NCBI RefSeq assembly: GCF_003015185.1
Contig: NZ_CP027860.1
Location: 5,549,001 to 5,613,000, forward strand
DNA from: Ahniella affigens
Lineage (GTDB): Bacteria; Pseudomonadota; Gammaproteobacteria; Xanthomonadales; Ahniellaceae
Direction: 5' to 3'
Length of the DNA stretch: 64,000 bases
Shown here: in pieces, positions 1-64,000 of the stretch
Numbering within the stretch: position 1 is the first letter of the stretch
Layout: each line of letters opens with the position of its first letter
Made by a program: the position numbers and the translations under genes
Notes under the pieces: model-generated
What the model saw: the letters and a program-made list of their open reading frames with translations, nothing else
Database searches by the model: none
What the model was told of the DNA's origin: nothing

Positions 1-217
1 GCAGCGCCAGCCTGCAGGCAGGCATGGCATGCGCGGGCAAACTCAGAATCGTTGCGATGACCTGCTGTTGCCACAGCGCCAATTCCGGGCCGATCAGCCG
101 ATCCGGCACAATGGTCAGGGCCCCGTGCTGAATGCGTCGCGCCAGCACGAATGACCGCAGCCAACGACCGAACCTGAGCAGTCGCCCATAAATCTGCCGT
201 AGTGCACTCAGGGCCAT
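1..217 (-). CDS. Partial CDS, unrecognised, upstream end only
   Basis: An open frame starts with ATG at 217-215 and runs off the left edge of the window without a stop, giving 72 codons. The start overlaps the stop of the preceding glycosyltransferase by 10 bases, which is typical of translational coupling, so I take it as the next gene of the same operon. The visible N-terminus is rich in Arg and Leu near residues 10-30 and carries no motif I recognise. By context it could be another glycan-biosynthesis enzyme, but that is inference only. The remainder of the gene lies outside the window. Confidence 0.55.
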   Translation of the reverse strand, partial: MALSALRQIYGRLLRFGRWLRSFVLARRIQHGALTIVPDRLIGPELALWQQQVIATILSLPAHAMPACRLAL

Positions 218-1101
218 AACGACTCCGGCGCGTAGCGCTTGCCCAGGCGGCCACGAACACCGTCGCACCAAGCCTGCGCGAGGTAACCAGTGCCCGGCTT
301 CAGCAGCAGCGCGTGTCCCAGCACCTTGATGCCCTTGCGCAACACAATCCAGTACCACCAAGCCCCGCCATGTCGACGCCACAACTCAATCTCATTGCGG
401 CTCCGGTAATAGTCGAGCAACCGCTCCATGGCAGGACTGCGGGCACTGTTCAGATGGCCGCAATGCCGGACACGCGCCGTCGGCACGAGCCATGTGGCGG
501 TGCCTAGCTTCGCCACGCGCAAACAGAAGTCAGTCTCCTCGCAATACAAGAAAAAACGCTCATCAAGAAACGGCCGCGCCAGCAGCCCGCGCGGCACATA
601 CCAGGCTGCGCCGTGCGCGGATTGAATCGCCGACATTGCCGCGTACTGGTCCGGTCGATGGTCGATCGGGCGATCGTTCCGACCCTTGCGCCAGCGCCCA
701 TCCGCATGCAAGAACTTCTCCGGCATCGCAATCGCACTGCCATCGCCATTCAACACCAGGCAAGCGAGCACCGCATCCGGATGCGCCGTACTCGCGATCA
801 GCAACTGCGCGACCGTGTCAGATTCGACCACACAATCCGCATTCAACATCAGCAACCCACGATACCCACCCGCGAGGCATTGCTCCCGCGCCAGATTCAG
901 TGCCGCCGCATAACCCCGATTTTCTGGCAGTCGCAAGCACCGGATACCAGAATGCAACCGCTGAAAAAGCGCCCCATCATCCACCGCAGACCCATTATCG
1001 ACGACCAACACCCGATGCCCCGCATCCGCCGCCGGCAACAAACTCGCCAGACAACTTTGGGTCTCCAGGCGGGTGTTCCAGTGGACCAGGGCGATCAGCA
1101 T
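208..1101 (-). CDS. Family 2 glycosyltransferase (rhamnosyltransferase WbbL-like)
   Basis: A 297-residue GT-A-fold glycosyltransferase that probably adds a sugar to a cell-surface polysaccharide or lipid-linked glycan in the cytoplasm. Visible motifs are the N-terminal ALVHWN strand, the ENRGYAAALN nucleotide-binding loop near residue 62, the LNADC motif (DxD position) near residue 86, and the FFLYCEETDFCLR segment with the catalytic acidic residues near residue 185. These are the hallmarks of the bacterial WbbL/GT2_4 type. I chose the ATG at 1101 because the strand-1 motif follows directly; a TTG 63 bases upstream only adds a non-conserved extension. The acceptor cannot be told from the sequence. 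It overlaps the next gene (1-217), which suggests an operon. Confidence 0.85.
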   Translation of the reverse strand: MLIALVHWNTRLETQSCLASLLPAADAGHRVLVVDNGSAVDDGALFQRLHSGIRCLRLPENRGYAAALNLAREQCLAGGYRGLLMLNADCVVESDTVAQLLIASTAHPDAVLACLVLNGDGSAIAMPEKFLHADGRWRKGRNDRPIDHRPDQYAAMSAIQSAHGAAWYVPRGLLARPFLDERFFLYCEETDFCLRVAKLGTATWLVPTARVRHCGHLNSARSPAMERLLDYYRSRNEIELWRRHGGAWWYWIVLRKGIKVLGHALLLKPGTGYLAQAWCDGVRGRLGKRYAPESLWP

Positions 1102-1482
1102 GCGATCGTCGTCCGGTGGCACGAGTTGGTGGGTGCGCTGAGGCAAATGGTTCTGTCCGAGCAAGTGAAGGCAAGCCGATGCCGGTCGCTCGAAAGCGAG
1201 AACCGCGGAGCCCGACAGCTTAGTTTAGTTCCAGCGACCCGGGATAGTGGAGCGACGCCAGCTGGAGCAGCGCCCCTGAGCGGGCTCTCACTTGTCTGGC
1301 AACGAACCCGGCTGCGCAGCCAAACACAAGCCAAGGCAAATGGGCAGCGTGTTGAACTCAACCCGAAATCCCGGCACCATCAAGCCATCAGTGGACCAGC
1401 TTGATCGCCCGCGTTACGAGAGCGTATTGGAGATGAGTGTCGCGTTTGGGGGTTTACAAATTGCCGACGGAGCCTGGTCTCA
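1102..1482. other. Intergenic region, no gene seen
   Basis: This 381-base stretch separates the divergent glycosyltransferase and TIR-protein genes. Reading frames here are arginine-rich shadows without motifs. It should contain promoters for both sides, but I see no convincing -35/-10 pair, and no clear ribosome binding site precedes the ATG at 1483. Confidence 0.5.
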
Positions 1483-2988
1483 ATGACGCGGCCCGGGCAG
1501 ATTTGGCCGCCAGAACATCGACCCGAGTTGGGCTGCTACGCAGTGGCGTTCTCGTTTGCCGGGGAGGATGTTGAGGTAGTCAGGCCTCTGGCCGAAGCCC
1601 TTGAGCAAGCGTTGCTGCCCGGAGAGGTGTTCTTCGATGAATTTGAAGAGCACAAGCTGTTTAATAACAGTTTGCGAAATGACCTTTCCGACCTGTACTT
1701 GAATCGCGCTGTCCTTGTGGTCCGTTGCCTGAGCCAGGCTTACAGCAAAAAGCCGTGGTGCCAAGCTGAATCCGTTGTCATCGCGGTGCGCGAAAAGCTC
1801 TCCCCTCACTCAGTGTTGGACATCTACGTAACAGACGCACAGAACCAGAACCTAGCAGGCCAGGCAGAATTTCTAATTGCGGCGCATCTGCATCCCCAAC
1901 TGACTCTGGAGACGATCATGGTGCGTCTGCGCGATTTGTGCAGGCTCCCGCCACGCAATCCGAAAGAGACCCGTTCTTCTGTCTCGGTCTTCGTCATGCA
2001 GGAACTCAGTCGCAAACTGTCAACCGTTGCGATCAGTCGCGCCGATTTGGTCGCTGCAGTTGACTGTTGGCCGGCGCCAGAATCGGCTGTTCATTCGAAC
2101 ATCGACTGGTGGTTGAGCGAACGGAGGGCGTACCCAGGCGATGACAAACTCGTCAACCTGTTGCACGGGTTATGGCCAAAAATCCATTCGCTTCATCACG
2201 AAATACAAGACTGGTTCCTAACCTATCTGAAACGACCATTTCCAGCTCCGCCTAGAAACCAAGCCAAAGCCATTGTCCAATGGCACCGAGAGCGTGTCGC
2301 GGCGCCCAAGGAATCGCCGAAGGAAAGGCACGCCTTCTTTATTTGGCGGAATCAGGGACATCAAGCCTCTGTGACTTTTGAAACATCACCCTCCGAAGCT
2401 TCGGTTGACTTCAAGGTCCGATTTCCAGATGTGGTGGACCAGGTCGGTACTCTTGATCAGATCGAGCGAGTCGAACTGGCAATCGAAATTGACCAGTTTG
2501 CTAGCGATATGCCCTACTGGAGCATCCAATTTGGACTTTTTGAGAGTCCGCTCAGTTTGGCGGTCCCAACGAATCTGCGTAGTTTGCAGCGTGCCCGTTT
2601 CAAGCAGGGGTGTGCGCCACTCCCGGCGGCTCCACTCTGCAAGCATGAAGTTGCGTGCGTCTCGGAATTCTGGGTCAACGACTGGCCAGCTGACCATTGC
2701 CTGGTCGTCCGGTCCCTGCAAGGCGCTAATGCAGTCTTTTTCAACAAATTAATCATGTCCGCCAGGCCCGTCGCAATGTGGTCAGAGAAGGCTGACCTAG
2801 TAGTGTCCGATGAGCAATGGAAAAAGCTCTCCAACTCAAGGACGTTGCCAACCGAGGCCATGAACTTTGCGGAAGACCAACGTAGGAAACATGCTGCATT
2901 TGAACTCCGACTGTTCTACGAGGACCACGAAGTCCCGTTGCATCAGCCGGGCGAGCTAAACAATCGAGGTCTGGATCCCCCGCTATGA
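1483..2988 (+). CDS. TIR-domain protein with VMAP-like C-terminus (putative conflict-system effector)
   Basis: A 501-residue protein. Residues about 17-130 look like a TIR domain: the strand YAVAFSFAGED, an acidic FFDEFEE segment, the helix/loop LNRAVLVVRCLSQAY, and PWCQAES, in which Glu96 sits where TIR NADases carry their catalytic glutamate. Residues about 160-275 are helical and Trp-rich. Residues about 285-490 are beta-rich and end with RPVAMW, LRLFYEDHEVPL and a final LDPPL, a pattern that resembles the C-terminal domain of vWA-MoxR-associated proteins (VMAP). The stop overlaps the next ATG (ATGA), so it is translationally coupled to a MoxR ATPase. Inference: on activation the TIR domain destroys NAD+ or makes a signal nucleotide. 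The VMAP assignment is by pattern memory, not by search. Confidence 0.75.
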   Translation: MTRPGQIWPPEHRPELGCYAVAFSFAGEDVEVVRPLAEALEQALLPGEVFFDEFEEHKLFNNSLRNDLSDLYLNRAVLVVRCLSQAYSKKPWCQAESVVIAVREKLSPHSVLDIYVTDAQNQNLAGQAEFLIAAHLHPQLTLETIMVRLRDLCRLPPRNPKETRSSVSVFVMQELSRKLSTVAISRADLVAAVDCWPAPESAVHSNIDWWLSERRAYPGDDKLVNLLHGLWPKIHSLHHEIQDWFLTYLKRPFPAPPRNQAKAIVQWHRERVAAPKESPKERHAFFIWRNQGHQASVTFETSPSEASVDFKVRFPDVVDQVGTLDQIERVELAIEIDQFASDMPYWSIQFGLFESPLSLAVPTNLRSLQRARFKQGCAPLPAAPLCKHEVACVSEFWVNDWPADHCLVVRSLQGANAVFFNKLIMSARPVAMWSEKADLVVSDEQWKKLSNSRTLPTEAMNFAEDQRRKHAAFELRLFYEDHEVPLHQPGELNNRGLDPPL

Positions 2989-3941
2989 AACTGTCTGAGC
3001 CTACCTTGCAGCTGAACAACCCCATCTTCAAGGGCGACCATCAAGCCCAGCAGCGGGTGGCATTTCCAGCACCACCACCTTGGCGCAGTTTCGCCAAGTC
3101 CGACTCAAGCCAGGGGCTCGAACCCTGGCAGATCCGTGCGAGTCAGCATCAGGCAGACGCGCAACAGATTCAGGCGGTCAATTTGGCACTGCATCTGCAT
3201 CGGCCCATTTTAATTACCGGGCTCGCGGGTACCGGTAAGACGTCTCTCGCCTACGCTGTGGCATATGAGTTAGGTCTCGATCAGCCGCTCATCTGGCCGA
3301 TCAACTCGCGCAGCACCCTCCAGCAAGGGCAGTATCGCTTCGATGCGGTCGCTAGGCTCCACGACGAGAGCAAGGATCTCGTGAAGTACATCAAGCTTGG
3401 CCCACTTGGTGCAGCGCTGGCGAAGTCCACGAGCAGCAAACCTGCCGTGCTCTTGATCGATGAGATCGACAAAGGAGACATTGACCTTGCCAACGATCTA
3501 CTGCATGCGATGGAAGAAGGTCGCTTTGAAATCGAGGAGCTGAGGCGCAGTGGCCCCGGCCCATATGAGCTTGACCTTCCCGGTGGCGGCAAACGTACGG
3601 TCACTGATGGCGTAGTGCAATGCGAGTACTTCCCAATTGTTCTCATGACCAGCAACGGCGAACGCGACTTCTCTCAGGCGTTTCTACGTCGGTGCGTCCG
3701 GTTGGATATTCAGCCGCCAAGTTCTGCGCAATTGCGGTCAATTCTCAAGGCTCGGCTAAATATCGAGGATGAGGACCAATATCAACAGCTGATCAACGAT
3801 TTCGTCGACATGCGCGCCAAGAATCAGCAACTGGCAACGGATCAGCTCTTGAACGCCGCGCAGTTGATTCAGAGAGGCGTCGTTGCGGCCGACTTCGACT
3901 TGTTGCAGCAGCTCGGTGTCTTAAAGAATCTGAGCGACTGA
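2985..3941 (+). CDS. MoxR-family AAA+ ATPase
   Basis: A 318-residue AAA+ ATPase. Walker A is GLAGTGKTS near residue 79, Walker B is VLLIDEIDK near residue 160 with the glutamate present, sensor 1 is MTSNGERDFS near residue 225, and an arginine-finger-like FLRRC follows. A short helical extension closes the protein. MoxR ATPases remodel partner proteins and typically pair with vWA proteins, which matches the downstream gene. Its ATG overlaps the upstream TGA and only two bases separate its stop from the next start, so the three genes are almost certainly one transcript. In ternary vWA-MoxR-VMAP systems this ATPase is thought to act as the NTP-dependent switch between sensor and effector; that role here is inferred. 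Confidence 0.88.
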   Translation: MKLSEPTLQLNNPIFKGDHQAQQRVAFPAPPPWRSFAKSDSSQGLEPWQIRASQHQADAQQIQAVNLALHLHRPILITGLAGTGKTSLAYAVAYELGLDQPLIWPINSRSTLQQGQYRFDAVARLHDESKDLVKYIKLGPLGAALAKSTSSKPAVLLIDEIDKGDIDLANDLLHAMEEGRFEIEELRRSGPGPYELDLPGGGKRTVTDGVVQCEYFPIVLMTSNGERDFSQAFLRRCVRLDIQPPSSAQLRSILKARLNIEDEDQYQQLINDFVDMRAKNQQLATDQLLNAAQLIQRGVVAADFDLLQQLGVLKNLSD

Positions 3942-3943
3942 GC

Positions 3944-6900
3944 GTGGATATCCGCGATGCCATTCGGAGCCTGCTGCAGAGTGAAGATGGATACGCTCTG
4001 GCTGACGTTCTTTGGCTCGTCCAGCAGGAAGCGGTGTGCGTTTGTCATTCGCCCAAATATTCGGGACCAAACGAAGAGCCCCCACCACGCGAGAACAATC
4101 CGGACACCAACCCAGGGCACACTGCGAATAACCTTCAGGCTCCGGAAGCGAAAGGCAGGGAGACCGATCTGACGCAAACCGAAAAGGCGCATCAAGCAGC
4201 GGAGAAGCCGTTAACGTTGAAGGCAGCTGGTGCAGATACCGCGTGGAAAATCCGAACGCCTGGTACCCGAGCCTTGCCCGAATCAAAGCGGCTCGCGCGC
4301 AGTCTGCGCGATCTCAGGCGAATTGTGCCAAGCCGACAGGGACAGGAACTCGACGAAGCCGCCAGTATCGAGGCAAGTGCGATGTCACGTCGTCCGCAAC
4401 TCGTGTTCGCGCCCAAACGCGAACGCCATTGGAGTCTCGTGCTTGCGATCGACGAGAGCGCTGGCATGTGGATTTGGCGCGACGCGTTGACCGAGTTTCA
4501 AAAGGTGTGCGAGCGGTCCGGTGCGTTTCGCGATGTTCGAGTCCGTCGATTCGATCCGGCAAAGCTCGTCCATCGCGGTCCAAAGCAGAGCGATGGCGCT
4601 GGACTTCATACATTGCGTGACGCTGAAGGTCGTCAATTAGTGTGGTTTGTCACGAGTGCTGTGGCGCCAGCATGGCGAGGCAATAGTCTGTTGCGCACGC
4701 TGGGTGATCTATCTCGTCAGCTCCCATTGGCGCTGCTGCAAACCTTACCTGAACGACTTTGGAGACGGACAGGCATTGTCAAACGGCAGGATGCGATTCC
4801 GATCTACGTCGGTAGCAAGGCGGCCGCGCAAACCAGCTCCCAATACATTCAAGAGGCGAAGCAGCCGTTTGAGCAGGGTGCCCTGAACAAGCGTACTCAC
4901 TGGACCCTGCCGCTGTTGGGTCTGTCAGAGGACTGGTGGTCCGCCTACGGCCGCATGATCAACGATGCCGCTCCCCCTAATGTCCCCGGGCTTGCGCTGC
5001 CAACTGACATTGCAGCTGATGTTGAACAACCTTCGGAGCCTGTTCAAGTTGGTTCCGATCCGACTGCCCTATCCGAGCAAGAGTTGCGGGAGAGGCTAGA
5101 GCAGTTCAAGCGCGATGCCAGCCCCAGAGCCCGAGAATTGCTATACCTCTTGTGCTATGTGCCGCTACAGCTGGCGATCATCCGCCTGGTTCAGCGCGTC
5201 ACCCAGGGGGAACAAAGCGGAAACGGCGAGTTGTCGGAGTTGTTCTTTTCCGGGCTCATCCGGCGCATCTCGCCGCCAAGCGAACTTGACCCGAATCGTG
5301 TCAGCTTCAACTTTCACCCGCCGCTGCGACAGTGGTTGCAGTCTGAGGTGCCGCTCGGCAAGGCCATACAGATCAAGCATTTGCTGAGCGAGTTCCTGAA
5401 GGATCGATATGGTTCCGGCTACGATTTCATGGCTGAAGTCAGTACTGGCGACCTCACTGAGGACCTGAGTTTTGCCGAAGTTCGTGGGCTGCTGGCAAGG
5501 CGCCTGATGCCCGAGCCCAGGGCCGATGAGCAAGCGGTTCAGGGTTCGTCTAACCCGCAGATCGAGCAGCAACAACTTAGCGGTCGGCGGATTCTCTGGA
5601 TAGATGATGGTCATCCGTCTAACACGTTGGAGATTGACGTGTTGATGGCCGAAGGAGCGGCTGTTGACCCCGTCACTTCGATTGAATTGGCGAGTAAATG
5701 CCTCGCGAACTCATCATACGATGCGTTGGTCGCAGATTTCCTGTTAGATGGTAACAAGGCTGGTGAGCTCACATTTTTGGATTACGTCGATGAACGCTTG
5801 CCGAGCATAGTTCGGATCGTCTATCCCAGAGTGCATCAGCGAGATATCGCGCTTGCGGCGATGCAGATGCGAGTCGAACTCCCGTCGAAGAGAAGGGAGA
5901 CCCTGCTTGGATGCTTAGTTCGCACCCTTGCCCCGGATGCCGTTCGCGATGGAGTCTGGCCAGACGTCGGTGGTGAATGGCGTGACTACATCGGCATCGA
6001 TAGGAAGAGCTTTGAATCAATTTGGACGTCCTTCGAGCAGGTCCAGAGAAGTGACCCGTCGCTGAATGCTGCGAACCCAGTTAGCCTCCTTCAAGAATGT
6101 CTTCAAGCTTTCTGTCTCTGTGGCGACGAGATTGTTGTGACACCTAGACGCGGAATGCCGGCGGCGAAGGTCCATACTAAACCGTCGATGCAGTCTGAGG
6201 CGCACTATGTCTTCATGTCCAACCAGCAGATGCAGATTCTTTCGAGCAGACAGAAGCACTGGATCCAAGAGGCGTTGCTGTTCTTGGATCGCTATCGGAA
6301 AGACGGCGCTAGTCTGCGGCGCTGGTACGAAGAATCCCAGTTCCTGAAAAAGCCGCCTTGGGAGCAGATCGATCTACTCTCTCGCGTCGCGATCTTCTGT
6401 GTGGACATCGCTGGATGGCAAACTGTGCCTTTGACGGCGCGGTCTTGCCTAGCACTCGCGCGTCTGGTTGGTTTCCAGTTGACGTTGCCGGCGTCTGAGG
6501 AGGGGCTGTTCTGGGAACGAATTTCCGTGCTTACCAAGCCGTCTGAAAATGAGCGCGCGCGAATATCGAAGCACCTTCGTGCGGGTGGCTGGGAGAGTCG
6601 AAGCCCGCCAATCGTTCGTATCGCTCTGTCCATGCTCATCGAACGTACGGAAGGACAGTTCCGCGAGCTCGGCAGCGGATTCGACTCGTTGGATGGGATG
6701 CTTCCCATGCCACAAAGGGCTCGGGTTCTATCCTCACTGGAGGTCAGGGACTGGGTGCCCCCGCAGTCAAGTGTTCCGCTTGGCTGGTTGCCGCGGCCAG
6801 CAGAGCAGCATGCCGAAGTGGCAGAGATTATTGCCGAGTCCATGGGTTACCATCTTGTGGACTTCATCGGATTTCATCCCGACTGGAACAGCCGCGTTCC

Positions 6901-8068
6901 AGTTTTGGTCGTTGGGAAACAAGTCATCTGTGAGAACTCAAGAGATACCGCAACAGTCATGAGTGCATTGAGCTCTTTGGACGTCAAAGTCGAAGAAGTG
7001 AAGGACTATGCAGAAGACTGGGCGTATCCCTTGTCTGTACTGGCGCACCTGCATGAGCGTCCGCCCCCAGTGTTCTGCGAGTTGCGCAGCTTCAGCGAGT
7101 CTGAAAACTGGGCATGGATCAAGGACCTAATGGATCAGCGGATCTTTGGTGTGAGTGGCCGAATTCGAAGCGACGAACACCGGTTCAACTCCCTTGTGGT
7201 GCAATTTTATCGTCCGAGTTCTGAATCGTCGATTGATCCGGACGCGCAGATGATCGTCTGCAAGGCCAGAACGCCAGCAGAGTTTGCTCGCGAGTTCTTC
7301 GAACGCACGGAGTCTGCGTGGCTGCTTTATCGCGAAAAGGCAAGCGAGGCTGAGCTCAAAGAACTCGCAGAGGACATTCGATTCCTTTGCGAAACAGGTC
7401 ATGGCCGCAACGTTGAAAGTCAAAGTTTGCACAGATATTTGCCTCCCAGGCCTAGACGAAACGGAAGGTTGCTATCGGCAAATGCCAAGGAGGCACCGTT
7501 ACTGAAGGGAGCGAAGCAGGTCGAGCTAGTTGTTGTCGGCGCGCCCGATTGGCCCATCGAAAGTCGTATCCTGTTCGACATAGATGTCGCGTGTGTTGTC
7601 GGACTGCAGACCGAGAAGCTTGAGGCCGTTCAAGCCCCCCGGCACAACCTCTATATTCAGACCGCAATTGCAAAACGTCCGTTCAAAGTAGGCGCGATCT
7701 GTGATGGCGGCGCGACGATTCTGGGACTCGATCTGGCCTCCTTACCCGATGTGGAGTGGCCTCCGGCAGAAGGGGCTCAAGCTGGTTTGGAGCTGCGAGG
7801 GCAGGATTTCGATGCCTACCTTGACGAGACAGGCTATTTGGCACTGAAACCCACTTCCAGGGTCCGCGAAGACCTAGAGAAATCCACAGCCGATGTGCGT
7901 AATGTACTGGTCGCAGAAGCTCAGCAGCTGCTCACCGTGCTGCTTGATGCATCGATTGAAGGCGACCTGATGGACGAGGGCTGGAGAGCGCGAGTTTCTC
8001 AAAGCAGCCTGGCTGACATTTCCAAGGTGTTCGGGCAGACTTTTGGAATGGGCGTCGACCCGTCTTAG
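3944..8068 (+). CDS. Giant vWA (SAV_2336-N-like) protein with receiver-like domain
   Basis: A 1374-residue protein starting at GTG, two bases after the MoxR stop. Residues 1-130 are polar and probably disordered. Residues about 160-310 match the vWA-like N-terminal domain of SAV_2336 proteins: a hydrophobic strand into DESAGMW, then SGAFRDVRVRRFD, then LVWFVTSAVAPAW. The MIDAS motif reads D-x-S-x-G rather than D-x-S-x-S. Residues about 545-665 look like a receiver domain (RRILWIDDG, then LVADFLLDG with a phosphoacceptor-like Asp). The 700 residues after that, including a beta-rich stretch near 1220-1300 (VELVVVGAPDWP), I do not recognise. Together with the two upstream genes this completes a vWA-MoxR-TIR/VMAP triad. 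The protein is probably the sensor or scaffold of the system. Confidence 0.75.
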   Translation: MDIRDAIRSLLQSEDGYALADVLWLVQQEAVCVCHSPKYSGPNEEPPPRENNPDTNPGHTANNLQAPEAKGRETDLTQTEKAHQAAEKPLTLKAAGADTAWKIRTPGTRALPESKRLARSLRDLRRIVPSRQGQELDEAASIEASAMSRRPQLVFAPKRERHWSLVLAIDESAGMWIWRDALTEFQKVCERSGAFRDVRVRRFDPAKLVHRGPKQSDGAGLHTLRDAEGRQLVWFVTSAVAPAWRGNSLLRTLGDLSRQLPLALLQTLPERLWRRTGIVKRQDAIPIYVGSKAAAQTSSQYIQEAKQPFEQGALNKRTHWTLPLLGLSEDWWSAYGRMINDAAPPNVPGLALPTDIAADVEQPSEPVQVGSDPTALSEQELRERLEQFKRDASPRARELLYLLCYVPLQLAIIRLVQRVTQGEQSGNGELSELFFSGLIRRISPPSELDPNRVSFNFHPPLRQWLQSEVPLGKAIQIKHLLSEFLKDRYGSGYDFMAEVSTGDLTEDLSFAEVRGLLARRLMPEPRADEQAVQGSSNPQIEQQQLSGRRILWIDDGHPSNTLEIDVLMAEGAAVDPVTSIELASKCLANSSYDALVADFLLDGNKAGELTFLDYVDERLPSIVRIVYPRVHQRDIALAAMQMRVELPSKRRETLLGCLVRTLAPDAVRDGVWPDVGGEWRDYIGIDRKSFESIWTSFEQVQRSDPSLNAANPVSLLQECLQAFCLCGDEIVVTPRRGMPAAKVHTKPSMQSEAHYVFMSNQQMQILSSRQKHWIQEALLFLDRYRKDGASLRRWYEESQFLKKPPWEQIDLLSRVAIFCVDIAGWQTVPLTARSCLALARLVGFQLTLPASEEGLFWERISVLTKPSENERARISKHLRAGGWESRSPPIVRIALSMLIERTEGQFRELGSGFDSLDGMLPMPQRARVLSSLEVRDWVPPQSSVPLGWLPRPAEQHAEVAEIIAESMGYHLVDFIGFHPDWNSRVPVLVVGKQVICENSRDTATVMSALSSLDVKVEEVKDYAEDWAYPLSVLAHLHERPPPVFCELRSFSESENWAWIKDLMDQRIFGVSGRIRSDEHRFNSLVVQFYRPSSESSIDPDAQMIVCKARTPAEFAREFFERTESAWLLYREKASEAELKELAEDIRFLCETGHGRNVESQSLHRYLPPRPRRNGRLLSANAKEAPLLKGAKQVELVVVGAPDWPIESRILFDIDVACVVGLQTEKLEAVQAPRHNLYIQTAIAKRPFKVGAICDGGATILGLDLASLPDVEWPPAEGAQAGLELRGQDFDAYLDETGYLALKPTSRVREDLEKSTADVRNVLVAEAQQLLTVLLDASIEGDLMDEGWRARVSQSSLADISKVFGQTFGMGVDPS

Positions 8069-8117
8069 TCCCTGCCGCATATGCTCCGATCACTCTCGTC
8101 CAGGCAATTCAAGAAGG

Positions 8118-9356
8118 TCAACCGAACCGGCGGAGATCGAAGGCATCACAAGGTATATGAGGATGCGAGCCGTCGATCAATCGACCCATCACCTCCGCCG
8201 TCATCGGCGCCAAAGTCAGCCCAATATGTTGATGCCCAATCGCGTAATAGATCGGCTGGCCGGGCACTTGGCCGAGGCCGGGTAAGTAGTCGGGCAGAAT
8301 CGGGCGGGGGCCGCGCCAGCGGCGGCTTGGGTCGGACTTGGGATACCCGACTTGGGCGAGTAGTTCGTCCAGCCGCGTGAACTTCCGCGGGTCCACTTTT
8401 GAATGGAGACCGCTGAATTCCATGAAGCTGGAGGCGCGGAGGCGGCCGGCCATCGGGGTGACGAGCAAGCGCTGGTCGCTATAGAGGATCGGGGCGTCGA
8501 TCTGGGCCGGTTCGTTCGGGAGTTCGACGTGATAGCCGTAGGCGGGTTGCAACGGCACCTTCAAGCCAAATGCTTCGAGCAATGGCTTGCTCCAGACGCC
8601 AGCCGCGACGACGGCCGCTTCGGTGTTGATCTGACCGGCGCTGTGTGTGATCACCAGTCCGGCGCCGCGGCGTTCGATCTTCGTCGCGGCGACGGGCTCG
8701 AATACGGCGCCGTGCGCTTTGGCGGCATCGGCACAGGCTTTGCCGACTTCGGCGGGATCGAGGACATGACCGCAGGTCGGGAAGTGCAGGCCGGCGATGG
8801 CATCGACACCGGCGCGCTGCGCTTGCACGTTGAGCCACGAGGCATCAGCGGGCGCGGTCGGGATATCGAGCGTCGCCATATGTGCGGCTTCCGCGGCGGC
8901 AGCTTGCTCAGCCTTCGCGCCGTACCAAATCTGATAGTGGCCGTTCTGACGCAGGAGGTCAGTGCGGCCAAACGCTTCGAGCATCTGCTGGAAGTCGGTT
9001 GTGGCGGTGCGAACCAGGGGCGCGAGCGCGCGGGTGTTCTCGGCGCGCCGAAACGCTGCCATCGCGAAGCGTAGCGACCACGGCAACAAGCCAAACCAAT
9101 GTCGCATGGGCATGTGCAGCGGCCCACCGAATTGCACGAGTTCCTTCCAGAACGTCAGCAACAGCTTCGGGGAGGGCAGGGGTTCGACCAACTCGGCTGC
9201 AATGTGGCCGACATTGCCATAGCTCGCGCCGCCAAAGCCGGGTGGTTCGGGGTCGAGCACGCGCACGCTGTGACCTTGCGTGGCCAGCCGCCAAGCGATG
9301 GCGGAGCCAATCACGCCGGCGCCAATAACGGTGATCTCGCGCTTTTCGATGCTCAT
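8118..9356 (-). CDS. FAD-dependent D-hydroxyproline dehydrogenase (DadA-like)
   Basis: A 412-residue FAD oxidoreductase of the DadA/D-amino-acid dehydrogenase family. It has an N-terminal dinucleotide-binding motif VIGAGVIGSAIAWRLA at about residue 10, and near the end WRGPRPILPDYLPGLG and the flavin-contacting GHQHIGLTLAP. Lying next to a hydroxyproline epimerase, a DapA-like deaminase and an aldehyde dehydrogenase, it should oxidise cis-4-hydroxy-D-proline to 1-pyrroline-4-hydroxy-2-carboxylate, the second step of bacterial hydroxyproline breakdown (LhpB/HypO role), passing electrons to the respiratory chain. I start it at ATG 9356 because the Rossmann motif follows within ten residues; the longer frame adds 23 unconserved residues. 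It is divergent from the rest of the cluster. A generic D-amino-acid dehydrogenase is the alternative. Confidence 0.85.
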   Translation of the reverse strand: MSIEKREITVIGAGVIGSAIAWRLATQGHSVRVLDPEPPGFGGASYGNVGHIAAELVEPLPSPKLLLTFWKELVQFGGPLHMPMRHWFGLLPWSLRFAMAAFRRAENTRALAPLVRTATTDFQQMLEAFGRTDLLRQNGHYQIWYGAKAEQAAAAEAAHMATLDIPTAPADASWLNVQAQRAGVDAIAGLHFPTCGHVLDPAEVGKACADAAKAHGAVFEPVAATKIERRGAGLVITHSAGQINTEAAVVAAGVWSKPLLEAFGLKVPLQPAYGYHVELPNEPAQIDAPILYSDQRLLVTPMAGRLRASSFMEFSGLHSKVDPRKFTRLDELLAQVGYPKSDPSRRWRGPRPILPDYLPGLGQVPGQPIYYAIGHQHIGLTLAPMTAEVMGRLIDGSHPHIPCDAFDLRRFG

Positions 9357-9445
9357 GTCTGGTGCGGGTCCGCTTGCTCGGGTCAGGGAATACCGTATAC
9401 GATCTACGAAACCAGAACAAGCCATCCCCTAACCGGAGTCGTCTG
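9357..9445. promoter_or_regulatory. Divergent control region with GTATAC-type GntR operator
   Basis: This 89-base region separates the divergent dehydrogenase and deaminase genes. It contains the 8-base palindrome CGTATACG at 9394-9401, in the context TACCGTATACGATC. GTATAC-centred palindromes are typical operators of FCD-type GntR regulators, and a GntR/FCD gene sits at the end of this same cluster (12701-13357). The central position suits control of both directions. Regulation by that protein is inferred. Confidence 0.5.
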
Positions 9446-10360
9446 ATGACTAACCAGATTTCTGTTGCCAAGCCTGACTGGCGTGGCGTTTTCCCAGCCG
9501 CCACCACGCAGTTCGGCGAGAACATGCGCGTTGATATCGGTGCCACGCGCGCGGTGCAGCAGGCCCTGGTGCGCGATGGGGTGCATGGCTTGATCCTGCT
9601 CGGCACGGTGGGCGAAAACTGCTCGCTCAGCGCCGATGAAAAGCGCGCTGTGTTGACCGCAGCGGTCGGCGAAGTGGGCGGCAAGGTGCCGTTGATTGCC
9701 GGTGTCGCCGAATTCACAACCGATGCGGCCATTGCGTATGCGCGTGATGCTGAGGCGATTGGCGTCAGTGGCCTGATGCTGTTGCCGGCCATGGTTTATG
9801 TGCCGACGCCAGAAGAACTGGAGAAGCATTTCCGCGCGGTCGCGAAGGCCACACGTCTGCCGATCATGCTGTACAACAATCCTCCGGCGTATCGCGTCAA
9901 CATCGACATCGCGACGCTGCAGGCTTTGTCTGATTGCGAGAACATTGTCGCGTTGAAAGAGTCGGCGCCCGACAGCCGTCGCTTCACTGACGTCTACAAC
10001 GCACTGGGCGATCGCTACACCCTATTCGCGGGCCTCGACGATGTGGCCTTCGAAGGTCTGGTGCTTGGCGCGGCGGGCTGGGTGTCAGGTCTGACGAACG
10101 CATTTCCAGTCGAGTCGTTGAAACTCTATCAGGCGATCGTCGATGGCGATCTGGAACTCGCCCGCAAGATCTACCGCTGGTTCATGCCGCTGCTGCATCT
10201 CGATGCGCATCATGATCTGGTCCAGAGCATCAAGCTCGCGGAAGCAGTCATGGGTCGCGGCTCCGAGCGGGTACGACCGCCGCGCTACCCGCTGACTGGC
10301 GCGCGGCGCGCCGAAGTCATCGCGCTGATTGAGCAAGCCCGCGACAACCGGCCGTTCTGA
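9446..10360 (+). CDS. DapA-family 1-pyrroline-4-hydroxy-2-carboxylate deaminase
   Basis: A 304-residue member of the dihydrodipicolinate synthase/N-acetylneuraminate lyase family, an (alpha/beta)8 barrel using a Schiff-base lysine. The lysine lies in [10 protein letters not shown] near residue 170, the catalytic tyrosine in [10 protein letters not shown] near residue 143, and the substrate-carboxylate loop GTVGENCSL near residue 53. In the hydroxyproline pathway this family deaminates and dehydrates 1-pyrroline-4-hydroxy-2-carboxylate to 2-oxoglutarate semialdehyde. The genes on either side fit this better than lysine biosynthesis. I start at ATG 9446, preceded by an AACCGGAG-like binding site; the longer frame would run into the divergent promoter. 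Two bases separate its stop from the epimerase start. Confidence 0.87.
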
Positions 10361-10362
10361 TC

Positions 10363-11304
10363 ATGAGCGCGACCCGCATTCAGATTGTGGATTCTCATAC
10401 CGGCGGCGAACCGACGCGGCTCGTCATCGCCGGCGGACCGGACCTCGGCAGTGGCACCATTGCCGAGCGTGCCAAGCGCTTCGCCGCCGAGTTCGATCAC
10501 TACCGTTCGGCGATCGTCAATGAGCCGCGTGGTTCCGATGTGTTGGTCGGCGCCTTGCTGCTCGAAGCGAGTGCGCCGGAGGCCGCCTACGGCGTCATCT
10601 TCTTCAACAACGTCGGGCTGCTCGGCATGTGCGGTCACGGCATGATTGGCGTCATCGCGACGCTCGCGCATCTCGGCCGAATCAGTCCCGGAGTGCAACA
10701 CATCGAGACGCCCGTGGGTGTTGTGCGGGCTGAATTGCTACCCGACGGCGCCGTGCGTATCGGCAATGTGCCAAGTCATCGCAAGGCGAAGCAGGTGGCG
10801 ATTGATGTGCCCGGCATCGGCACGGTTCGCGGCGATGTCGCCTGGGGCGGCAACTGGTTTTTTCTCGTCGATGCGAGTGAGCACCGGCAGGCGCTGGTAC
10901 TTCGCGATGTCGAGGCCTTGGTCGACTACAGCTGGAAGATTCGCCAAGCCGTGAATGCACAAGGTTATCCGGATGTCGATCATGTCGAGCTGTTTGCCAA
11001 CACCGACACCGCCGACTCGCGCAACTTCGTACTGTGCCCCGGCAAAGCGTATGACCGCTCGCCGTGTGGCACCGGCACGAGCGCGAAACTCGCGTGCCTG
11101 GCGCTTGATGGCAAGCTTGAACCAGGCGCGACTTGGATTCAGGAAAGCATCCTCGGGACCCAATTCGAAGCGCGCTTTCATTGGGCCGACTCGGCCCAAT
11201 CCGCCGTGTTGCCCAGCATTCAGGGACGCGCATCGGTGAACGCCGAAGCAACCTTGATCTTGGACCCGACTGATCCCTTCTGCTTTGGAATTCGCCCGCA
11301 ATGA
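10363..11304 (+). CDS. 4-hydroxyproline 2-epimerase (proline racemase family)
   Basis: A 313-residue proline racemase family enzyme that converts trans-4-hydroxy-L-proline to cis-4-hydroxy-D-proline, the first step of the pathway. Both catalytic cysteines are visible: one in GMCGHGMIG near residue 89 and one in [14 protein letters not shown] near residue 233. Having two cysteines argues for an epimerase or racemase rather than the trans-3-hydroxyproline dehydratase subfamily, where one is replaced. The opening [14 protein letters not shown] is typical of 4-hydroxyproline epimerases. The ATG lies two bases after the deaminase stop and the TGA overlaps the aldehyde dehydrogenase ATG, so the genes are co-transcribed. 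Confidence 0.93.
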
Positions 11305-12704
11305 GTGCGCCGCTCCCTCATCACAGCCCGGCCGACGTGGCCACCCTGGCCGAAGCCGCAGCGCAAGCGTTTCCCGTGCTGGCACAAAGTAGTCCGGCAA
11401 AGCGCGCGCAATTGCTGCGTGCGATCGCCGATCAGATTGAAGCATTGGGCGACACGCTGATCGACTGCGTCTGCGCCGAATCCGCATTGCCGCGTGCCCG
11501 CGTGCAAGGTGAGCGCGGGCGAACGACCGCGCAGCTCCGCATGTTCGCGACGCTCGCCGAAGCCGATCTGTGGCGCGAGCCGAGAACCGATGATGCAGAC
11601 CCGAATCGGCAACCCGCGCCGCGGCCACGCATTCACTCCGAGCGCCGACCGATTGGTCCGGTCGCGGTGTTCGGTGCCAGCAACTTTCCGCTCGCGTTCT
11701 CGGTTGCCGGCGGCGACAGTGCGAGTGCGCTGGCCATTGGCTGTCCGGTCGTGGCCAAAGCGCATCCGGCGCATCCGGAAACCTGCCGATTAATCTCGGG
11801 CGCGATCGACCGCGCGGTTGCCGCGTGCGCGCTGCCGCCAGCGGTTTTCCAGGTATTTTTCGAAAGCGGATTCGACGCCGGTCAGGCGCTGGTGCAACAT
11901 CCGGCGATCAAAGCCGCAGCGTTCACCGGCTCGCGCCGAGGTGGCATGGCGTTGTGGCGACTCGCCCAGAATCGCCGTGATCCGATCCCGTTCTTCGCGG
12001 AGATGAGCAGCGTCAATCCGGTCTTCATCACGCCGGCTTGTGCGAAAGCTGATCCTGAGGGGCTCGCGACAGGACTCGTGGGTTCGATGACACTGGGTGT
12101 AGGTCAATTCTGCACGCAGCCCGGGCTCTTGTTTGTCACGCGCGATAGCGCGCCCGCGCTCGTCAGTGCGTTGATTCAACGCGTGCAGCAAGTCCCGCCA
12201 GGAACGATGCTGACGGCAGCGATGGCCGCGCACTATCGCGACTTGGTCGAAGCGCGACGCGCTGAAGCGAACGTGCAAGTGCTCGCGGAAGGTGCCGTTG
12301 CAAGCGATCCGCGACAGGCTCAGGCCATGCTATTCGGATGCGATCTCAGTACGTTCCTGAGCAACGACCGCCTGCAGGATGAAGTTTTTGGGCCGAGCAG
12401 CTTGGTGATAGAGGTCGACACGGTACAGGACTTCGAGACCGCAGTTGCCAATCTGGATGGCCAGCTGACAGCGACGCTCTGGCATCAGCCGGGAGAGCGC
12501 GACGCGTTCACGTCGTTACTGTGGCAGCTCGAACAGAAAGTCGGTCGCATTGTGTTCAACGGTTATCCGACCGGCGTTGAAGTCGGCAGCGCCACGGTTC
12601 ACGGCGGACCGTTTCCGGCGTGTTCGGATGCACGCTTCACATCGGTCGGCACCCGCGCGATCGATCGGTTCCTGCGCGTGGTTGCCTGGCAGGAGCCCGC
12701 ATGA
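11301..12704 (+). CDS. 2,5-dioxovalerate (2-oxoglutarate semialdehyde) dehydrogenase
   Basis: A 467-residue NAD(P)+-dependent aldehyde dehydrogenase that should oxidise 2-oxoglutarate semialdehyde to 2-oxoglutarate, the final step of hydroxyproline catabolism feeding the TCA cycle. Visible motifs are [14 protein letters not shown] (cofactor strand), [10 protein letters not shown], the AFTGSRRGG glycine loop, the general-base Glu in [11 protein letters not shown], and the nucleophile Cys in [10 protein letters not shown]. The TQPG context after the cysteine is typical of the KGSADH-III/hydroxyproline type. Its start overlaps the epimerase stop and its stop overlaps the regulator start. The exact aldehyde is inferred from context. 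Confidence 0.88.
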
Positions 12705-13357
12705 CTGAGCGCACCGGTCTGGCCCGAACGATCAGCTCCCAGCTGATCACCTATATCCGGAATCGCATTCTGGATGGCAGCTACGCAGCCGGCACGGCGT
12801 TGCTGCAGGATGCGATTGCAGCCGAATTCGGCGTCAGCAAAATTCCGGTGCGCGAGGCGCTGGTGCAGCTCAGCGCCGAAGGGTTGGTTGATGTCTTCGC
12901 GCATCGGGGCTTTCAGGTGCGTGGCACATCAGTATCGGAACTGGATGAACTGTTCCGGCTGCGCCTGCAGATCGAGCCGGATGCAGTCGCCAACGGTGCG
13001 CGTCTTGCGACGACAGCCGAACAACGCGAGGTGAAGCAATTGCTTGACGCGCTGAATGCGGCGACGGAGTCGCAAGATCCAAAGGTCGCTGACTTGAATC
13101 GCAGCTTTCATCTTGCGTTGATCTGTCCCGCCCAACAGCCGATCACCGCCGAGGTGCTGGGGCGTCTGCTCGTCCGGTCACAACGTTATGTGTTGCGGCA
13201 TCTGGCGCCGCAAGGTCGGACGCGACGGGCGAAGACTGAGCACAACGTGCTCCATCGCTTGTGGCTCAAGCAAGACGCCGATGGCCTCCAGGAGGCGACG
13301 CGGACGCACATCGTCCGCACGCATGACGACCTCCGGCAATTACTGTCGGCACATTGA
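12701..13357 (+). CDS. GntR family regulator, FCD subfamily (hydroxyproline cluster)
   Basis: A 218-residue regulator. Residues about 8-75 form a GntR winged helix, with the recognition-helix stretch AAEFGVSKIPVREALVQLSAEGLV. Residues about 85-215 form an FCD effector domain (helical, with H and D/E metal or ligand residues in LNRSFHLAL and TEHNVLHRL). The ATG overlaps the stop of the dehydrogenase gene, so the regulator is the last gene of the operon it probably controls. The likely effector is a pathway intermediate and the likely operator is CGTATACG at 9394-9401. Whether it represses or activates cannot be told. Confidence 0.87.
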   Translation: MTERTGLARTISSQLITYIRNRILDGSYAAGTALLQDAIAAEFGVSKIPVREALVQLSAEGLVDVFAHRGFQVRGTSVSELDELFRLRLQIEPDAVANGARLATTAEQREVKQLLDALNAATESQDPKVADLNRSFHLALICPAQQPITAEVLGRLLVRSQRYVLRHLAPQGRTRRAKTEHNVLHRLWLKQDADGLQEATRTHIVRTHDDLRQLLSAH

Positions 13358-13446
13358 CGGTGGCGCAGGAGAATGCGATTCCAGACGGATGCATCGCGAC
13401 GACGTTGCATTCAAGATTCTTCAGTGCCCTTGCCCGGAGTAGTCCC

Positions 13447-15204
13447 ATGATTCGAACCACACCGATCCGCTTGATCTGGTCCGCTGCGCTTTGTTGTGCG
13501 AGTGCTTTCGCATCGGCTTCTGATGCCGACCTGCAGGCCCTTTACGATAAAGAGTGGGCTTGGCGCATGAACGAGTTTCCTGGGATGGCGTCATACCTGG
13601 CGCTGGGTGGCCCCGCGCACACTCTGGGTAGCGTCGACGCCAAGGCGCAGCAAGAGCGGCTGACGTACTGGCGGGGCGTTCGCGACGCATTGGATCAACT
13701 CGATCAGAAGGACCTGTCTGACCTTGGTCGACTGAATGCGGCCGTGTATCGCTCGCAACTCGACGAGTTCATTGTCGGTATCGAGTCCAAGTCGTATCTG
13801 CTGCCGATGAATGGCGACTCCAGCTTCTATGGCGATGTCGAACAAGGCTTCGTCAACGATCAAATCAGTAGCACTGAGCAGGCTCAGGCTTACCTGGATC
13901 GCCTAGCCGATGTGCCGCGGTACTTCGACGAGCATGTCGTGCTCCTCAAGACGGGCTTGAAGACGGGCATGACCGTCCAGCAGATCGTGCTCGAAGGGCG
14001 AGAACAGCCCTTGGCAAAACTGGCTGCGGCGAAGCCGGAAGACACACCGTTCTATGCGCCGTTCAAAAAACTGCCAAACAGTTGGTCCGCCGACGATCAG
14101 GCCAAGTGGCGGGCCAAGGTCGCCAAGGTCATTGCCGACAAAGTCCAACCAGCGTGCGAACGTCTGCGCGCGTTCCTGAAAAACGAATACATTCCGAAGG
14201 CGCGCCAGACCCTTGCCGCCAAGGACCTGCCCGACGGCCTCGCTTACTATCAGGCGCAAATCAAGATCTACACGACGCTGGATGCAACGCCTGACGAGAT
14301 TCACCAGATCGGTCTTGATGAAGTCGCGCGCATTCGTGCCGAGATGGAGCAAGTCAAGCAGGACGCAAAGTTCGATGGCGATCTGGCGGCGTTCATCCAG
14401 TTTCTGCGCACCGATCCGCAGTTCTATCCGAAGACGCCCAAAGCCCTGTTAGAGCGTGCGTCGTACATCGCCAAGCGGATCGACGGATTGCTGCCGCGAT
14501 ACTTCGGACATCTGCCGCGCCAGCCTTACGGTGTCGCGCCGGTGCCGGATTCGATCGCGCCGTTCTATACGGCCGGGCGCTATGTGCCGGGGTCCTTGCA
14601 GGCCAAGCAGTCTGGCACGTACTGGGTCAACACGTTCAAGCTGGAAGCACGACCGCTCTATGCGCTGCCGGCGCTGACGCTGCATGAGGCGGTACCGGGA
14701 CATCACCTGCAAGGCGCGATTGCCGCCGAAGCCGACGACCTGCCGAATTTTCGGCGCTATTCGTACATCTCCGCCTATGGCGAAGGCTGGGCGCTCTACG
14801 GCGAGCACCTGGGCAAGGAAATGGGTATCTACGAAGATGCGTACGAGCAATTCGGGCGGCTGACGTACGAAATGTGGCGCGCGTGCCGCTTGGTCGTGGA
14901 TACCGGATTGCACGCCAAAGGTTGGACGCGCGAGCAAGCCCGCCAATACCTGAAGGACAACACCGCGCTCAGCGAGCACGAGATTGGCACCGAAGTTGAT
15001 CGCTACATTGGCTGGCCGGGTCAAGCACTGAGTTACAAGCTTGGCGAGATCGAGATCCGGAAGTTGCGTGCGGAGGCCGAGCAGAAGCTCGGAACCAAGT
15101 TCGATCTGCGCGCGTTTCACGACCATTTGCTTGGCCTGGGTTCTGTCCCCTTGCCAGTGTTGCGCAGTGCGATGCAGGAATGGATGGCAAAGCAGGCCGG
15201 CTGA
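13447..15204 (+). CDS. Exported DUF885 metallopeptidase-like protein
   Basis: A 585-residue protein with an N-terminal signal peptide (hydrophobic core around LIWSAALCCASAFASA, probable cleavage near residue 23). The DUF885 family is distantly related to M32/M3-like zinc peptidases. The family signature HEAVPGHHLQ appears near residue 414, followed by a Glu-containing segment GEGWALYGEHLGKEMG near residue 446 that supplies the other zinc-ligand candidates. Members are usually periplasmic or outer-membrane lipoproteins of unclear substrate; this one has no lipobox Cys after the signal. I start at ATG 13447 because the signal peptide follows. It stands alone, 89 bases after the hydroxyproline operon. 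Confidence 0.85.
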   Translation: MIRTTPIRLIWSAALCCASAFASASDADLQALYDKEWAWRMNEFPGMASYLALGGPAHTLGSVDAKAQQERLTYWRGVRDALDQLDQKDLSDLGRLNAAVYRSQLDEFIVGIESKSYLLPMNGDSSFYGDVEQGFVNDQISSTEQAQAYLDRLADVPRYFDEHVVLLKTGLKTGMTVQQIVLEGREQPLAKLAAAKPEDTPFYAPFKKLPNSWSADDQAKWRAKVAKVIADKVQPACERLRAFLKNEYIPKARQTLAAKDLPDGLAYYQAQIKIYTTLDATPDEIHQIGLDEVARIRAEMEQVKQDAKFDGDLAAFIQFLRTDPQFYPKTPKALLERASYIAKRIDGLLPRYFGHLPRQPYGVAPVPDSIAPFYTAGRYVPGSLQAKQSGTYWVNTFKLEARPLYALPALTLHEAVPGHHLQGAIAAEADDLPNFRRYSYISAYGEGWALYGEHLGKEMGIYEDAYEQFGRLTYEMWRACRLVVDTGLHAKGWTREQARQYLKDNTALSEHEIGTEVDRYIGWPGQALSYKLGEIEIRKLRAEAEQKLGTKFDLRAFHDHLLGLGSVPLPVLRSAMQEWMAKQAG

Positions 15205-15370
15205 TCACTGACGCGGCAAACAGTTCAGTCGAACAGATTGCAGGGGCAGACCCCTGTGTCTGCCCCAGGCCTAGGTGTTTGCCTTAGATCTCTGTATTTG
15301 CCCAGCACCAGGCTCCAACGTGGACGCGCGGAACCAAGGCCGGCGTCATGTATTCGCGCGTCTGGAACCA

Positions 15371-15475
15371 GGGCAGACCCAGGGGTCTGCGCGCGAGGCT
15401 GGAAAGGCAGGGCAGACCCAGGGGTCTGCGCGCGAGGCTGGAACGGCAGGGCAGACCCAGGGGTCTGCCCTTACG
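15371..15475 (+). repeat. 39-bp tandem repeat, three units (last one truncated)
   Basis: Units begin at 15371, 15410 and 15449, each opening GGGCAGACCCAGGGGTCTGC and, in the first two, continuing through GCGCGAGGCTGGAA. The core is an imperfect palindrome (GCAGACCC/GGGGTCTGC). Looser copies occur at 15243-15267 and again at 40369-40394, so this is a dispersed family with a local tandem expansion. It lies between convergent genes, where it may act in transcript termination or stability. Confidence 0.75.
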
Positions 15476-15491
15476 GCGACATGATGCTGCG

Positions 15492-18400
15492 TTACAACGT
15501 CACCGGCTTGCCAAATGGCTGCAGCCGATACTTCAGGTCTTCGATCTCTTTCTGCAGCTTTGGCAGTTCGTCCGCATAGACTTTGCCGAGATTCTCAATG
15601 GCTTCTCGGGCATAGACTTCAGCGTGCTTGAGATACGCCTCCTGCGACGCTGTGACGGGACGCAGCGACGATCCGTAGAAGCTGCTGGCATCGCCCAGTC
15701 TGGAGAAGGCATCCGTACCGGCGGCAATGCCCTTGGTCACTTCCGGCGGCTGCCAGAGCTTCTTCTCGGCTTCGAGCAGCTTCTCTTTGAATGCACCGAT
15801 CGACTTGATCAGTGCCTGCTGGGGATCCTTCTCATCGATATCGGTGCCGGGGTCACGTTCCTTGCGACGGTCTACGTCGGTTTTGGCAAGCGCCGCAACG
15901 CGATCCAGATCGGCGCGCAAATCCTGCAACTGGCGAATCGCATCCGTCAGCGCTTCCTGGGTCTTGCCATACGCCTGCCAGCTCGCCGCCTTGCGCTGAT
16001 AGTCCGCAGCGGTCAGACCAAGTCTTGGATCGGGCAGCACATCCAGCGTCTGTTTGGATTCCTGCCCATCGAACTTCAACGTCACGTTGAACGTGCCTGG
16101 TACCACCGGAGCACTCGCGCCACCGCCCCACGGGCTTGGGGGCAACGGGGAGCGATAGGCGGTTTCGTTGAGGTCCCACACCACCCGATTCAGGCCTTGC
16201 GTCGGGCTCACTTCGAGCACGCGTACCAACCGACCCGCACCATCGCGGATTTCGATCTTGGCCTTGTCCGGCTTCGGTTTCTCGTCCTTGCCTGGCGTCT
16301 CGGGCTTGCGTAGCCGCTCGATATCCGCATCGGGATGCGGCAGATGCTTCGCGTCCAGCCAGAAGTTGATCAAGGCACCGTATTCGCGATTCTGGCCCTG
16401 GAATACCGACTGCGAATTGATCGTGTCGATCATGCCCTGGCGGACCTGAAACTGAATCGCCGGGCCGATCGGAAACAGCTGCTGGCTCGGGGTCTTGTCC
16501 TGCCGCGCGATCTCGCGCAGTGGGCGGATGTCATCGACGACGTACATCGCGCGACCATGCGTCGCAATGATCAAATCATGATCACGCTCGTGCACTGCCA
16601 AATCCATGACCGACGCGGTGGGCAGGCCTTGCGTGAACTTCTGCCAGTTCCGACCCGCATCGAACGACACATAAAGCCCCAATTCCGTACCGAGATACAG
16701 GAGTTGTTCAACGACCGGGTCTTCAAGCAACACGAGCGCATAACCGTCGATCTGCCCGTTGCTGAGCGACACCCAGCGCTCGCCATAATTTTCGACCCGG
16801 AAGACGTACGGCTTCTTGTCGTTGCGGCGGTGGTTGTCGAACACGACGAACGCCGTGCCTGGATCCTTCGCCGACAGATTGATGTGCGGCACCCACGTAT
16901 CGGCGGGCACGCCCTTGGCACCGGTGGCCACGTTCTTCCAAGTCTTACCGCCATCGCGTGTGACCTGCACACGTCCGTCGTCGGTGCCCACCCAGATCAC
17001 CCCGCGCTCCAGTTTGCTCGGGTTGATGGCCACAATCGTGGTGTGGTTTTCGGCCGACGTCACATCGGGCGTCAGGCCGCCGCTTTCAAAGCTCTTCTGC
17101 TTTTCGGGGTCGTTGCTCGTCAGGTCGGGCGAAATGATCTCCCAACTGCTGCCGCGATCTGAGGACTTATGCAAAAACTGGCTGCCGAAATAAATGGTGC
17201 CCGCATCAAATGGATCCTGCGCCAGGCCGGCGTTCCAGTTGAATCGCAGACGCGTCTTGGCATCCGGTGCAGAGGGCCGGATCAGCACGCGTTCACCCGT
17301 ATCGAGGTTCCAGCGAATCAGATAGCCGTCCTGACTCATCGCGTAACCTTGGCGGGCGTTCGACGGGTCGGGCAGGGTATCGAACCCATCACCAAAGCCG
17401 ACTTCGACCCAGTGCGAATTGCGGATCGGGCCTTGTTCCCAAGTCGATGACGGGCCGCGCCAGGAACCGTTGTCCTGCAGGCCGCCGTAAACGTTGTATG
17501 GCGTCTCTAAGTCGTAACGCACATGGTAGAACTGCGCCAACGGCAGGTTCGTCACAAAGCGCCAGGACTCACCGCGGTCGTAGCTGATGCCCACGCCACC
17601 ATCGTTGCCGTTGACCAAATGCCGTGGATTCTTCGGGTTGATCCACAAAGCATGATTGTCTGGGTGCAAGTGCTGCAGGCCAATCAGCTGGCCAAACGTC
17701 TTGCCACCATCGTTGGAAACATCGACAAAGGTGTGGACGCGATAGAGGCGATCCGGGCGCTCGGGGTCGACACGCAGATCAGCGTAGTAGAACGGGCGCC
17801 CCGATACGTTGATGTCCTTATTGACGGTCTCGAACGTGTATCCGCCATCGTTGGAGCGCAGCAGCGCGCTGTCCTTGGCCTCCACCAGCGCATACACGAC
17901 CCGCGGATCGCTCGGCGCAATCGCCAGCCCAATCCGACCGAGCTCCCCGGCCGGCAGACCATCCTTGGCGGTCGCCTGGCGCCAGCTGTCGCCACCATCG
18001 ACACTCATGTACAAACCGCTGCCCGGCCCGCCTGATTTGAAGAACCAGGGCCAGCGCCGGAACTCCCACATATTGGCAAACAACTTTTCGGGGCTGCTTG
18101 GATCCATGACCAATTCGGCCGCGCCGGTTTTTTCGTCGACGTAGAGCACTTTCTGCCAGGACTTGCCGCCGTCGCGCGTGCGAAACACACCGCGTTCGCT
18201 GTTCTCGCCCCAGAGATGGCCCATCGCCGCGACGTAGACCGTGTCGGGATCGCGCGGATGCGGAATGATGCGATGAATGCGCTCACTGTCGGCAAGCCCC
18301 ATGAACTGCCAGGTCTTGCCTTGGTCGAGCGACCGGTACACGCCGCCGCCGACTGATGCCGAGTTCCGCACATTGCCCTCGCCCGTGCCGACCCACACCA

Positions 18401-18731
18401 CGTTCGGGTTGATCGGTGACACCGCGATGGCGCCGATGGCATGCACGCGTTCGCGATCGAACACGGGGGTCCAGTGCATGCCACCATTTGTTGATTTCCA
18501 GACACCGCCGGTGGCTGCGCCAACAAAGATGACGTTGTTGTCGTGTGGGGATACGTCGATGGCCGCGACGCGGCCACTCATGCCTGCCGGCCCAATGCTG
18601 CGTGCCTTCAGGCCGGCAAGCAGGGCTGGGTCGGGCGAATGGGCAGGCGCCTGGCTGGCGATTAGCGCCAGAAGCAATGCCAACCAGCAGAAACGCGTCA
18701 ATCGTTGAAATCGGAACAGCGATGGCTTCAT
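15492..18731 (-). CDS. Large exported BNR/VPS10-type beta-propeller protein
   Basis: A 1079-residue protein with a signal peptide (MKPSLFRF start, hydrophobic LALLLALIASQAPAHS). Residues about 35-750 hold many BNR/Asp-box repeats of the S-x-D-G-G-x-T/S-W kind, for example STNGGMHW, SLDQGKTW, TRDGGKSW, SSDRGSSW and TRDGGKTW, making two sortilin/VPS10-like propellers. Residues about 750-900 form a beta-rich domain (VWDLNETAYRSPLPP), and the last 150 residues are a probable helical bundle or coiled coil. Such proteins are annotated as glycosyl hydrolases, but no catalytic residues can be pointed out, so carbohydrate or peptide binding is equally possible. I start at ATG 18731; the longer frame adds 27 unconserved residues. 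Confidence 0.85.
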   Translation of the reverse strand: MKPSLFRFQRLTRFCWLALLLALIASQAPAHSPDPALLAGLKARSIGPAGMSGRVAAIDVSPHDNNVIFVGAATGGVWKSTNGGMHWTPVFDRERVHAIGAIAVSPINPNVVWVGTGEGNVRNSASVGGGVYRSLDQGKTWQFMGLADSERIHRIIPHPRDPDTVYVAAMGHLWGENSERGVFRTRDGGKSWQKVLYVDEKTGAAELVMDPSSPEKLFANMWEFRRWPWFFKSGGPGSGLYMSVDGGDSWRQATAKDGLPAGELGRIGLAIAPSDPRVVYALVEAKDSALLRSNDGGYTFETVNKDINVSGRPFYYADLRVDPERPDRLYRVHTFVDVSNDGGKTFGQLIGLQHLHPDNHALWINPKNPRHLVNGNDGGVGISYDRGESWRFVTNLPLAQFYHVRYDLETPYNVYGGLQDNGSWRGPSSTWEQGPIRNSHWVEVGFGDGFDTLPDPSNARQGYAMSQDGYLIRWNLDTGERVLIRPSAPDAKTRLRFNWNAGLAQDPFDAGTIYFGSQFLHKSSDRGSSWEIISPDLTSNDPEKQKSFESGGLTPDVTSAENHTTIVAINPSKLERGVIWVGTDDGRVQVTRDGGKTWKNVATGAKGVPADTWVPHINLSAKDPGTAFVVFDNHRRNDKKPYVFRVENYGERWVSLSNGQIDGYALVLLEDPVVEQLLYLGTELGLYVSFDAGRNWQKFTQGLPTASVMDLAVHERDHDLIIATHGRAMYVVDDIRPLREIARQDKTPSQQLFPIGPAIQFQVRQGMIDTINSQSVFQGQNREYGALINFWLDAKHLPHPDADIERLRKPETPGKDEKPKPDKAKIEIRDGAGRLVRVLEVSPTQGLNRVVWDLNETAYRSPLPPSPWGGGASAPVVPGTFNVTLKFDGQESKQTLDVLPDPRLGLTAADYQRKAASWQAYGKTQEALTDAIRQLQDLRADLDRVAALAKTDVDRRKERDPGTDIDEKDPQQALIKSIGAFKEKLLEAEKKLWQPPEVTKGIAAGTDAFSRLGDASSFYGSSLRPVTASQEAYLKHAEVYAREAIENLGKVYADELPKLQKEIEDLKYRLQPFGKPVTL

Positions 18732-18981
18732 GCAAGACCTCGTTGAGTTCGATAGGACACCAGGCACACTGCAACCCCGGCAGGAACCTGGACGGTAGCA
18801 GGCCCGCTGCAAGAAGCCGTCATGAACGCCGGGTTGACGTGCTGGTTTGCACGAAGTTACACGTCGGCGCAGGCAAGCGGACGAGTCAGAAGTTTGGGAT
18901 GGTTTCCGCTCGGCCCACTGCCGCGGGCCCTGAAAGGTCGGGTGAGTACCACCCTCGACGCGTCTTTATCAGATAGGTTCG

Positions 18982-19461
18982 TCAGAAGTCGAACCGACTG
19001 CGCGGCTTCTCGGCACGCGGAGCCTGCGGGGTCAGGCTGATCGACTCGATCTTGGCGAGCAGGGACTTGATGTTGTCAGCCCAGCGGTTTGCGGCCGGTG
19101 GCTTCGGCGGCGGCCCGACGACCTTAGCGGCCACCGGGCCGGGCGGGCCGGCCTTCACTTGGTGCAACGCATCGACGGCGAACCGGTCCCAACGCAGGAA
19201 GTGCGCCACCGGTACAGTAACCCATTCCATGTTGGGCGTCGCACGGCCGAGCGGGTCCCAGAACTTGGTGCCATTCAATGCCAAGGCCTGCAGGCGCGAA
19301 CGCCCGCGCAGCCGAAACCCCATGCCGTCGTTATGAAACACCATGAACGGCTCGCCCCGGTACATGGCCGACGGCCGACCGAACAAAGGGGCGCCGGTTA
19401 CCTCATGGGCGCGGATCATGTATTCCATGATCGTATCGAAGCGAGTGCGGGCATTGGCCAT
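18982..19461 (-). CDS. Small hypothetical protein, TfoX/Sxy-N-like
   Basis: A 159-residue cytosolic protein. Residues 1-100 (GAPLFGRPSAMYRGEPFMVFHNDGMGFRL, then LNGTKFWDPLG and MEWVTVPVAH) resemble the fold of TfoX/Sxy N-terminal or MmcQ-like small proteins; residues 105-159 are Pro-rich and probably disordered. I do not recognise a specific function. It stands alone between two exported-protein genes, with 250 bases of featureless sequence on its downstream side (18732-18981). Confidence 0.55.
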   Translation of the reverse strand: MANARTRFDTIMEYMIRAHEVTGAPLFGRPSAMYRGEPFMVFHNDGMGFRLRGRSRLQALALNGTKFWDPLGRATPNMEWVTVPVAHFLRWDRFAVDALHQVKAGPPGPVAAKVVGPPPKPPAANRWADNIKSLLAKIESISLTPQAPRAEKPRSRFDF

Positions 19462-19653
19462 GGTCCAAGATTAGCAGCTTGCTCGATTCCAAAACCGTCG
19501 GGTGGGTTGGGGTCTGAATCACTGAGCGCGGGATACAGCCGTGCCCCGGGAATGCCGCCAGCGTAAGGCAAGGCCCGCCAGATTGAGCGCTACCGGGCGT
19601 TGGCGCCAGGGGCCTGGCGGCCCCGGATTCCGTCTATCGGTGTACGTTTATCG

Positions 19654-20445
19654 TCAGCCGTCGATCGCAAAGTCGAATGCAAACGATGTTCCGGCCTGAT
19701 CGTAGAACATGTTCCAGAAACTACCTGAAGCCGACCCCGGGTTGTAGAGAAATGCGTATTGACCGGGCTTCAGCGGCTCGTTGAATGTCAGGACATAAAG
19801 TCCGGTCTCGTCCTGCTCGGTGTTGAACTGGATCTCCCGGTCGCTATACGAACCTTGGAAAACAATGAAGCGATCCTGCCGCTTCTTGTGCAGGCCCAGA
19901 TTCACGAGTCGGATATTGAGTGGATCCAGTGACGTCCGGAACTGCAACTCGTGACTCTCGACCGCGTTCTTGGAGACAGCGCCGTCAATGAAGATGAATA
20001 GCTCAGGTTGGGCAAAGGCGCCGTAATACGGAATCCAGGCTTTGCGGCGAGAGATTTCCTTCACCACCTTCGTCGGCGTAATGCGCTGCAGGTTATCGTC
20101 CGGGCCGACATAGAACTGACTTTCCGAACCCGCATTGGTGCCGCCTGCGCCCATCAGCGTTGCGAGCGGATGCGCCGGTGCCGTGCTGGCCGCCGGGCCC
20201 GCGGGTTTGCTGCCCGCCGAGATCATCGCCGCGATGATCGGATTGGGGATCTTGGCCTTTTGCAGATCGGCCAGAGCCGTAGTGCTGGTATCGAACCGGC
20301 TGGGACCTGCATCAATCTTGGCCAAGATGATTTCTTCGTTGAGGCCAAGTTCAACCATTTGTTTGATCGTGTCGTTTGTGACCAGCTCATTGGCAAGCGA
20401 GCAACTGGTCCAAAGCAGACAAAACAGAACACAAAAAATGCGCAT
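19654..20445 (-). CDS. Exported protein of unknown function
   Basis: A 263-residue protein beginning MRIFCVLFCLLWTSCSLA, which is a signal peptide; the TSC could be a lipobox-like site but is followed by S-L-A, so lipidation is uncertain. Residues about 20-70 form a short helical repeat (ITNDTIKQMVELGLNEEIILAKI, then LADLQKAKIPNPIIAAMI) like those found at the start of many proteobacterial exported proteins. Residues about 115-263 are beta-rich (FIFIDGAVSKNAVESHEL, then LKPGQYAFLYNPG). The ATG at 20445 places the signal peptide at the N-terminus. Its neighbours give no functional clue. Confidence 0.7.
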   Translation of the reverse strand: MRIFCVLFCLLWTSCSLANELVTNDTIKQMVELGLNEEIILAKIDAGPSRFDTSTTALADLQKAKIPNPIIAAMISAGSKPAGPAASTAPAHPLATLMGAGGTNAGSESQFYVGPDDNLQRITPTKVVKEISRRKAWIPYYGAFAQPELFIFIDGAVSKNAVESHELQFRTSLDPLNIRLVNLGLHKKRQDRFIVFQGSYSDREIQFNTEQDETGLYVLTFNEPLKPGQYAFLYNPGSASGSFWNMFYDQAGTSFAFDFAIDG

Positions 20446-20765
20446 CGGAGTCTCCACCCAAGTAGTCAGCACATGCTGTGACGTGATGGTATCGGGCAGT
20501 TTCTGCGCCTAGCGCCCGTCGAAGAACGGTAATGGCGACGTTTTGCGCGAATTTGCGTTCAGGCACGAGAATCTGCAAACCCAACTTTGGGTCGCGCCCC
20601 GGCGGGAAGATTTTCGAGGTGCGTTCTGATCGCACCGAGGGTGCGTCAATTCGCAAATCAAACTGCGCGCCTCGAACCAATGTGCCGCGTGCCGCGTGCC
20701 GACTGCCGCCACGCCAGGAAAATAGACTGTGTGGAAACGTTAGTAGATTGCGGGGCTTCCCCAAA

Positions 20766-20854
20766 GTCGTCATCCCGACGAAAGTCGGGACCCAGAGTAC
20801 TTGCGACACAGTCGCGAGATTGCCCTGGGTCCCGACTTTCGTCGGGATGACGAC
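20766..20854. repeat. Perfect 30-bp inverted repeat with 29-base loop
   Basis: Arms 20766-20795 and 20825-20854 are exact reverse complements (left arm opens GTCGTCATCCCGACGAAAG). Each arm itself contains the smaller palindrome CCCGACGAAAGTCGGG. The loop (20796-20824) carries a GCGACA/TCGCGA pair. It lies in the 700-base gap between the gene ending at 20445 and aspS and looks like a REP/BIME-type dispersed element. I see no gene in 20446-21095. Confidence 0.75.
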
Positions 20855-21095
20855 AACGAACAGAGCGCCATTGCGGCGGCGTATCGCCGCATCATGGTGG
20901 CTGGCGAGGTTGTTTCCACATAGTCTGGAAAAATGGCATCCCGGCTGGCTTTCGTCACCCGATTGCGCCACAAAGTGGATTCCAGTTCTTGCTGGAATGA
21001 CAACAAGAACAATGCCTTGGGCGATGTTTGGGGTAAGGGTGGCAGGCCCAAAGCGTGGCTAAAAACAGGCCAAATCAGGGGTGATTTGCGCGTTC

Positions 21096-21128
21096 CAGCC
21101 CTGCCGTTTTAGCATGGCGGGCTGTTTT
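21096..21128 (+). terminator. Terminator-like hairpin upstream of aspS
   Basis: CAGCCCTGCC (21096-21105) pairs with GGCGGGCTG (21116-21124) with one bulged base and a 10-base loop, followed by TTTT and, after a C run, TTTTT. This is the form of an intrinsic terminator on the plus strand. No plus-strand gene ends upstream of it, so it may be a leader attenuator of aspS or the end of a small transcript. Confidence 0.4.
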
Positions 21129-21191
21129 CCCCCTTTTTACCCGGCGCACCGCCCTAGTGGTACGCGCCGAATCGTGTCTCTGGAGCAGGTC

Positions 21192-22967
<1,776 letters not shown>

Positions 22968-23087
22968 GTATCGGCGCAGGGCGATACCTGCGGGCATTGC
23001 GGTAGTGACCGTCGTCGGTAGCACGGCGCAGACTAGAACCCTACCCCGGCGCCAGCCGCGCCTTGTGCTGACAGCCCCCTATTGTCG

Positions 23088-23776
23088 TCACCCCGGACTT
23101 GATCCGGGGTGAGGTTCAATCTGGCGGCATTCCCGAATTCGTGCCTGCCAGACTGTGTGAAAACGTCGGGGCAGAGCAAATTTCGTTGTTACAGCACAGT
23201 CTCCGTATGACCGAAAAAGCGTCGAACCCACCCCGGATCAAGTCCGGGGTGACGAGAGGTGGATTGGGTATCAATGGGAAACCGCTCCCTACTGGCGCCG
23301 GAAGCACCGGTTCTGCCTCGGCGGACACGCTCGCGACTCGTCACCCCGGACTTGATCCGGGGTGAGGTTCAATCTGGCGGCATTCCCGAATTCGTGCCTG
23401 CCAGACTGTGTGAAAACGTTGGGGCAGAGCAAATTTCGTTGTTACAGCACAGTCTCCGTATGACCGAAAAAACGTCGAACTCACCCCGGATCAAGTCCGG
23501 GGTGACGAGAGGTGGATTGGGTATCAATGGGAAACCGCTCCCTACTGGCGCCGGAAGCACCGGTTCTGCCTCGGCGGACACGCTCGCGACTCGTCACCCC
23601 GGACTTGATCCGGGGTGAGGTTCAATCTGGCGGCATTCCCGACTTCGTGCCTGTCAGACTGTGTGAAAACGTTGGGGCAGAGCAAATTTCGTTGTTACAG
23701 CACATCTCCGTATGACCGAAAAAACGTCGAACCCACCCCGGATCAAGTCCGGGGTGACGAGAGGTGGATTGGGTGA
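23088..23776. repeat. Three 253-bp direct repeats carrying paired REP-like palindromes
   Basis: Units start at 23088, 23341 and 23594; the first two are full length with only a few differences and the third is cut after about 183 bases. Each unit opens with the palindrome TCACCCCGGACTTGATCCGG and has its reverse complement (CACCCCGGATCAAGTCCGGG) about 150 bases later, so the two palindromes face each other in a BIME-like arrangement. The third unit has lost two bases (CACATCTCC versus CACAGTCTCC). Short frames of 70-119 codons repeat with the unit but show no coding signs. It lies between aspS and an aldehyde dehydrogenase gene. Confidence 0.85.
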
Positions 23777-23844
23777 AATGTCGGATCAACCATAGCGGTC
23801 TCCCCGCAAATGGCGCCACAATCAGCGCCCCAGGAGCGTGAACC

Positions 23845-25275
23845 ATGGCCGCGAATCTGCAAGTCATCAAATCGGAATCCTCGCGTAGCGAATTGCAGGA
23901 GAGCTTCGAGCGTCTGCGTGCCGCGTCCCGGTCGCACACGCCCGATTATCAAGAGCGCCTCGCCAGCCTGAAAAAGCTGCGCGTCGTGTTCGAGGCCAAA
24001 CTGCCGGCGCTGATTCAGGCCATGGATGCGGACTTCGGGCAACGTTCGCGGCATGAGTCCGAACTCGCCGACGGTTACATCGTGCTGAAAGAGCTCGATT
24101 TCCAGATCAAGCATTTGCGTCGGCATATGCGCCCGGAGCGGCCGCCGGTCGGCACTGCGATTCAGCCGGCCCGCACCGAGATCCGCTATCAGCCACTCGG
24201 CGTAATCGGCGTCATCTCACCGTGGAACTACCCGGTGCAATTGGCCTTGAACCCATTGATCGGCGCGATCGCGGCCGGCAATCGGGTCATGGTCAAGCCG
24301 TCTGAGTTCACCCCCAAGACCAGCCATTTGATCGCCGAATTGCTGAGCGAGGCGTTTACTCCGGACCAAGTGGTCACCGTGCTCGGTGGGGTCACCACGG
24401 CGTCCGCCATGACCAGCTTGCCGTTCGACTACCTGGTGTTTACCGGCTCGACTGAAGTCGGCCGCAAGGTGATGGCCGCTTGTGTGTCCTCGTTGACCCC
24501 ATGCACGCTCGAACTCGGCGGCAAATCGCCAGTATTGATCACGCCCGACTATCCGATCGCGCATGCGGCCGACCGCCTGATTGCCGGCAAGTGCCTGAAT
24601 GCCGGCCAGACCTGCATTGCGCCCGATTATGTGTTCGTCGAACAATCCAAAGTCGATGAATTGGTTGCAGCGTTGAAAGCCCGTTTCGCGAAGGCTTACC
24701 CCGATTTCGAACATACCCGCGACTACACTGCCGTAATCAACGAGCGGCAATGGCAGCGCCTCACTGGGTGGCGTGACGACGCCAAGGCCGCAGGTGCGCG
24801 CATTGAGCCGCTCGCATCCTACGAATCAGCCACGCGCCGGATTCTGCCGTTGACCTTGGTGATCAACGCACCCGACAACACCAAGATCATGCACGAAGAA
24901 ATCTTCGGGCCGCTGATGATTCTGTGGCCCTACACGAAGATCGAAGACTGCTTGAACATCATCAAGGCACGGCCGCGGCCGCTCGCGTTTTATCTGTTCG
25001 ACCGCAACAGCAGTCGCCGCGATCAGATCCTGAGCCAGATTGTGGCCGGTGGCGTGACCGTCAACGACATCCTGCTGCATTTCGGTGATACGAATCTGCC
25101 CGTCGGCGGCGTGGGTGACAGCGGCATGGGCACCTATCACGGTACGGCGAGTTTCAAGACGTACTCGAAGGCCACAGCCACCGTGTATCAATCGCGTTTC
25201 AACACCACCGGCCTATTTGCACCGCCCTATGGCAAGTTGCAGGATTGGATTCTGAAAATGCTGCGGGCGTTTTGA
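23845..25275 (+). CDS. Coniferyl-type aldehyde dehydrogenase
   Basis: A 476-residue NAD(P)+-dependent aldehyde dehydrogenase. Motifs are GVISPWNYPVQLALNPLIGA (Asn of the active site), FTGSTEVGRKV, the general-base Glu in LELGGKSP, and the nucleophile Cys in NAGQTCIAPDYVF. The 470-residue length, the membrane-approaching C-terminus and the HFGDTNLPVGGVGDSGMG end are those of the class 3/coniferyl aldehyde dehydrogenase (CalB) group, which oxidises aromatic or medium-chain aldehydes. The substrate here is uncertain. It stands alone after the 253-bp repeats. Confidence 0.88.
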   Translation: MAANLQVIKSESSRSELQESFERLRAASRSHTPDYQERLASLKKLRVVFEAKLPALIQAMDADFGQRSRHESELADGYIVLKELDFQIKHLRRHMRPERPPVGTAIQPARTEIRYQPLGVIGVISPWNYPVQLALNPLIGAIAAGNRVMVKPSEFTPKTSHLIAELLSEAFTPDQVVTVLGGVTTASAMTSLPFDYLVFTGSTEVGRKVMAACVSSLTPCTLELGGKSPVLITPDYPIAHAADRLIAGKCLNAGQTCIAPDYVFVEQSKVDELVAALKARFAKAYPDFEHTRDYTAVINERQWQRLTGWRDDAKAAGARIEPLASYESATRRILPLTLVINAPDNTKIMHEEIFGPLMILWPYTKIEDCLNIIKARPRPLAFYLFDRNSSRRDQILSQIVAGGVTVNDILLHFGDTNLPVGGVGDSGMGTYHGTASFKTYSKATATVYQSRFNTTGLFAPPYGKLQDWILKMLRAF

Positions 25276-25385
25276 TTGTCCGAGTGCCATGTATGCAAGG
25301 CGGCGCCGGGCCATCCGAAGTTTCGGCACTTCTGACAAATCGAACTCCTGAATTCCGCTAACCCCATAAAGCCCGCTCCGGGCGA

Positions 25386-28160
25386 ATGGGATTGGCGGTC
25401 ATGATTCAAGTTTTTCGGCATCACCTTGCTCGGGCAACATTCCGCTTGTTTCCGCTTGTCGGATGCCTCGCGATCGGGACGCTGGCGCCACTTGCGATCG
25501 CCACCGAGGCGCCAAAAGCGAGCCTGCCCGACGCGCCCACCATTGGCACGGTCACCGTCGGCAACGGCCAAATGCGCGTTGCGTTCTCACCGCCAGCGTC
25601 AAATGGCGGTAGTCCGATCACGGCTTACGTCGCCACGTGCGGCAGTCGTAGCGCGACCGGCACCACCTCGCCGATCTCGGTGATCGGGCTGCCGAATCAA
25701 GTCAGCGCACAATGCAGTGTATTCGCGCGAAACGCGAACGGCGATGGGCCGAGTTCGGCGCAATCGCCCGCGCAGATCGTCGGCACCAGTGATGTCCAGG
25801 TGTTCATTCCAAAGCTTGGCGAAGCAGCCGTGTCGGTGTTAAACGCCAGCAATGGTGCGGCGCTTGCGAATATTGGCATTGCGGCGGGGCAATCCGGCGT
25901 CGCGGCGAGTCCGGATGGCGCACGCGTCTATGTCGCCGGTCAGGCACTCAATCAGGTGACCGTCATTGATACGCTGACGCGCGCGGTGGTCACGCAGATC
26001 CCAGTGGGCCCCGCACCGTGGTCGCTCGCGGTGTCGCCCGACAGTGCGCGCGTGTACGCGACGAACAGCGGCAACAACACGGTTTCTGAAATCGACGCGA
26101 GTACGAACACCGTCACGCGCAATTACACGGTCTTCAACTTTCCGTACGGCATCGCAATGTCGCCCGGGGGGCGCTATGTCTATGTGACGAATGCGGGCAC
26201 CAACGCGATTTCGGTGATAGACACGTTCACGCAACAGGTGCTCGGCCCTTTCACCGCGGCGATGGATAGCTATGCCATTGCCACGAGTCCCGATGGCAAC
26301 CGGGTCTACGTGGCATCGGTCAGTGCCAACCTGTTGGTGGCGATCGATGCGAATACCTTTGGTGCCCTCTCTAGTGTCGGCGTCGGCTCATCGCCGAACG
26401 CCATCGTGGTCAGTCGCAATAGCCAGCGCATCTATGTCAGCAACTCGAACGGCAATTCGATTTCGGTCGTCGATGCCGCCACGATGGCGGTGGTCGCAAC
26501 CATCCCCGTGAATACACGCCCGTATGGGCTCGATGTCAGTCCAGATGGTACGCGCTTGTGGGTGGCGCATGCGGTCGGCAGTGCAGTCACTGTGATCGAT
26601 ACGACCACCAACTCGGTACTTAGCACGCACTCAATCGGCAGCACGGCGTATTCGGTCGGCCGGTTCGTCAGCTATGCCGGCGTCGAGCCCTCGCCCGACG
26701 CGATTCAGCCTGAGTTTGCCTACGTCGGTCAGGCCTACTCATTCTCGGTGCCAGTCACCGGCACCCCGCGGCCTTCCGTCACCATGATCCATGGTGAGCT
26801 GCCGCCGGGATTGAGGTTTGATCCGGCCGCGGGCGCGATCGTTGGAACGCCGACCACCGTGGGTACCTACTTCCCGATTTTTAGCCTGACCAATGGTGTC
26901 GGCAGTACGGCGAGCGTGCTCACACGCATGGTCGTGCTGCCCGGCGTTCCTGCCCAACCAACGATTACCAACATTGTGCCGGGCGATGGGCAAGTGGTCG
27001 TCTCGTTCAATCCCCCCGCGGTCGATAACGGCGCTCCGGTCACGTTCTACAACGTGTTCTGCGATCACGCGCTCTTTGTGGGGACGGGGACGACGTCACC
27101 GATTACGGTGCAGGTGACCAACGGGCTCGCAACCCGCTGCCGGGTGACCGCGATCAACAGTGTGGGGCCGAGTGCGGCGTCCGAGTTTTCGGCAATCGTC
27201 ATTCCGGGCGTCGCCCCCCAGTTCAGCAGCACGAGCTTGCCAGCAGGCACGTACGGACAGCCGTATTCGTACACGCTGACCGCAACCGGCGCGCCCGCAC
27301 CGATCTTTGCATTCGATGCGGGCATGCTGCCGAACGGTCTCAGTTTTGATGCGGGGACAGGCACCATCAGCGGCACACCACTGGAAGCAGCGGACGATCC
27401 ACCACGAAGCCTGACCTTCTCGGCGATCAATGCACTCGCGATCGTGCCGCGCGTGTTCGAACTGCGCATCGACCCCGTGGTGCCCGACGCGCCGATGGCG
27501 GTCAGTGCAACCGCCGGCAATGGTGTGGCCAGCATCCAGTTCAGCGCACCGATGCAAACGGGTGGCGCGCCGGTGCTCGATTACACCGTCCGCTGTGATC
27601 CTGGCAATGTGAGCGCGACTGATTCGAGTTCGCCGATTCAGTTGAGTCTGACGAATGACCAGTTTCACACCTGCAACGTGTCGGCGCGTAACCGAGTCGG
27701 ATCGGGACTCGCGTCACCAAGCATTCGCGTGTTGCCGAGAAGCAGCACCGTAGCCGATCTCGGTATTACGATCAGCAACCATCAGACAGGCGTCAACGGT
27801 GGGTCGCCAGTGACCTATGACATCACGGTTAGCAATGCCGGCGCTGCGGGTGTGCAGGGTGCAACCGTACACACCGATTTGGGCGGAGACTTTGTCGATC
27901 TGCAATGGACGTGTACGGCCAGCGTTGGCGCGTACTGCCCGAGCAGCGGCACGGGCGAAGTGAATGTCTCGGCGGACCTATTGGCCGGCAGCAGCTTACA
28001 AATACAACTCACCGCAACCCCATTACCTAACCCGGAGACGCCGGTTTCAGCCATCGCCTCAATCACTGAGCCCGCCGACACGACCGATAGTCAGCAGAGC
28101 AACAATCTTGCGTCTGACGGACCTGATTGGCGCGGTGTGTTCCGCGATGGCTTCGAGTGA
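25386..28160 (+). CDS. Exported multidomain protein: FN3, YVTN propeller, Ig-like, DUF11
   Basis: A 924-residue secreted protein. A signal peptide is followed by a fibronectin type III domain (about 44-130), a seven-bladed YVTN beta-propeller (about 130-420; recurring VAVSPDSARVYATN and SVIDT blocks), a putative Ig domain (about 435-515, GELPPGLRFDPAAGAIVGTP), FN3 (about 520-600), a second putative Ig domain (about 605-690), FN3 (about 700-785) and a DUF11 domain (about 790-910). The last residues are WRGVFRDGFE. It probably works at the cell surface or outside the cell in adhesion or ligand binding. An internal ATG at 25401 is an equally possible start. The C-terminal tail recurs in the neighbouring gene. 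Confidence 0.85.
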   Translation: MGLAVMIQVFRHHLARATFRLFPLVGCLAIGTLAPLAIATEAPKASLPDAPTIGTVTVGNGQMRVAFSPPASNGGSPITAYVATCGSRSATGTTSPISVIGLPNQVSAQCSVFARNANGDGPSSAQSPAQIVGTSDVQVFIPKLGEAAVSVLNASNGAALANIGIAAGQSGVAASPDGARVYVAGQALNQVTVIDTLTRAVVTQIPVGPAPWSLAVSPDSARVYATNSGNNTVSEIDASTNTVTRNYTVFNFPYGIAMSPGGRYVYVTNAGTNAISVIDTFTQQVLGPFTAAMDSYAIATSPDGNRVYVASVSANLLVAIDANTFGALSSVGVGSSPNAIVVSRNSQRIYVSNSNGNSISVVDAATMAVVATIPVNTRPYGLDVSPDGTRLWVAHAVGSAVTVIDTTTNSVLSTHSIGSTAYSVGRFVSYAGVEPSPDAIQPEFAYVGQAYSFSVPVTGTPRPSVTMIHGELPPGLRFDPAAGAIVGTPTTVGTYFPIFSLTNGVGSTASVLTRMVVLPGVPAQPTITNIVPGDGQVVVSFNPPAVDNGAPVTFYNVFCDHALFVGTGTTSPITVQVTNGLATRCRVTAINSVGPSAASEFSAIVIPGVAPQFSSTSLPAGTYGQPYSYTLTATGAPAPIFAFDAGMLPNGLSFDAGTGTISGTPLEAADDPPRSLTFSAINALAIVPRVFELRIDPVVPDAPMAVSATAGNGVASIQFSAPMQTGGAPVLDYTVRCDPGNVSATDSSSPIQLSLTNDQFHTCNVSARNRVGSGLASPSIRVLPRSSTVADLGITISNHQTGVNGGSPVTYDITVSNAGAAGVQGATVHTDLGGDFVDLQWTCTASVGAYCPSSGTGEVNVSADLLAGSSLQIQLTATPLPNPETPVSAIASITEPADTTDSQQSNNLASDGPDWRGVFRDGFE

Positions 28161-28196
28161 TCCCGGGCAGCGCGTCCAGTGTTTCCGTGAATCGCT

Positions 28197-28793
28197 TCAG
28201 GATTCGAAACTATCCACAAACAAAGGCGTTTCGCCAGGCAACGGGGTGGTGATCGCCGCCCCGCTGTCCTCATAGCACCAAGCCTGAATGTTCAGCGGAA
28301 AGCCCAGCGGCGGGGAACTACTCAAGAAAATCCAGCCGTAGCGGATCGCGTTTTCCGGTTCCTGCTGGAAGCGCACGCCCAGAAAGCCGCTCGCGCCCGC
28401 TTGCCAGGCACTGGTATCGCCGGTGAACGCGGCACGCGAAAAGGTCGAAGCGGGGCCGATCAGCTGCCCCGGTGGCAGCACCGCGTAGCTGTCCCCAGAC
28501 GTGACCACGCCGGCGCCATTGGTGGCCGCCGAGCCCCAGTAGAACTTCAGTTGCCCGACCGGATCCGAATTCTGGGCGGCATAGGGATTGATATCAAAGC
28601 CAGGAACACTGGCTTCAGTGGTCCCGGAAACGTTGGTGACCAGATTCAGGTACAGGCCCTCGCCCGTCGCAGGAACATTGAGCGGCAAGGTCTGGGGGCA
28701 TTGCACGGCGGCGTTTGCCGTGGCGCCGGCGAGCGCGCATACACCGATCGACTGGAGCAGCAATTTCAACACACGGGCAGAAGTCAGGGACAT
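28197..28793 (-). CDS. Exported protein with C-terminal LFVDSFES tail
   Basis: A 198-residue exported protein with a clear signal peptide (LKLLLQSIGVCALAGATANA). The mature part is beta-rich (VPGFDINPYA, then WGSAATNGAG and FLGVRFQQEPENAIRYGWIFL), of the type found in exported proteins where a PEP-CTERM anchor may occur, but here there is no PEP-CTERM hydrophobic tail. It ends PLFVDSFES, resembling the VFRDGFE end of the convergent neighbour 36 bases away. Function unknown. The ATG at 28793 is chosen because the signal peptide follows. Confidence 0.75.
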   Translation of the reverse strand: MSLTSARVLKLLLQSIGVCALAGATANAAVQCPQTLPLNVPATGEGLYLNLVTNVSGTTEASVPGFDINPYAAQNSDPVGQLKFYWGSAATNGAGVVTSGDSYAVLPPGQLIGPASTFSRAAFTGDTSAWQAGASGFLGVRFQQEPENAIRYGWIFLSSSPPLGFPLNIQAWCYEDSGAAITTPLPGETPLFVDSFES

Positions 28794-28934
28794 GGGGTGA
28801 GCAGCTCTGGAATCGTCCGTTCACTCTAGCAGGCAAGCATTCTGGGCTCATCCAAGTGGCGGCATACGAGATGCTGGAACGCTCCCGAACCGACGATTCT
28901 GGATGGGTCGTGTTCGATCGTTAGCAACGTCTCT

Positions 28935-29825
28935 TCAATTGCGCTGGTTGGCCGCAGGCAAACTCTGGAAATAACGATACAGCGCCTCAACCTCCGTGTC
29001 GCTCATGGCAGAGAACGCATTCCAGGGCATGTTGTCCGGCAGCATCTGCCGCCCGTCGGGGCGAACGCCGGTGCGCAAGGTGGTGCTGAATTGCGCGAGG
29101 GTCCAACTGTGACTCTCGCCGGCAGCGCTCAGATTGGCGGCCGGAGGATGATCGGGAGGCATGCCCGGGATGGGACCACCGGCAAAATTGCGGCCGTGAC
29201 AACCCGTGCAGATTTGCGCCAGATAACGGCCGTGCTCGGCGCTGGCATCGGCCGCCTGCTCGGTCGGCAACTGCGTATGATCGATACGCTCGGCCGCCAA
29301 CAAGGGCAGCTGGCCCGCGCCTAACAGCGCCTTGCCGAGCAGATTCAATTGCATCTTGGGATGGTCGCGATCCACTGCGGGCACGCTCTTGAGATAGCCA
29401 AGCAGATTCGCGAAATCGGTTTCCGTCATGTTGGTGTTGTCATCACTTGGCATGACCAGGAGCGCGCGGCCACTTGGCCCGACACCATGCCGGATGGCTC
29501 GCTGCCAATCGGCATCCTGAAAGGCGCTGACCACACTGCCCTGGCCGCGGGTCAAGTTCGGCGCAATCAGCATGCCGATCGGTGTGTCAGCAATCAGCTG
29601 CCCGCCCAGATCGTCGCCATGACAACCAAGGCAGCCACGAATCGTGGCGATCCGTTTGCCCTCGACGATATCGGCCTCGGCGGCGGGCACACTTGGCACG
29701 GCAACATTGATGTCCCAGTGCTGGTTCAAGACCGCCGCGCCGCGCCAGACCAGCACGCCAAACAGCACGGTCAGCATGGCCACAAACACCAACAAGCCCT
29801 TCAGAATTCGCTTGATCCAGCGCAT
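28935..29825 (-). CDS. Membrane-anchored dihaem cytochrome c
   Basis: A 296-residue protein with an N-terminal membrane anchor (LKGLLVFVAMLTVLFGVLV) and two CxxCH haem sites: GCLGCHG near residue 62 and ICTGCHG near residue 204. Each lies in a class I cytochrome c domain, and Met ligand candidates follow (VMPSDDNTNM; MLPDNMPW). It faces the periplasm and should pass electrons from a dehydrogenase to a terminal oxidase. I start at ATG 29825 because the anchor follows directly; the longer frame adds 38 unconserved residues. It is divergent from the propeller-MBL gene, which could be a functional partner, but no direct evidence links them. Confidence 0.87.
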   Translation of the reverse strand: MRWIKRILKGLLVFVAMLTVLFGVLVWRGAAVLNQHWDINVAVPSVPAAEADIVEGKRIATIRGCLGCHGDDLGGQLIADTPIGMLIAPNLTRGQGSVVSAFQDADWQRAIRHGVGPSGRALLVMPSDDNTNMTETDFANLLGYLKSVPAVDRDHPKMQLNLLGKALLGAGQLPLLAAERIDHTQLPTEQAADASAEHGRYLAQICTGCHGRNFAGGPIPGMPPDHPPAANLSAAGESHSWTLAQFSTTLRTGVRPDGRQMLPDNMPWNAFSAMSDTEVEALYRYFQSLPAANQRN

Positions 29826-30102
29826 GGCATCAGCCTCCGTCCAATGAATGGAACGCAGCAATAGAACGGTCCAAAACCACCGACATCCGCTTGGCGGTGC
29901 GCGCCCTGTGTGGTCGAGACGGTGGCTGGGGTTGACCAAGTAGCTCGGCCCAGTGTACGCCCCACAGGCAGAGCGTCAAGGGAGTGTGAGTGGATCCCGA
30001 CCGCTTTGCCCAACTTGCCCCGTTGCCCAGTCGGTGGCTTCCAGCACATGTCGGCTGGCTGGCCCGATTTCACCATCGAGTGCGAATCGCAAGGGAGACG
30101 GC

Positions 30103-32520
30103 GTGGTGATCAAGACAGGGATTTTCGGCAAGCAGGCCCTTCCACGACTGGCTTCATGGTTCGCCATACTGTTCGCCATGACGGCCGCTGCCAGCGCGCC
30201 AGACCCCATCGAAGGCAAATGGCTGGGCCAGGTAGGCACTGCAAAGGAACGGATCGAGGTCGGGTTGGAGTTCCGGCAGACCGCAACGGGCGCTCTGGAG
30301 GTGCGTCTGACGCAGCCGATTTCGAACTACTTCGATGAGCACGTCGACGGCGACGTGCGCCGTTCGGGCGACGCGGTCAGTGTCGATGCGTTGGCGCTGA
30401 ATCTGAAGCTCGAAGGCGAACAGTTGCGCGGGACGTATCCTGGGCCGAATAGTCAGGCCGAGTTCAAGCGTGCGCGCGCGTTGCCGACGGCATCGGCGCC
30501 GCCCAAGTTGCCGACTGGCCCGGCACCACGTTGGCAGACTCGGCTCGGCGGACAAGTGTATGCGTCACCGGTGGTGGCCGATGGCATTGCGTACGTTGGC
30601 ACGACCGGCGGTGTGCTGAATGCTGTCCGTATCGCGGATGGCGCATTCGAATGGGCGGTGCCAATGGGAAGTGCGATGTTTGGCGATGTGCTGATCGATG
30701 GCGCTGCCATCTATGTTGTCGCTGACAACGGCTTTCTATTCAAGCTCAGTCGCCGCGATGGCAAGGAGCTCTGGCGCTATCCACTCGGTGATGCGGACGC
30801 TGGGCGTGTGTTGCCGCATCCACAAGTCTTCGACTGGGACTGGCAGGCACCGAAACCGCTATTGGCCGATGGCACGATCTACGTTGGCGCCGGCGATGGT
30901 GGCTTTCACGCGATCGATGCGAGCTCGGGTCAACGACGGTGGCGCTTTGAAACCGCGGGTCGTATCCGCAACGGCGCCGCCGTGGACGGCGACCGCGTGA
31001 TCTTTGGCAGCACGGATCATCACGTGTACGCGTTGCGCCGAGACAATGGCCAGGAAGTCTGGCGCTTCGATTCCGGTGCCGCCATCGATGCCACGCCCGT
31101 GCTTAGCGACGGCACGCTATTGATCGGCAATCGCGGCGGCGGCTTGTATGCGTTGAATGCGGCCACGGGCACGCTGAATTGGCGATTGTACTTCTGGGGC
31201 TCCTGGGTTGAATCGACGCCCGTCGTCGCCGATGGCATCGTCTATGTTGGTTCCTCCGATCTCCGCCGCGTCAGTGCGATCAATTTGAAGGACGGCGTCG
31301 TGTTGTGGCGCAGCGATGTGTATGGTTGGACCTGGGGCACACCGTTGCTGACGGACCAGCATGTGTATGCCGCCAGTGCGGGGGGCACACCCTATTTCGT
31401 CAAGCATGTGGCAGCGTTGAGCAAGCTCGACCGCAAGACGGGCCGCTTGCTGCAACGCTGGCCCATGCCCGATACCGGCGGCCACCAATGGGGCATTGCC
31501 GGGTCGCCGGTGCTATCCGGGAACACGCTGGTGGTCGCGAGCATCGAAGGGTCGCTGTATGGCTTTCCCAATGAGGACGGTGAGGCCACGGACGTTCCCA
31601 CGAGCAAATCGGGTGTCGCCGTCGCAACGGGCATCACGCTGATTCCCGGCGCCTTTGCGCAGGGCCGCCAACCGGATGGCAACACGGTGGTCTTCGAAGC
31701 ACCCGATGGCCTGATCGTGCTCGATACCGGACGCCACGTCGAACACACGCGGCAGATCATCGATTTTGCCGAAGCCTTGAAGCAGCCGGTCGCAGTGATT
31801 TTGAACAGTCATTGGCATCTGGACCACATCAGCGGCAACCCAAGACTGCGTCAACAGTACCCAACACTCCGCGCGTACGCGAGCCCGGCCATCGAAGGTG
31901 CGATGGCTGGCTTTCTCGCGCGCTCACGTCTGGACGGCTTGGCGTTTCTGAAGCAGCCGGGCGATCCGATCCAACAAGCTGAGGTTCGTGCCGACATTGC
32001 GAGCATCGAAAGCGGCCCGGCGTTGTATCCGGATGTGCGGATTGCCGAAGCTGGAACGCGCCGCTTTGCAGGCTTGGAGTTGCAGGTCGGCGTGGCTAAG
32101 CATGCGGCGACTGAGGCGGATCTGTGGTTCTATGAGCCGAATACGCGCGTACTGGCTGCGGGCGATCTCGTGACCTTGCCCGCACCGTTCTTCGACACGG
32201 CTTGTCCAGCATCCTGGCAAAAGCACTTGGCCGAATTAGACGCAGTGGATTTCGCAACACTGGTGCCGGGACATGGCCCCGTGATGAGTCACGCCGACTT
32301 CAAACAGTATCGGCACGCGTTCGATCAACTACTTGCGTGCGCGGATCGCGACGACGCAGCGTCTTCGTGTATCCAGCACTGGCAGCAGGACGCTGCGCGC
32401 TGGTTGACCCGTGAATCCGACCGAAAGCTCGCTGCTGGATTGCTTGGGTACTATTTCAGCAGCCATCTGCGCGGGAACGACGACAAGCTGGCCGCGCTCT
32501 GCGCCGATTCAACCAAATAG
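30103..32520 (+). CDS. Exported PQQ-like beta-propeller fused to metallo-beta-lactamase fold
   Basis: An 805-residue exported protein in four parts: a signal peptide (LASWFAILFAMTAAASA), a roughly 95-residue beta-rich N-terminal domain (IEGKWLGQVG), a quinoprotein-like propeller (about residues 140-490; repeated DGTIYVGAGDGGFHAID and DGIVYVGSSD blades), and a metallo-beta-lactamase domain (about 520-750) with the zinc motif NSHWHLDHISGN, then LAAGDLV and VPGHGP. PQQ cofactor binding is not shown by motif. I use the GTG at 30103, after GGGAGAC, so that the signal peptide is N-terminal; frames further upstream are unconserved. The lactamase-like part could be a hydrolase of esters or lactones. 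The substrate is unknown. Confidence 0.8.
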   Translation: MVIKTGIFGKQALPRLASWFAILFAMTAAASAPDPIEGKWLGQVGTAKERIEVGLEFRQTATGALEVRLTQPISNYFDEHVDGDVRRSGDAVSVDALALNLKLEGEQLRGTYPGPNSQAEFKRARALPTASAPPKLPTGPAPRWQTRLGGQVYASPVVADGIAYVGTTGGVLNAVRIADGAFEWAVPMGSAMFGDVLIDGAAIYVVADNGFLFKLSRRDGKELWRYPLGDADAGRVLPHPQVFDWDWQAPKPLLADGTIYVGAGDGGFHAIDASSGQRRWRFETAGRIRNGAAVDGDRVIFGSTDHHVYALRRDNGQEVWRFDSGAAIDATPVLSDGTLLIGNRGGGLYALNAATGTLNWRLYFWGSWVESTPVVADGIVYVGSSDLRRVSAINLKDGVVLWRSDVYGWTWGTPLLTDQHVYAASAGGTPYFVKHVAALSKLDRKTGRLLQRWPMPDTGGHQWGIAGSPVLSGNTLVVASIEGSLYGFPNEDGEATDVPTSKSGVAVATGITLIPGAFAQGRQPDGNTVVFEAPDGLIVLDTGRHVEHTRQIIDFAEALKQPVAVILNSHWHLDHISGNPRLRQQYPTLRAYASPAIEGAMAGFLARSRLDGLAFLKQPGDPIQQAEVRADIASIESGPALYPDVRIAEAGTRRFAGLELQVGVAKHAATEADLWFYEPNTRVLAAGDLVTLPAPFFDTACPASWQKHLAELDAVDFATLVPGHGPVMSHADFKQYRHAFDQLLACADRDDAASSCIQHWQQDAARWLTRESDRKLAAGLLGYYFSSHLRGNDDKLAALCADSTK

Positions 32521-32621
32521 GCGCCGCGGGCCCTGCACAAGACATGCCGATACGGATGCGAAGGAGGCGTGGCAACGGCAATGCGAACCACGCGTCCGTT
32601 CCAGAATCGGCAAGCCATTCG

Positions 32622-33905
32622 TTACGCGCCAGCTACCCGCAACACGGCGTATGACCGCTTGCCCTTGCGGAGCAGCACATAACGGCCGAACAGCAAGTGC
32701 GCCGTGCCGAGCTGCAGTTGGGCGTCGGTGACCTTCTGGTTGTTCAAAGACAAGCCGCCTGCTTCCAAGTCGCGGCGGGCTTGGCCTTTCGATGGCGCGA
32801 GGCCGCTCTTGACGAAGGCGTCGAGGAGGTTGAGGCCAGGCTCGGCAAAGGTATTGGCTTCGACGTCGACGGTTGGTACTTCGCCGACCACTTCTTCAAA
32901 TACGCGCTCGCTGATGCCATCAAGCCCACCGCCGAACATGATGTCGCTGGCGCGCACGGCGTCGTCACGGGCCGATTCGCCGTGCACGAGCGCCGTGACT
33001 TCGCGGGCCAGGGCGCGGTGTGCGTCGCGTGCGCCGGGGTTCGCGGCGTGGCTCGCTTCCAGCGCTTCGATCTCGGCGCGTGGCAGCAAGGTGAACTTGC
33101 GCAGGTAGGTGGACACCATGCTGTCTTCGGTATTGATGAAGAACTGGTAGAACTTGTACGGGCTCGTGCGCTTCGGGTCGAGCCACACGGCGCCGGATTC
33201 GGTCTTGCCGAATTTCGTGCCATCGGCCTTGGTGATCAGCGGGAAGGTCAGGCCAAAGCAGCTGGCCTTCAGCTTTTTCCGAATCAGGTCGGTGCCGCCA
33301 ACGATGTTGCCCCACTGATCCGACCCACCAATCTGCAACTCGCAGTTCAGCTCCTTGCGCAGGTGGTAAAAGTCGAAGGCCTGCAGCAACATGTAGCTGA
33401 ATTCGGTGTACGAGAGCCCGGATTCGCTTTCCATCCGCGAACGCACGCTGTCTTTGGCCACCATCATGTTGACCGAGAAGTGCTTGCCGATTTCGCGCAG
33501 GAATTCGATGTACGGGACGTTGACGGTCCAGGTCGCGTTGTCGACCAGGCGCGCGGGATTGGTCTTCGCGTCAAAGTCGAGCAGCTTCGAGAGCTGCTCT
33601 TTGATGCACGCCACATTGTGCGCGAGCGTTTCGGCACTGAGCAGGTTCCGCTCGGCCGATTTGCCGCTCGGGTCGCCAATCATCCCGGTCGCGCCGCCGG
33701 CCAGCGGCAATGGGTGATGCCCGGCCGCCTGGAAGCGCCGCATCATCAGCTGGCCCATCAGGTGGCCGACGTGCAGGCTGTCGGCCGTCGGATCAAAGCC
33801 GCAATAGAGCGTGATCGGACCTTCGGCCAGCCGCTTTTGCAGGCCATCGAGGTCGGTGCAGTCGGCGATCAGGTCGCGCCATTTCAGATCTTCAATCAGG
33901 TCCAT
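32622..33905 (-). CDS. tyrS: Tyrosyl-tRNA synthetase
   Basis: A 427-residue class I synthetase. The HIGH-type motif is ADSLHVGHLMG near residue 43, the tyrosine-binding region is YMLLQAFDFYHL, the KMSKS-type motif is GTKFGKTESG near residue 230, and an S4 RNA-binding domain (APSKGQARRDLEAGGLSLNN) occupies the last 70 residues. Length and the KFGKT form match the bacterial TyrS1 class. The ATG at 33905 gives the conserved start MDLIEDLKWRDL. The gap of 170 bases upstream (33906-34075) holds no visible gene. Confidence 0.96.
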   Translation of the reverse strand: MDLIEDLKWRDLIADCTDLDGLQKRLAEGPITLYCGFDPTADSLHVGHLMGQLMMRRFQAAGHHPLPLAGGATGMIGDPSGKSAERNLLSAETLAHNVACIKEQLSKLLDFDAKTNPARLVDNATWTVNVPYIEFLREIGKHFSVNMMVAKDSVRSRMESESGLSYTEFSYMLLQAFDFYHLRKELNCELQIGGSDQWGNIVGGTDLIRKKLKASCFGLTFPLITKADGTKFGKTESGAVWLDPKRTSPYKFYQFFINTEDSMVSTYLRKFTLLPRAEIEALEASHAANPGARDAHRALAREVTALVHGESARDDAVRASDIMFGGGLDGISERVFEEVVGEVPTVDVEANTFAEPGLNLLDAFVKSGLAPSKGQARRDLEAGGLSLNNQKVTDAQLQLGTAHLLFGRYVLLRKGKRSYAVLRVAGA

Positions 33906-34075
33906 ATCAGTCAGCAGGCTTGAGACAAGAGCCTGATCGTATCAGTCCGGCAGATGCCAGACATCATGTTGCCTGATGACGAAACGGCGGATCGCTCCCG
34001 TCCAAATCTGTTGCTTCGTGGCCCGGTATCGCCGTCCTAGCGGCCAGATCACCAGGCGGCGCGTCGTCCGAACGC

Positions 34076-35140
34076 TCAGGCCAGCTGCCAGACCAGCTCG
34101 TGCTGCGCATCGAGCACATCCCGACCGGTAAACGACCCGGCCGGGCGATCTTTGAAGCGCTCTCGGAGCAGGACTGAAATCTGCCGGACTTTGTCAGCAT
34201 TGGCGGCTTTGCCCGGGCCGAAGACCCGCTCGCCGACATCCGAGCAAAACCGATGCAATTCAAAGAAATAGCGCTCCTGGCCAGTGGTCAGGAACGACAA
34301 TAGCGTTGGCCCGGCCTCGGCGCTTTCAATGACGCGACCGGCCCGCATCTCGCGCTCGCCGGCCAGGCGGGCGCCGCTGTCTGAGAGCTCAACAAAACTC
34401 TCGCCGACGTTGGCGGTGTCCAGGTCCGACGCAATAAGCGCCAGCCGAATCGCGCGATCCAGGCTCGGTTCGTGGCGCCAGGCAGGGTTGATCCGCTCGA
34501 TTTCCCGCGCCAGATGCGGCGCCAGGGGGCCGGTCGTCGTGACGACTTCGGCCGTGTTGAACGTGCTCCGGTCGACGGGGGTGGGGCGGGCGTCGAAGGT
34601 TGAGCCGGCAATCATGATTTCCAGCGCAACGTAGAGCTCATGGTCGCGCTGCCGGTCAAACCCGCACCGATCCAGAATCCGCTCGGTTTCGGCAATGCTG
34701 GCGGCCTCGTTGCTGCCCACCGGGTGGCCAGAATCGACCAGTTCCCGTTGCCGGAGGTCGTGGCAGGTCGCAAACAGCGTCAACGCAACCCAATCCAGGC
34801 CGCCCAGGGCCCGAATGCCAAGCTCGCGCATGACCCGTTCGATCCGCCGATCCAGGATCTCCAGAGCGTGCTCTTCGTTATGGTAGTGGTGATAGTCGCG
34901 CCCAAAGCGCCCGTGGCGGATCGCCAGCCGGGCCAGACTCAAGCAGAGCGCCGATTCCGCCCGATCCCAGGCATCGGCTACCAATGCGCCGAAATGCTCG
35001 GCCAACAGGCCGCGCCGGCGTTGAAACAGCGCCAAAATGTCCGATCGCCGCGCCGCAATTTCCGCCCGAGCCCGCGCAGGATCGTCCAACGCCAATTCCA
35101 CGGCGTCAGGCGGAAAACTGTGCTGCAGGCCTTCGATCAC
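34076..35140 (-). CDS. HD-domain phosphohydrolase-like protein
   Basis: A 354-residue cytosolic protein. Residues about 80-180 contain YHHYHNEEHALEIL and TLFATCHDLRQRE, the H...HD arrangement of the HD superfamily of metal-dependent phosphohydrolases, and a later Asp (LIASDLDTANVG) could be the final metal ligand. The remaining parts are helical without a known motif. HD proteins act on nucleotides, cyclic dinucleotides or similar; the substrate cannot be told. The downstream side faces tyrS in the same direction with 170 bases between them, so a shared operon is doubtful. Confidence 0.65.
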   Translation of the reverse strand: MIEGLQHSFPPDAVELALDDPARARAEIAARRSDILALFQRRRGLLAEHFGALVADAWDRAESALCLSLARLAIRHGRFGRDYHHYHNEEHALEILDRRIERVMRELGIRALGGLDWVALTLFATCHDLRQRELVDSGHPVGSNEAASIAETERILDRCGFDRQRDHELYVALEIMIAGSTFDARPTPVDRSTFNTAEVVTTTGPLAPHLAREIERINPAWRHEPSLDRAIRLALIASDLDTANVGESFVELSDSGARLAGEREMRAGRVIESAEAGPTLLSFLTTGQERYFFELHRFCSDVGERVFGPGKAANADKVRQISVLLRERFKDRPAGSFTGRDVLDAQHELVWQLA

Positions 35141-35248
35141 TGGACCGTACTCTCGGGCAGCCCGGGTTGGGCTGCCCTGAGTATAGACAACGGCGGGCGG
35201 GGTGGCGACTTTTGGGCGTTGCCCGCTGCTAAAGGTGCCCCGACGGCA

Positions 35249-36424
35249 TCAGCGCATGGTCAACTCTAAGAATCGCGTCGCGACAGCTTTGGGATCCAGA
35301 TCGGCTCGCGCGAATTCGATCTTCGTTGCGTTCTGTACGTCCAGCAATACGTCTCCGAACGCCTGGTCATTATTGTCGTTGAGGAACTGGACTCTTGCCT
35401 CTTCGACCTTCTTATAGGCGGCGATTGCGAAGGCCTTCTGCCGTTGCAAATCAACCCAGCGCGTTTCGCGAGCAAGCCAAGTCCCAATGTTCGCAGCGTA
35501 TTCACTCATATGCAGCCATGCCCAAGCGTTCTTGTTATTCATGGCTGCGTTGATATTGCCATTCACCCAGTGGTGAAACGTGCTGTCCACGACGACGCGA
35601 CCTTCAGTGGGCGCAGTGAATGCGGACACTACAGGATAGATTTCGGCATGCGTCTCTTTGCCTCGTGTTAGCCCAGTGCGTGCGGCATAGGCAACAACCT
35701 GATATCGGGCACCACTCGGAAAATCCTCATTGGATCGTGCGCTGTCATCCATCTCAGTCATCGTAGGAACGCGACACGCGCCTTCATGCCTGTGGTCTGG
35801 CAAGTATCCGATACGCTTAAGATCTGGATGCAGACCAATCGGATGAACTCCGGCGCCCCATTGTTGCCCAGGCATGTACCAGTCTTGCGAAAAATAGACC
35901 CGTTTTGGCGTATCGTCATAATCCGGCTTGATGTCCAAATGCGGAAGCAGTGGTGGGCAACTAGAATCCACTCGGTGGCTATCAGTATCGGGCGGACGGT
36001 CTTCGACACTGAAGTTGTCTGGCCGCCAGTAACGCATGCGCCGTACGCGTGGGATCTTTCCGCAAAGATCGGCACCCAATGTATCGTGATCGCCTGTTGC
36101 AAATACCCCCACGCCCCTTTGCATAAGCGCGAAGATGCTGCTGATGACATCGCTTTCCAATGGCGTTGAGGGGAGGTTCTCGTCGCCGCAACCAAACAAC
36201 CAAATCTGGTTTGGTTCGTTGTGACTGAGGTAATTTCGAAGCTCTGTTGACTTGTGCTCGTGTGTCAAAAGCAGCCGGTCAATTTGAAACTCCAGCGTAC
36301 CCCCCAGGGTCTTGATCTGCCGCTTTTCCAAGTCGTCGAGAATCAAACCGAGTCCCATTGACTCTTTGGGGTCACTGCTTGCTGTCAGTGGTGCTTCAAT
36401 TGCCGCAAGAATTTTGATGATCAT
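35249..36424 (-). CDS. Hypothetical protein, possible ThuA/GATase1-like fold
   Basis: A 391-residue protein without signal peptide. The first third reads like a Rossmann-type amidotransferase-like fold: IWLFGCGDE, then a helix, then GVGVFATGDHDTLGADLCG, followed by PRVRRMRYW. Later conserved-looking pieces are GIHPIGLHP-type and YLPDHRHEGACRVP, and GRVVVDSTFHHWVNGNI. I do not recognise a named function, and the ThuA resemblance is by eye. The start is ATG 36424 with AGTAGGTG upstream; a longer frame adds 25 residues inside the upstream gene. Base composition is visibly less GC-rich than in the flanking genes, and its only partner is the small gene 8 bases upstream, so the two were probably acquired together. 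Confidence 0.6.
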   Translation of the reverse strand: MIIKILAAIEAPLTASSDPKESMGLGLILDDLEKRQIKTLGGTLEFQIDRLLLTHEHKSTELRNYLSHNEPNQIWLFGCGDENLPSTPLESDVISSIFALMQRGVGVFATGDHDTLGADLCGKIPRVRRMRYWRPDNFSVEDRPPDTDSHRVDSSCPPLLPHLDIKPDYDDTPKRVYFSQDWYMPGQQWGAGVHPIGLHPDLKRIGYLPDHRHEGACRVPTMTEMDDSARSNEDFPSGARYQVVAYAARTGLTRGKETHAEIYPVVSAFTAPTEGRVVVDSTFHHWVNGNINAAMNNKNAWAWLHMSEYAANIGTWLARETRWVDLQRQKAFAIAAYKKVEEARVQFLNDNNDQAFGDVLLDVQNATKIEFARADLDPKAVATRFLELTMR

Positions 36425-36432
36425 GTGAGCAC

Positions 36433-36810
36433 CTACTTGCCTGTCCAAGTGCCGCCGCTGTCTTCGGAGCCCCGCTTCATGGTCATGATTCCAACCCAAT
36501 TGACCACCTTCGTGAGGTCATCGATCGCATACCCTTCCTTGTCCACAGGGCAAGCCGAAAAGGTGTAAGCGAGCGCACCGTCGGTGGCGGTGCCCTCGAC
36601 CTGAAACTCTGTGTTGTGAACTGCCTGGAACTTCAGTGGATTGGTAGCGATATTCTTCGCCTGGATCTCAACATCCACAAGATCCGTTCCGACTGCATAG
36701 ATGATCTTGATCAAGTCATGTACTTCCAGGACGGCCTTTCCCATCTTCTTGCCTGGTTGCGGATAAATCGCGTGCGAACTACAAACTTTGATATTGAATT
36801 CCGTCGACAT
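36433..36810 (-). CDS. Small hypothetical protein, partner of 35249-36424
   Basis: A 125-residue protein preceded by a good ribosome binding site (GAGGGCG). It is beta-rich (FNIKVCSSHAIY; LVDVEIQAKNI; FQVEGTATDGALAYTFSACPV) with a Gly/Ser-rich C-terminus, and carries no signal peptide or membrane segment. I do not recognise its family. Its stop is 8 bases before the start of the larger downstream gene, so both are likely co-translated and may form a complex. Its base composition also looks lower in GC than the surrounding genes. Confidence 0.6.
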   Translation of the reverse strand: MSTEFNIKVCSSHAIYPQPGKKMGKAVLEVHDLIKIIYAVGTDLVDVEIQAKNIATNPLKFQAVHNTEFQVEGTATDGALAYTFSACPVDKEGYAIDDLTKVVNWVGIMTMKRGSEDSGGTWTGK

Positions 36811-37267
36811 AAGACGCCCTCACAAGTTGGATTGATAACGACCACGGTGAACGCGAAAAGGGTGGTCAAGCGAAAACGTTCAGCGGTCGTCAGAACGACG
36901 CTCGGTGCAGACGGTGCCGATGAACATGTGCTTGAAGTATTCCTGCCATTCATGCCCCCCAAATCGGACCGCCCAACCATAGACTCGGCCGCAGTTTGCC
37001 GCAAGACATTCGGTGGACGCCGGTGTCAGGGCAGCAGGATGCAGCTGGTTGCCGACCGGCAAAGCGAGACAATCAGGAGGCTTCGCGTGTCAGACAATCA
37101 GTGTCGTGAGGCGGGTGGATATCTCAGCCTCGAACGTTCGGGCGATGCCCGACATCGAGCCGGCAACTGCTACCGTACACCACGCATTTCAGTGCGCGCC
37201 TTCGCGGTGCCTTACAGGACTTGCATCAGATCATGGTGATTGTTGGACGTGGCGAACTTCCGTACAT
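36811..37267. other. Intergenic region, no gene supported
   Basis: About 457 bases separate the hypothetical pair from the small membrane-protein gene. The frames here (60-127 codons) are short, overlap on both strands and have no motif. The stretch presumably contains the promoter of the 36810 gene. I found no repeat or hairpin of note. Confidence 0.4.
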
Positions 37268-37699
37268 TCACTGTCGCGGCGGCGTCTGCTGCCCGGGCCG
37301 AAATGCCATTACGCCAGCGACTACCAATGCGCCCCATTGCACAAAAGTCATGATGCCGGACAGGACATTCAGTGCCGTCATCGGCATGCCGGCTAGTCCA
37401 CCGCCGCCATGTTGGAGCAGAAAGACGAGCGTGCGGCTGAGAATTCCGGATATCAGCAGAATCGCAATCAGCGTAAACAGCGCGCGGTGGTGCGCCATGC
37501 GGTAGAACACGTAGCTGGCGCCCAGCGCGGCCAAACTGCCCAGAATGCCGAAGATGGCCCAAATGGAGCCCAGGAGCCCGTCGAGGCCCAGGCCACCGAA
37601 GTCACCCGCACATGCCGCCGGGGCGAGTGCGAATAGGCACAAGCCAAAGAGCGGTCGGGTGCCACGGATCAACGCGTGCGTGTTGGCGGCCATCGACAT
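37268..37699 (-). CDS. Small membrane protein with signal peptide
   Basis: A 143-residue protein. An N-terminal signal or first membrane segment (LFGLCLFALAPAACAGD) is followed by three hydrophobic segments at about 40-65, 72-92 and 105-130, and a short charged tail. I do not recognise a family. It lies 9 bases downstream of the kptA stop on the same strand, so it may share that transcript, though no functional link is evident. Confidence 0.65.
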   Translation of the reverse strand: MSMAANTHALIRGTRPLFGLCLFALAPAACAGDFGGLGLDGLLGSIWAIFGILGSLAALGASYVFYRMAHHRALFTLIAILLISGILSRTLVFLLQHGGGGLAGMPMTALNVLSGIMTFVQWGALVVAGVMAFRPGQQTPPRQ

Positions 37700-37708
37700 C
37701 GTCGGTCC

Positions 37709-38263
37709 TCAGGGTTGGTGCGCGTTCAAGCTGAGCGCGTCGTTGGGAACATGATCGGTCAGCCAAACGCCATTGGCTGATTGATAGAACACATGGCCAC
37801 CTCGGAACAGTGTTCCGGCGGCCACCTGCAAAATCATTGGTTTGCCGTGACGGCTGCCGATTTGCGTGGCGGTGCCAACCTCTGCTGACAGATGAACATG
37901 CTGCCGGCTCTGCGACTTCAGGCCCTCGCGCAGAATGCTCGCAACGCTTGTGTCGGCCGTGCCATGGTAGAGGTACTCAGGCGGTTCGACCGGCGTGAGT
38001 CCGAGATCGACCGTGACCGAGTGGCCCTGGTTCGCGCGGATGCGGGTGCCGTCGGCGCTGAAACTGAAGCGCTGCTTGTTGTTTTCGGCGACGATCCATT
38101 CGAGACCGGCGCGGTCGATGGCCTTGCCGTGACGATCCAGCGCAGCGAGCAGATCGTCGACGCTGACATAGCCTTCCTGGTCGAGCGTGATGCCGATATG
38201 CCCAGGCTCATGGCGCAGCACGAGGCTCAAGAGGCGACCGACTTCTTTGAGATGTTTGGACAT
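37709..38263 (-). CDS. kptA: RNA 2'-phosphotransferase, Tpt1/KptA family
   Basis: A 184-residue enzyme that in yeast removes the splice-junction 2'-phosphate from tRNA with NAD+, giving ADP-ribose 1''-2'' cyclic phosphate. The N-terminal winged-helix half (LSLVLRHEPGHIGITLDQEGYVSVDDLL) holds the catalytic Arg-His. The C-terminal ADP-ribosyltransferase-like half has YLYHGTADTSVASILREGL and VHLSAEVGTATQIGSRHGKP, the NAD-binding motifs. Bacteria lack the yeast tRNA splicing route, so the physiological substrate is open (2'-phosphorylated or ADP-ribosylated RNA ends are suggested for bacterial members). All core residues seem intact. Confidence 0.93.
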   Translation of the reverse strand: MSKHLKEVGRLLSLVLRHEPGHIGITLDQEGYVSVDDLLAALDRHGKAIDRAGLEWIVAENNKQRFSFSADGTRIRANQGHSVTVDLGLTPVEPPEYLYHGTADTSVASILREGLKSQSRQHVHLSAEVGTATQIGSRHGKPMILQVAAGTLFRGGHVFYQSANGVWLTDHVPNDALSLNAHQP

Positions 38264-38426
38264 GTCGGCAGTGTACCGCCTTGTCCGGACGGTTGGATGG
38301 CGCGTCCGCGCGGATCACGGTGCAGACGAATTCAACACGCCAAGCGGGGCGCGCTTGCGGCAGAATCAGCGTTCAACTTGTTCCCATGCGCCATGGGCGC
38401 GTGGTCGACCCCTTCAGGAGTGCCGC

Positions 38427-39395
38427 ATGCAATACCGTCGAATGGGCCAGACTGGCCTCAAGCTGTCCGCCCTGTCCTTTGGTACCTGGGCCACCTTTGG
38501 TGTTTCGGTGCCGCGTGGCACGGCCCGCGATCTGATTGCGGCGTCTTACGACCACGGCATCAACTTCTTTGATGCGGCCGAGACCTACGCGAACGGCGAG
38601 GCCGAACGCATGCTCGGTGACGTGCTGATCGACCTTCGGTTGCCACGCGATGCCCTGGTCATTTCGAGCAAGGTGTTTTTTGGCGCGGTGACTGACCCGC
38701 GTCCGACCCAGCATGGTCTCAGTCGTAAACATATTCGGGACGCCTGCGACCAGGCGTTGCAGCGCCTGAAGCTTGACTATATCGATCTGTATTTCTGCCA
38801 TCGCCCAGACCTGGATGTGCCGATCAGCGAGATCGTCACGAGCATGAATCTCTTGATTCAGCAGGGCAAGATTCTGTACTGGGGTACCAGTGAATGGCCG
38901 GCGACGCTGATTCGGGAGGCGGCCGAGTTTGCATTGGCGCATGGGCTGGAAGGGCCGAAGGTGGAGCAGCCGCAATACAGTCTGCTCGCGCGGGAAAAGG
39001 TGGAGCAGGAGTTTTCGGAGCTCTATCCGCAATATGGCATCGGCACGACAGTTTGGTCGCCGTTGGCGTCCGGTCTGCTGACGGGCAAATACAACGATGG
39101 CATTCCGGCCGATTCGCGGCTGGCGCACGAGCAGTATCAATGGCTGCAAAAGCCCGTGTTGCAGAACAAGGCCAAGCGGATTGCGGCGGTGAAGGGGCTT
39201 TCGGACGAAGCGGCAAAGCTTGGGGCCACGGCGGCGCAACTCGCACTGGCCTGGTGTCTCGGGAATCCGAATGTCAGCACGGTAATTCTCGGCGCCACGC
39301 GGATCGGCCAGCTTGAGGAAAACCTGAAGGCGCTGGCGCTGCTTGAAAAGGTGGACGCTGGCACGCGTGCACGCATTGAGGCTTTGTTTGCATGA
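38427..39395 (+). CDS. Aldo/keto reductase, Kv-beta-like
   Basis: A 322-residue NADPH-dependent reductase with a TIM-barrel fold. The catalytic tetrad is visible: Asp and Tyr in FFDAAETYANG, Lys in VISSKVFFG and His in YIDLYFCHRPD. The opening YRRMGQTGLKLSALSFGTW and the block WSPLASGLLTGKYNDGIP place it with the voltage-gated potassium channel beta-subunit-like AKR6/AKR12 group. Substrates of bacterial members are small aldehydes and ketones. I use ATG 38427, behind CAGGAG; the longer frame has no conserved residues. Its stop overlaps the next start by ATGA. Confidence 0.88.
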   Translation: MQYRRMGQTGLKLSALSFGTWATFGVSVPRGTARDLIAASYDHGINFFDAAETYANGEAERMLGDVLIDLRLPRDALVISSKVFFGAVTDPRPTQHGLSRKHIRDACDQALQRLKLDYIDLYFCHRPDLDVPISEIVTSMNLLIQQGKILYWGTSEWPATLIREAAEFALAHGLEGPKVEQPQYSLLAREKVEQEFSELYPQYGIGTTVWSPLASGLLTGKYNDGIPADSRLAHEQYQWLQKPVLQNKAKRIAAVKGLSDEAAKLGATAAQLALAWCLGNPNVSTVILGATRIGQLEENLKALALLEKVDAGTRARIEALFA

Positions 39396-40096
39396 AGTGG
39401 TTCCGGCTGTTGGCACTGGTGCTCTTGCTGGTCGGTCTCGACTGGAGCAGCGCGCGTGCGGGCGAGGCCGAAAAAACCAGAGCCGGTCTATCTCGTTTGG
39501 GGCCCGTGCTGCAGGCGGCCGGACGGCAGGCGGGAAACCCGTTGTACCTTCGGATCTTCAAGCAGGAAGCTGAGCTCGAGGTGTGGATACGCGATCCGCA
39601 GGGGAACACGTTCGCGAAACTGAAGACCTACCCGATTTGCAGCTTCTCAGGCGGCCTTGGGCCCAAGACGCGGGAAGGCGACGGGCAAGCGCCAGAAGGG
39701 TTCTACACGGTTAGCGCGAGCCAAATGAATCCCGGCAGCAGCTACCACCTGGCGTTCAACCTGGGCTATCCCAATGCTTATGAGCGCGCGAAAGGCTGGA
39801 CAGGCAGTTATCTGATGGTGCACGGCAACTGCGTGTCGATTGGTTGCTATGCGATGACCAACCCAGGGATCGAAGAAATCTATACGCTCGTCAAGGAAGC
39901 GCAGCGGGCTGGGCAGTCCGCCGTGCCCGTCCATGCGTTTCCGTTTCGATTCACGGCGACAAACGTGCGCCAGTACCAAGGCGATCCGAATTGGGCATTC
40001 TGGTCCGAACTGCAGCCGGCCTATGACCAGTTCGAGCAGCGCCGGGAATTGCCGGTGGTGTCGGTGCGACAGGGGAAGCATGTCGTCGGGCAGTGA
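39392..40096 (+). CDS. L,D-transpeptidase (YkuD fold, YafK-like), exported
   Basis: A 234-residue periplasmic protein. A signal peptide (WFRLLALVLLLVGLDWSSARA) is followed by a YkuD-type domain at about residues 65-175. The catalytic His-Cys pair lies in MVHGNCVSIGCYAMTN, the form seen in E. coli YafK (DpaA), which releases the outer-membrane lipoprotein Lpp from peptidoglycan. Family members make or break 3-3 or lipoprotein cross-links; the reaction here is not decided. The ATG overlaps the aldo/keto reductase stop, so it sits second in a two-gene operon. Confidence 0.85.
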   Translation: MKWFRLLALVLLLVGLDWSSARAGEAEKTRAGLSRLGPVLQAAGRQAGNPLYLRIFKQEAELEVWIRDPQGNTFAKLKTYPICSFSGGLGPKTREGDGQAPEGFYTVSASQMNPGSSYHLAFNLGYPNAYERAKGWTGSYLMVHGNCVSIGCYAMTNPGIEEIYTLVKEAQRAGQSAVPVHAFPFRFTATNVRQYQGDPNWAFWSELQPAYDQFEQRRELPVVSVRQGKHVVGQ

Positions 40097-40160
40097 TTCC
40101 GAGCAGATGGCTCTGCGCCGTTGCTCCTGATCGATTGCGAAGAATCGCTGACGTTCGAGG

Positions 40161-40250
40161 CAAGTAGCCCCCTCGCCGACCCTCCCCCGGCACCGCGGGA
40201 GCACTCCCTCTCCCACGCGAGTGGGAGAGGGCTGGGGAGAGGGCTACTTG
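40161..40250. repeat. Dispersed hairpin repeat (CTCTCCCACGCGAGTGGGAG family)
   Basis: An outer pair CAAGTAGCCC/GGGCTACTTG (40161-40170/40241-40250) encloses an inner perfect stem CCTCTCCCAC/GTGGGAGAGG (40207-40216/40221-40230). A second copy of the inner element with its GAGGGCTGGGGAGAGGG extension lies at 46801-46852 and a decayed one near 46936. A copy of the GGGCAGACC...GGTCTGCCC repeat follows at 40369-40394. The rest of 40097-40440 holds no gene. Confidence 0.7.
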
Positions 40251-40443
40251 CCACAATGCTCCGTTGTGAGAATCGCGAATCGTCGCTGATCGTCTGACGC
40301 GCGAACAAACGCACCTTCGGCGCGACTGGCGCTCCCACGTACACGCACGGCAGACACGCACTCCCAGGGCAGACATAGGGGTCTGCCCCTACGGACAAAT
40401 GGGTCTCGGCATTAGAACGTATCGTTCTATCGCGATGAAGAGA

Positions 40444-40472
40444 TTGATTTCCTCGAAAAGCGTGCGTATAGT
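40444..40472 (+). promoter_or_regulatory. Sigma-70 promoter of metX-metB
   Basis: TTGATT at 40444-40449 and TATAGT at 40467-40472 are separated by exactly 17 bases. Transcription would start near 40479, which is where the 5' strand of the riboswitch stem P1 begins (40480). This agreement supports the assignment. Confidence 0.75.
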
Positions 40473-40479
40473 GCGCCTA

Positions 40480-40671
40480 CCCATCCAGACCGGCCGAGGG
40501 ACAAGCCCAAAGACGCCGGGGCAACCCAGACCTGCATTGCAGGACTGAAGGTGCCAACTCTTGCGAGGGTCAGCGCTGATCTCAGCGGCTCGACCTTTGA
40601 AAGATGGGATCGCGAATCCCATCGCGATCACCCTCCTTCACGCAAGCGGATGGCTTGAATCTGCGAAGGAG
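40480..40671 (+). promoter_or_regulatory. SAM-I (S-box) riboswitch with translational expression platform
   Basis: The leader has the S-box core: GAGGGACAAGCCC, GACGCCGGGGCAACC and GGTGCCAACTC, with P3 as CCTGCATTGCAGG. P1 is closed by CCCATC (40480-40485) with GATGGG (40603-40608). Downstream, CTCCTTC at 40633-40639 is exactly complementary to the Shine-Dalgarno GAAGGAG at 40665-40671, and CAAGC/GCTTG (40643-40647/40653-40657) extends the hairpin, so it can hide the ribosome binding site of metX. The 3' strand of P1 can instead pair with TCCCATC (40617-40623), giving an alternative fold. No U-tract terminator is present. Inference: SAM binding lowers translation of metX. Confidence 0.87.
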
Positions 40672-40677
40672 AGCGAC

Positions 40678-41700
40678 ATGAGTCTGGTAAGCCGAAATGA
40701 CGAACTGCTGCGTGAGCCGAGCGAAGCGCTCGACACGCGTCCTGACCTGCCCTATGCCCGGCGCGTGCGCTTTGAGGCGGAGCTGGATCTGGTGCACGCA
40801 GGGCGCATGCGCCTGCCGATTCAAGCGGAAGTGCTCGGTGCCCCTGACGCACCTGCGATCGTCGTGCTCGGCGGCATTTCAGCCAGCAAGCACCTGTGTG
40901 CCAACACACTCGATCAGAACCCCGGTTGGTGGGAATCCCAAGTCGGCCTTGGCCGGAGTCTGGACCCGAAGCAGCTCCAACTGATCGGTATCGACTGGCT
41001 TGGTGCCACGGGTGAGTTCGATCACCCGCTCGATACGGCTGATCAAGCGCAATTGCTTGCCAAGGCGCTCGACTTTCTCGGTATCGGCAAGGTTCAGGCC
41101 ATCATTGGCGCATCGTACGGTGCCATGGTCGCGCTGCAGTTTGCGGCGTTGTTTCCGAAACGCCTCGGCCATCTGCTGGTCATCAGCGGTGCGCATCGCA
41201 GTCATCCGTTTGCGAGCGCCTGGCGCGGCCTGCAGCGTCGCATCGTGAAGAGCGGCATCGCCGATCCCGATACGGCGCTGTCCCTGGCCCGGCAACTCGC
41301 CATGCTGAGCTATCGCACCCCCGAGGAATTTGCGGAGCGATTTGCGGACGCACCCGTATTTGTTGACGAGAGCCTCGTCACACCGGCCGATTCGTACCTC
41401 GAAGCGTGCGGTCAGCGTTACGTGCGCAACTGGTCGAAGACCGCGTTTTTGCGCCTGAACGAATCGATCGACGCGCATCGCGTCGACCCGAAGCAAATCC
41501 GCGTGCCAACGAGCATTCTCGCGATCGCCGAGGACCGTCTCGTCCCGATTGGCGACCTGTACGCGCTAGCCGAAGGCCTCGGCGCGACATCGAAGCTGCA
41601 CCACGTGCGTTCGCGCTTTGGCCACGACGCCTTTCTGACCGAACACGTGGCTGTGGCCCGTGTGCTCCGCGAATTCATTCAAGACGCAAAGGACTGTTGA
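40678..41700 (+). CDS. metX: Homoserine O-acyltransferase, MetX family
   Basis: A 340-residue alpha/beta-hydrolase-fold enzyme that acylates homoserine in methionine biosynthesis. The catalytic triad is visible: nucleophile Ser in IIGASYGAMVALQ near residue 145, Asp in AIAEDRLVP, and His in RSRFGHDAFLTE near the end. It is shorter than typical MetX (about 370 residues), with a compact N-terminus. Xanthomonad-type MetX enzymes may use succinyl-CoA (MetXS) rather than acetyl-CoA, so the acyl donor is uncertain; the metB partner accepts either ester. ATG 40678 follows GAAGGAG, the sequence sequestered by the riboswitch. Two bases separate its stop from metB. Confidence 0.92.
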   Translation: MSLVSRNDELLREPSEALDTRPDLPYARRVRFEAELDLVHAGRMRLPIQAEVLGAPDAPAIVVLGGISASKHLCANTLDQNPGWWESQVGLGRSLDPKQLQLIGIDWLGATGEFDHPLDTADQAQLLAKALDFLGIGKVQAIIGASYGAMVALQFAALFPKRLGHLLVISGAHRSHPFASAWRGLQRRIVKSGIADPDTALSLARQLAMLSYRTPEEFAERFADAPVFVDESLVTPADSYLEACGQRYVRNWSKTAFLRLNESIDAHRVDPKQIRVPTSILAIAEDRLVPIGDLYALAEGLGATSKLHHVRSRFGHDAFLTEHVAVARVLREFIQDAKDC

Positions 41701-41702
41701 AC

Positions 41703-42911
41703 ATGACTGCAACTGCCCCGAAGACTCAGGCCGCGACGCAAGCCGTCCGCGCAGGCATCGATCGCGATACGGCGTTTGGTGCAGTCGTGCCGCCGATCGT
41801 GCTGTCGAGCAATTTCTCGTTTGCCGGCTTCAACCAAAAGCGCGCGTACGACTACACGCGGAGCGGCAACCCTACCCGCGACCTGCTCGCCGAGGCGCTG
41901 AGTGAGCTCGAAGGGGGTGCCGGTGCGGTGATCACGGCAACCGGGATGGCCGCGATCACACTACTGTTGCAGGCCTATCTGCAGCCTGGTGATTTGCTGG
42001 TGGTGCCGCATGATTGCTACGGTGGCAGTTGGCGCCTGTTCGACGCGCTGGCCAAGAAGCAGCAGTTTCGGCTGCGATCGATTGACTTCACAGAGACCGA
42101 TGCGTGGCAGACCACACTGGCGGAACAACCCAAACTCGTTTGGCTCGAAACACCGTCGAACCCGCTGCTGCGGTTGACCAATCTGGCCGAAGTCGTCCCC
42201 GCCGCCAAGGCGGCAGGCGCGCTGGTCGTGGTCGACAATACGTTTCTCTCGCCAGCGCTCCAAACGCCGATTCGATTTGGTGCCGACTTTGTCGTGCACT
42301 CCACGACCAAGTACATCAACGGGCACAGCGACGTGGTTGGTGGCGCCGTCATTGCGGCCGAAGCGGCGCGGCACCAGGAGTTGGTCTGGTGGGCCAATGC
42401 GCTCGGTCTGACCGGTAGTCCGTTCGACAGTTTTCTGACCTTGCGCGGTCTTCGCACGCTCGATGCGCGCCTGCGGGTCCATCAGGACAACGCGAGCGAG
42501 ATCGCCGCCCGCCTCGCCCGGCACTCGGCCATTTCGCGCGTGTACTTTCCGGGCCTGATCGATCATCCCGGTCACGCCATTGCTGCGCGTCAGCAGTTTG
42601 GGTTCGGCGCAATGCTGAGCTTCGAATTGCGCGGTGGCGTCGACGCGGTCAAGGCACTGGTCGAAGGCCTGCACTACATCACGCTTGCCGAGTCGCTCGG
42701 TGGTGTCGAAAGTCTGATCGCCCATCCCGCCACCATGACCCATGCGTCGATGAGCGCCGAAGCGCGCGCTCGTGCCGGCATTGGCGACGGGCTGGTGCGG
42801 CTGTCTGTCGGCATCGAAGCGTTCGAAGATCTGTGGCGCGATCTGAGTGCCGGGCTCGAACGCGCGCAGCGCCTGAGTGCGCCGTTGGAAACGAATCTGG
42901 CTTTAGTTTGA
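41703..42911 (+). CDS. metB: Cystathionine gamma-synthase (Cys/Met PLP-enzyme family)
   Basis: A 402-residue PLP-dependent trans-sulfuration enzyme. The Schiff-base lysine lies in HSTTKYINGHSDVVGG near residue 203. The tetramer-forming Tyr-Arg pair is in AYDYTRSGNPTRDLL, and the C-terminal ESLGGVESLIAHPATMTHA is the family signature. It joins an acyl-homoserine to cysteine to give cystathionine. O-acylhomoserine sulfhydrylase activity (MetZ) is the alternative, because the families are close. It shares a transcript with metX and ends in a strong terminator. Start ATG 41703. Confidence 0.9.
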   Translation: MTATAPKTQAATQAVRAGIDRDTAFGAVVPPIVLSSNFSFAGFNQKRAYDYTRSGNPTRDLLAEALSELEGGAGAVITATGMAAITLLLQAYLQPGDLLVVPHDCYGGSWRLFDALAKKQQFRLRSIDFTETDAWQTTLAEQPKLVWLETPSNPLLRLTNLAEVVPAAKAAGALVVVDNTFLSPALQTPIRFGADFVVHSTTKYINGHSDVVGGAVIAAEAARHQELVWWANALGLTGSPFDSFLTLRGLRTLDARLRVHQDNASEIAARLARHSAISRVYFPGLIDHPGHAIAARQQFGFGAMLSFELRGGVDAVKALVEGLHYITLAESLGGVESLIAHPATMTHASMSAEARARAGIGDGLVRLSVGIEAFEDLWRDLSAGLERAQRLSAPLETNLALV

Positions 42912-42924
42912 CCACAGCCGTTTT

Positions 42925-42965
42925 CACGCGAGCGGGGCCACCCCGGGTCCGCTCGCGTGGTTTTT
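42925..42965 (+). terminator. Intrinsic terminator after metB
   Basis: CACGCGAGCGG (42925-42935) pairs perfectly with CCGCTCGCGTG (42949-42959), followed by GTTTTT. The T run overlaps the stop codon (42964-42966) of the convergent MFS gene, so the two convergent genes are separated by this hairpin alone. On the minus strand the stem is followed by As, so it serves the plus strand only. Confidence 0.88.
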
Positions 42966-44175
42966 AGGTCGATGACACCGCCGTTGCCGTCGGGCGCATC
43001 ACCGCCGCCACCAGCAACGCGAGCAGGCTGAGTCCGCCCGCCACGGCAAACATCACGGGAGCGCCAAAACGCTGCCACACCCAGCCAGCGAGCACACTCG
43101 CAGCAATCGCGCTCAACCCACTGAGCAAGTGGAACACACCAAATGCGGTACCGCGCAATGCCTTGGGCGCGACATCGGCGAGCATCGCCGACAAAACGCC
43201 TTGGCTGAAGCCAAGATGGGCGCCCCAAAGTGCGATCCCGAGACCAAAGACATACAGATTGGGTGCCAGCGCGAGTGCGACATCGGCCGCCAGCAGCATC
43301 AGTACCGAGAGCATCAGCAGGCGCATCCGCGGCCAACGATCCGCCAGCAGGCCGACCGGATATGCGAGCAGCGTAAACACCAGGCTCATCAACACGAGCG
43401 TCAGCGGGGCAAACCGATCACCGAGTCCCACGTCCCGGCCTTGAATCACCAGAAATCCTTCGCCGAAGCGCGCCAGCCCGAGAATCGTGCAGAGTGCGAG
43501 CACTTGCCACAACGGCTTGCCAAGCTGGCGCCAGTCGCGCAACGAAAACCGCTTGCCAGCAGGCGCCCCGATCTGTTCGGGCTCGCGGACAAACACAACC
43601 AGCACCATGACGGCGAGCAGGCCGGGAATGGCCGCAAACCACAGCGCATGCTGGACCACGCCGAGCCAGAACATCAGGCCAAGTGCCGCGACCGGTCCGA
43701 TGACCGCGCCAACCGTATCGAGGCTTTGCCTGAGGCCATAAGCCGCACCGCGCTGTGCTTCGGGTGTGACATCGGCAATCAGCGCATCGCGCGGCGCGCC
43801 ACGAATGCCTTTGCCGAAGCGATCGAACAGTCGCGCCGTCAGCACCGACGCCGCGGAACCGGCGAGCGGAAACACCAGTTTGGTCAGCGCCGACAAGCCA
43901 TAGCCGACCACAATGAGCGGTTTGCGGCGGCGGAACCGATCCGAAATCGCCCCGGCAAACAGTTTGACGATGGACGCCGTGCCTTCCGACAAGCCCTCGA
44001 TCAGACCAAGCATCAGCATGCTGACGCCGAGGCTCCCGACGAGGAGCAATGGCAGCAGCGCATGCACCAACTCAGACGACACATCCGTCAGCAGGCTAAC
44101 CATGCCCAATGCCCAGACCTGGGCCGGCAGGGCCTGGCGGATGGATTTGCTCGCAGCTTCGGGCGACTGGCTCAA
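42964..44175 (-). CDS. MFS transporter
   Basis: A 403-residue inner-membrane protein with 12 predicted helices. The opening ALPAQVWALGMVSLLTDVSSELVHALLPLLLV and the loop motif GAISDRFRRRKPLIVVGY (between helices 2 and 3) are those of a well-populated MFS subfamily often listed as multidrug or drug-resistance permeases. RLFDRFGKGIRGAPRDALIAD is a further marker. The substrate is unknown. The start is TTG at 44175, overlapping the zapE stop; the conserved N-terminus supports it. It is the last gene of the minus-strand unit 46698-42964. Confidence 0.85.
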   Translation of the reverse strand: MSQSPEAASKSIRQALPAQVWALGMVSLLTDVSSELVHALLPLLLVGSLGVSMLMLGLIEGLSEGTASIVKLFAGAISDRFRRRKPLIVVGYGLSALTKLVFPLAGSAASVLTARLFDRFGKGIRGAPRDALIADVTPEAQRGAAYGLRQSLDTVGAVIGPVAALGLMFWLGVVQHALWFAAIPGLLAVMVLVVFVREPEQIGAPAGKRFSLRDWRQLGKPLWQVLALCTILGLARFGEGFLVIQGRDVGLGDRFAPLTLVLMSLVFTLLAYPVGLLADRWPRMRLLMLSVLMLLAADVALALAPNLYVFGLGIALWGAHLGFSQGVLSAMLADVAPKALRGTAFGVFHLLSGLSAIAASVLAGWVWQRFGAPVMFAVAGGLSLLALLVAAVMRPTATAVSST

Positions 44176-45263
44176 GACTTGTGTCCCTCGCTCAAGTAGG
44201 CGGTGGATTGCATTTCGATCAGGCGACTGACGGTGCGTTGGAATTCATGTTGATGCTTGTCGCCGCGATACAGGTCGAGCGGCAAAGCCACCGCCGACAG
44301 CACCACATTGACCCGTCGATCATAGAACTCATCAATCAGGTGAATGAAACGCTTGGCAGCGTCCTCATCGTGTTGGCGATTCGCAAACTGCGGGACGTCG
44401 CTGATCAACACGGTGTTGAAGCTCTTGGCCAGCTCAATGTAATCAGACACTGCTCTTGGCCCCAGGCACAGCGCCGAAAAGTCGAACCACGCGACCCCGT
44501 CGCCGCGCCGTTTGATCGGAATCGGGCGATCATTGACCTGCATGTTCGGCTCCAACCGTTCCGGACCTGGGTTGACGCGCAGAAACGTCTCGCCCAATCT
44601 TCGTTCCGTGTCCGCATTCGCCGGGCACAGATACACCTTCTCCTGCGTCAGCGCACGCAGGCGGTAGTCGGTGGCGCTGACCAGTTCGTGGACGTGGCAG
44701 TGGCGCTCGATCAACGCGATCGCAGGCCGGAAGCGATCGCGCTGCAAGCCATGCTCATAGAGCCGGTGGGGCGGCAGATTCGACGTCGTCACCAGGGTTG
44801 TGCCAGCCTCAAACAACGCCTTCAGAAACTCGCCCAGAATCATCGCGTCGCCAATATCCGTGACGACGAACTCGTCCAGGCACAGCAGGTCGATGTCCTG
44901 CGCATACTGTTTGGCGATGGCAATCAAGGGGTCGCGCTCGCCGGCGCGATCGCGCAGCGCAGCTTGCACCTTGCCCATGAAGCGATGAAAGTGCAGGCGC
45001 AGTTTGCGTGACCCTGGCAGGCTGTCATGCAGCAGATCGATCAGGAATGTCTTGCCGCGACCGACCCCGCCGTACAGGTACAAACCGCGAATCGCGCTCG
45101 GGCCGCGGAAGCTGTTCCACAGTCGCGTCAGGGTGCCTTCATGCTGCCGCGTCAGCAACGCGTCATGCAGCCGATCCAATTGGACCAACACGGCGCGTTG
45201 TGCCGGGTCGTCCGACCATTGGCCGCTGTCGACGCCTTGCTGATACCGACTACTCGGATTCAT
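44172..45263 (-). CDS. zapE: Cell division protein ZapE (AFG1-like ATPase)
   Basis: A 363-residue P-loop ATPase. Walker A is LYGGVGRGKTFLIDLL near residue 63, Walker B is IDLLCLDEFVVTDIGDA near residue 123, and FIHLIDEFYDRRVNVVLSA near residue 315 is the family C-terminal motif. In E. coli ZapE binds the Z-ring and helps constriction under low oxygen; the eukaryotic homologue AFG1/LACE1 acts in mitochondrial protein handling. The ATG overlaps the stop of the upstream hydrolase gene (ATGA). Length fits ZapE (about 375). Confidence 0.94.
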   Translation of the reverse strand: MNPSSRYQQGVDSGQWSDDPAQRAVLVQLDRLHDALLTRQHEGTLTRLWNSFRGPSAIRGLYLYGGVGRGKTFLIDLLHDSLPGSRKLRLHFHRFMGKVQAALRDRAGERDPLIAIAKQYAQDIDLLCLDEFVVTDIGDAMILGEFLKALFEAGTTLVTTSNLPPHRLYEHGLQRDRFRPAIALIERHCHVHELVSATDYRLRALTQEKVYLCPANADTERRLGETFLRVNPGPERLEPNMQVNDRPIPIKRRGDGVAWFDFSALCLGPRAVSDYIELAKSFNTVLISDVPQFANRQHDEDAAKRFIHLIDEFYDRRVNVVLSAVALPLDLYRGDKHQHEFQRTVSRLIEMQSTAYLSEGHKS

Positions 45264-45883
45264 GCCAGCCAGCCAGCCGCATCAATCTCCGCATGCAATG
45301 CGGTTCGCAAATCAGTGAGCTTGCTATGGAAAAAGTGCGACGTCTCCGGGAATCGATGCAATGTCGGCTTCGGGTCGAGCGTTTCGACCCAAGCATAGAC
45401 CGCTGCCGGCGACACCACCTCGTCCGCATCCGGCTGCAACACAGACCAGTGGCAGCGCGGATGCTCAAAGCGCGAAAAATCCCAGCGCCCGACGGGCGGT
45501 GCGATCGTGATCAAGTGCCTGGGTTGGACCTGGATCGCCACATGAGCCGCGACGAACGCCCCGAACGAAAAGCCAGCCAACAACAAGGGGAGGCCCGGAT
45601 AAAGCGCTCGCAGATGCGCGACTGCGGTCGCGGCATCGTCCTGTTCGCCGATGCCATGGTCGTGCCCGCCAGCACTCTTGCCCACCCCGCGGAAATTGAA
45701 GCGCAGCGTGGCCATGCCGAGCTCTTGGCACGCGCGCTCGGTGCTGGTCACGACTTTGTTGGTCATCGTGCCACCAGCCAATGGATGCGGATGGCAGATC
45801 ACGGCAATCGCACGTGCGCCCGGTTGATCATGCACCGCGATCTCGAGATCGCCGGCAGGCCCGGCAATGACCTGGGTGCTCAT
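45260..45883 (-). CDS. Alpha/beta hydrolase of the small-alpha-subunit type
   Basis: A 207-residue cytosolic hydrolase. The oxyanion region is ICHPHPLAGGTMTNKVV, the nucleophile elbow is LAGFSFGAFVA with Ser near residue 106, the Asp candidate is in LQPDADEVV and the His in FPETSHFFHSKL. This compact form is common in proteobacteria and usually listed as alpha/beta hydrolase; the substrate is unknown. It overlaps the neighbours on both sides by ATGA, so it is co-translated with the MscS and ZapE genes. Confidence 0.87.
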   Translation of the reverse strand: MSTQVIAGPAGDLEIAVHDQPGARAIAVICHPHPLAGGTMTNKVVTSTERACQELGMATLRFNFRGVGKSAGGHDHGIGEQDDAATAVAHLRALYPGLPLLLAGFSFGAFVAAHVAIQVQPRHLITIAPPVGRWDFSRFEHPRCHWSVLQPDADEVVSPAAVYAWVETLDPKPTLHRFPETSHFFHSKLTDLRTALHAEIDAAGWLA

Positions 45884-46698
45884 GGACTCACCTGGCGGAC
45901 CACGCTGTGTTGTTCCGGGACTGGCCAGTTTTCACGCAACGCCACTTCGGCGATTTTCTTGTTGCCGTCGAAGTAGACCTGCCAATAGTGCTCATTCGCA
46001 CAGGACGGGCGAACCGCGAGCAAGGTGCCGTTGACATTGAAGCTCAGAATCTCGACAACCGGCTTTGGCTCGGTCACCACATTCGGCACGGCGGTGATCG
46101 CCGCGCGCAGGGCCTCCATGGCGCGCGCCACGTCGACGCCATGGGCAAGCTGACAACTCAAGTCGACCCGCCGCGTCGGGTTGACGCTGTAGTTGAAGAT
46201 GCTATCGCTGAAGATCTTGTTGTTGCCGACCGTGACACGAACACCGTCGCCGGTTTCAATCGTGCAGCCAAACAGGCCAATTTCCTTGACGATGCCCGAC
46301 ACCCCGGCCGCCATCACCGCATCGCCCACTTTAAACGGCCGCAAAATGACCAGAAACACGCCGGCCGCGAAGTTGGCAAGCAGGCCCGCCCACGCGGCAC
46401 CAATGGCAACACCCGCGGCCGCCAACAAGGCCGCAAAGCTGGTGGTCTCGACACCCAACACGCCAAGCATCGCGAGCAGCAGGCCAATACGAAGTGCGAC
46501 CCTTAGGAACGAATCCAGGTAGCGGATCATCGTTGGATCGACGGCCTTGGCCGCCATCGCCCGATTGACCCCGGCGATCACGCCCCGGATCACAAAGCCG
46601 CCGGCGACCCAAATCGCCGCGGCGGCCATCAGCTTCAGTCCGAACGGAATCAGGTAGGTATCAACAATCAGATCGATTTTGCTCAGGTCGACGGTCAT
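45880..46698 (-). CDS. Small-conductance mechanosensitive channel MscS
   Basis: A 272-residue inner-membrane channel. Three N-terminal helices are visible (LIPFGLKLMAAAAIWVAGGFVI; FLRVALRIGLLLAMLGVLGV; and TM3, GVAIGAAWAGLLANFAAGVFLVIL, with the glycine/alanine packing of the pore helix). They are followed by the beta domain GDAVMAAGVSGIVKEIGLFGCTI and the C-terminal alpha/beta domain with NKIFSDSIFNYSVNPTRRVDL. It releases solutes on osmotic downshock. It is the first gene of the four-gene minus-strand unit. Length matches MscS (about 286). Confidence 0.94.
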   Translation of the reverse strand: MTVDLSKIDLIVDTYLIPFGLKLMAAAAIWVAGGFVIRGVIAGVNRAMAAKAVDPTMIRYLDSFLRVALRIGLLLAMLGVLGVETTSFAALLAAAGVAIGAAWAGLLANFAAGVFLVILRPFKVGDAVMAAGVSGIVKEIGLFGCTIETGDGVRVTVGNNKIFSDSIFNYSVNPTRRVDLSCQLAHGVDVARAMEALRAAITAVPNVVTEPKPVVEILSFNVNGTLLAVRPSCANEHYWQVYFDGNKKIAEVALRENWPVPEQHSVVRQVSP

Positions 46699-47062
46699 GA
46701 CGGGCTTCTGGCGGGCAAGTTGAGGATTTTAGCGAATTGGGCGCGGGGCAGGCGTTCGTCGGACCATCCTCGGTCGCGAACGCCCCAATCGCGGAGGGAG
46801 CGCTCCCGCTTCCACGCGAGTGGGAGAGGGCTGGGGAGAGGGCGACTTGCCACACTCCGGCGTCGTAAAAATCGCGCATCGCCGCCGACAGTTTGAGGCG
46901 CGAATCAGCGCACCAACGGGGCGGCTGGAATCCCAAGCGAGTGGGAGCGGGTCGGGGAAGAGGGCTGCTTGCGATCAAGATGACTGTCGCGTGTCCGCAG
47001 CGGTGCCGTTGGCGTCGCGACAGCCAATGACATGAGCCGGTGCCAACAACAGTGTCGGTCGC
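46699..47062. repeat. Intergenic region with decayed dispersed repeats
   Basis: The 364-base gap between mscS and bioD carries a copy of the CCACGCGAGTGGGAGAGGGCTGGGGAGAGGGC repeat at about 46811-46852 (shared with 40207-40245) and a decayed copy near 46936-46967. The sequence around both (AATCGC near, GCGCGAATC) also matches 40262-40310, so a longer element of about 150 bases is shared. No gene is seen. Confidence 0.55.
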
Positions 47063-47761
47063 TCACCCTCTCGGAAACAGCACGGGGATCGCCGACTTCA
47101 GTCGTTCCGCCGCGCGTTCAATGGATTCGCCATAGGCGACTTCGCCAAGCAGCGGTGCATCCAGCTCCTCGCGCAGCGAGGCAATCACCCGGTCTGGCAC
47201 CAGACACTGTGGGTCCACCCGATTGGCGATCCAACCTTTGAGTTCGAAGCCATCGGCGACGATCGACCGTTCACTGAGGATGGCGTGGTTGATGCATCCG
47301 AGCCGGATTCCGACGACGAGCACCACGGGCAGGCGCAGCGATCGCACCAGATCAGCCTGCATCAAATGGTCGGAGAGCGGCACGCTCCAGCCCCCAACGC
47401 CTTCGACCAACACCGCCGTGGCACCAAACCGTAGCGCCTCATAAGCCGCCCTGATCGGCGCCAGCTCGATCGTCCGGCCCATGTCTTCGGCGGCCAGGTG
47501 CGGCGCAATCGGTGCTTCGAAGCACAGGGGATTGACCAGCGCATAGTCCGCCTTGGGGGTGGTGGACCATTCCCGCAATTGCTCCGCATCGTCGTTGCGC
47601 CATTCGCCTTCGCCATTGCGCGTGGCCCCGCTCGCGACGGGCTTCATGCCGAAGGGTCGCAACAGCGCCTTGCGCGCGGCGTACAGCAAGGCGCAGGAGA
47701 CAAACGTCTTGCCGACCCCGGTGTCGGTTCCGGTCACGAAAACGGCGGGAATGTCGGTCAT
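47063..47761 (-). CDS. bioD: Dethiobiotin synthetase
   Basis: A 232-residue ATP-dependent carboxylase that closes the ureido ring of dethiobiotin in biotin synthesis. The modified P-loop FVTGTDTGVGKTFVSCAL lies at residue 8, the conserved Lys in GMKPVASG near residue 40, and the Mg-binding VEGVGGWSVPL near residue 119. Length matches BioD (about 225). The ATG overlaps the thiE stop (ATGA), an unusual pairing of two cofactor pathways; no other bio gene is visible nearby. Confidence 0.95.
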   Translation of the reverse strand: MTDIPAVFVTGTDTGVGKTFVSCALLYAARKALLRPFGMKPVASGATRNGEGEWRNDDAEQLREWSTTPKADYALVNPLCFEAPIAPHLAAEDMGRTIELAPIRAAYEALRFGATAVLVEGVGGWSVPLSDHLMQADLVRSLRLPVVLVVGIRLGCINHAILSERSIVADGFELKGWIANRVDPQCLVPDRVIASLREELDAPLLGEVAYGESIERAAERLKSAIPVLFPRG

Positions 47762-48384
47762 CGTGAGGGCTCCTGAGCCAGAAACGTCTTAACAGTGGCC
47801 CCAACCTCCGTGTCCCGCCAGACCTCGCCGAGCACCGCGATGGCATCGGCCCCCGCGTCATAAACCTCGCGCGCCCGATCAGTAGTGATGCCTCCGATCG
47901 CGACCACAGGCAGCCCAAACTGCCGGGCTTCCCGAAGCACACTGAGAGGACAATGCCGGGCGAGAGGCTTGGTGGCCGACGCAAACACCGCGCCGAAGGC
48001 CAGGTACGAGGCGCCATTCGCCGCGGCCGCGCGGGCGCGGTCCAGATCGTTGTAACAGGAGGCCCCCAGGATGGCGTTTGGCCCGAGCCGGTCACGGGCG
48101 TCCCGTAGGCCGCCGTCATGCTCACCAAGGTGGACCCCGGCCGCCTGCACCGCCAGCGCCAGGTCGACATCGTCATTGATGATCAGCCCGGCACCCCAAT
48201 ACCGGCAACGGGCGGCGAGCGCCTCAGCCTGACGCAGGCGTTTCCCCACATCCCTTGATTTGTCGCGGTATTGCAGCCATTTAACACCGGCGGCCAGGGC
48301 GGCTTCGGTGACCACGCCAAGGCGCGCGTCGTCGGCGCCGTCCTCAGTCAGCAGATACAAACCTTTCACAATTGGCACAAACAT
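47758..48384 (-). CDS. thiE: Thiamine-phosphate synthase
   Basis: A 208-residue TIM-barrel enzyme coupling HMP-PP and thiazole phosphate to thiamine phosphate. Family motifs: [10 protein letters not shown] near residue 34, [24 protein letters not shown] near residue 68, and [26 protein letters not shown] near residue 165. I use ATG 48384; the GTG at 48402 is a possible alternative with six more residues. It is divergent from the rubredoxin gene, with about 59 bases between the starts, and overlaps bioD. Confidence 0.94.
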
Positions 48385-48443
48385 CGATTTCCGGCTTAAC
48401 ACAGTCGATGCCAGAATATCGGTCTTGCCCCGCTTCAGGAACC

Positions 48444-48632
48444 ATGCCCGTGTCGAATCAGAATCCTTTCCGAACCTTCGTCTGTGTCGTTTGCGGATTC
48501 GTCTATGACGAAGCCAAAGGACTGCCCGAAGACGGGATCGCCCCCGGCACGCGCTTTGAAGACATTCCGGACACCTGGTCGTGCCCAGATTGCGGCGTCA
48601 GCAAGGCGGATTTCGAACTGGTCGCTGCATGA
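48444..48632 (+). CDS. Rubredoxin
   Basis: A 62-residue iron electron carrier. The two Cys pairs are in [14 protein letters not shown] and [14 protein letters not shown], each of the C-x2-C-G form that binds one Fe(Cys)4 centre. The sequence [17 protein letters not shown] is typical of the AlkG-type rubredoxin of gammaproteobacteria. The frame extends upstream but ATG 48444 gives the usual length. The stop overlaps the next ATG. A redox partner is not visible in the window. Confidence 0.95.
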
Positions 48633-49399
48633 GCGAATTCATCGGCCCGAATGATCAGCCGGCCAGACTGTTCGTCCGCTCCGAACAGCGCGGCCGATTT
48701 CGATTGCCGATCTGGTTCTGGCTGTTGGTTGCGGTGGGCCTGTTGGTGGCCACTTGGTATTTCTCGGCCAATAACGCAGCACCCCAGCTGGCGGCGCTGC
48801 AGAAAGAGCTGAGCGACGCCAAGAAGACCATCCGTAAACTGAACACCCGGCTGGAAAAGACCGAGCAGCAGCTATCGATCTCGCAGCGCGGCGATCAGGT
48901 GTCTTCGGCCGCCAACGACACGTTGAAGGACACCCTTCGCGAACGCGAGGAAGAGGTCGCCGCATTGCAGGCCGACCTCGCCTTCTTTCAGCGTCTCGTC
49001 GGCGGGCGCCAGCCCAAGCAAGGTCTGCGTGTCCAAAGCCTGGTGCTGCGGCCGATCGAGCACTCCCGCGGCTTTGCGTTTCGGTCGACCCTGACGCAAA
49101 CCCTACGCCGTGGCGAAACCACCCGCGGCCATATGACACTCAAGATCGAGGGCGTGTCGGACAACAAGGTGGTGAACTTCGAGCTCGCCCAGCTGCCGGC
49201 GCACAGCCCAGAAGGCGAAACCTTGCCGTTTACGTTCAAGTATTTCGAAACGATCGATGGCAGCGTCGTGCTGCCCGATGGTTTCAGTCCCAGTCGCGTC
49301 TTTGTGAGCGCCCAGTCCGAACAGGGCGAACGCTCGGAAGAATCCTACAGTTGGCAACAAGCCCTGGCCGCCGGAGAGCCCGAACATGTTTGGCAGTGA
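48629..49399 (+). CDS. DUF6776-like membrane protein with coiled coil
   Basis: A 256-residue protein. A short cytosolic N-terminus and one membrane helix ([20 protein letters not shown], residues about 27-46) are followed by a coiled coil (about 55-125, [20 protein letters not shown]) and a beta-rich domain (about 145-245, [19 protein letters not shown]). This is the DUF6776 pattern, which typically lies next to bactofilin. The function is not known; it may anchor the bactofilin or link it to the envelope. It overlaps both neighbours (4 bases with rubredoxin, 14 with bactofilin). Confidence 0.82.
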
Positions 49400-49976
49400 C
49401 AAGAAGTCGTCCCCGTTGTTGGCACCTGGCACCGTCACCCTGATCTCGAAGCAGACGAGCTTTACCGGCGACCTGCATTTTGACCCGGGCTGCGTGCAGA
49501 TCTCGATTGAAGGCAGCGTGACCGGCACGATCCGCGCCGAGCCGGAATGCAAGACCGAATTGACCATCATGGGCGCCGCGATCATCAGGGGCGAGGTGCG
49601 TGCACCCAAGATCAGCATTGACGCCGTCGTCGAGGGCGATGTCATTTGCAGCGAACATCTGCGGCTCTACTCCAAGGCGCGGGTCAACGGCAACGTCTAC
49701 TACAAGATTCTGGAGATGGCCGCCGGCGCGCAGATCAATGGCCAGATTCGCCGAATCGATGAAGGTGGCGCCATCATTGACGCCAAGCCGATCAGCTCGA
49801 CCGTACAATCGGCGCCGCCGGTGATCGCCAAGGACGCCGTCAGCATTGGCCATGACACGACGGGCGAATCGAAGCTCACGGCGAAAGTGGAACCGGGCAA
49901 GGAGTCCAATGTCGAAGCTGTTCTGACGTTGACACCGACCCCTGCCAAAGAGCATCGGCACAAGCGCGAGAAATGA
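49386..49976 (+). CDS. Bactofilin
   Basis: A 196-residue polymer-forming cytoskeletal protein. The central domain (about residues 18-120) is a right-handed beta-helix with repeating turns such as IEGSVTGTIRAEPEC, IIRGEVRAPKISID and VNGNVYYKILEM. Both ends are disordered: a short N-terminus and a Pro/Lys-rich C-terminus. Bactofilins form nucleotide-free filaments on the membrane and position cell-wall enzymes. The start overlaps the upstream gene by 14 bases, implying tight coupling with the DUF6776 protein. Confidence 0.92.
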   Translation: MFGSDKKSSPLLAPGTVTLISKQTSFTGDLHFDPGCVQISIEGSVTGTIRAEPECKTELTIMGAAIIRGEVRAPKISIDAVVEGDVICSEHLRLYSKARVNGNVYYKILEMAAGAQINGQIRRIDEGGAIIDAKPISSTVQSAPPVIAKDAVSIGHDTTGESKLTAKVEPGKESNVEAVLTLTPTPAKEHRHKREK

Positions 49977-50020
49977 GCGTTCTGAAGCTTGCCCGTCTGT
50001 AATACGAGAGAGGTACGACC

Positions 50021-50389
50021 ATGAGCACCGAAACCATTGCTCCCAGCTATCAGGATCAGGACGCCGCGCTGAATTTCACGTCCGCGGCCGCGAAGAAAGT
50101 CCGTGAGTTGATCGAAGAGGAGAAAAACCCGGCGCTCAAGCTTCGGGTCTACATCCAAGGCGGCGGTTGCTCCGGATTTCAATACGGCTTCGCGTTTGAA
50201 GAGGATCAGGCGGAGGATGACTTGAGCGTGGTCACCGATGGCGTGGTGCTACTGGTCGATCCGCTCAGCCTGCAATACCTGATGGGTGCCGATATCGACT
50301 ACACCGAAAACCTCAGCGGGGCGCAGTTCGTCATAAGAAATCCGAACGCCAAGACCACGTGTGGTTGCGGCTCGTCCTTCTCGGCCTGA
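50021..50389 (+). CDS. erpA: Iron-sulfur cluster insertion protein ErpA
   Basis: A 122-residue A-type carrier that delivers [4Fe-4S] clusters to apoproteins. The three cysteines of the family are present: Cys in [11 protein letters not shown] near residue 50 and the pair in TTCGCGSSF at the C-terminus. The start ATG 50021 follows AGAGAGG. ErpA and IscA are close, but the N-terminal extension with [18 protein letters not shown] and the lack of isc genes nearby favour ErpA. Confidence 0.95.
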
Positions 50390-50396
50390 GTCACGC

Positions 50397-51329
50397 ATGA
50401 GTCGCTACGCCTTTGCCGAATTCGAACTGGATCGGGCCGCACATTGGCGTCAGGACGCCAGCGGGCTCATGGGTCTATTCGAGTCTCGCGAAGCGCGCAG
50501 TGTGCTGTTGACCGAGAATGGCCGCGTGTTGATCGCGAAGCAGGAGCCGCGCTTGCTGGCGCTGCCGCTGTCTTTGCTGCGCGATCACTTTGCGTTCGAG
50601 CAATTTAGTTTTCTGGGTCTGGATCGTGAGCAGGCGCCCTGGTTCGCGCTGCAACTGAGTGCCGATCTGGAGCTGCTTTGGCAGTCGCAGCTGGAGGCCG
50701 AAGCCGCCGACTTGCGCGCTGCGGCGGCGCTGCTGCCCGCACCTCAGGCTGGCACAGCGGCCTATGCCCGCGCGCTGTTGCATTGGCAGAAGCACACCCG
50801 CTTTTGCGCACGCTGCGGCGCCAAGACGCTGCTCAGCGGATCTGGCCACCGCGCCCTGTGCACCGACCCATCCTGCGCCGCCGAATGGTTTCCGCGCACC
50901 GATGCGGCCATCATCACCATCGTGCACGATGGCAGCCGATGTCTGTTGGGGCGTCAGCCCAGCTGGCCCGAAAAGCGGTTCTCGACGTTGGCCGGGTTTC
51001 TGGAACCGGGCGAATCGCTAGAGCAAGCCGTCGCCCGCGAAGTGTTTGAGGAAGTGGGCGTGGTGGTGGATCGAAGCCACTATTTCGCGTCCCAGCCCTG
51101 GCCGTTTCCGGCATCGATCATGGTGGGCTTCATCGCCGAAGCGAGTCATCAACCGATCCGACTGTCCGATGAAATCGTCGAAGCTGGCTGGTTCAGCGCT
51201 GAAGAACTCGAGCAACACGTTGCGGCGGGCACGATGCTGCTGTCGCCGAAACTGTCCATTTCGCGTGCGCTGATAGAGCATTGGTGCGCCGAGCAGCTCG
51301 GCCGGCCGGCGCGCCTGTCAGCGCCTTAA
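50397..51329 (+). CDS. nudC: NAD+ diphosphatase / NAD-cap decapping enzyme NudC
   Basis: A 310-residue Nudix hydrolase cleaving NADH to NMNH and AMP and removing NAD caps from RNA. The zinc ribbon is visible (CARCG, then C..C in LCTDPSCAAEWFPRTD). The Nudix box GFLEPGESLEQAVAREVFEEVGV follows, and then SQPWPFPASIMVGF, the SQPWPFPxS motif that defines the NADH-pyrophosphatase group. I start at ATG 50397, after the erpA stop. It is longer than E. coli NudC (257) because of its extended N-terminal domain. Confidence 0.95.
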   Translation: MSRYAFAEFELDRAAHWRQDASGLMGLFESREARSVLLTENGRVLIAKQEPRLLALPLSLLRDHFAFEQFSFLGLDREQAPWFALQLSADLELLWQSQLEAEAADLRAAAALLPAPQAGTAAYARALLHWQKHTRFCARCGAKTLLSGSGHRALCTDPSCAAEWFPRTDAAIITIVHDGSRCLLGRQPSWPEKRFSTLAGFLEPGESLEQAVAREVFEEVGVVVDRSHYFASQPWPFPASIMVGFIAEASHQPIRLSDEIVEAGWFSAEELEQHVAAGTMLLSPKLSISRALIEHWCAEQLGRPARLSAP

Positions 51330-51366
51330 CGCAAGCCGCGGCGCGCCCGATGCGGCCGTGCTGGCG

Positions 51367-52023
51367 TCAAATACCCAGGCTGCTCTTGATGTCGGCGAGT
51401 GCGGCTTCCAGCGTCGCGACGCGTTCCTTCAGCGCGGCCACCTCGTCCCGGAGTGACGTACCACCGCCAGAGTTCGCGCCAACAAATTCTTGATCCGGAT
51501 CCGACGGCGCACTCAGCACGTCCACCGAACCCGACAACAGATGCGCGTAGCGGTCTTCCCGCTGACCATTGCCGCGGCCAATGTTCTGCACCAATGACGG
51601 CTCGTGTTCGGCAAGACGGTCCAGGGTGTGTCGGACATCTTCGGGTCCAGCGAAATCAGACAAGCGGTCTGAGCGTGTGAAGAGCTCATTCAAGGTCTGC
51701 GGGCCGCGCAGCATCAGGAGCGCGAGCAAGGCCTGCTGGCGCAGGGTGACCTTGTAGGCCTTGTCGAAGCGATGCTCAAAGCGTTCGACCCGCCCGCCAA
51801 ATGCGCGCGCGACCAGCTCACGGTGCTCCAGGTCCCTGAGGCAGTGCAGCACCGCGCCGGGTTCCAGATTCATGATGGGTTCCCGGCTCGTCTTCTGATT
51901 GCAGGCCAGCACCAGAGAATTGACCGTCAGCGGGTACTGGTCGGGGGTGGCGGCCTGCTTTTCAATGAGGCAACCGAGCACGCGGGCGTCGATGGCGGAC
52001 AAGCTGGCAATTTCAGTGGACAT
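51367..52023 (-). CDS. YceH family protein (DUF480, paired winged helices)
   Basis: A 218-residue cytosolic protein. Two winged-helix repeats cover residues about 5-170: LSAIDARVLGCLIEKQAATPDQYPLTVNSLVLACNQKTSREPIM and LRQQALLALLMLRGPQTLNELFTRS. A coiled C-terminal tail (LRDEVAALKERVATLEAALADI) follows. The YceH/DUF480 family is conserved in gammaproteobacteria without an agreed function. It is convergent with nudC and divergent from yqgE. Confidence 0.92.
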   Translation of the reverse strand: MSTEIASLSAIDARVLGCLIEKQAATPDQYPLTVNSLVLACNQKTSREPIMNLEPGAVLHCLRDLEHRELVARAFGGRVERFEHRFDKAYKVTLRQQALLALLMLRGPQTLNELFTRSDRLSDFAGPEDVRHTLDRLAEHEPSLVQNIGRGNGQREDRYAHLLSGSVDVLSAPSDPDQEFVGANSGGGTSLRDEVAALKERVATLEAALADIKSSLGI

Positions 52024-52211
52024 GGCAGGGGTTCCAGTTTTCGAAGTATTTCAGCGACTTGCGGCGCAAACTGCAACGCAAACACCTTGATTGACGCAAA
52101 ACCGCCGCCATTTCAAACCACACTTGAGCCCAAATGCACCGCGATTGCAATCCCTTCACCCGATCGCCCCGCATCATCGGCGCGTCCAACCCGCACTGCT
52201 ACACTGCCACC

Positions 52212-52784
52212 ATGACCGAAGCCACCTATCTGACCAATCATTTTCTGATCGCCATGCCCGCCTTGGACGATCCGAACTTCGCGCGCTCGGTCACGCTGAT
52301 CTGTCAGCACAACGACGAAGGTGCAATGGGCATCACGTTGTCGCGCAAGGCCAATCTGACGATGGGCGACATTCTCGATCAGATGAAAGTGCAGGGTGGC
52401 ACCGACCAAGTGCGCGCGGTCGAAGTGCTGTTGGGCGGCCCGGTGCAGACCGAACGTGGCTTTGTGCTGCACTCCGGTGGACACAGTTATGAGTCCACGT
52501 TCAAGGTGTCCGACGACATTGCGATCACCACGTCCCGCGACATTCTGAAAGACCTGAGCGAAGGCCAAGGTCCCGATGCGATCGCGGTCGCGCTCGGCTA
52601 TGCCGGCTGGGGCAAGGGTCAGTTGGAGCAGGAAGTCCGCGACAACGCCTGGTTTGCGGTTCCGGCGGAGCACATGGCCGGCACGATCGTCTTCGATACG
52701 CCGGTCGACTTGCGTTGGCAGGAGGCCGCGCGCCTTGGCGGCATCAATCTGAGCAAGCTCTCCGGCCTCGTGGGTCGGGCCTGA
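52212..52784 (+). CDS. yqgE: YqgE/AlgH family protein (DUF179)
   Basis: A 190-residue cytosolic protein of the AlgH fold. Motifs: LTNHFLIAMPALDDPNFARSVTLICQHNDEGAMGI at the N-terminus, LLGGPVQTERGFVLH near residue 77, and LGYAGWGKGQLEQEVRDNAWF near residue 130. Its function is unsettled; in Pseudomonas AlgH was linked to alginate and other exoproduct control. It precedes ruvX with 6 bases between, the usual arrangement in this class. I use ATG 52212; the longer frame is not conserved. Confidence 0.95.
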   Translation: MTEATYLTNHFLIAMPALDDPNFARSVTLICQHNDEGAMGITLSRKANLTMGDILDQMKVQGGTDQVRAVEVLLGGPVQTERGFVLHSGGHSYESTFKVSDDIAITTSRDILKDLSEGQGPDAIAVALGYAGWGKGQLEQEVRDNAWFAVPAEHMAGTIVFDTPVDLRWQEAARLGGINLSKLSGLVGRA

Positions 52785-52790
52785 TTCACG

Positions 52791-53219
52791 ATGACGCTGA
52801 ACGGCGTGGCGTTTGGTTTTGACTACGGCGGCCGCCGTATTGGTGTGGCCGTGGGGCAATCGATCACCGGCACCGCATCCGCGCTCGCGGTGATCAGTAA
52901 CAGTCCGCAAGGCCCAAACTGGGCCGAACTCGACAAACTCGTCCGCGAATGGCGGCCGGCCGCCTTGGTGATCGGTTTGCCCGTGACGGTGGACGGCTAT
53001 GACCAAGCTGTAACCACCGCGAGCCGCGCATTTGCCGACACCCTTGCCGCGCGCTACCAGCTACCGATTCACCTCCAGGACGAGCGCTATTCATCCCGCG
53101 AGTCGGAGGCCCAGTTCAAACAACTCCGGCAGGGTGGGTTGGCTCGGAAAAAAGACGCTGCGATGCTCGATGCGGCCGCCGCAAAGCGGATTCTGGAGCG
53201 GTGGTTGCAGGGCGTCTGA
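52791..53219 (+). CDS. ruvX: Putative pre-16S rRNA nuclease / RuvX (YqgF)
   Basis: A 142-residue RNase H-like nuclease. The opening FGFDYGGRRIGVAVGQ holds the first catalytic Asp, LVIGLPVTVDGYDQ the middle motif, and QDERYSSRESEA near residue 98 the second acidic pair. LARKKDAAMLDAAAA supplies the last Asp. YqgF is proposed to finish the 5' end of 16S rRNA and was also described as a Holliday junction resolvase. It sits 6 bases after yqgE. Confidence 0.94.
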   Translation: MTLNGVAFGFDYGGRRIGVAVGQSITGTASALAVISNSPQGPNWAELDKLVREWRPAALVIGLPVTVDGYDQAVTTASRAFADTLAARYQLPIHLQDERYSSRESEAQFKQLRQGGLARKKDAAMLDAAAAKRILERWLQGV

Positions 53220-53340
53220 GTCACTGGGTCGCCCGTCTCAGGTTTTGACGAACCGGGCCGATATGCTCGCCCCGCCGGTCTGTCTCAGGTTTTGAGACGC
53301 GCCCATCCGAGCCTCCGAGGTCTACACCCGGAGGCCTCCC

Positions 53341-55725
53341 ATGGCAGTTCTGCACCCGATTCGCACCCTGTCTGCCAAGCGCTTGCAGCCGTTGACGGCG
53401 GAAGCGCCGCCGGATTTATCGGCGGCCATCGCGCGGCTGAAGCGCCGTGCCGGCGATCGGATCGCTGCGCATTGGCAGATTCCGGCGGTGCCGGCGCGGT
53501 ATGCGGCAATGCCGGGCTTGCACCCGGGATTGGTCGGGGCATTGAAACAGCGCGGCATCGACGAACTCTATTCGCACCAGCGCGAGGCGTTTGATGCGGT
53601 CAAGGCTGGCGAGCACGTCGTGGTGCTGACGCCAACCGCCTCGGGCAAGACGCTGTGCTACAACCTGCCCGTCATTGATGCGGTGCTGAATCGCCGGTGC
53701 AAGGCGCTGTATCTGTTTCCGACCAAGGCACTGGCGCAGGATCAGGTGTCGGAACTCCTGGAGCTCAACAAAGCGGGCGATCTGAAGGTCAAAGCGTTCA
53801 CGTTTGATGGCGACACGCCGTCGGATGCGCGGAAGGCGGTGCGTACGGAGGCCGACATCGTCGTCAGCAACCCGGACATGCTGCACCAGGCGATCCTGCC
53901 GCATCACACGAAGTGGGCGCAGTTCTTCGAGAACCTGCAATACATCGTGATCGACGAGGTGCACACGTATCGCGGCGTGTTCGGTGCGCATGTCGCGAAC
54001 CTGCTCCGGCGCTTGCAGCGTGTGCTCGCGTTCTATGGCGCCAAGCCGCAATTCATTCTGTGCTCGGCCACGATTGCGAATCCAAAGCAGCATGCCGAGG
54101 CGTTGATTGGCGCGCCGGTGCAAGCCATTACCGAGTCCGGCGCGCCACGAGGCGCGCGCCAAGTGCTGTTCTGGAACCCGCCGGTCATCAATCCGGATCT
54201 CGGGATTCGCGCGCCCGCACAGTCCGAATCACAGACCATCGCGAAGCAGCTGATCGAGTCCGGCTTCAAAACGCTGGTGTTCGCGAACTCGCGTCTGCTT
54301 GTTGAAGTCATCACCAAATACCTGAAAGACGAGTTCGATCACGATCCGCGCCGCAAGCCACGCATCCGCGCTTATCGCGGCGGGTATCTGCCCACCGAAC
54401 GGCGGGAGATCGAACGGGCGATGCGGGCGGGCGAGATCGACGGTTTGGTGTCGACGTCAGCGCTGGAACTCGGTGTCGATATCGGGGCGCTGGACGCTAC
54501 GGTGTTGAATGCCTACCCGGGCTCGATCGCCGCAAGTTGGCAGCGTATTGGCCGCGCCGGTCGCCGACAGCAGGAATCGTTGGCAGTGCTGGTTGCGGGC
54601 AGCGAGGCGTTGGATCAGTATCTGATGCGCAAGCCCGAGTACTTTCAAAACGCGAGCCCCGAGCAAGCGCGCATCGCGCCGAACCAAGCCTTGATCCTGC
54701 TCGATCATATTCGTTGTGCGGCATTCGAGCTGCCGTTTCAGCAGGGCGATCGATTCGGTGATCAGGACACCGGGCCCTATTTGCAGGTGTTGTCTGAATG
54801 CGGGGTGCTGCATCAGGAGGGCCAGCAGTATCACTGGATCAACGAAGACTATCCCGCCCAGGCGGTCAACCTGCGTGCGGTGGCCGACGGCAATTTCGTC
54901 GTCGTGGACATCACCGACGGTCGGCAATTGATCATTGCCGAAGTGGATTTCACTGGCGCCGCGATGACCTTGTATGAAGGCGCAATCTACATGGTGCAGT
55001 CGGAGCCGTTTCAAGTCGAGCGCCTGGATTGGGCGGGGCGCAAGGCGTTCGTCCGGCGCACGACCGTCGATTACTACACGGATGCAATCGACTACAGCAA
55101 GCTCAAAGTGCTGGATGTGTTTGCCGACAAAGCCGCGGGGCAAGGTCGCTGCGCGCAGGGCGAGGTGCACGTGATCCGCCGCGTGACCGGCTACAAGAAG
55201 ATCCGTTACTACACGCACGAAAACATCGGCTACGGGCCCATCAATCTGCCCGACCAGGAGATGCACACCTCCGCCGTGTGGTGGCGTTTGCCCGCCGCCT
55301 TGCTGCAGTCGGTGTTCCGCTCGCGCGAGCAAGCCCTGGATGGTTTTCTAAGTGCGGCGTTTGCGGCCCGGATTGTCGCGACGTTTCGCCTGATGGCCGA
55401 ATCGCGCGACTTGGCCCGGGCCGTTGGCCACAAGGATGGTGCCTCGGCGTCGGGACTGCATTTGAAGCTCGACGCGAACGACGAGCAGTTCGCACCGACG
55501 CTGTACCTGTACGACAACTACGTAGGTGGTATTGGTCTGACTGAGCCGCTCTACGATCTCGCGGCCAGCGTGATTCAGGAAACGCGTTCGATGATTCAGG
55601 CATGCGCCTGCCCGAGTGGCTGCCCGGCGTGTGTCGGTCCAGTAGCGAGCGTCAGCGAGCAGCAGACGCCGACCCGCAAGGATCTTGCGCTGACGGTCTT
55701 GCGGCTGTTGCAGGACGCGGCATGA
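53341..55725 (+). CDS. mrfA: DEAD/DEAH helicase of the MrfA/YprA (Hrq1) type
   Basis: A 794-residue superfamily 2 DNA helicase. Walker A is VVLTPTASGKTLCYNLP near residue 98, the DEVH box is IVIDEVHTYRGVFG near residue 204, and motif VI is SWQRIGRAGRRQQ near residue 400. The C-terminal DUF1998-type domain ends in the four-cysteine cluster CACPSGCPACVGP near residue 756, which in the family binds zinc. B. subtilis MrfA and MrfB repair mitomycin C damage by an excision pathway. The next gene encodes an MrfB-like exonuclease and overlaps by ATGA, so the pair is intact here. Confidence 0.9.
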   Translation: MAVLHPIRTLSAKRLQPLTAEAPPDLSAAIARLKRRAGDRIAAHWQIPAVPARYAAMPGLHPGLVGALKQRGIDELYSHQREAFDAVKAGEHVVVLTPTASGKTLCYNLPVIDAVLNRRCKALYLFPTKALAQDQVSELLELNKAGDLKVKAFTFDGDTPSDARKAVRTEADIVVSNPDMLHQAILPHHTKWAQFFENLQYIVIDEVHTYRGVFGAHVANLLRRLQRVLAFYGAKPQFILCSATIANPKQHAEALIGAPVQAITESGAPRGARQVLFWNPPVINPDLGIRAPAQSESQTIAKQLIESGFKTLVFANSRLLVEVITKYLKDEFDHDPRRKPRIRAYRGGYLPTERREIERAMRAGEIDGLVSTSALELGVDIGALDATVLNAYPGSIAASWQRIGRAGRRQQESLAVLVAGSEALDQYLMRKPEYFQNASPEQARIAPNQALILLDHIRCAAFELPFQQGDRFGDQDTGPYLQVLSECGVLHQEGQQYHWINEDYPAQAVNLRAVADGNFVVVDITDGRQLIIAEVDFTGAAMTLYEGAIYMVQSEPFQVERLDWAGRKAFVRRTTVDYYTDAIDYSKLKVLDVFADKAAGQGRCAQGEVHVIRRVTGYKKIRYYTHENIGYGPINLPDQEMHTSAVWWRLPAALLQSVFRSREQALDGFLSAAFAARIVATFRLMAESRDLARAVGHKDGASASGLHLKLDANDEQFAPTLYLYDNYVGGIGLTEPLYDLAASVIQETRSMIQACACPSGCPACVGPVASVSEQQTPTRKDLALTVLRLLQDAA

Positions 55726-56594
55726 GTGCGGTCGATGTGCTGCTCAGGCTCCGTGCGCAAGCAGGTGCGCGGACATTGGGTACGCCTGTTCCGCGCGCAC
55801 GCGAACCAGACTACGTGGCGCCGACACACGGCGATGCCGCTCGCGAAGCCGAAGCCCTGGTCGAACGTCTGCGTGCAGCGTTGGCGCGCCGCGCCTATCA
55901 TCGCGACATGGAGCAATTGCCAGGCATGCAATCCACGGCCGTACCCGATTTCGATCTGGGCGAGCGCATTGCGCCCGGCTTAAGGCTGTTGCAGATCGAC
56001 TATCCGGATCCGCAAGCGACCAGCATTGATCTGCCTTGGCTCGAACAGACCGGCGTGGCGCGCGCCGACCTTGCCGCCTTCGACATCGAAACCACCGGTA
56101 TGAATGCAGGGGTTGGTGTGCGGGCGTTTCTGGTTGGCATTGCCGATTGGTGTGACGACCGGCTCCGCGTGCGGCAGTTGTTGCTGGAGTCGCCGGCAGG
56201 CGAACCGCATCAGCTGGCATTACTGCGCGAATGGCTGCTCAGCAAACGGGTCCTGCTGAGCTACAACGGCAAAAGCTTTGACGTGCCGATGATGAACGGC
56301 CGCTATCCCTTGTTCGGCCAAGCTGCGCCATTCGCCGATCTCGCCCACCTGGACTTGCTGACAATCGTGCGTCGCCAGCTGAAGGACCGCCTCAGCAACT
56401 GCAAGCTCGGCACAGTCGAGCGCGAATGGCTCGGATTGATCCGCCAACACGATCTGCCCAGTGCCGAAGTCCCCGGGGCGTGGCGCGATTGGATTCGCCT
56501 GGGTCGGGACGACCGCTTGAAACGCGCGATCGCGCATCATCGGCAAGACGTGATCAGCCTGTGGCAAATCTTGAACCGTTTGCTGGCCGTTTGA
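55722..56594 (+). CDS. mrfB: RNase H-like DEDD exonuclease of the MrfB/YprB type
   Basis: A 290-residue protein. The DEDD motifs are visible: DxE in AAFDIETTGMN near residue 114, Asp in LSYNGKSFDVPMMNGRY near residue 185, a following Asp in LAHLDLLTIVRR, and the final H-x4-D in AHHRQDVISLWQI near the C-terminus. In B. subtilis MrfB is proposed to process the DNA strand after MrfA unwinds it. The start ATG 55722 overlaps the helicase stop. An unlinked RNase role is the alternative. Confidence 0.85.
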   Translation: MSAVDVLLRLRAQAGARTLGTPVPRAREPDYVAPTHGDAAREAEALVERLRAALARRAYHRDMEQLPGMQSTAVPDFDLGERIAPGLRLLQIDYPDPQATSIDLPWLEQTGVARADLAAFDIETTGMNAGVGVRAFLVGIADWCDDRLRVRQLLLESPAGEPHQLALLREWLLSKRVLLSYNGKSFDVPMMNGRYPLFGQAAPFADLAHLDLLTIVRRQLKDRLSNCKLGTVEREWLGLIRQHDLPSAEVPGAWRDWIRLGRDDRLKRAIAHHRQDVISLWQILNRLLAV

Positions 56595-56664
56595 GTGCCG
56601 AACTGCTGAGCCCTACCGCAAGCCGATAAGATCGCAGCATGCGATCGACTCTGCGTACCTCGTC

Positions 56665-58002
56665 ATGAGCCAACCCATCTCGGATCTGGCCACCCTGCTT
56701 GCCAGCATGCAACCTGAGTTGCGTCCGGGCGTGTTTGTCTACGTTCGCGGGGCTCCTGGCGCGGTAGCGCCCGAGGCTGCGATCGAAGCGATGGTTGAGG
56801 AGCCAGAAGGGCCGACTTGGGTCATTGCCGAAGCTGACGCCGAACGGCTAGGGCTGCCAGTGTTGTTCCGCGCGGCGTGGATCACGCTGACCGTGCATTC
56901 TGACTTGGCTGCCTGCGGCCTGACCGCAGCGTTCTCGAAGGCGCTGGCCGACGCCGGCATCAGTTGCAACGTGCTGGCGGGGGCCGTTCATGATCACTTG
57001 CTGGTTCCGATCGAACAGGCGCAGGCGGCCATGCATTGCCTGCAGCAGTTGTCCGCCCAACAGCCTGTAAGTCCTCTGACGGAATCAGCATGCGCGAACT
57101 GCGGCGCCACCATGAGCGGCGCATTCTGTGCAGCATGTGGTCAGGCGCGCTTTGTCGAGGCCGATCGTCGACTCTCACATCTCTTGAAGCAGGCGTTCGA
57201 CAACCTGACGGATTTCGATAGTCGTCTTTGGCGTAGCCTGCTCAACCTATGGTTCCGGCCCGGCCGATTGACGCGCGACTATCTCAATGGTCGTCGGCAA
57301 TTCTGGATGCCGCCCATCTCGTTATTCCTGCTGGCCAATGTGCTGTACTTTTTTGCGCCCGCGATCACCGATTTCGAGTTGCCGTTTGTTGATCAAGTGC
57401 CCGGTCCGCTGATGCTGGAAGTGCTGCAAGCTGAGCGGACAATCCCGCCAGATGAGGCCGCCAGAATGGCCGAAAACAGCGGACAGATGCACAGCCGCTG
57501 GACGGCGAAATGGGTCAAAGAGCGTGTGGCGGCAAGGGATGCCGGGGCGAAAGCGGCCGACCCATCGGGTCACTACACCATGGCGGACTATGCCCGTGCG
57601 TACGATGCCCGATCGCCCGACATCAGCAAACTCTTGATCATCGTGCACGTGCCGATCATGGCGTTGGTACTCAGCCTGCTGCTGTTGCCGTTGCGCCGCT
57701 ATTTTGCCGAACACATGGTCATCGCATTCCATGTGTTCACGTTCATTCTCTTCGATGTCGTGCTGCTGGTGCAGGGCATGGCCTGGTTGGCCGAGCGCTG
57801 GGGCTGGCCGCTGTACTACCCGATCCTCGGGGCGCTTAGTTTGCTACCGATTTGGTACGGTGCCGAGACGCTGCGGAAGAGTCTTGATCTGTCCGCGATC
57901 GTTGCGTATCCGGTCGCGTTCGCGTTGATGCTGGGGTTGGTTCTCGGCAATATCTCGATCTACCGGTTCGTGCAATTCGCGCTGATCTTTGCGTTGACGT
58001 GA
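56665..58002 (+). CDS. ACT-domain (ACT_7-like) / DUF3667 membrane fusion protein
   Basis: A 445-residue protein in two parts. Residues about 5-132 match stand-alone ACT-type proteins (LATLLASMQPELRPGVFVYVRG; FRAAWITLTVHSDLAACGLTAAFSKALADAG; HDHLLVPIEQA). Residues about 143-165 form a zinc ribbon (CANCG, then FCAACGQ), and from there to the end is DUF3667: DFDSRLWRSLLNLWFRPGRLTRDYLNG, then four or so hydrophobic helices. ACT domains usually bind amino acids, so the soluble part may sense a metabolite for the membrane part. I see no frame break between the two parts. Fusion by loss of a stop codon is possible. Confidence 0.8.
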   Translation: MSQPISDLATLLASMQPELRPGVFVYVRGAPGAVAPEAAIEAMVEEPEGPTWVIAEADAERLGLPVLFRAAWITLTVHSDLAACGLTAAFSKALADAGISCNVLAGAVHDHLLVPIEQAQAAMHCLQQLSAQQPVSPLTESACANCGATMSGAFCAACGQARFVEADRRLSHLLKQAFDNLTDFDSRLWRSLLNLWFRPGRLTRDYLNGRRQFWMPPISLFLLANVLYFFAPAITDFELPFVDQVPGPLMLEVLQAERTIPPDEAARMAENSGQMHSRWTAKWVKERVAARDAGAKAADPSGHYTMADYARAYDARSPDISKLLIIVHVPIMALVLSLLLLPLRRYFAEHMVIAFHVFTFILFDVVLLVQGMAWLAERWGWPLYYPILGALSLLPIWYGAETLRKSLDLSAIVAYPVAFALMLGLVLGNISIYRFVQFALIFALT

Positions 58003-58044
58003 CGGGTTGCAGAGTCTAAGGCCACGGCCCGCGACGAAGTACTC

Positions 58045-58112
58045 TTAGGAGCGCCTTCAGCCGCGAACCAGACTGATCGCAAGGTTGCTCGGGCCTGAAG
58101 GCCCCGCCTACG
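58045..58112. repeat. Dispersed palindromic repeat of the TAGGAGCG/CTTCAGCCGCGA type
   Basis: Left arm TAGGAGCGCCTTCAGCCGCG (58046-58065) and right arm GGGCCTGAAGGCCCCGCCTA (58091-58110) form an imperfect inverted repeat in the 159-base gap between convergent genes. Repeats of this sequence are common in Lysobacterales genomes. Confidence 0.45.
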
Positions 58113-58161
58113 AGGGCCCTCAGGTTTGCGATCAAAGGCAGTGCGCTATTTACTGGAGCAA

Positions 58162-59388
58162 TCAGATTGTCCGTGTCGCCACTGCCGGCGGCACCTTCGC
58201 GGCGCGCAATGCTGGGCCAAGCACTGCGAGCAAGCCCAACACCCACATGATCGCCATCCCAATGCCGACGTACGACAACGGCAGTCGCGGGATCTCCATT
58301 TGGCGGACCAGAACCTGGTTCAGGCTCAGTGCCAGGACTAGGCCAAACAACGCGCCACCGGTGGTGATCAGCACATTTTCGACGAGAAAGTAGCGGATCA
58401 CATCGATCTTGCGGGCACCGAGCGCGCGGCGCACGCCGATCTGCTTGCGGCGCTGATTCACCCAGAGGCTCGCCAAGCCAACGATGCCACTCGCGGTAAT
58501 CAGCAGCAGGAACAACGTCACCGCAATCAGCAGGCCAGCCATCAGCATTTCATTCGCATAGCGGCTTTCGCGAATCTCGGCAAACGTGCGTTGTGAATTC
58601 AGCACGCGATCCGACCGCAGTTTTGACAGTGCCTCGGAAGCAGCCTTCAACACCGGCTCAAGCTGACCGGGTTCCGAGCGGATCGCGTACTGAAACGCTC
58701 CGGTCAGGTAGCGGATCGGCAGGATGTAGGACTGCTCGCCTTCGGCGCCGGCATTGGCCCAAGGTGTTTGCAGACGCTCAATGACGCCAATGATCTGCGC
58801 GGGCTCTTCCGCAACGCCATACATCGGTTTGCCCAGCAGTTCGTTGTAGTTGGTGATGCCGGGTTGCAGCGCGTCCGCCAGGGCCTTCGTGATGATCACG
58901 AATTTCGGCGCGGCGTTGCCGCTGTCCGGGTCGTGATCGAACACGTCGTCTTGGGTGAAGTCGCGGCCAGCGATGAGTTTCAGTCCATACGCGTCGATGA
59001 GCGACCCCGGGGAAAAGTAATGGGCGCCACTGAGACTCGCGTTCTCATTGTCCTCTTTCAGGCTGAGGCCGCCCGAGTTCCAGCCAGACTGGCCGAGCGG
59101 GATCTGATTCGCCCAGGTCGCCGAAACGACGCCTGGAATCGCACGCAGGGTCTGCAGATCGACTTCCTGAATCGACTTCGGGTCAGCCATGTCGCCAATT
59201 GGCGACAATTCGATCCGCGCGATGTTGGCCTCATCGGCGCCGCTTGGACGGGCGGCAGCGGCCAGCCGTTCCTGGATGATGTACAGCGCATTCGCAACGA
59301 TGGCGAGCGTCAGCGCGACCTGCGCGGCAATCAGCAGCGGCGCAGTCTTGTTGCGGAACAGGGTAGAGAGAATCGGTCGGACTTCCAT
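58162..59388 (-). CDS. ABC transporter permease, MacB/FtsX type (second)
   Basis: A 408-residue inner-membrane protein. One N-terminal helix (PLLIAAQVALTLAIVANALYII) is followed by a large periplasmic domain (about 45-280) and three C-terminal helices of the FtsX domain, including GIVGLASLWVNQRRKQIGVRRALGARKIDVIRYFL. This is the MacB-PCD arrangement, used to move substrates from the periplasm outward or to drive mechanotransmission. It ends the operon and forms a heterodimer candidate with the permease 9 bases upstream. Substrate unknown. Confidence 0.87.
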   Translation of the reverse strand: MEVRPILSTLFRNKTAPLLIAAQVALTLAIVANALYIIQERLAAAARPSGADEANIARIELSPIGDMADPKSIQEVDLQTLRAIPGVVSATWANQIPLGQSGWNSGGLSLKEDNENASLSGAHYFSPGSLIDAYGLKLIAGRDFTQDDVFDHDPDSGNAAPKFVIITKALADALQPGITNYNELLGKPMYGVAEEPAQIIGVIERLQTPWANAGAEGEQSYILPIRYLTGAFQYAIRSEPGQLEPVLKAASEALSKLRSDRVLNSQRTFAEIRESRYANEMLMAGLLIAVTLFLLLITASGIVGLASLWVNQRRKQIGVRRALGARKIDVIRYFLVENVLITTGGALFGLVLALSLNQVLVRQMEIPRLPLSYVGIGMAIMWVLGLLAVLGPALRAAKVPPAVATRTI

Positions 59389-59397
59389 GTGACCTCC

Positions 59398-60708
59398 TTA
59401 TTGCGATTTGAGTTGGGCGGCCGGCAGCACCTGGCATGCACGCCAAGTCGGCAGCAGACCAGCGGCGAGCGCGGCAATCAGCGAGATCGCGACGGTGACC
59501 ATGAGCATCATCCAGTCCATGTTGGTCAGCAGCGCGATGTCGCGGGCGTAGTGACGGACATAGGCAAGTGCACCGAGCGTCATGGCAATGCCAAGACCCG
59601 CGCCGACCAGCCCAATCACGCCGGCTTCGGTCAGGAATTGCGCGAAGATTTCGGTACGCGACGCGCCAAGAGCACGGCGCACGCCAATCTCACCCGGACG
59701 CGCACTGAACTTGGCCAGCAGCAGCCCGATGGTGTTGACGAGGCAAACACCGAGGAAGGCAAATGCGAGCCACGTCGCGACGATCGTGTCATTGTCGACC
59801 ACACCCTGGCGGTCCATCCACTCCATGACGTTGCGCAGGCGATTGTTGACCTTGCGCGGCAGTCGATCGAGCTTCTGCTGTTCCAGAACGTAGGCATTCA
59901 GGTAGTCGAAATAGCCATCGCGGTCGCTTGCGGCATTAAGTTCGACCCAGTACTGGATCCATGTGCAATCGGACTTCAGGAAGCCGGCAAAGCCGGGCTC
60001 GGGGCGACCGCTGCAATTGACCTGACCCTGAATATCTTCCAGTTTCTCCGTCACGACCGGAATCGGGACGAAGAACTCCTCGTGATCGCCGTAACGATTC
60101 GAGCCCACGAGTCGATAGAACTTCGGCAGTGGATTCCAGGTATCCAGCACGCCGACAATCGTCAGTTGATGCTTGGACAAGATCAGGCGTTTGCCGATAG
60201 CGTCGGCGTTTTCGCCAAACAAGCGATCTCGCAGCGCCTTGCTGATGACCACTACATCGGCGGCGGTCTGATCCTGCTCCCCGGTCCAAGGTTGGCCTTG
60301 CACCATCGGCACATTGAACATCTTGAAGAAGTCCGAGCCGACACCGAGGCCCGAAACAAAGAACGGGGACAAATCTTTGCGGTCGGGTGACACCGTACCT
60401 GAGGTGCCGATCAGCGGGGTCTGCATCGGCGCTTTTTTCGCGCGCCACAGGTTCATCGCATCCGTGTATGCCATTTGCGAGTCGGGCTCGCCGTTGTCGG
60501 ATTCACGTCCCACCGGGCCGGTATCGATCTGTACGTAGAACAGGCGATCGCTCTTTTGGGGAATCGGATCGCCAGACATGGCGCGCAGAATGGTCAACGT
60601 GGTCATGGCTGCCGAGACGCCGACAGCAAGCGTAATGATCATCAGAATGGTGATGATCGGGTTGCGTTTCAGATTGACGGCACCAAGTTTGAGGTAATAG
60701 AAAAACAT
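59398..60708 (-). CDS. ABC transporter permease, MacB/FtsX type (first)
   Basis: A 436-residue inner-membrane protein of the same class as its neighbour: an N-terminal helix (IITILMIITLAVGVSAAMTTL), a periplasmic MacB-like domain (about 45-300), and FtsX helices with FSARPGEIGVRRALGASRTEIFAQFLTEAGVIGLVGAGLGIAM. Unlike the second permease, its periplasmic domain has cysteines (QVNCSGRPEPG and FLKSDCTWIQ) that could form a disulfide. It lies between the ATPase gene (10 bases) and the other permease (9 bases). Confidence 0.87.
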   Translation of the reverse strand: MFFYYLKLGAVNLKRNPIITILMIITLAVGVSAAMTTLTILRAMSGDPIPQKSDRLFYVQIDTGPVGRESDNGEPDSQMAYTDAMNLWRAKKAPMQTPLIGTSGTVSPDRKDLSPFFVSGLGVGSDFFKMFNVPMVQGQPWTGEQDQTAADVVVISKALRDRLFGENADAIGKRLILSKHQLTIVGVLDTWNPLPKFYRLVGSNRYGDHEEFFVPIPVVTEKLEDIQGQVNCSGRPEPGFAGFLKSDCTWIQYWVELNAASDRDGYFDYLNAYVLEQQKLDRLPRKVNNRLRNVMEWMDRQGVVDNDTIVATWLAFAFLGVCLVNTIGLLLAKFSARPGEIGVRRALGASRTEIFAQFLTEAGVIGLVGAGLGIAMTLGALAYVRHYARDIALLTNMDWMMLMVTVAISLIAALAAGLLPTWRACQVLPAAQLKSQ

Positions 60709-60718
60709 GGTTTAGTCC

Positions 60719-61420
60719 TCAGGCCACAGCAACCAGGGTGGGCGATTCGCGGCGGACAAAGTCAGTGACCAGGCCGTCGACGATATGGACATTGCGCGCC
60801 GCGCGCGCCGCCAATTCCGGATCGTGGGTCACCATCAAGATGGTCGTGCCCTTGTGATTGATCTCTTCCAAGAGCTCCATGACCCCACGCGCCATCTGCG
60901 TATCCAGGTTGCCAGTGGGTTCGTCGGCGAGCAGCACTTTCGGGCTGCCAGCCAACGCGCGCGCGATCGCCACGCGCTGTTGCTGACCGCCCGAGAGCTC
61001 GGCCGGGAAGTGCTTCATGCGTGAGGACAGACCAACCTGCCCTAGTGCCTCTTCAATACGGCGCTTGCGTTCGCTGGCCGGAAAACCGCGATAGCGCAGC
61101 GGGACATCGACATTGTCGAACAGATTCAGATCTGGGATCAGATTGAAACCCTGGAAGATGAAGCCCAGCTTCTCGTTGCGCAGCCGCGAGCGTTGGCTGT
61201 CGTTGAGTCCGGTCACATTCACATCATCAAGAAAGTAGTCGCCGCCCGTGTGTTCTTCGAGCAACCCGGCGATGTTCAGAAACGTGGTCTTGCCCGAACC
61301 CGAAGGGCCGGTGACCGCGACAAACTCGCCTTCCTTGACTTCGATCTCGATGCCACGCAGGGCGTGCGTTTCGATCATGTGGGTGCGATACACCTTGCTC
61401 AGCGACTTCATCCTGATCAT
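60719..61420 (-). CDS. ABC transporter ATP-binding protein, MacB/LolD type
   Basis: A 233-residue ATPase. Walker A is VTGPSGSGKTTFLNIAGLL near residue 37, the Q-loop is FIFQGFNLIPDLNL, the signature is ELSGGQQQRVAIARALAGSP near residue 142, Walker B is VLLADEPTGNLD, and the H-loop is MVTHDPELA. The group (MacB, LolD, FtsE) powers FtsX-type permeases. Order HlyD, ATPase, permease, permease is that of tripartite macrolide-type exporters. Confidence 0.93.
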   Translation of the reverse strand: MIRMKSLSKVYRTHMIETHALRGIEIEVKEGEFVAVTGPSGSGKTTFLNIAGLLEEHTGGDYFLDDVNVTGLNDSQRSRLRNEKLGFIFQGFNLIPDLNLFDNVDVPLRYRGFPASERKRRIEEALGQVGLSSRMKHFPAELSGGQQQRVAIARALAGSPKVLLADEPTGNLDTQMARGVMELLEEINHKGTTILMVTHDPELAARAARNVHIVDGLVTDFVRRESPTLVAVA

Positions 61421-61468
61421 GTCTTGCTCCTTGGCTCTTGGCTTGCTGATGGGGTAGGGCTTGCTGGG

Positions 61469-62740
61469 TTAATCATTGATGCGAACGCGCTCAGCGTTCT
61501 CGAAATTTTCCGAGCCGGCGATGACGACTTCATCGCCAGGAATGAGCCCCTCGGTCACTTCGATGGCGCTGACACTGGTTGCGCCGACTTGAATGGGTTG
61601 GCGACTCGCCACACCGTCTTTGATGCGATAGACGTAGCGGCCGCCGTGCGCTTCGAGGAACGGACCGCGAGCGAGGGTCAACACGTTGTCTTTCTGGCTC
61701 AGGAGCACGCGGCCGCGTACGCGCTGGTTCTGGCGCAGACCTTCCGGCTGGCTGCCCGCAAAGCGCACACGCACCAGGACTTGGTTGTTGACGACCTCTG
61801 GCGCGATGGACACCACGCTGCCTTTCGCTTCGCTATTGCCGAGGTTGATGTCGGCCGCCATGCCGATGCCAATGTCTTCGGCATAGACTTCGGCCACGCC
61901 GAGCTCGACTTCAAGGTGACTCAGATCGACCACCGTGATCAGAGGCGCATTGATCGCAGCCTGGGCGCGGTCGACAATACTGACGGATCCGACCAGTCCG
62001 TCAATCGGGGCACGCAGATTCAGGGACTCCACCCGACGACGCAACTCCGCCACGACGACACGCTGGCGCTGCAGCGTCTTGGTGTTCGACGCCAAGTCGA
62101 ACGCGACGTTCTGGCCTTCGAGATCGGCGTCGGCCCGCGCATGGGTGCCGCGAATCTCGGCCGCCCGGAGATCATCGGTGATCTTCATGCATTCCACGCG
62201 CGTCAGCGCGCCCACATCGCATGCCTTCTTAGTGCGTTCCGCTTCACGCTTGGCTGATGACAAGGCGAGATCGGCCTCATCAGCGGTTTTCGCCGCGAGC
62301 AGCTTTTGCTTTTCGGCTTGAATCTTGCCCTTGGCCACGAGCGCTTCTTGTTGTTCGAGCGCCGCGACTTCACGATCGAGTTCGGACTTGAGCTCAGGAG
62401 AATCCAGGGTCGCGAGCAAGTCGCCGGTCTTGACGGCTTGACCGGGTTGCGTTTGCAGGCTGACGGTGCCGGCGGCCGGGGCATACAGCGTGCGGCTGAC
62501 GGCGGCGACGATACGGCCATCGACGGCGATATCGCTGATCAAAGTGCCACGCTGCACCTTGGCGACGCGAATACGGTCGAGATCCACCGAGCGCTCGGCC
62601 AAACCCCAGGCATAGAGTCCAGACAGCAGCAAGCCGACAACGGCCACGCCGCTCGCAATGCCAATCCATTGGGCGCGACTCAGCAAGTTGCGGTGCGCGG
62701 GCTGGATCTGACGATCCTGGCCTGAGGTGTCCTTGATCAT
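61469..62740 (-). CDS. Periplasmic adaptor (membrane fusion) protein, HlyD/MacA type
   Basis: A 423-residue protein anchored by one N-terminal helix (WIGIASGVAVVGLLLSGLYAWGL, about 25-48). It has a lipoyl/barrel-sandwich part (TLYAPAAGTVSLQTQPGQAVKTGDLLATLDSP), a long coiled-coil hairpin (about 115-240, with Cys in KKACDVGALTRVECM), the returning lipoyl half (LRAPIDGLVGSVSIV) and beta-barrel and membrane-proximal domains. It should link the ABC permease complex to an outer-membrane channel not seen here. I use ATG 62740; a longer frame would run over the sigma-54 promoter. Confidence 0.9.
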   Translation of the reverse strand: MIKDTSGQDRQIQPAHRNLLSRAQWIGIASGVAVVGLLLSGLYAWGLAERSVDLDRIRVAKVQRGTLISDIAVDGRIVAAVSRTLYAPAAGTVSLQTQPGQAVKTGDLLATLDSPELKSELDREVAALEQQEALVAKGKIQAEKQKLLAAKTADEADLALSSAKREAERTKKACDVGALTRVECMKITDDLRAAEIRGTHARADADLEGQNVAFDLASNTKTLQRQRVVVAELRRRVESLNLRAPIDGLVGSVSIVDRAQAAINAPLITVVDLSHLEVELGVAEVYAEDIGIGMAADINLGNSEAKGSVVSIAPEVVNNQVLVRVRFAGSQPEGLRQNQRVRGRVLLSQKDNVLTLARGPFLEAHGGRYVYRIKDGVASRQPIQVGATSVSAIEVTEGLIPGDEVVIAGSENFENAERVRIND

Positions 62741-62803
62741 GCTTGACTCCGTGTCGATAGCGGCGGGAACAACGCCGGGAAACGTCCCGGACAGATGTAT
62801 CAG

Positions 62804-62819
62804 TGCAATCGACGTGCCA
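62804..62819 (-). promoter_or_regulatory. Sigma-54 (RpoN) promoter of the efflux operon
   Basis: The minus strand reads TGGCACGTCGATTGCA. This matches the -24/-12 consensus TGGCACG-N4-TTGCW at every defined position, with GG and GC correctly spaced. Transcription would begin near 62793, giving a 5' leader of about 50 bases before ATG 62740. The operon should therefore need an activator of the NtrC type. Confidence 0.85.
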
Positions 62820-62860
62820 AAGGCAAGTCTTTGAAATATCGTGCGATATGCCCGGGTTAT

Positions 62861-62888
62861 AGTGTCCGCGGACACTCAAAGTGTCCGC
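62861..62888. promoter_or_regulatory. Palindromic upstream activator site
   Basis: AGTGTCCGCGGACACT at 62861-62876 is a perfect 16-base palindrome, followed by another half-site AGTGTCCGC at 62880-62888, 19 bases in phase. It lies about 45-70 bases upstream of the sigma-54 promoter, a usual place for an enhancer bound by a dimeric NtrC-family activator. No activator gene is in the window; it may lie beyond either end of the operon. Confidence 0.65.
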
Positions 62889-62912
62889 TCGACAAGGCCG
62901 CCTGCCAAACGC

Positions 62913-64000
62913 TCAACGCTCGCGCAGGGCTTCCAGTGCCGATAGCCGGACCGCCTGTCGCGCCGGCCACCAGGCGGACGCCAGCGCGACCAGCAGCAAT
63001 AGTGTCGGAACACCGACATATGCCAAGAGCGGGAAGGCCTGCAGCCAACCAATCGGCTTGACCAGCAACAACGACACGCCAAGGCAAGCCACTAGGCCAA
63101 GGACAAAGCCTGCACGAATTTGCCGGAGCGACTGTCGCAGGACTTGGCGCAACACTGTCTGGGGCGTGGCGCCAAGCGCGATTCGGATCCCAAACTCGCG
63201 CCAGCGCGCCCGCACCTGAAAGCGCATCACGCCAAACAATCCAAGTGCGGAGATCAGCAACGAGATGAAGCCGAGTCCAGCGGCCAGATGGCTGCAGACG
63301 ATCAGCGGTAGTCGATACACCGACACCATATCGCTGAGGCGCCAAGGTTGGCAGATCTGCGGATTGGGTCCGGCCACGCACGCATCGGCCAACGTATTGA
63401 GCATGGCATCGGTCGCACCAGCGTCGATCCGAACCAACACATCGCGCATCGCGGGCTGACCAAGAGCGCCCGGGCGATAGAGCATCGTGCCGTCGATTCC
63501 GGCCAGAGGCAGACCGCTGACGACGCTCGGTACGACGCCGATCACGGTGACGGATTGCGCGGTTTCCAAACCGTCGGCATCGGTGTCGATCACCGTGATG
63601 CGCTGGTTCAGCGGGCTTTGTCCGGGCCAAAGCGCAGCAGCCGTCGACGCGCTGATCATCGCCAACGGGCTTTGCTGGCTGGCTTCGGCCTCAGTGAAAT
63701 TGCGTCCGAGCACGATGGGCAGTGACAGCGCCTGGAAGTAGTCGGCAGCAATCGTCTGCGTGCCGAGCGCAAGACTCCGATCGCCGACTCGAACCTGCTG
63801 TCTTGGCACGACGCCATAAAGCGGTGCATTGGCCGTGCTGGTCACCGCACGCACACCTGGTAAAGCGATGAGTCTGGCGCGCAATGCGGCGTCAGGCGAT
63901 GGATGGCGCAAGTCCACGAGCGTTTCGGTCGGATAGCCAATGTCGATTTCGCGGGACTTGTGGCTCAGGCTGATGATCATGGCCGCCAGCACCAACAGCA
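62913..64000 (-). CDS. FtsX/ADOP-type permease, partial (5' end outside the window)
   Basis: At least 362 codons of a permease whose start is beyond the right edge; the frame is open to the last base. The visible part has a helix end (VLAAMIISLSHKSREIDIGYP), a periplasmic MacB-like domain (about 20-230) and a C-terminal FtsX domain (LLISALGLFGVMRFQVRARWREFGIRIALGATPQTVLRQVL), ending LSALEALRER. This resembles the second half of duplicated (ADOP) permeases. Its stop lies 24 bases before the palindromic site, so it belongs to a separate transcript or is read from another promoter. Confidence 0.85.
   Translation of the reverse strand, partial: LLVLAAMIISLSHKSREIDIGYPTETLVDLRHPSPDAALRARLIALPGVRAVTSTANAPLYGVVPRQQVRVGDRSLALGTQTIAADYFQALSLPIVLGRNFTEAEASQQSPLAMISASTAAALWPGQSPLNQRITVIDTDADGLETAQSVTVIGVVPSVVSGLPLAGIDGTMLYRPGALGQPAMRDVLVRIDAGATDAMLNTLADACVAGPNPQICQPWRLSDMVSVYRLPLIVCSHLAAGLGFISLLISALGLFGVMRFQVRARWREFGIRIALGATPQTVLRQVLRQSLRQIRAGFVLGLVACLGVSLLLVKPIGWLQAFPLLAYVGVPTLLLLVALASAWWPARQAVRLSALEALRER

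Follow-up and report, generated by a model that had tools for sequence, protein, structure and literature searches.

VMAP ternary systems, which are predicted anti-invader machines, consist of a VMAP, a MoxR and a vWA component, and the order VMAP-MoxR-vWA is strictly conserved (Kaur et al. 2020, eLife, PMC7159879). In these systems the vWA component has preferred lengths of ∼850, 1125, 1300 and 1450 aa, and the hallmarks of the MoxR component are the N-terminal motifs WxhapG and PsWRxa together with intact AAA+ residues (PMC7159879). The effector domains that occur sporadically on the vWA component include receivers but no histidine kinases, and many of the effectors are inactive versions which may act as binders or decoys (PMC7159879). 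A receiver that lacks any one of the five catalytic residues is termed a pseudo-receiver (PMC12632262). In the literature searched, we found no functional or experimental study of any VMAP system. RavA-ViaA and other MoxR-vWA chaperone pairs, like the locus described here, combine a MoxR AAA+ ATPase with a vWA partner, but the architecture of that partner and its inferred role are different, and we know of no TIR, receiver or variable tail in these pairs.

A three-gene operon with the order of VMAP ternary systems

The window analysed here is a stretch of 64,000 nt from Ahniella affigens (NZ_CP027860.1), and all coordinates are positions in it. Three unbroken frames on the + strand (1483-2988, 2985-3941 and 3944-8068) overlap or abut and are tightly packed in 6.6 kb, the start codon of the MoxR gene overlapping the stop codon of the TIR-VMAP gene and the vWA gene starting directly 3′ of the MoxR stop codon. 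The features are as follows:

1483-2988, + strand: TIR-VMAP gene, 501 aa, with N-terminal TIR, middle region and highly divergent VMAP-C-like C-terminus
2470-2931, + strand: VMAP-C-like C-terminus, residues about 330-483 (own VMAP-C profile, hhalign)
2985-3941, + strand: MoxR-type AAA+ ATPase, 318 aa (AAA families, conserved residues)
3944-8068, + strand: vWA component, 1374 aa, open reading frame with GTG start
3992-5413, + strand: SAV_2336_NTERM region, residues 17-490 (NCBIfam NF041121)
4451-4657, + strand: degenerate MIDAS, D170 kept, G174 for Ser/Thr, S238 for the second Asp
5585-5938, + strand: pseudo-receiver, residues about 548-665 (TorS model, hhalign, HMM, structure model)
5948-8065, + strand: orphan C-terminal tail, residues 669-1374 (∼706 aa), no detectable relatives

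The 5′→3′ order is VMAP, MoxR, vWA, as in the described systems, and the same order is also present in annotated homologous loci. This gene order, the TIR and AAA domains, the intact MoxR and a SAV_2336_NTERM match of 274 bits support the assignment of 1483-8068 as, very probably, a divergent VMAP ternary conflict system composed of TIR-VMAP, MoxR and vWA-effector. The initial annotation had placed a receiver in a MoxR-vWA switch; the MoxR-vWA setting stands, and the complete VMAP-MoxR-vWA set had been missed. The locus shares with the published systems (PMC7159879) a vWA protein of SAV_2336 type whose C-terminal modules vary, the MoxR P..WR motif, a TIR on the VMAP component and a receiver, and differs from them in a far diverged VMAP-C, the loss of the second MIDAS Asp and a ∼700-aa tail without relatives. 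Hence the operon type and the receiver fusion are already known, while the MIDAS loss, the longest MoxR branch and the orphan tail are unusual.

The GC3 of the operon is 0.58-0.66, lower than the 0.70-0.74 of four downstream genes, which is compatible with horizontal acquisition from elsewhere, and there is no tRNA gene within the 64,000-nt window. As judged by sequence alone, the genes at 8118-13357 resemble a hydroxyproline/D-amino-acid catabolic cluster (FAD oxidoreductase, DHDPS-like, epimerase-like, aldehyde dehydrogenase and GntR-type regulator), and a short tandem array of ∼3 copies with a 39-bp period is located at 15355-15468.

MoxR ATPase and TIR-VMAP protein

Comparison with 65 homologues showed that the MoxR active site is intact, with Walker A (G79/G84/K85), Walker B (D159/E160) and the sensor and Arg-finger residues N224 and R235/R236 all in place, and that the system-specific P..WR motif is present (P31, W33 and R34 in PPWRSF). 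The first N-terminal motif WxhapG is degenerate, with N12 replacing the Trp and G17 retained. MoxR keeps 77 of 93 highly conserved positions, and its end branch of 2.63 is the longest of the 66 rows in the tree, so that its tree placement is uncertain.

The TIR domain covers residues 21-102 of the 501-aa protein and scores just above the cut-off of 28 with PF13676 TIR_2 (28.8 bits), and its W92-C93-x-x-E96 motif, including the catalytic Glu, is retained. With a VMAP-C profile that we built from homologous loci, the C-terminus of this protein scored a weak 9.4 bits, which was nevertheless the top score among 272 window ORFs and was beaten by only 1 of 5000 shuffles, and the match lies in two collinear blocks; hhalign gave 58% and E = 1e-4. 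The Pfam VMAP-C model (PF20028) did not match the TIR protein, and its search of the organism's own genome also returned no match, with controls equally silent, which makes that genome search uninformative on its own. With Pfam's own model silent, a VMAP-C identity is no more than probable for the C-terminus of the TIR protein. The profile score, the shuffle comparison and hhalign speak for the assignment of the operon to the VMAP systems, and the weakness of the match, which Pfam misses, counts against it.

The vWA protein and its degenerate MIDAS

NF041121 matches the vWA protein with 274 bits and E = 2e-81 (cut-off 200), and the matched region comprises an N-terminal helical extension, the vWA domain and a C-terminal extension, beyond which lie the receiver and then the tail. 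The protein had been regarded as far larger than usual members, a claim that falls because 65 homologues have a median of 1189 aa, with 21 of them reaching or exceeding 1374 aa, and the published preferred lengths reach 1450 aa. In an alignment of 68 homologues, the MIDAS position occupied by S238 (codon 4655-4657) is Asp in all 67 non-gap rows and that occupied by G174 (codon 4463-4465) is Ser/Thr in 67 of 68; the window vWA therefore does not have a complete MIDAS (DxSxS, Asp ending strands 1 and 4). Such a site is at variance with the peptide-binding scheme that has been put forward for the vWA family of VMAP systems, and this is a second point against the assignment.

Among 321 genomes sampled from its class, only this genome passed the SAV_2336 cut-off. 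Close relatives of the whole vWA protein were absent from both genome contigs and viral contigs, and there was no full paralogue in its own genome, where the second SAV_2336 match lies in a 392-aa frame and extends over its vWA core only.

A receiver domain within the vWA protein

Residues ∼548-665 are confirmed as a receiver-type (CheY-like) domain. The NCBIfam TorS kinase/receiver model matches residues 537-627 (E = 0.001), and when residues 540-676 were compared with 16 receivers, hhalign gave 97% probability and E = 1e-10, while Pfam Response_reg was not reported for this domain. A receiver HMM, built in part from sequences that had been retrieved with the window protein as query, scored 38.5 bits on the domain, compared with 10.3 for the best of 5000 shuffles and about 0 bits on other tiles of the vWA protein; an HMM made from vWA-fused receivers only scored 8.7 bits, with 2 of 5000 shuffles higher. 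Moreover, the AlphaFold2 model has the receiver strand-helix order (mean pLDDT 71, pTM 0.70), and its matches by Foldseek and VIA-align are receivers (best Z 14.1). This model is supportive rather than independent, since a receiver alignment was its input. The module suspected at ∼545-665 is thus borne out, with the two motifs that had first drawn attention present at residues 550-556 (ILWIDDG) and 595-603 (LVADFLLDG), and the structure prediction with Foldseek comparison that had been proposed for it returned a receiver fold, in a model guided by the receiver alignment.

The initial annotation had also held that this architecture may be undescribed. This does not hold, because PMC7159879 listed receivers on the vWA component in 2020 and because, when the C-terminal regions from 64 homologous loci were scanned with Pfam, Response_reg turned up after the vWA module in four of them, three from Streptomyces (L053, L073 and L102) and one from Calothrix (L096). 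In all of these, as in the window protein, the receiver comes immediately after the SAV_2336 N-terminal region, and the window tail is absent from them. In the Streptomyces europaeiscabiei plasmid record of L053 (4704-7064), only the receiver end is annotated, as 'response regulator', and the frame runs without a break from the vWA part into it.

Catalytic residues and the question of phosphorylation

Set against the other receivers, the domain in the window still has its acid pair (D554/D555) and the phosphoacceptor D598, and it lacks the Thr/Ser, where V626-Y627 stand, and the Lys, where L646-P647 replace Lys-Pro. With two of the five catalytic residues missing, the full set expected of a phosphorylatable receiver is not present, and by the definition of PMC12632262 the predicted domain is a pseudo-receiver. 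The proposed comparison of the phosphoacceptor Asp and the Lys across homologues gave a mixed result: the Asp is kept and the Lys absent in the window, the Streptomyces receivers lack both (Ala for the Asp, Arg or Trp for the Lys, with the Ser kept), and the two receivers of the Calothrix protein both have all five residues. Judged from these residues, the loss of catalytic residues from receivers on the vWA protein has taken a different course from lineage to lineage, in agreement with the remark in PMC7159879 on inactive effectors as binders or decoys. The FrzS pseudo-receiver (PMC1974792) is likewise a receiver fold without some of the five catalytic residues, but FrzS lacks the Asp, whereas the window receiver keeps it and lacks Thr/Ser and Lys, and is fused to a MoxR-associated vWA protein.

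An ordinary phosphorylation input is therefore doubtful on present sequence evidence, being weakened both by the two missing residues and by the lack of a histidine kinase in the three-gene operon. Normal phosphorylation chemistry requires the Thr/Ser and Lys that this receiver lacks, so its most likely function, moderately supported, would be protein binding or a decoy role rather than that of an Asp∼P switch. Thus, of the signal input first suggested for this domain, the degenerate role is probable and the phosphorylation is not. An atypical but true phosphorylation input, in which a histidine kinase encoded outside the operon or a small phosphodonor acts on D598 and gates the MoxR-vWA switch, is unlikely. 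The retained acid pair and phosphoacceptor Asp mean that some phosphorylation, for example by a small phosphodonor, would still be possible, and the intact receivers of Calothrix, on the same type of protein, make a phospho-input possible in some members; weighing against it here are the joint absence of Thr/Ser and Lys, an operon without a kinase, and Streptomyces members that lack the Asp itself.

The orphan tail

The long tail that could not be assigned before is still without relatives: its ∼706 aa gave no match in Pfam, PADLOC, PHROGs or PDB sequences, nor in plasmids, phages, viral contigs or 60 SAV_2336 loci, only chance-level matches in 398 genomes, and nothing by hhalign against 16 receivers. 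The single-sequence AlphaFold2 model is uninterpretable (pLDDT 35). We presume the tail to be an effector or target-binding region, and an orphan tail would be expected from the hypervariable effectors of VMAP ternary systems.

Proposed working of the operon and alternatives

We infer a scheme in which the TIR-VMAP protein would be the sensing or signalling partner, able to make an NAD-derived signal, the MoxR ATPase ring would remodel its bound vWA partner, and rearrangement of the complex would deploy the payload, made up of the pseudo-receiver as binding or decoy module and the orphan tail as effector. The anti-invader role of the operon would follow by analogy from the published inference for VMAP systems. 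Taken together, a divergent VMAP ternary system that works in this way and carries a binding or decoy pseudo-receiver is the reading that we consider likely.

The locus might also belong to a distinct, fast-evolving VMAP branch in which the MIDAS metal site is unused, the pseudo-receiver serves partner binding and the tail is a new effector fold, a proposal that we make only tentatively. Alternatively, the locus could be a decaying system, in which the loss of the MIDAS Ser and Asp, an almost unrecognisable VMAP-C, the degenerate receiver and the longest MoxR branch of 66 rows reflect relaxed selection. Decay is improbable, since none of the three frames is broken, the genes sit close together within 6.6 kb, MoxR still has its catalytic residues along with 77 of the 93 positions that are highly conserved, and the TIR has kept its catalytic Glu. 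Finally, the stretch could resemble a receiver by chance and be part of one large novel effector domain (540-1374), as the silence of Pfam, a tail without relatives and a structure model built on a receiver alignment might allow. This is very improbable and is largely refuted by the hhalign probability of 97%, the HMM score of 38.5 bits (shuffles reached no more than 10.3), the correct strand-helix order and motif placement, and the receivers at the same place in homologues.

Under the preferred reading of a divergent VMAP ternary system, the A. affigens operon adds a strongly diverged case to these predicted machines, and it makes clear that a VMAP-system vWA protein can lose its MIDAS metal site. 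The vWA-fused receivers recur in three lineages, and their phosphorylation residues have been lost differently in two of them. The compact three-gene operon is well suited to testing.
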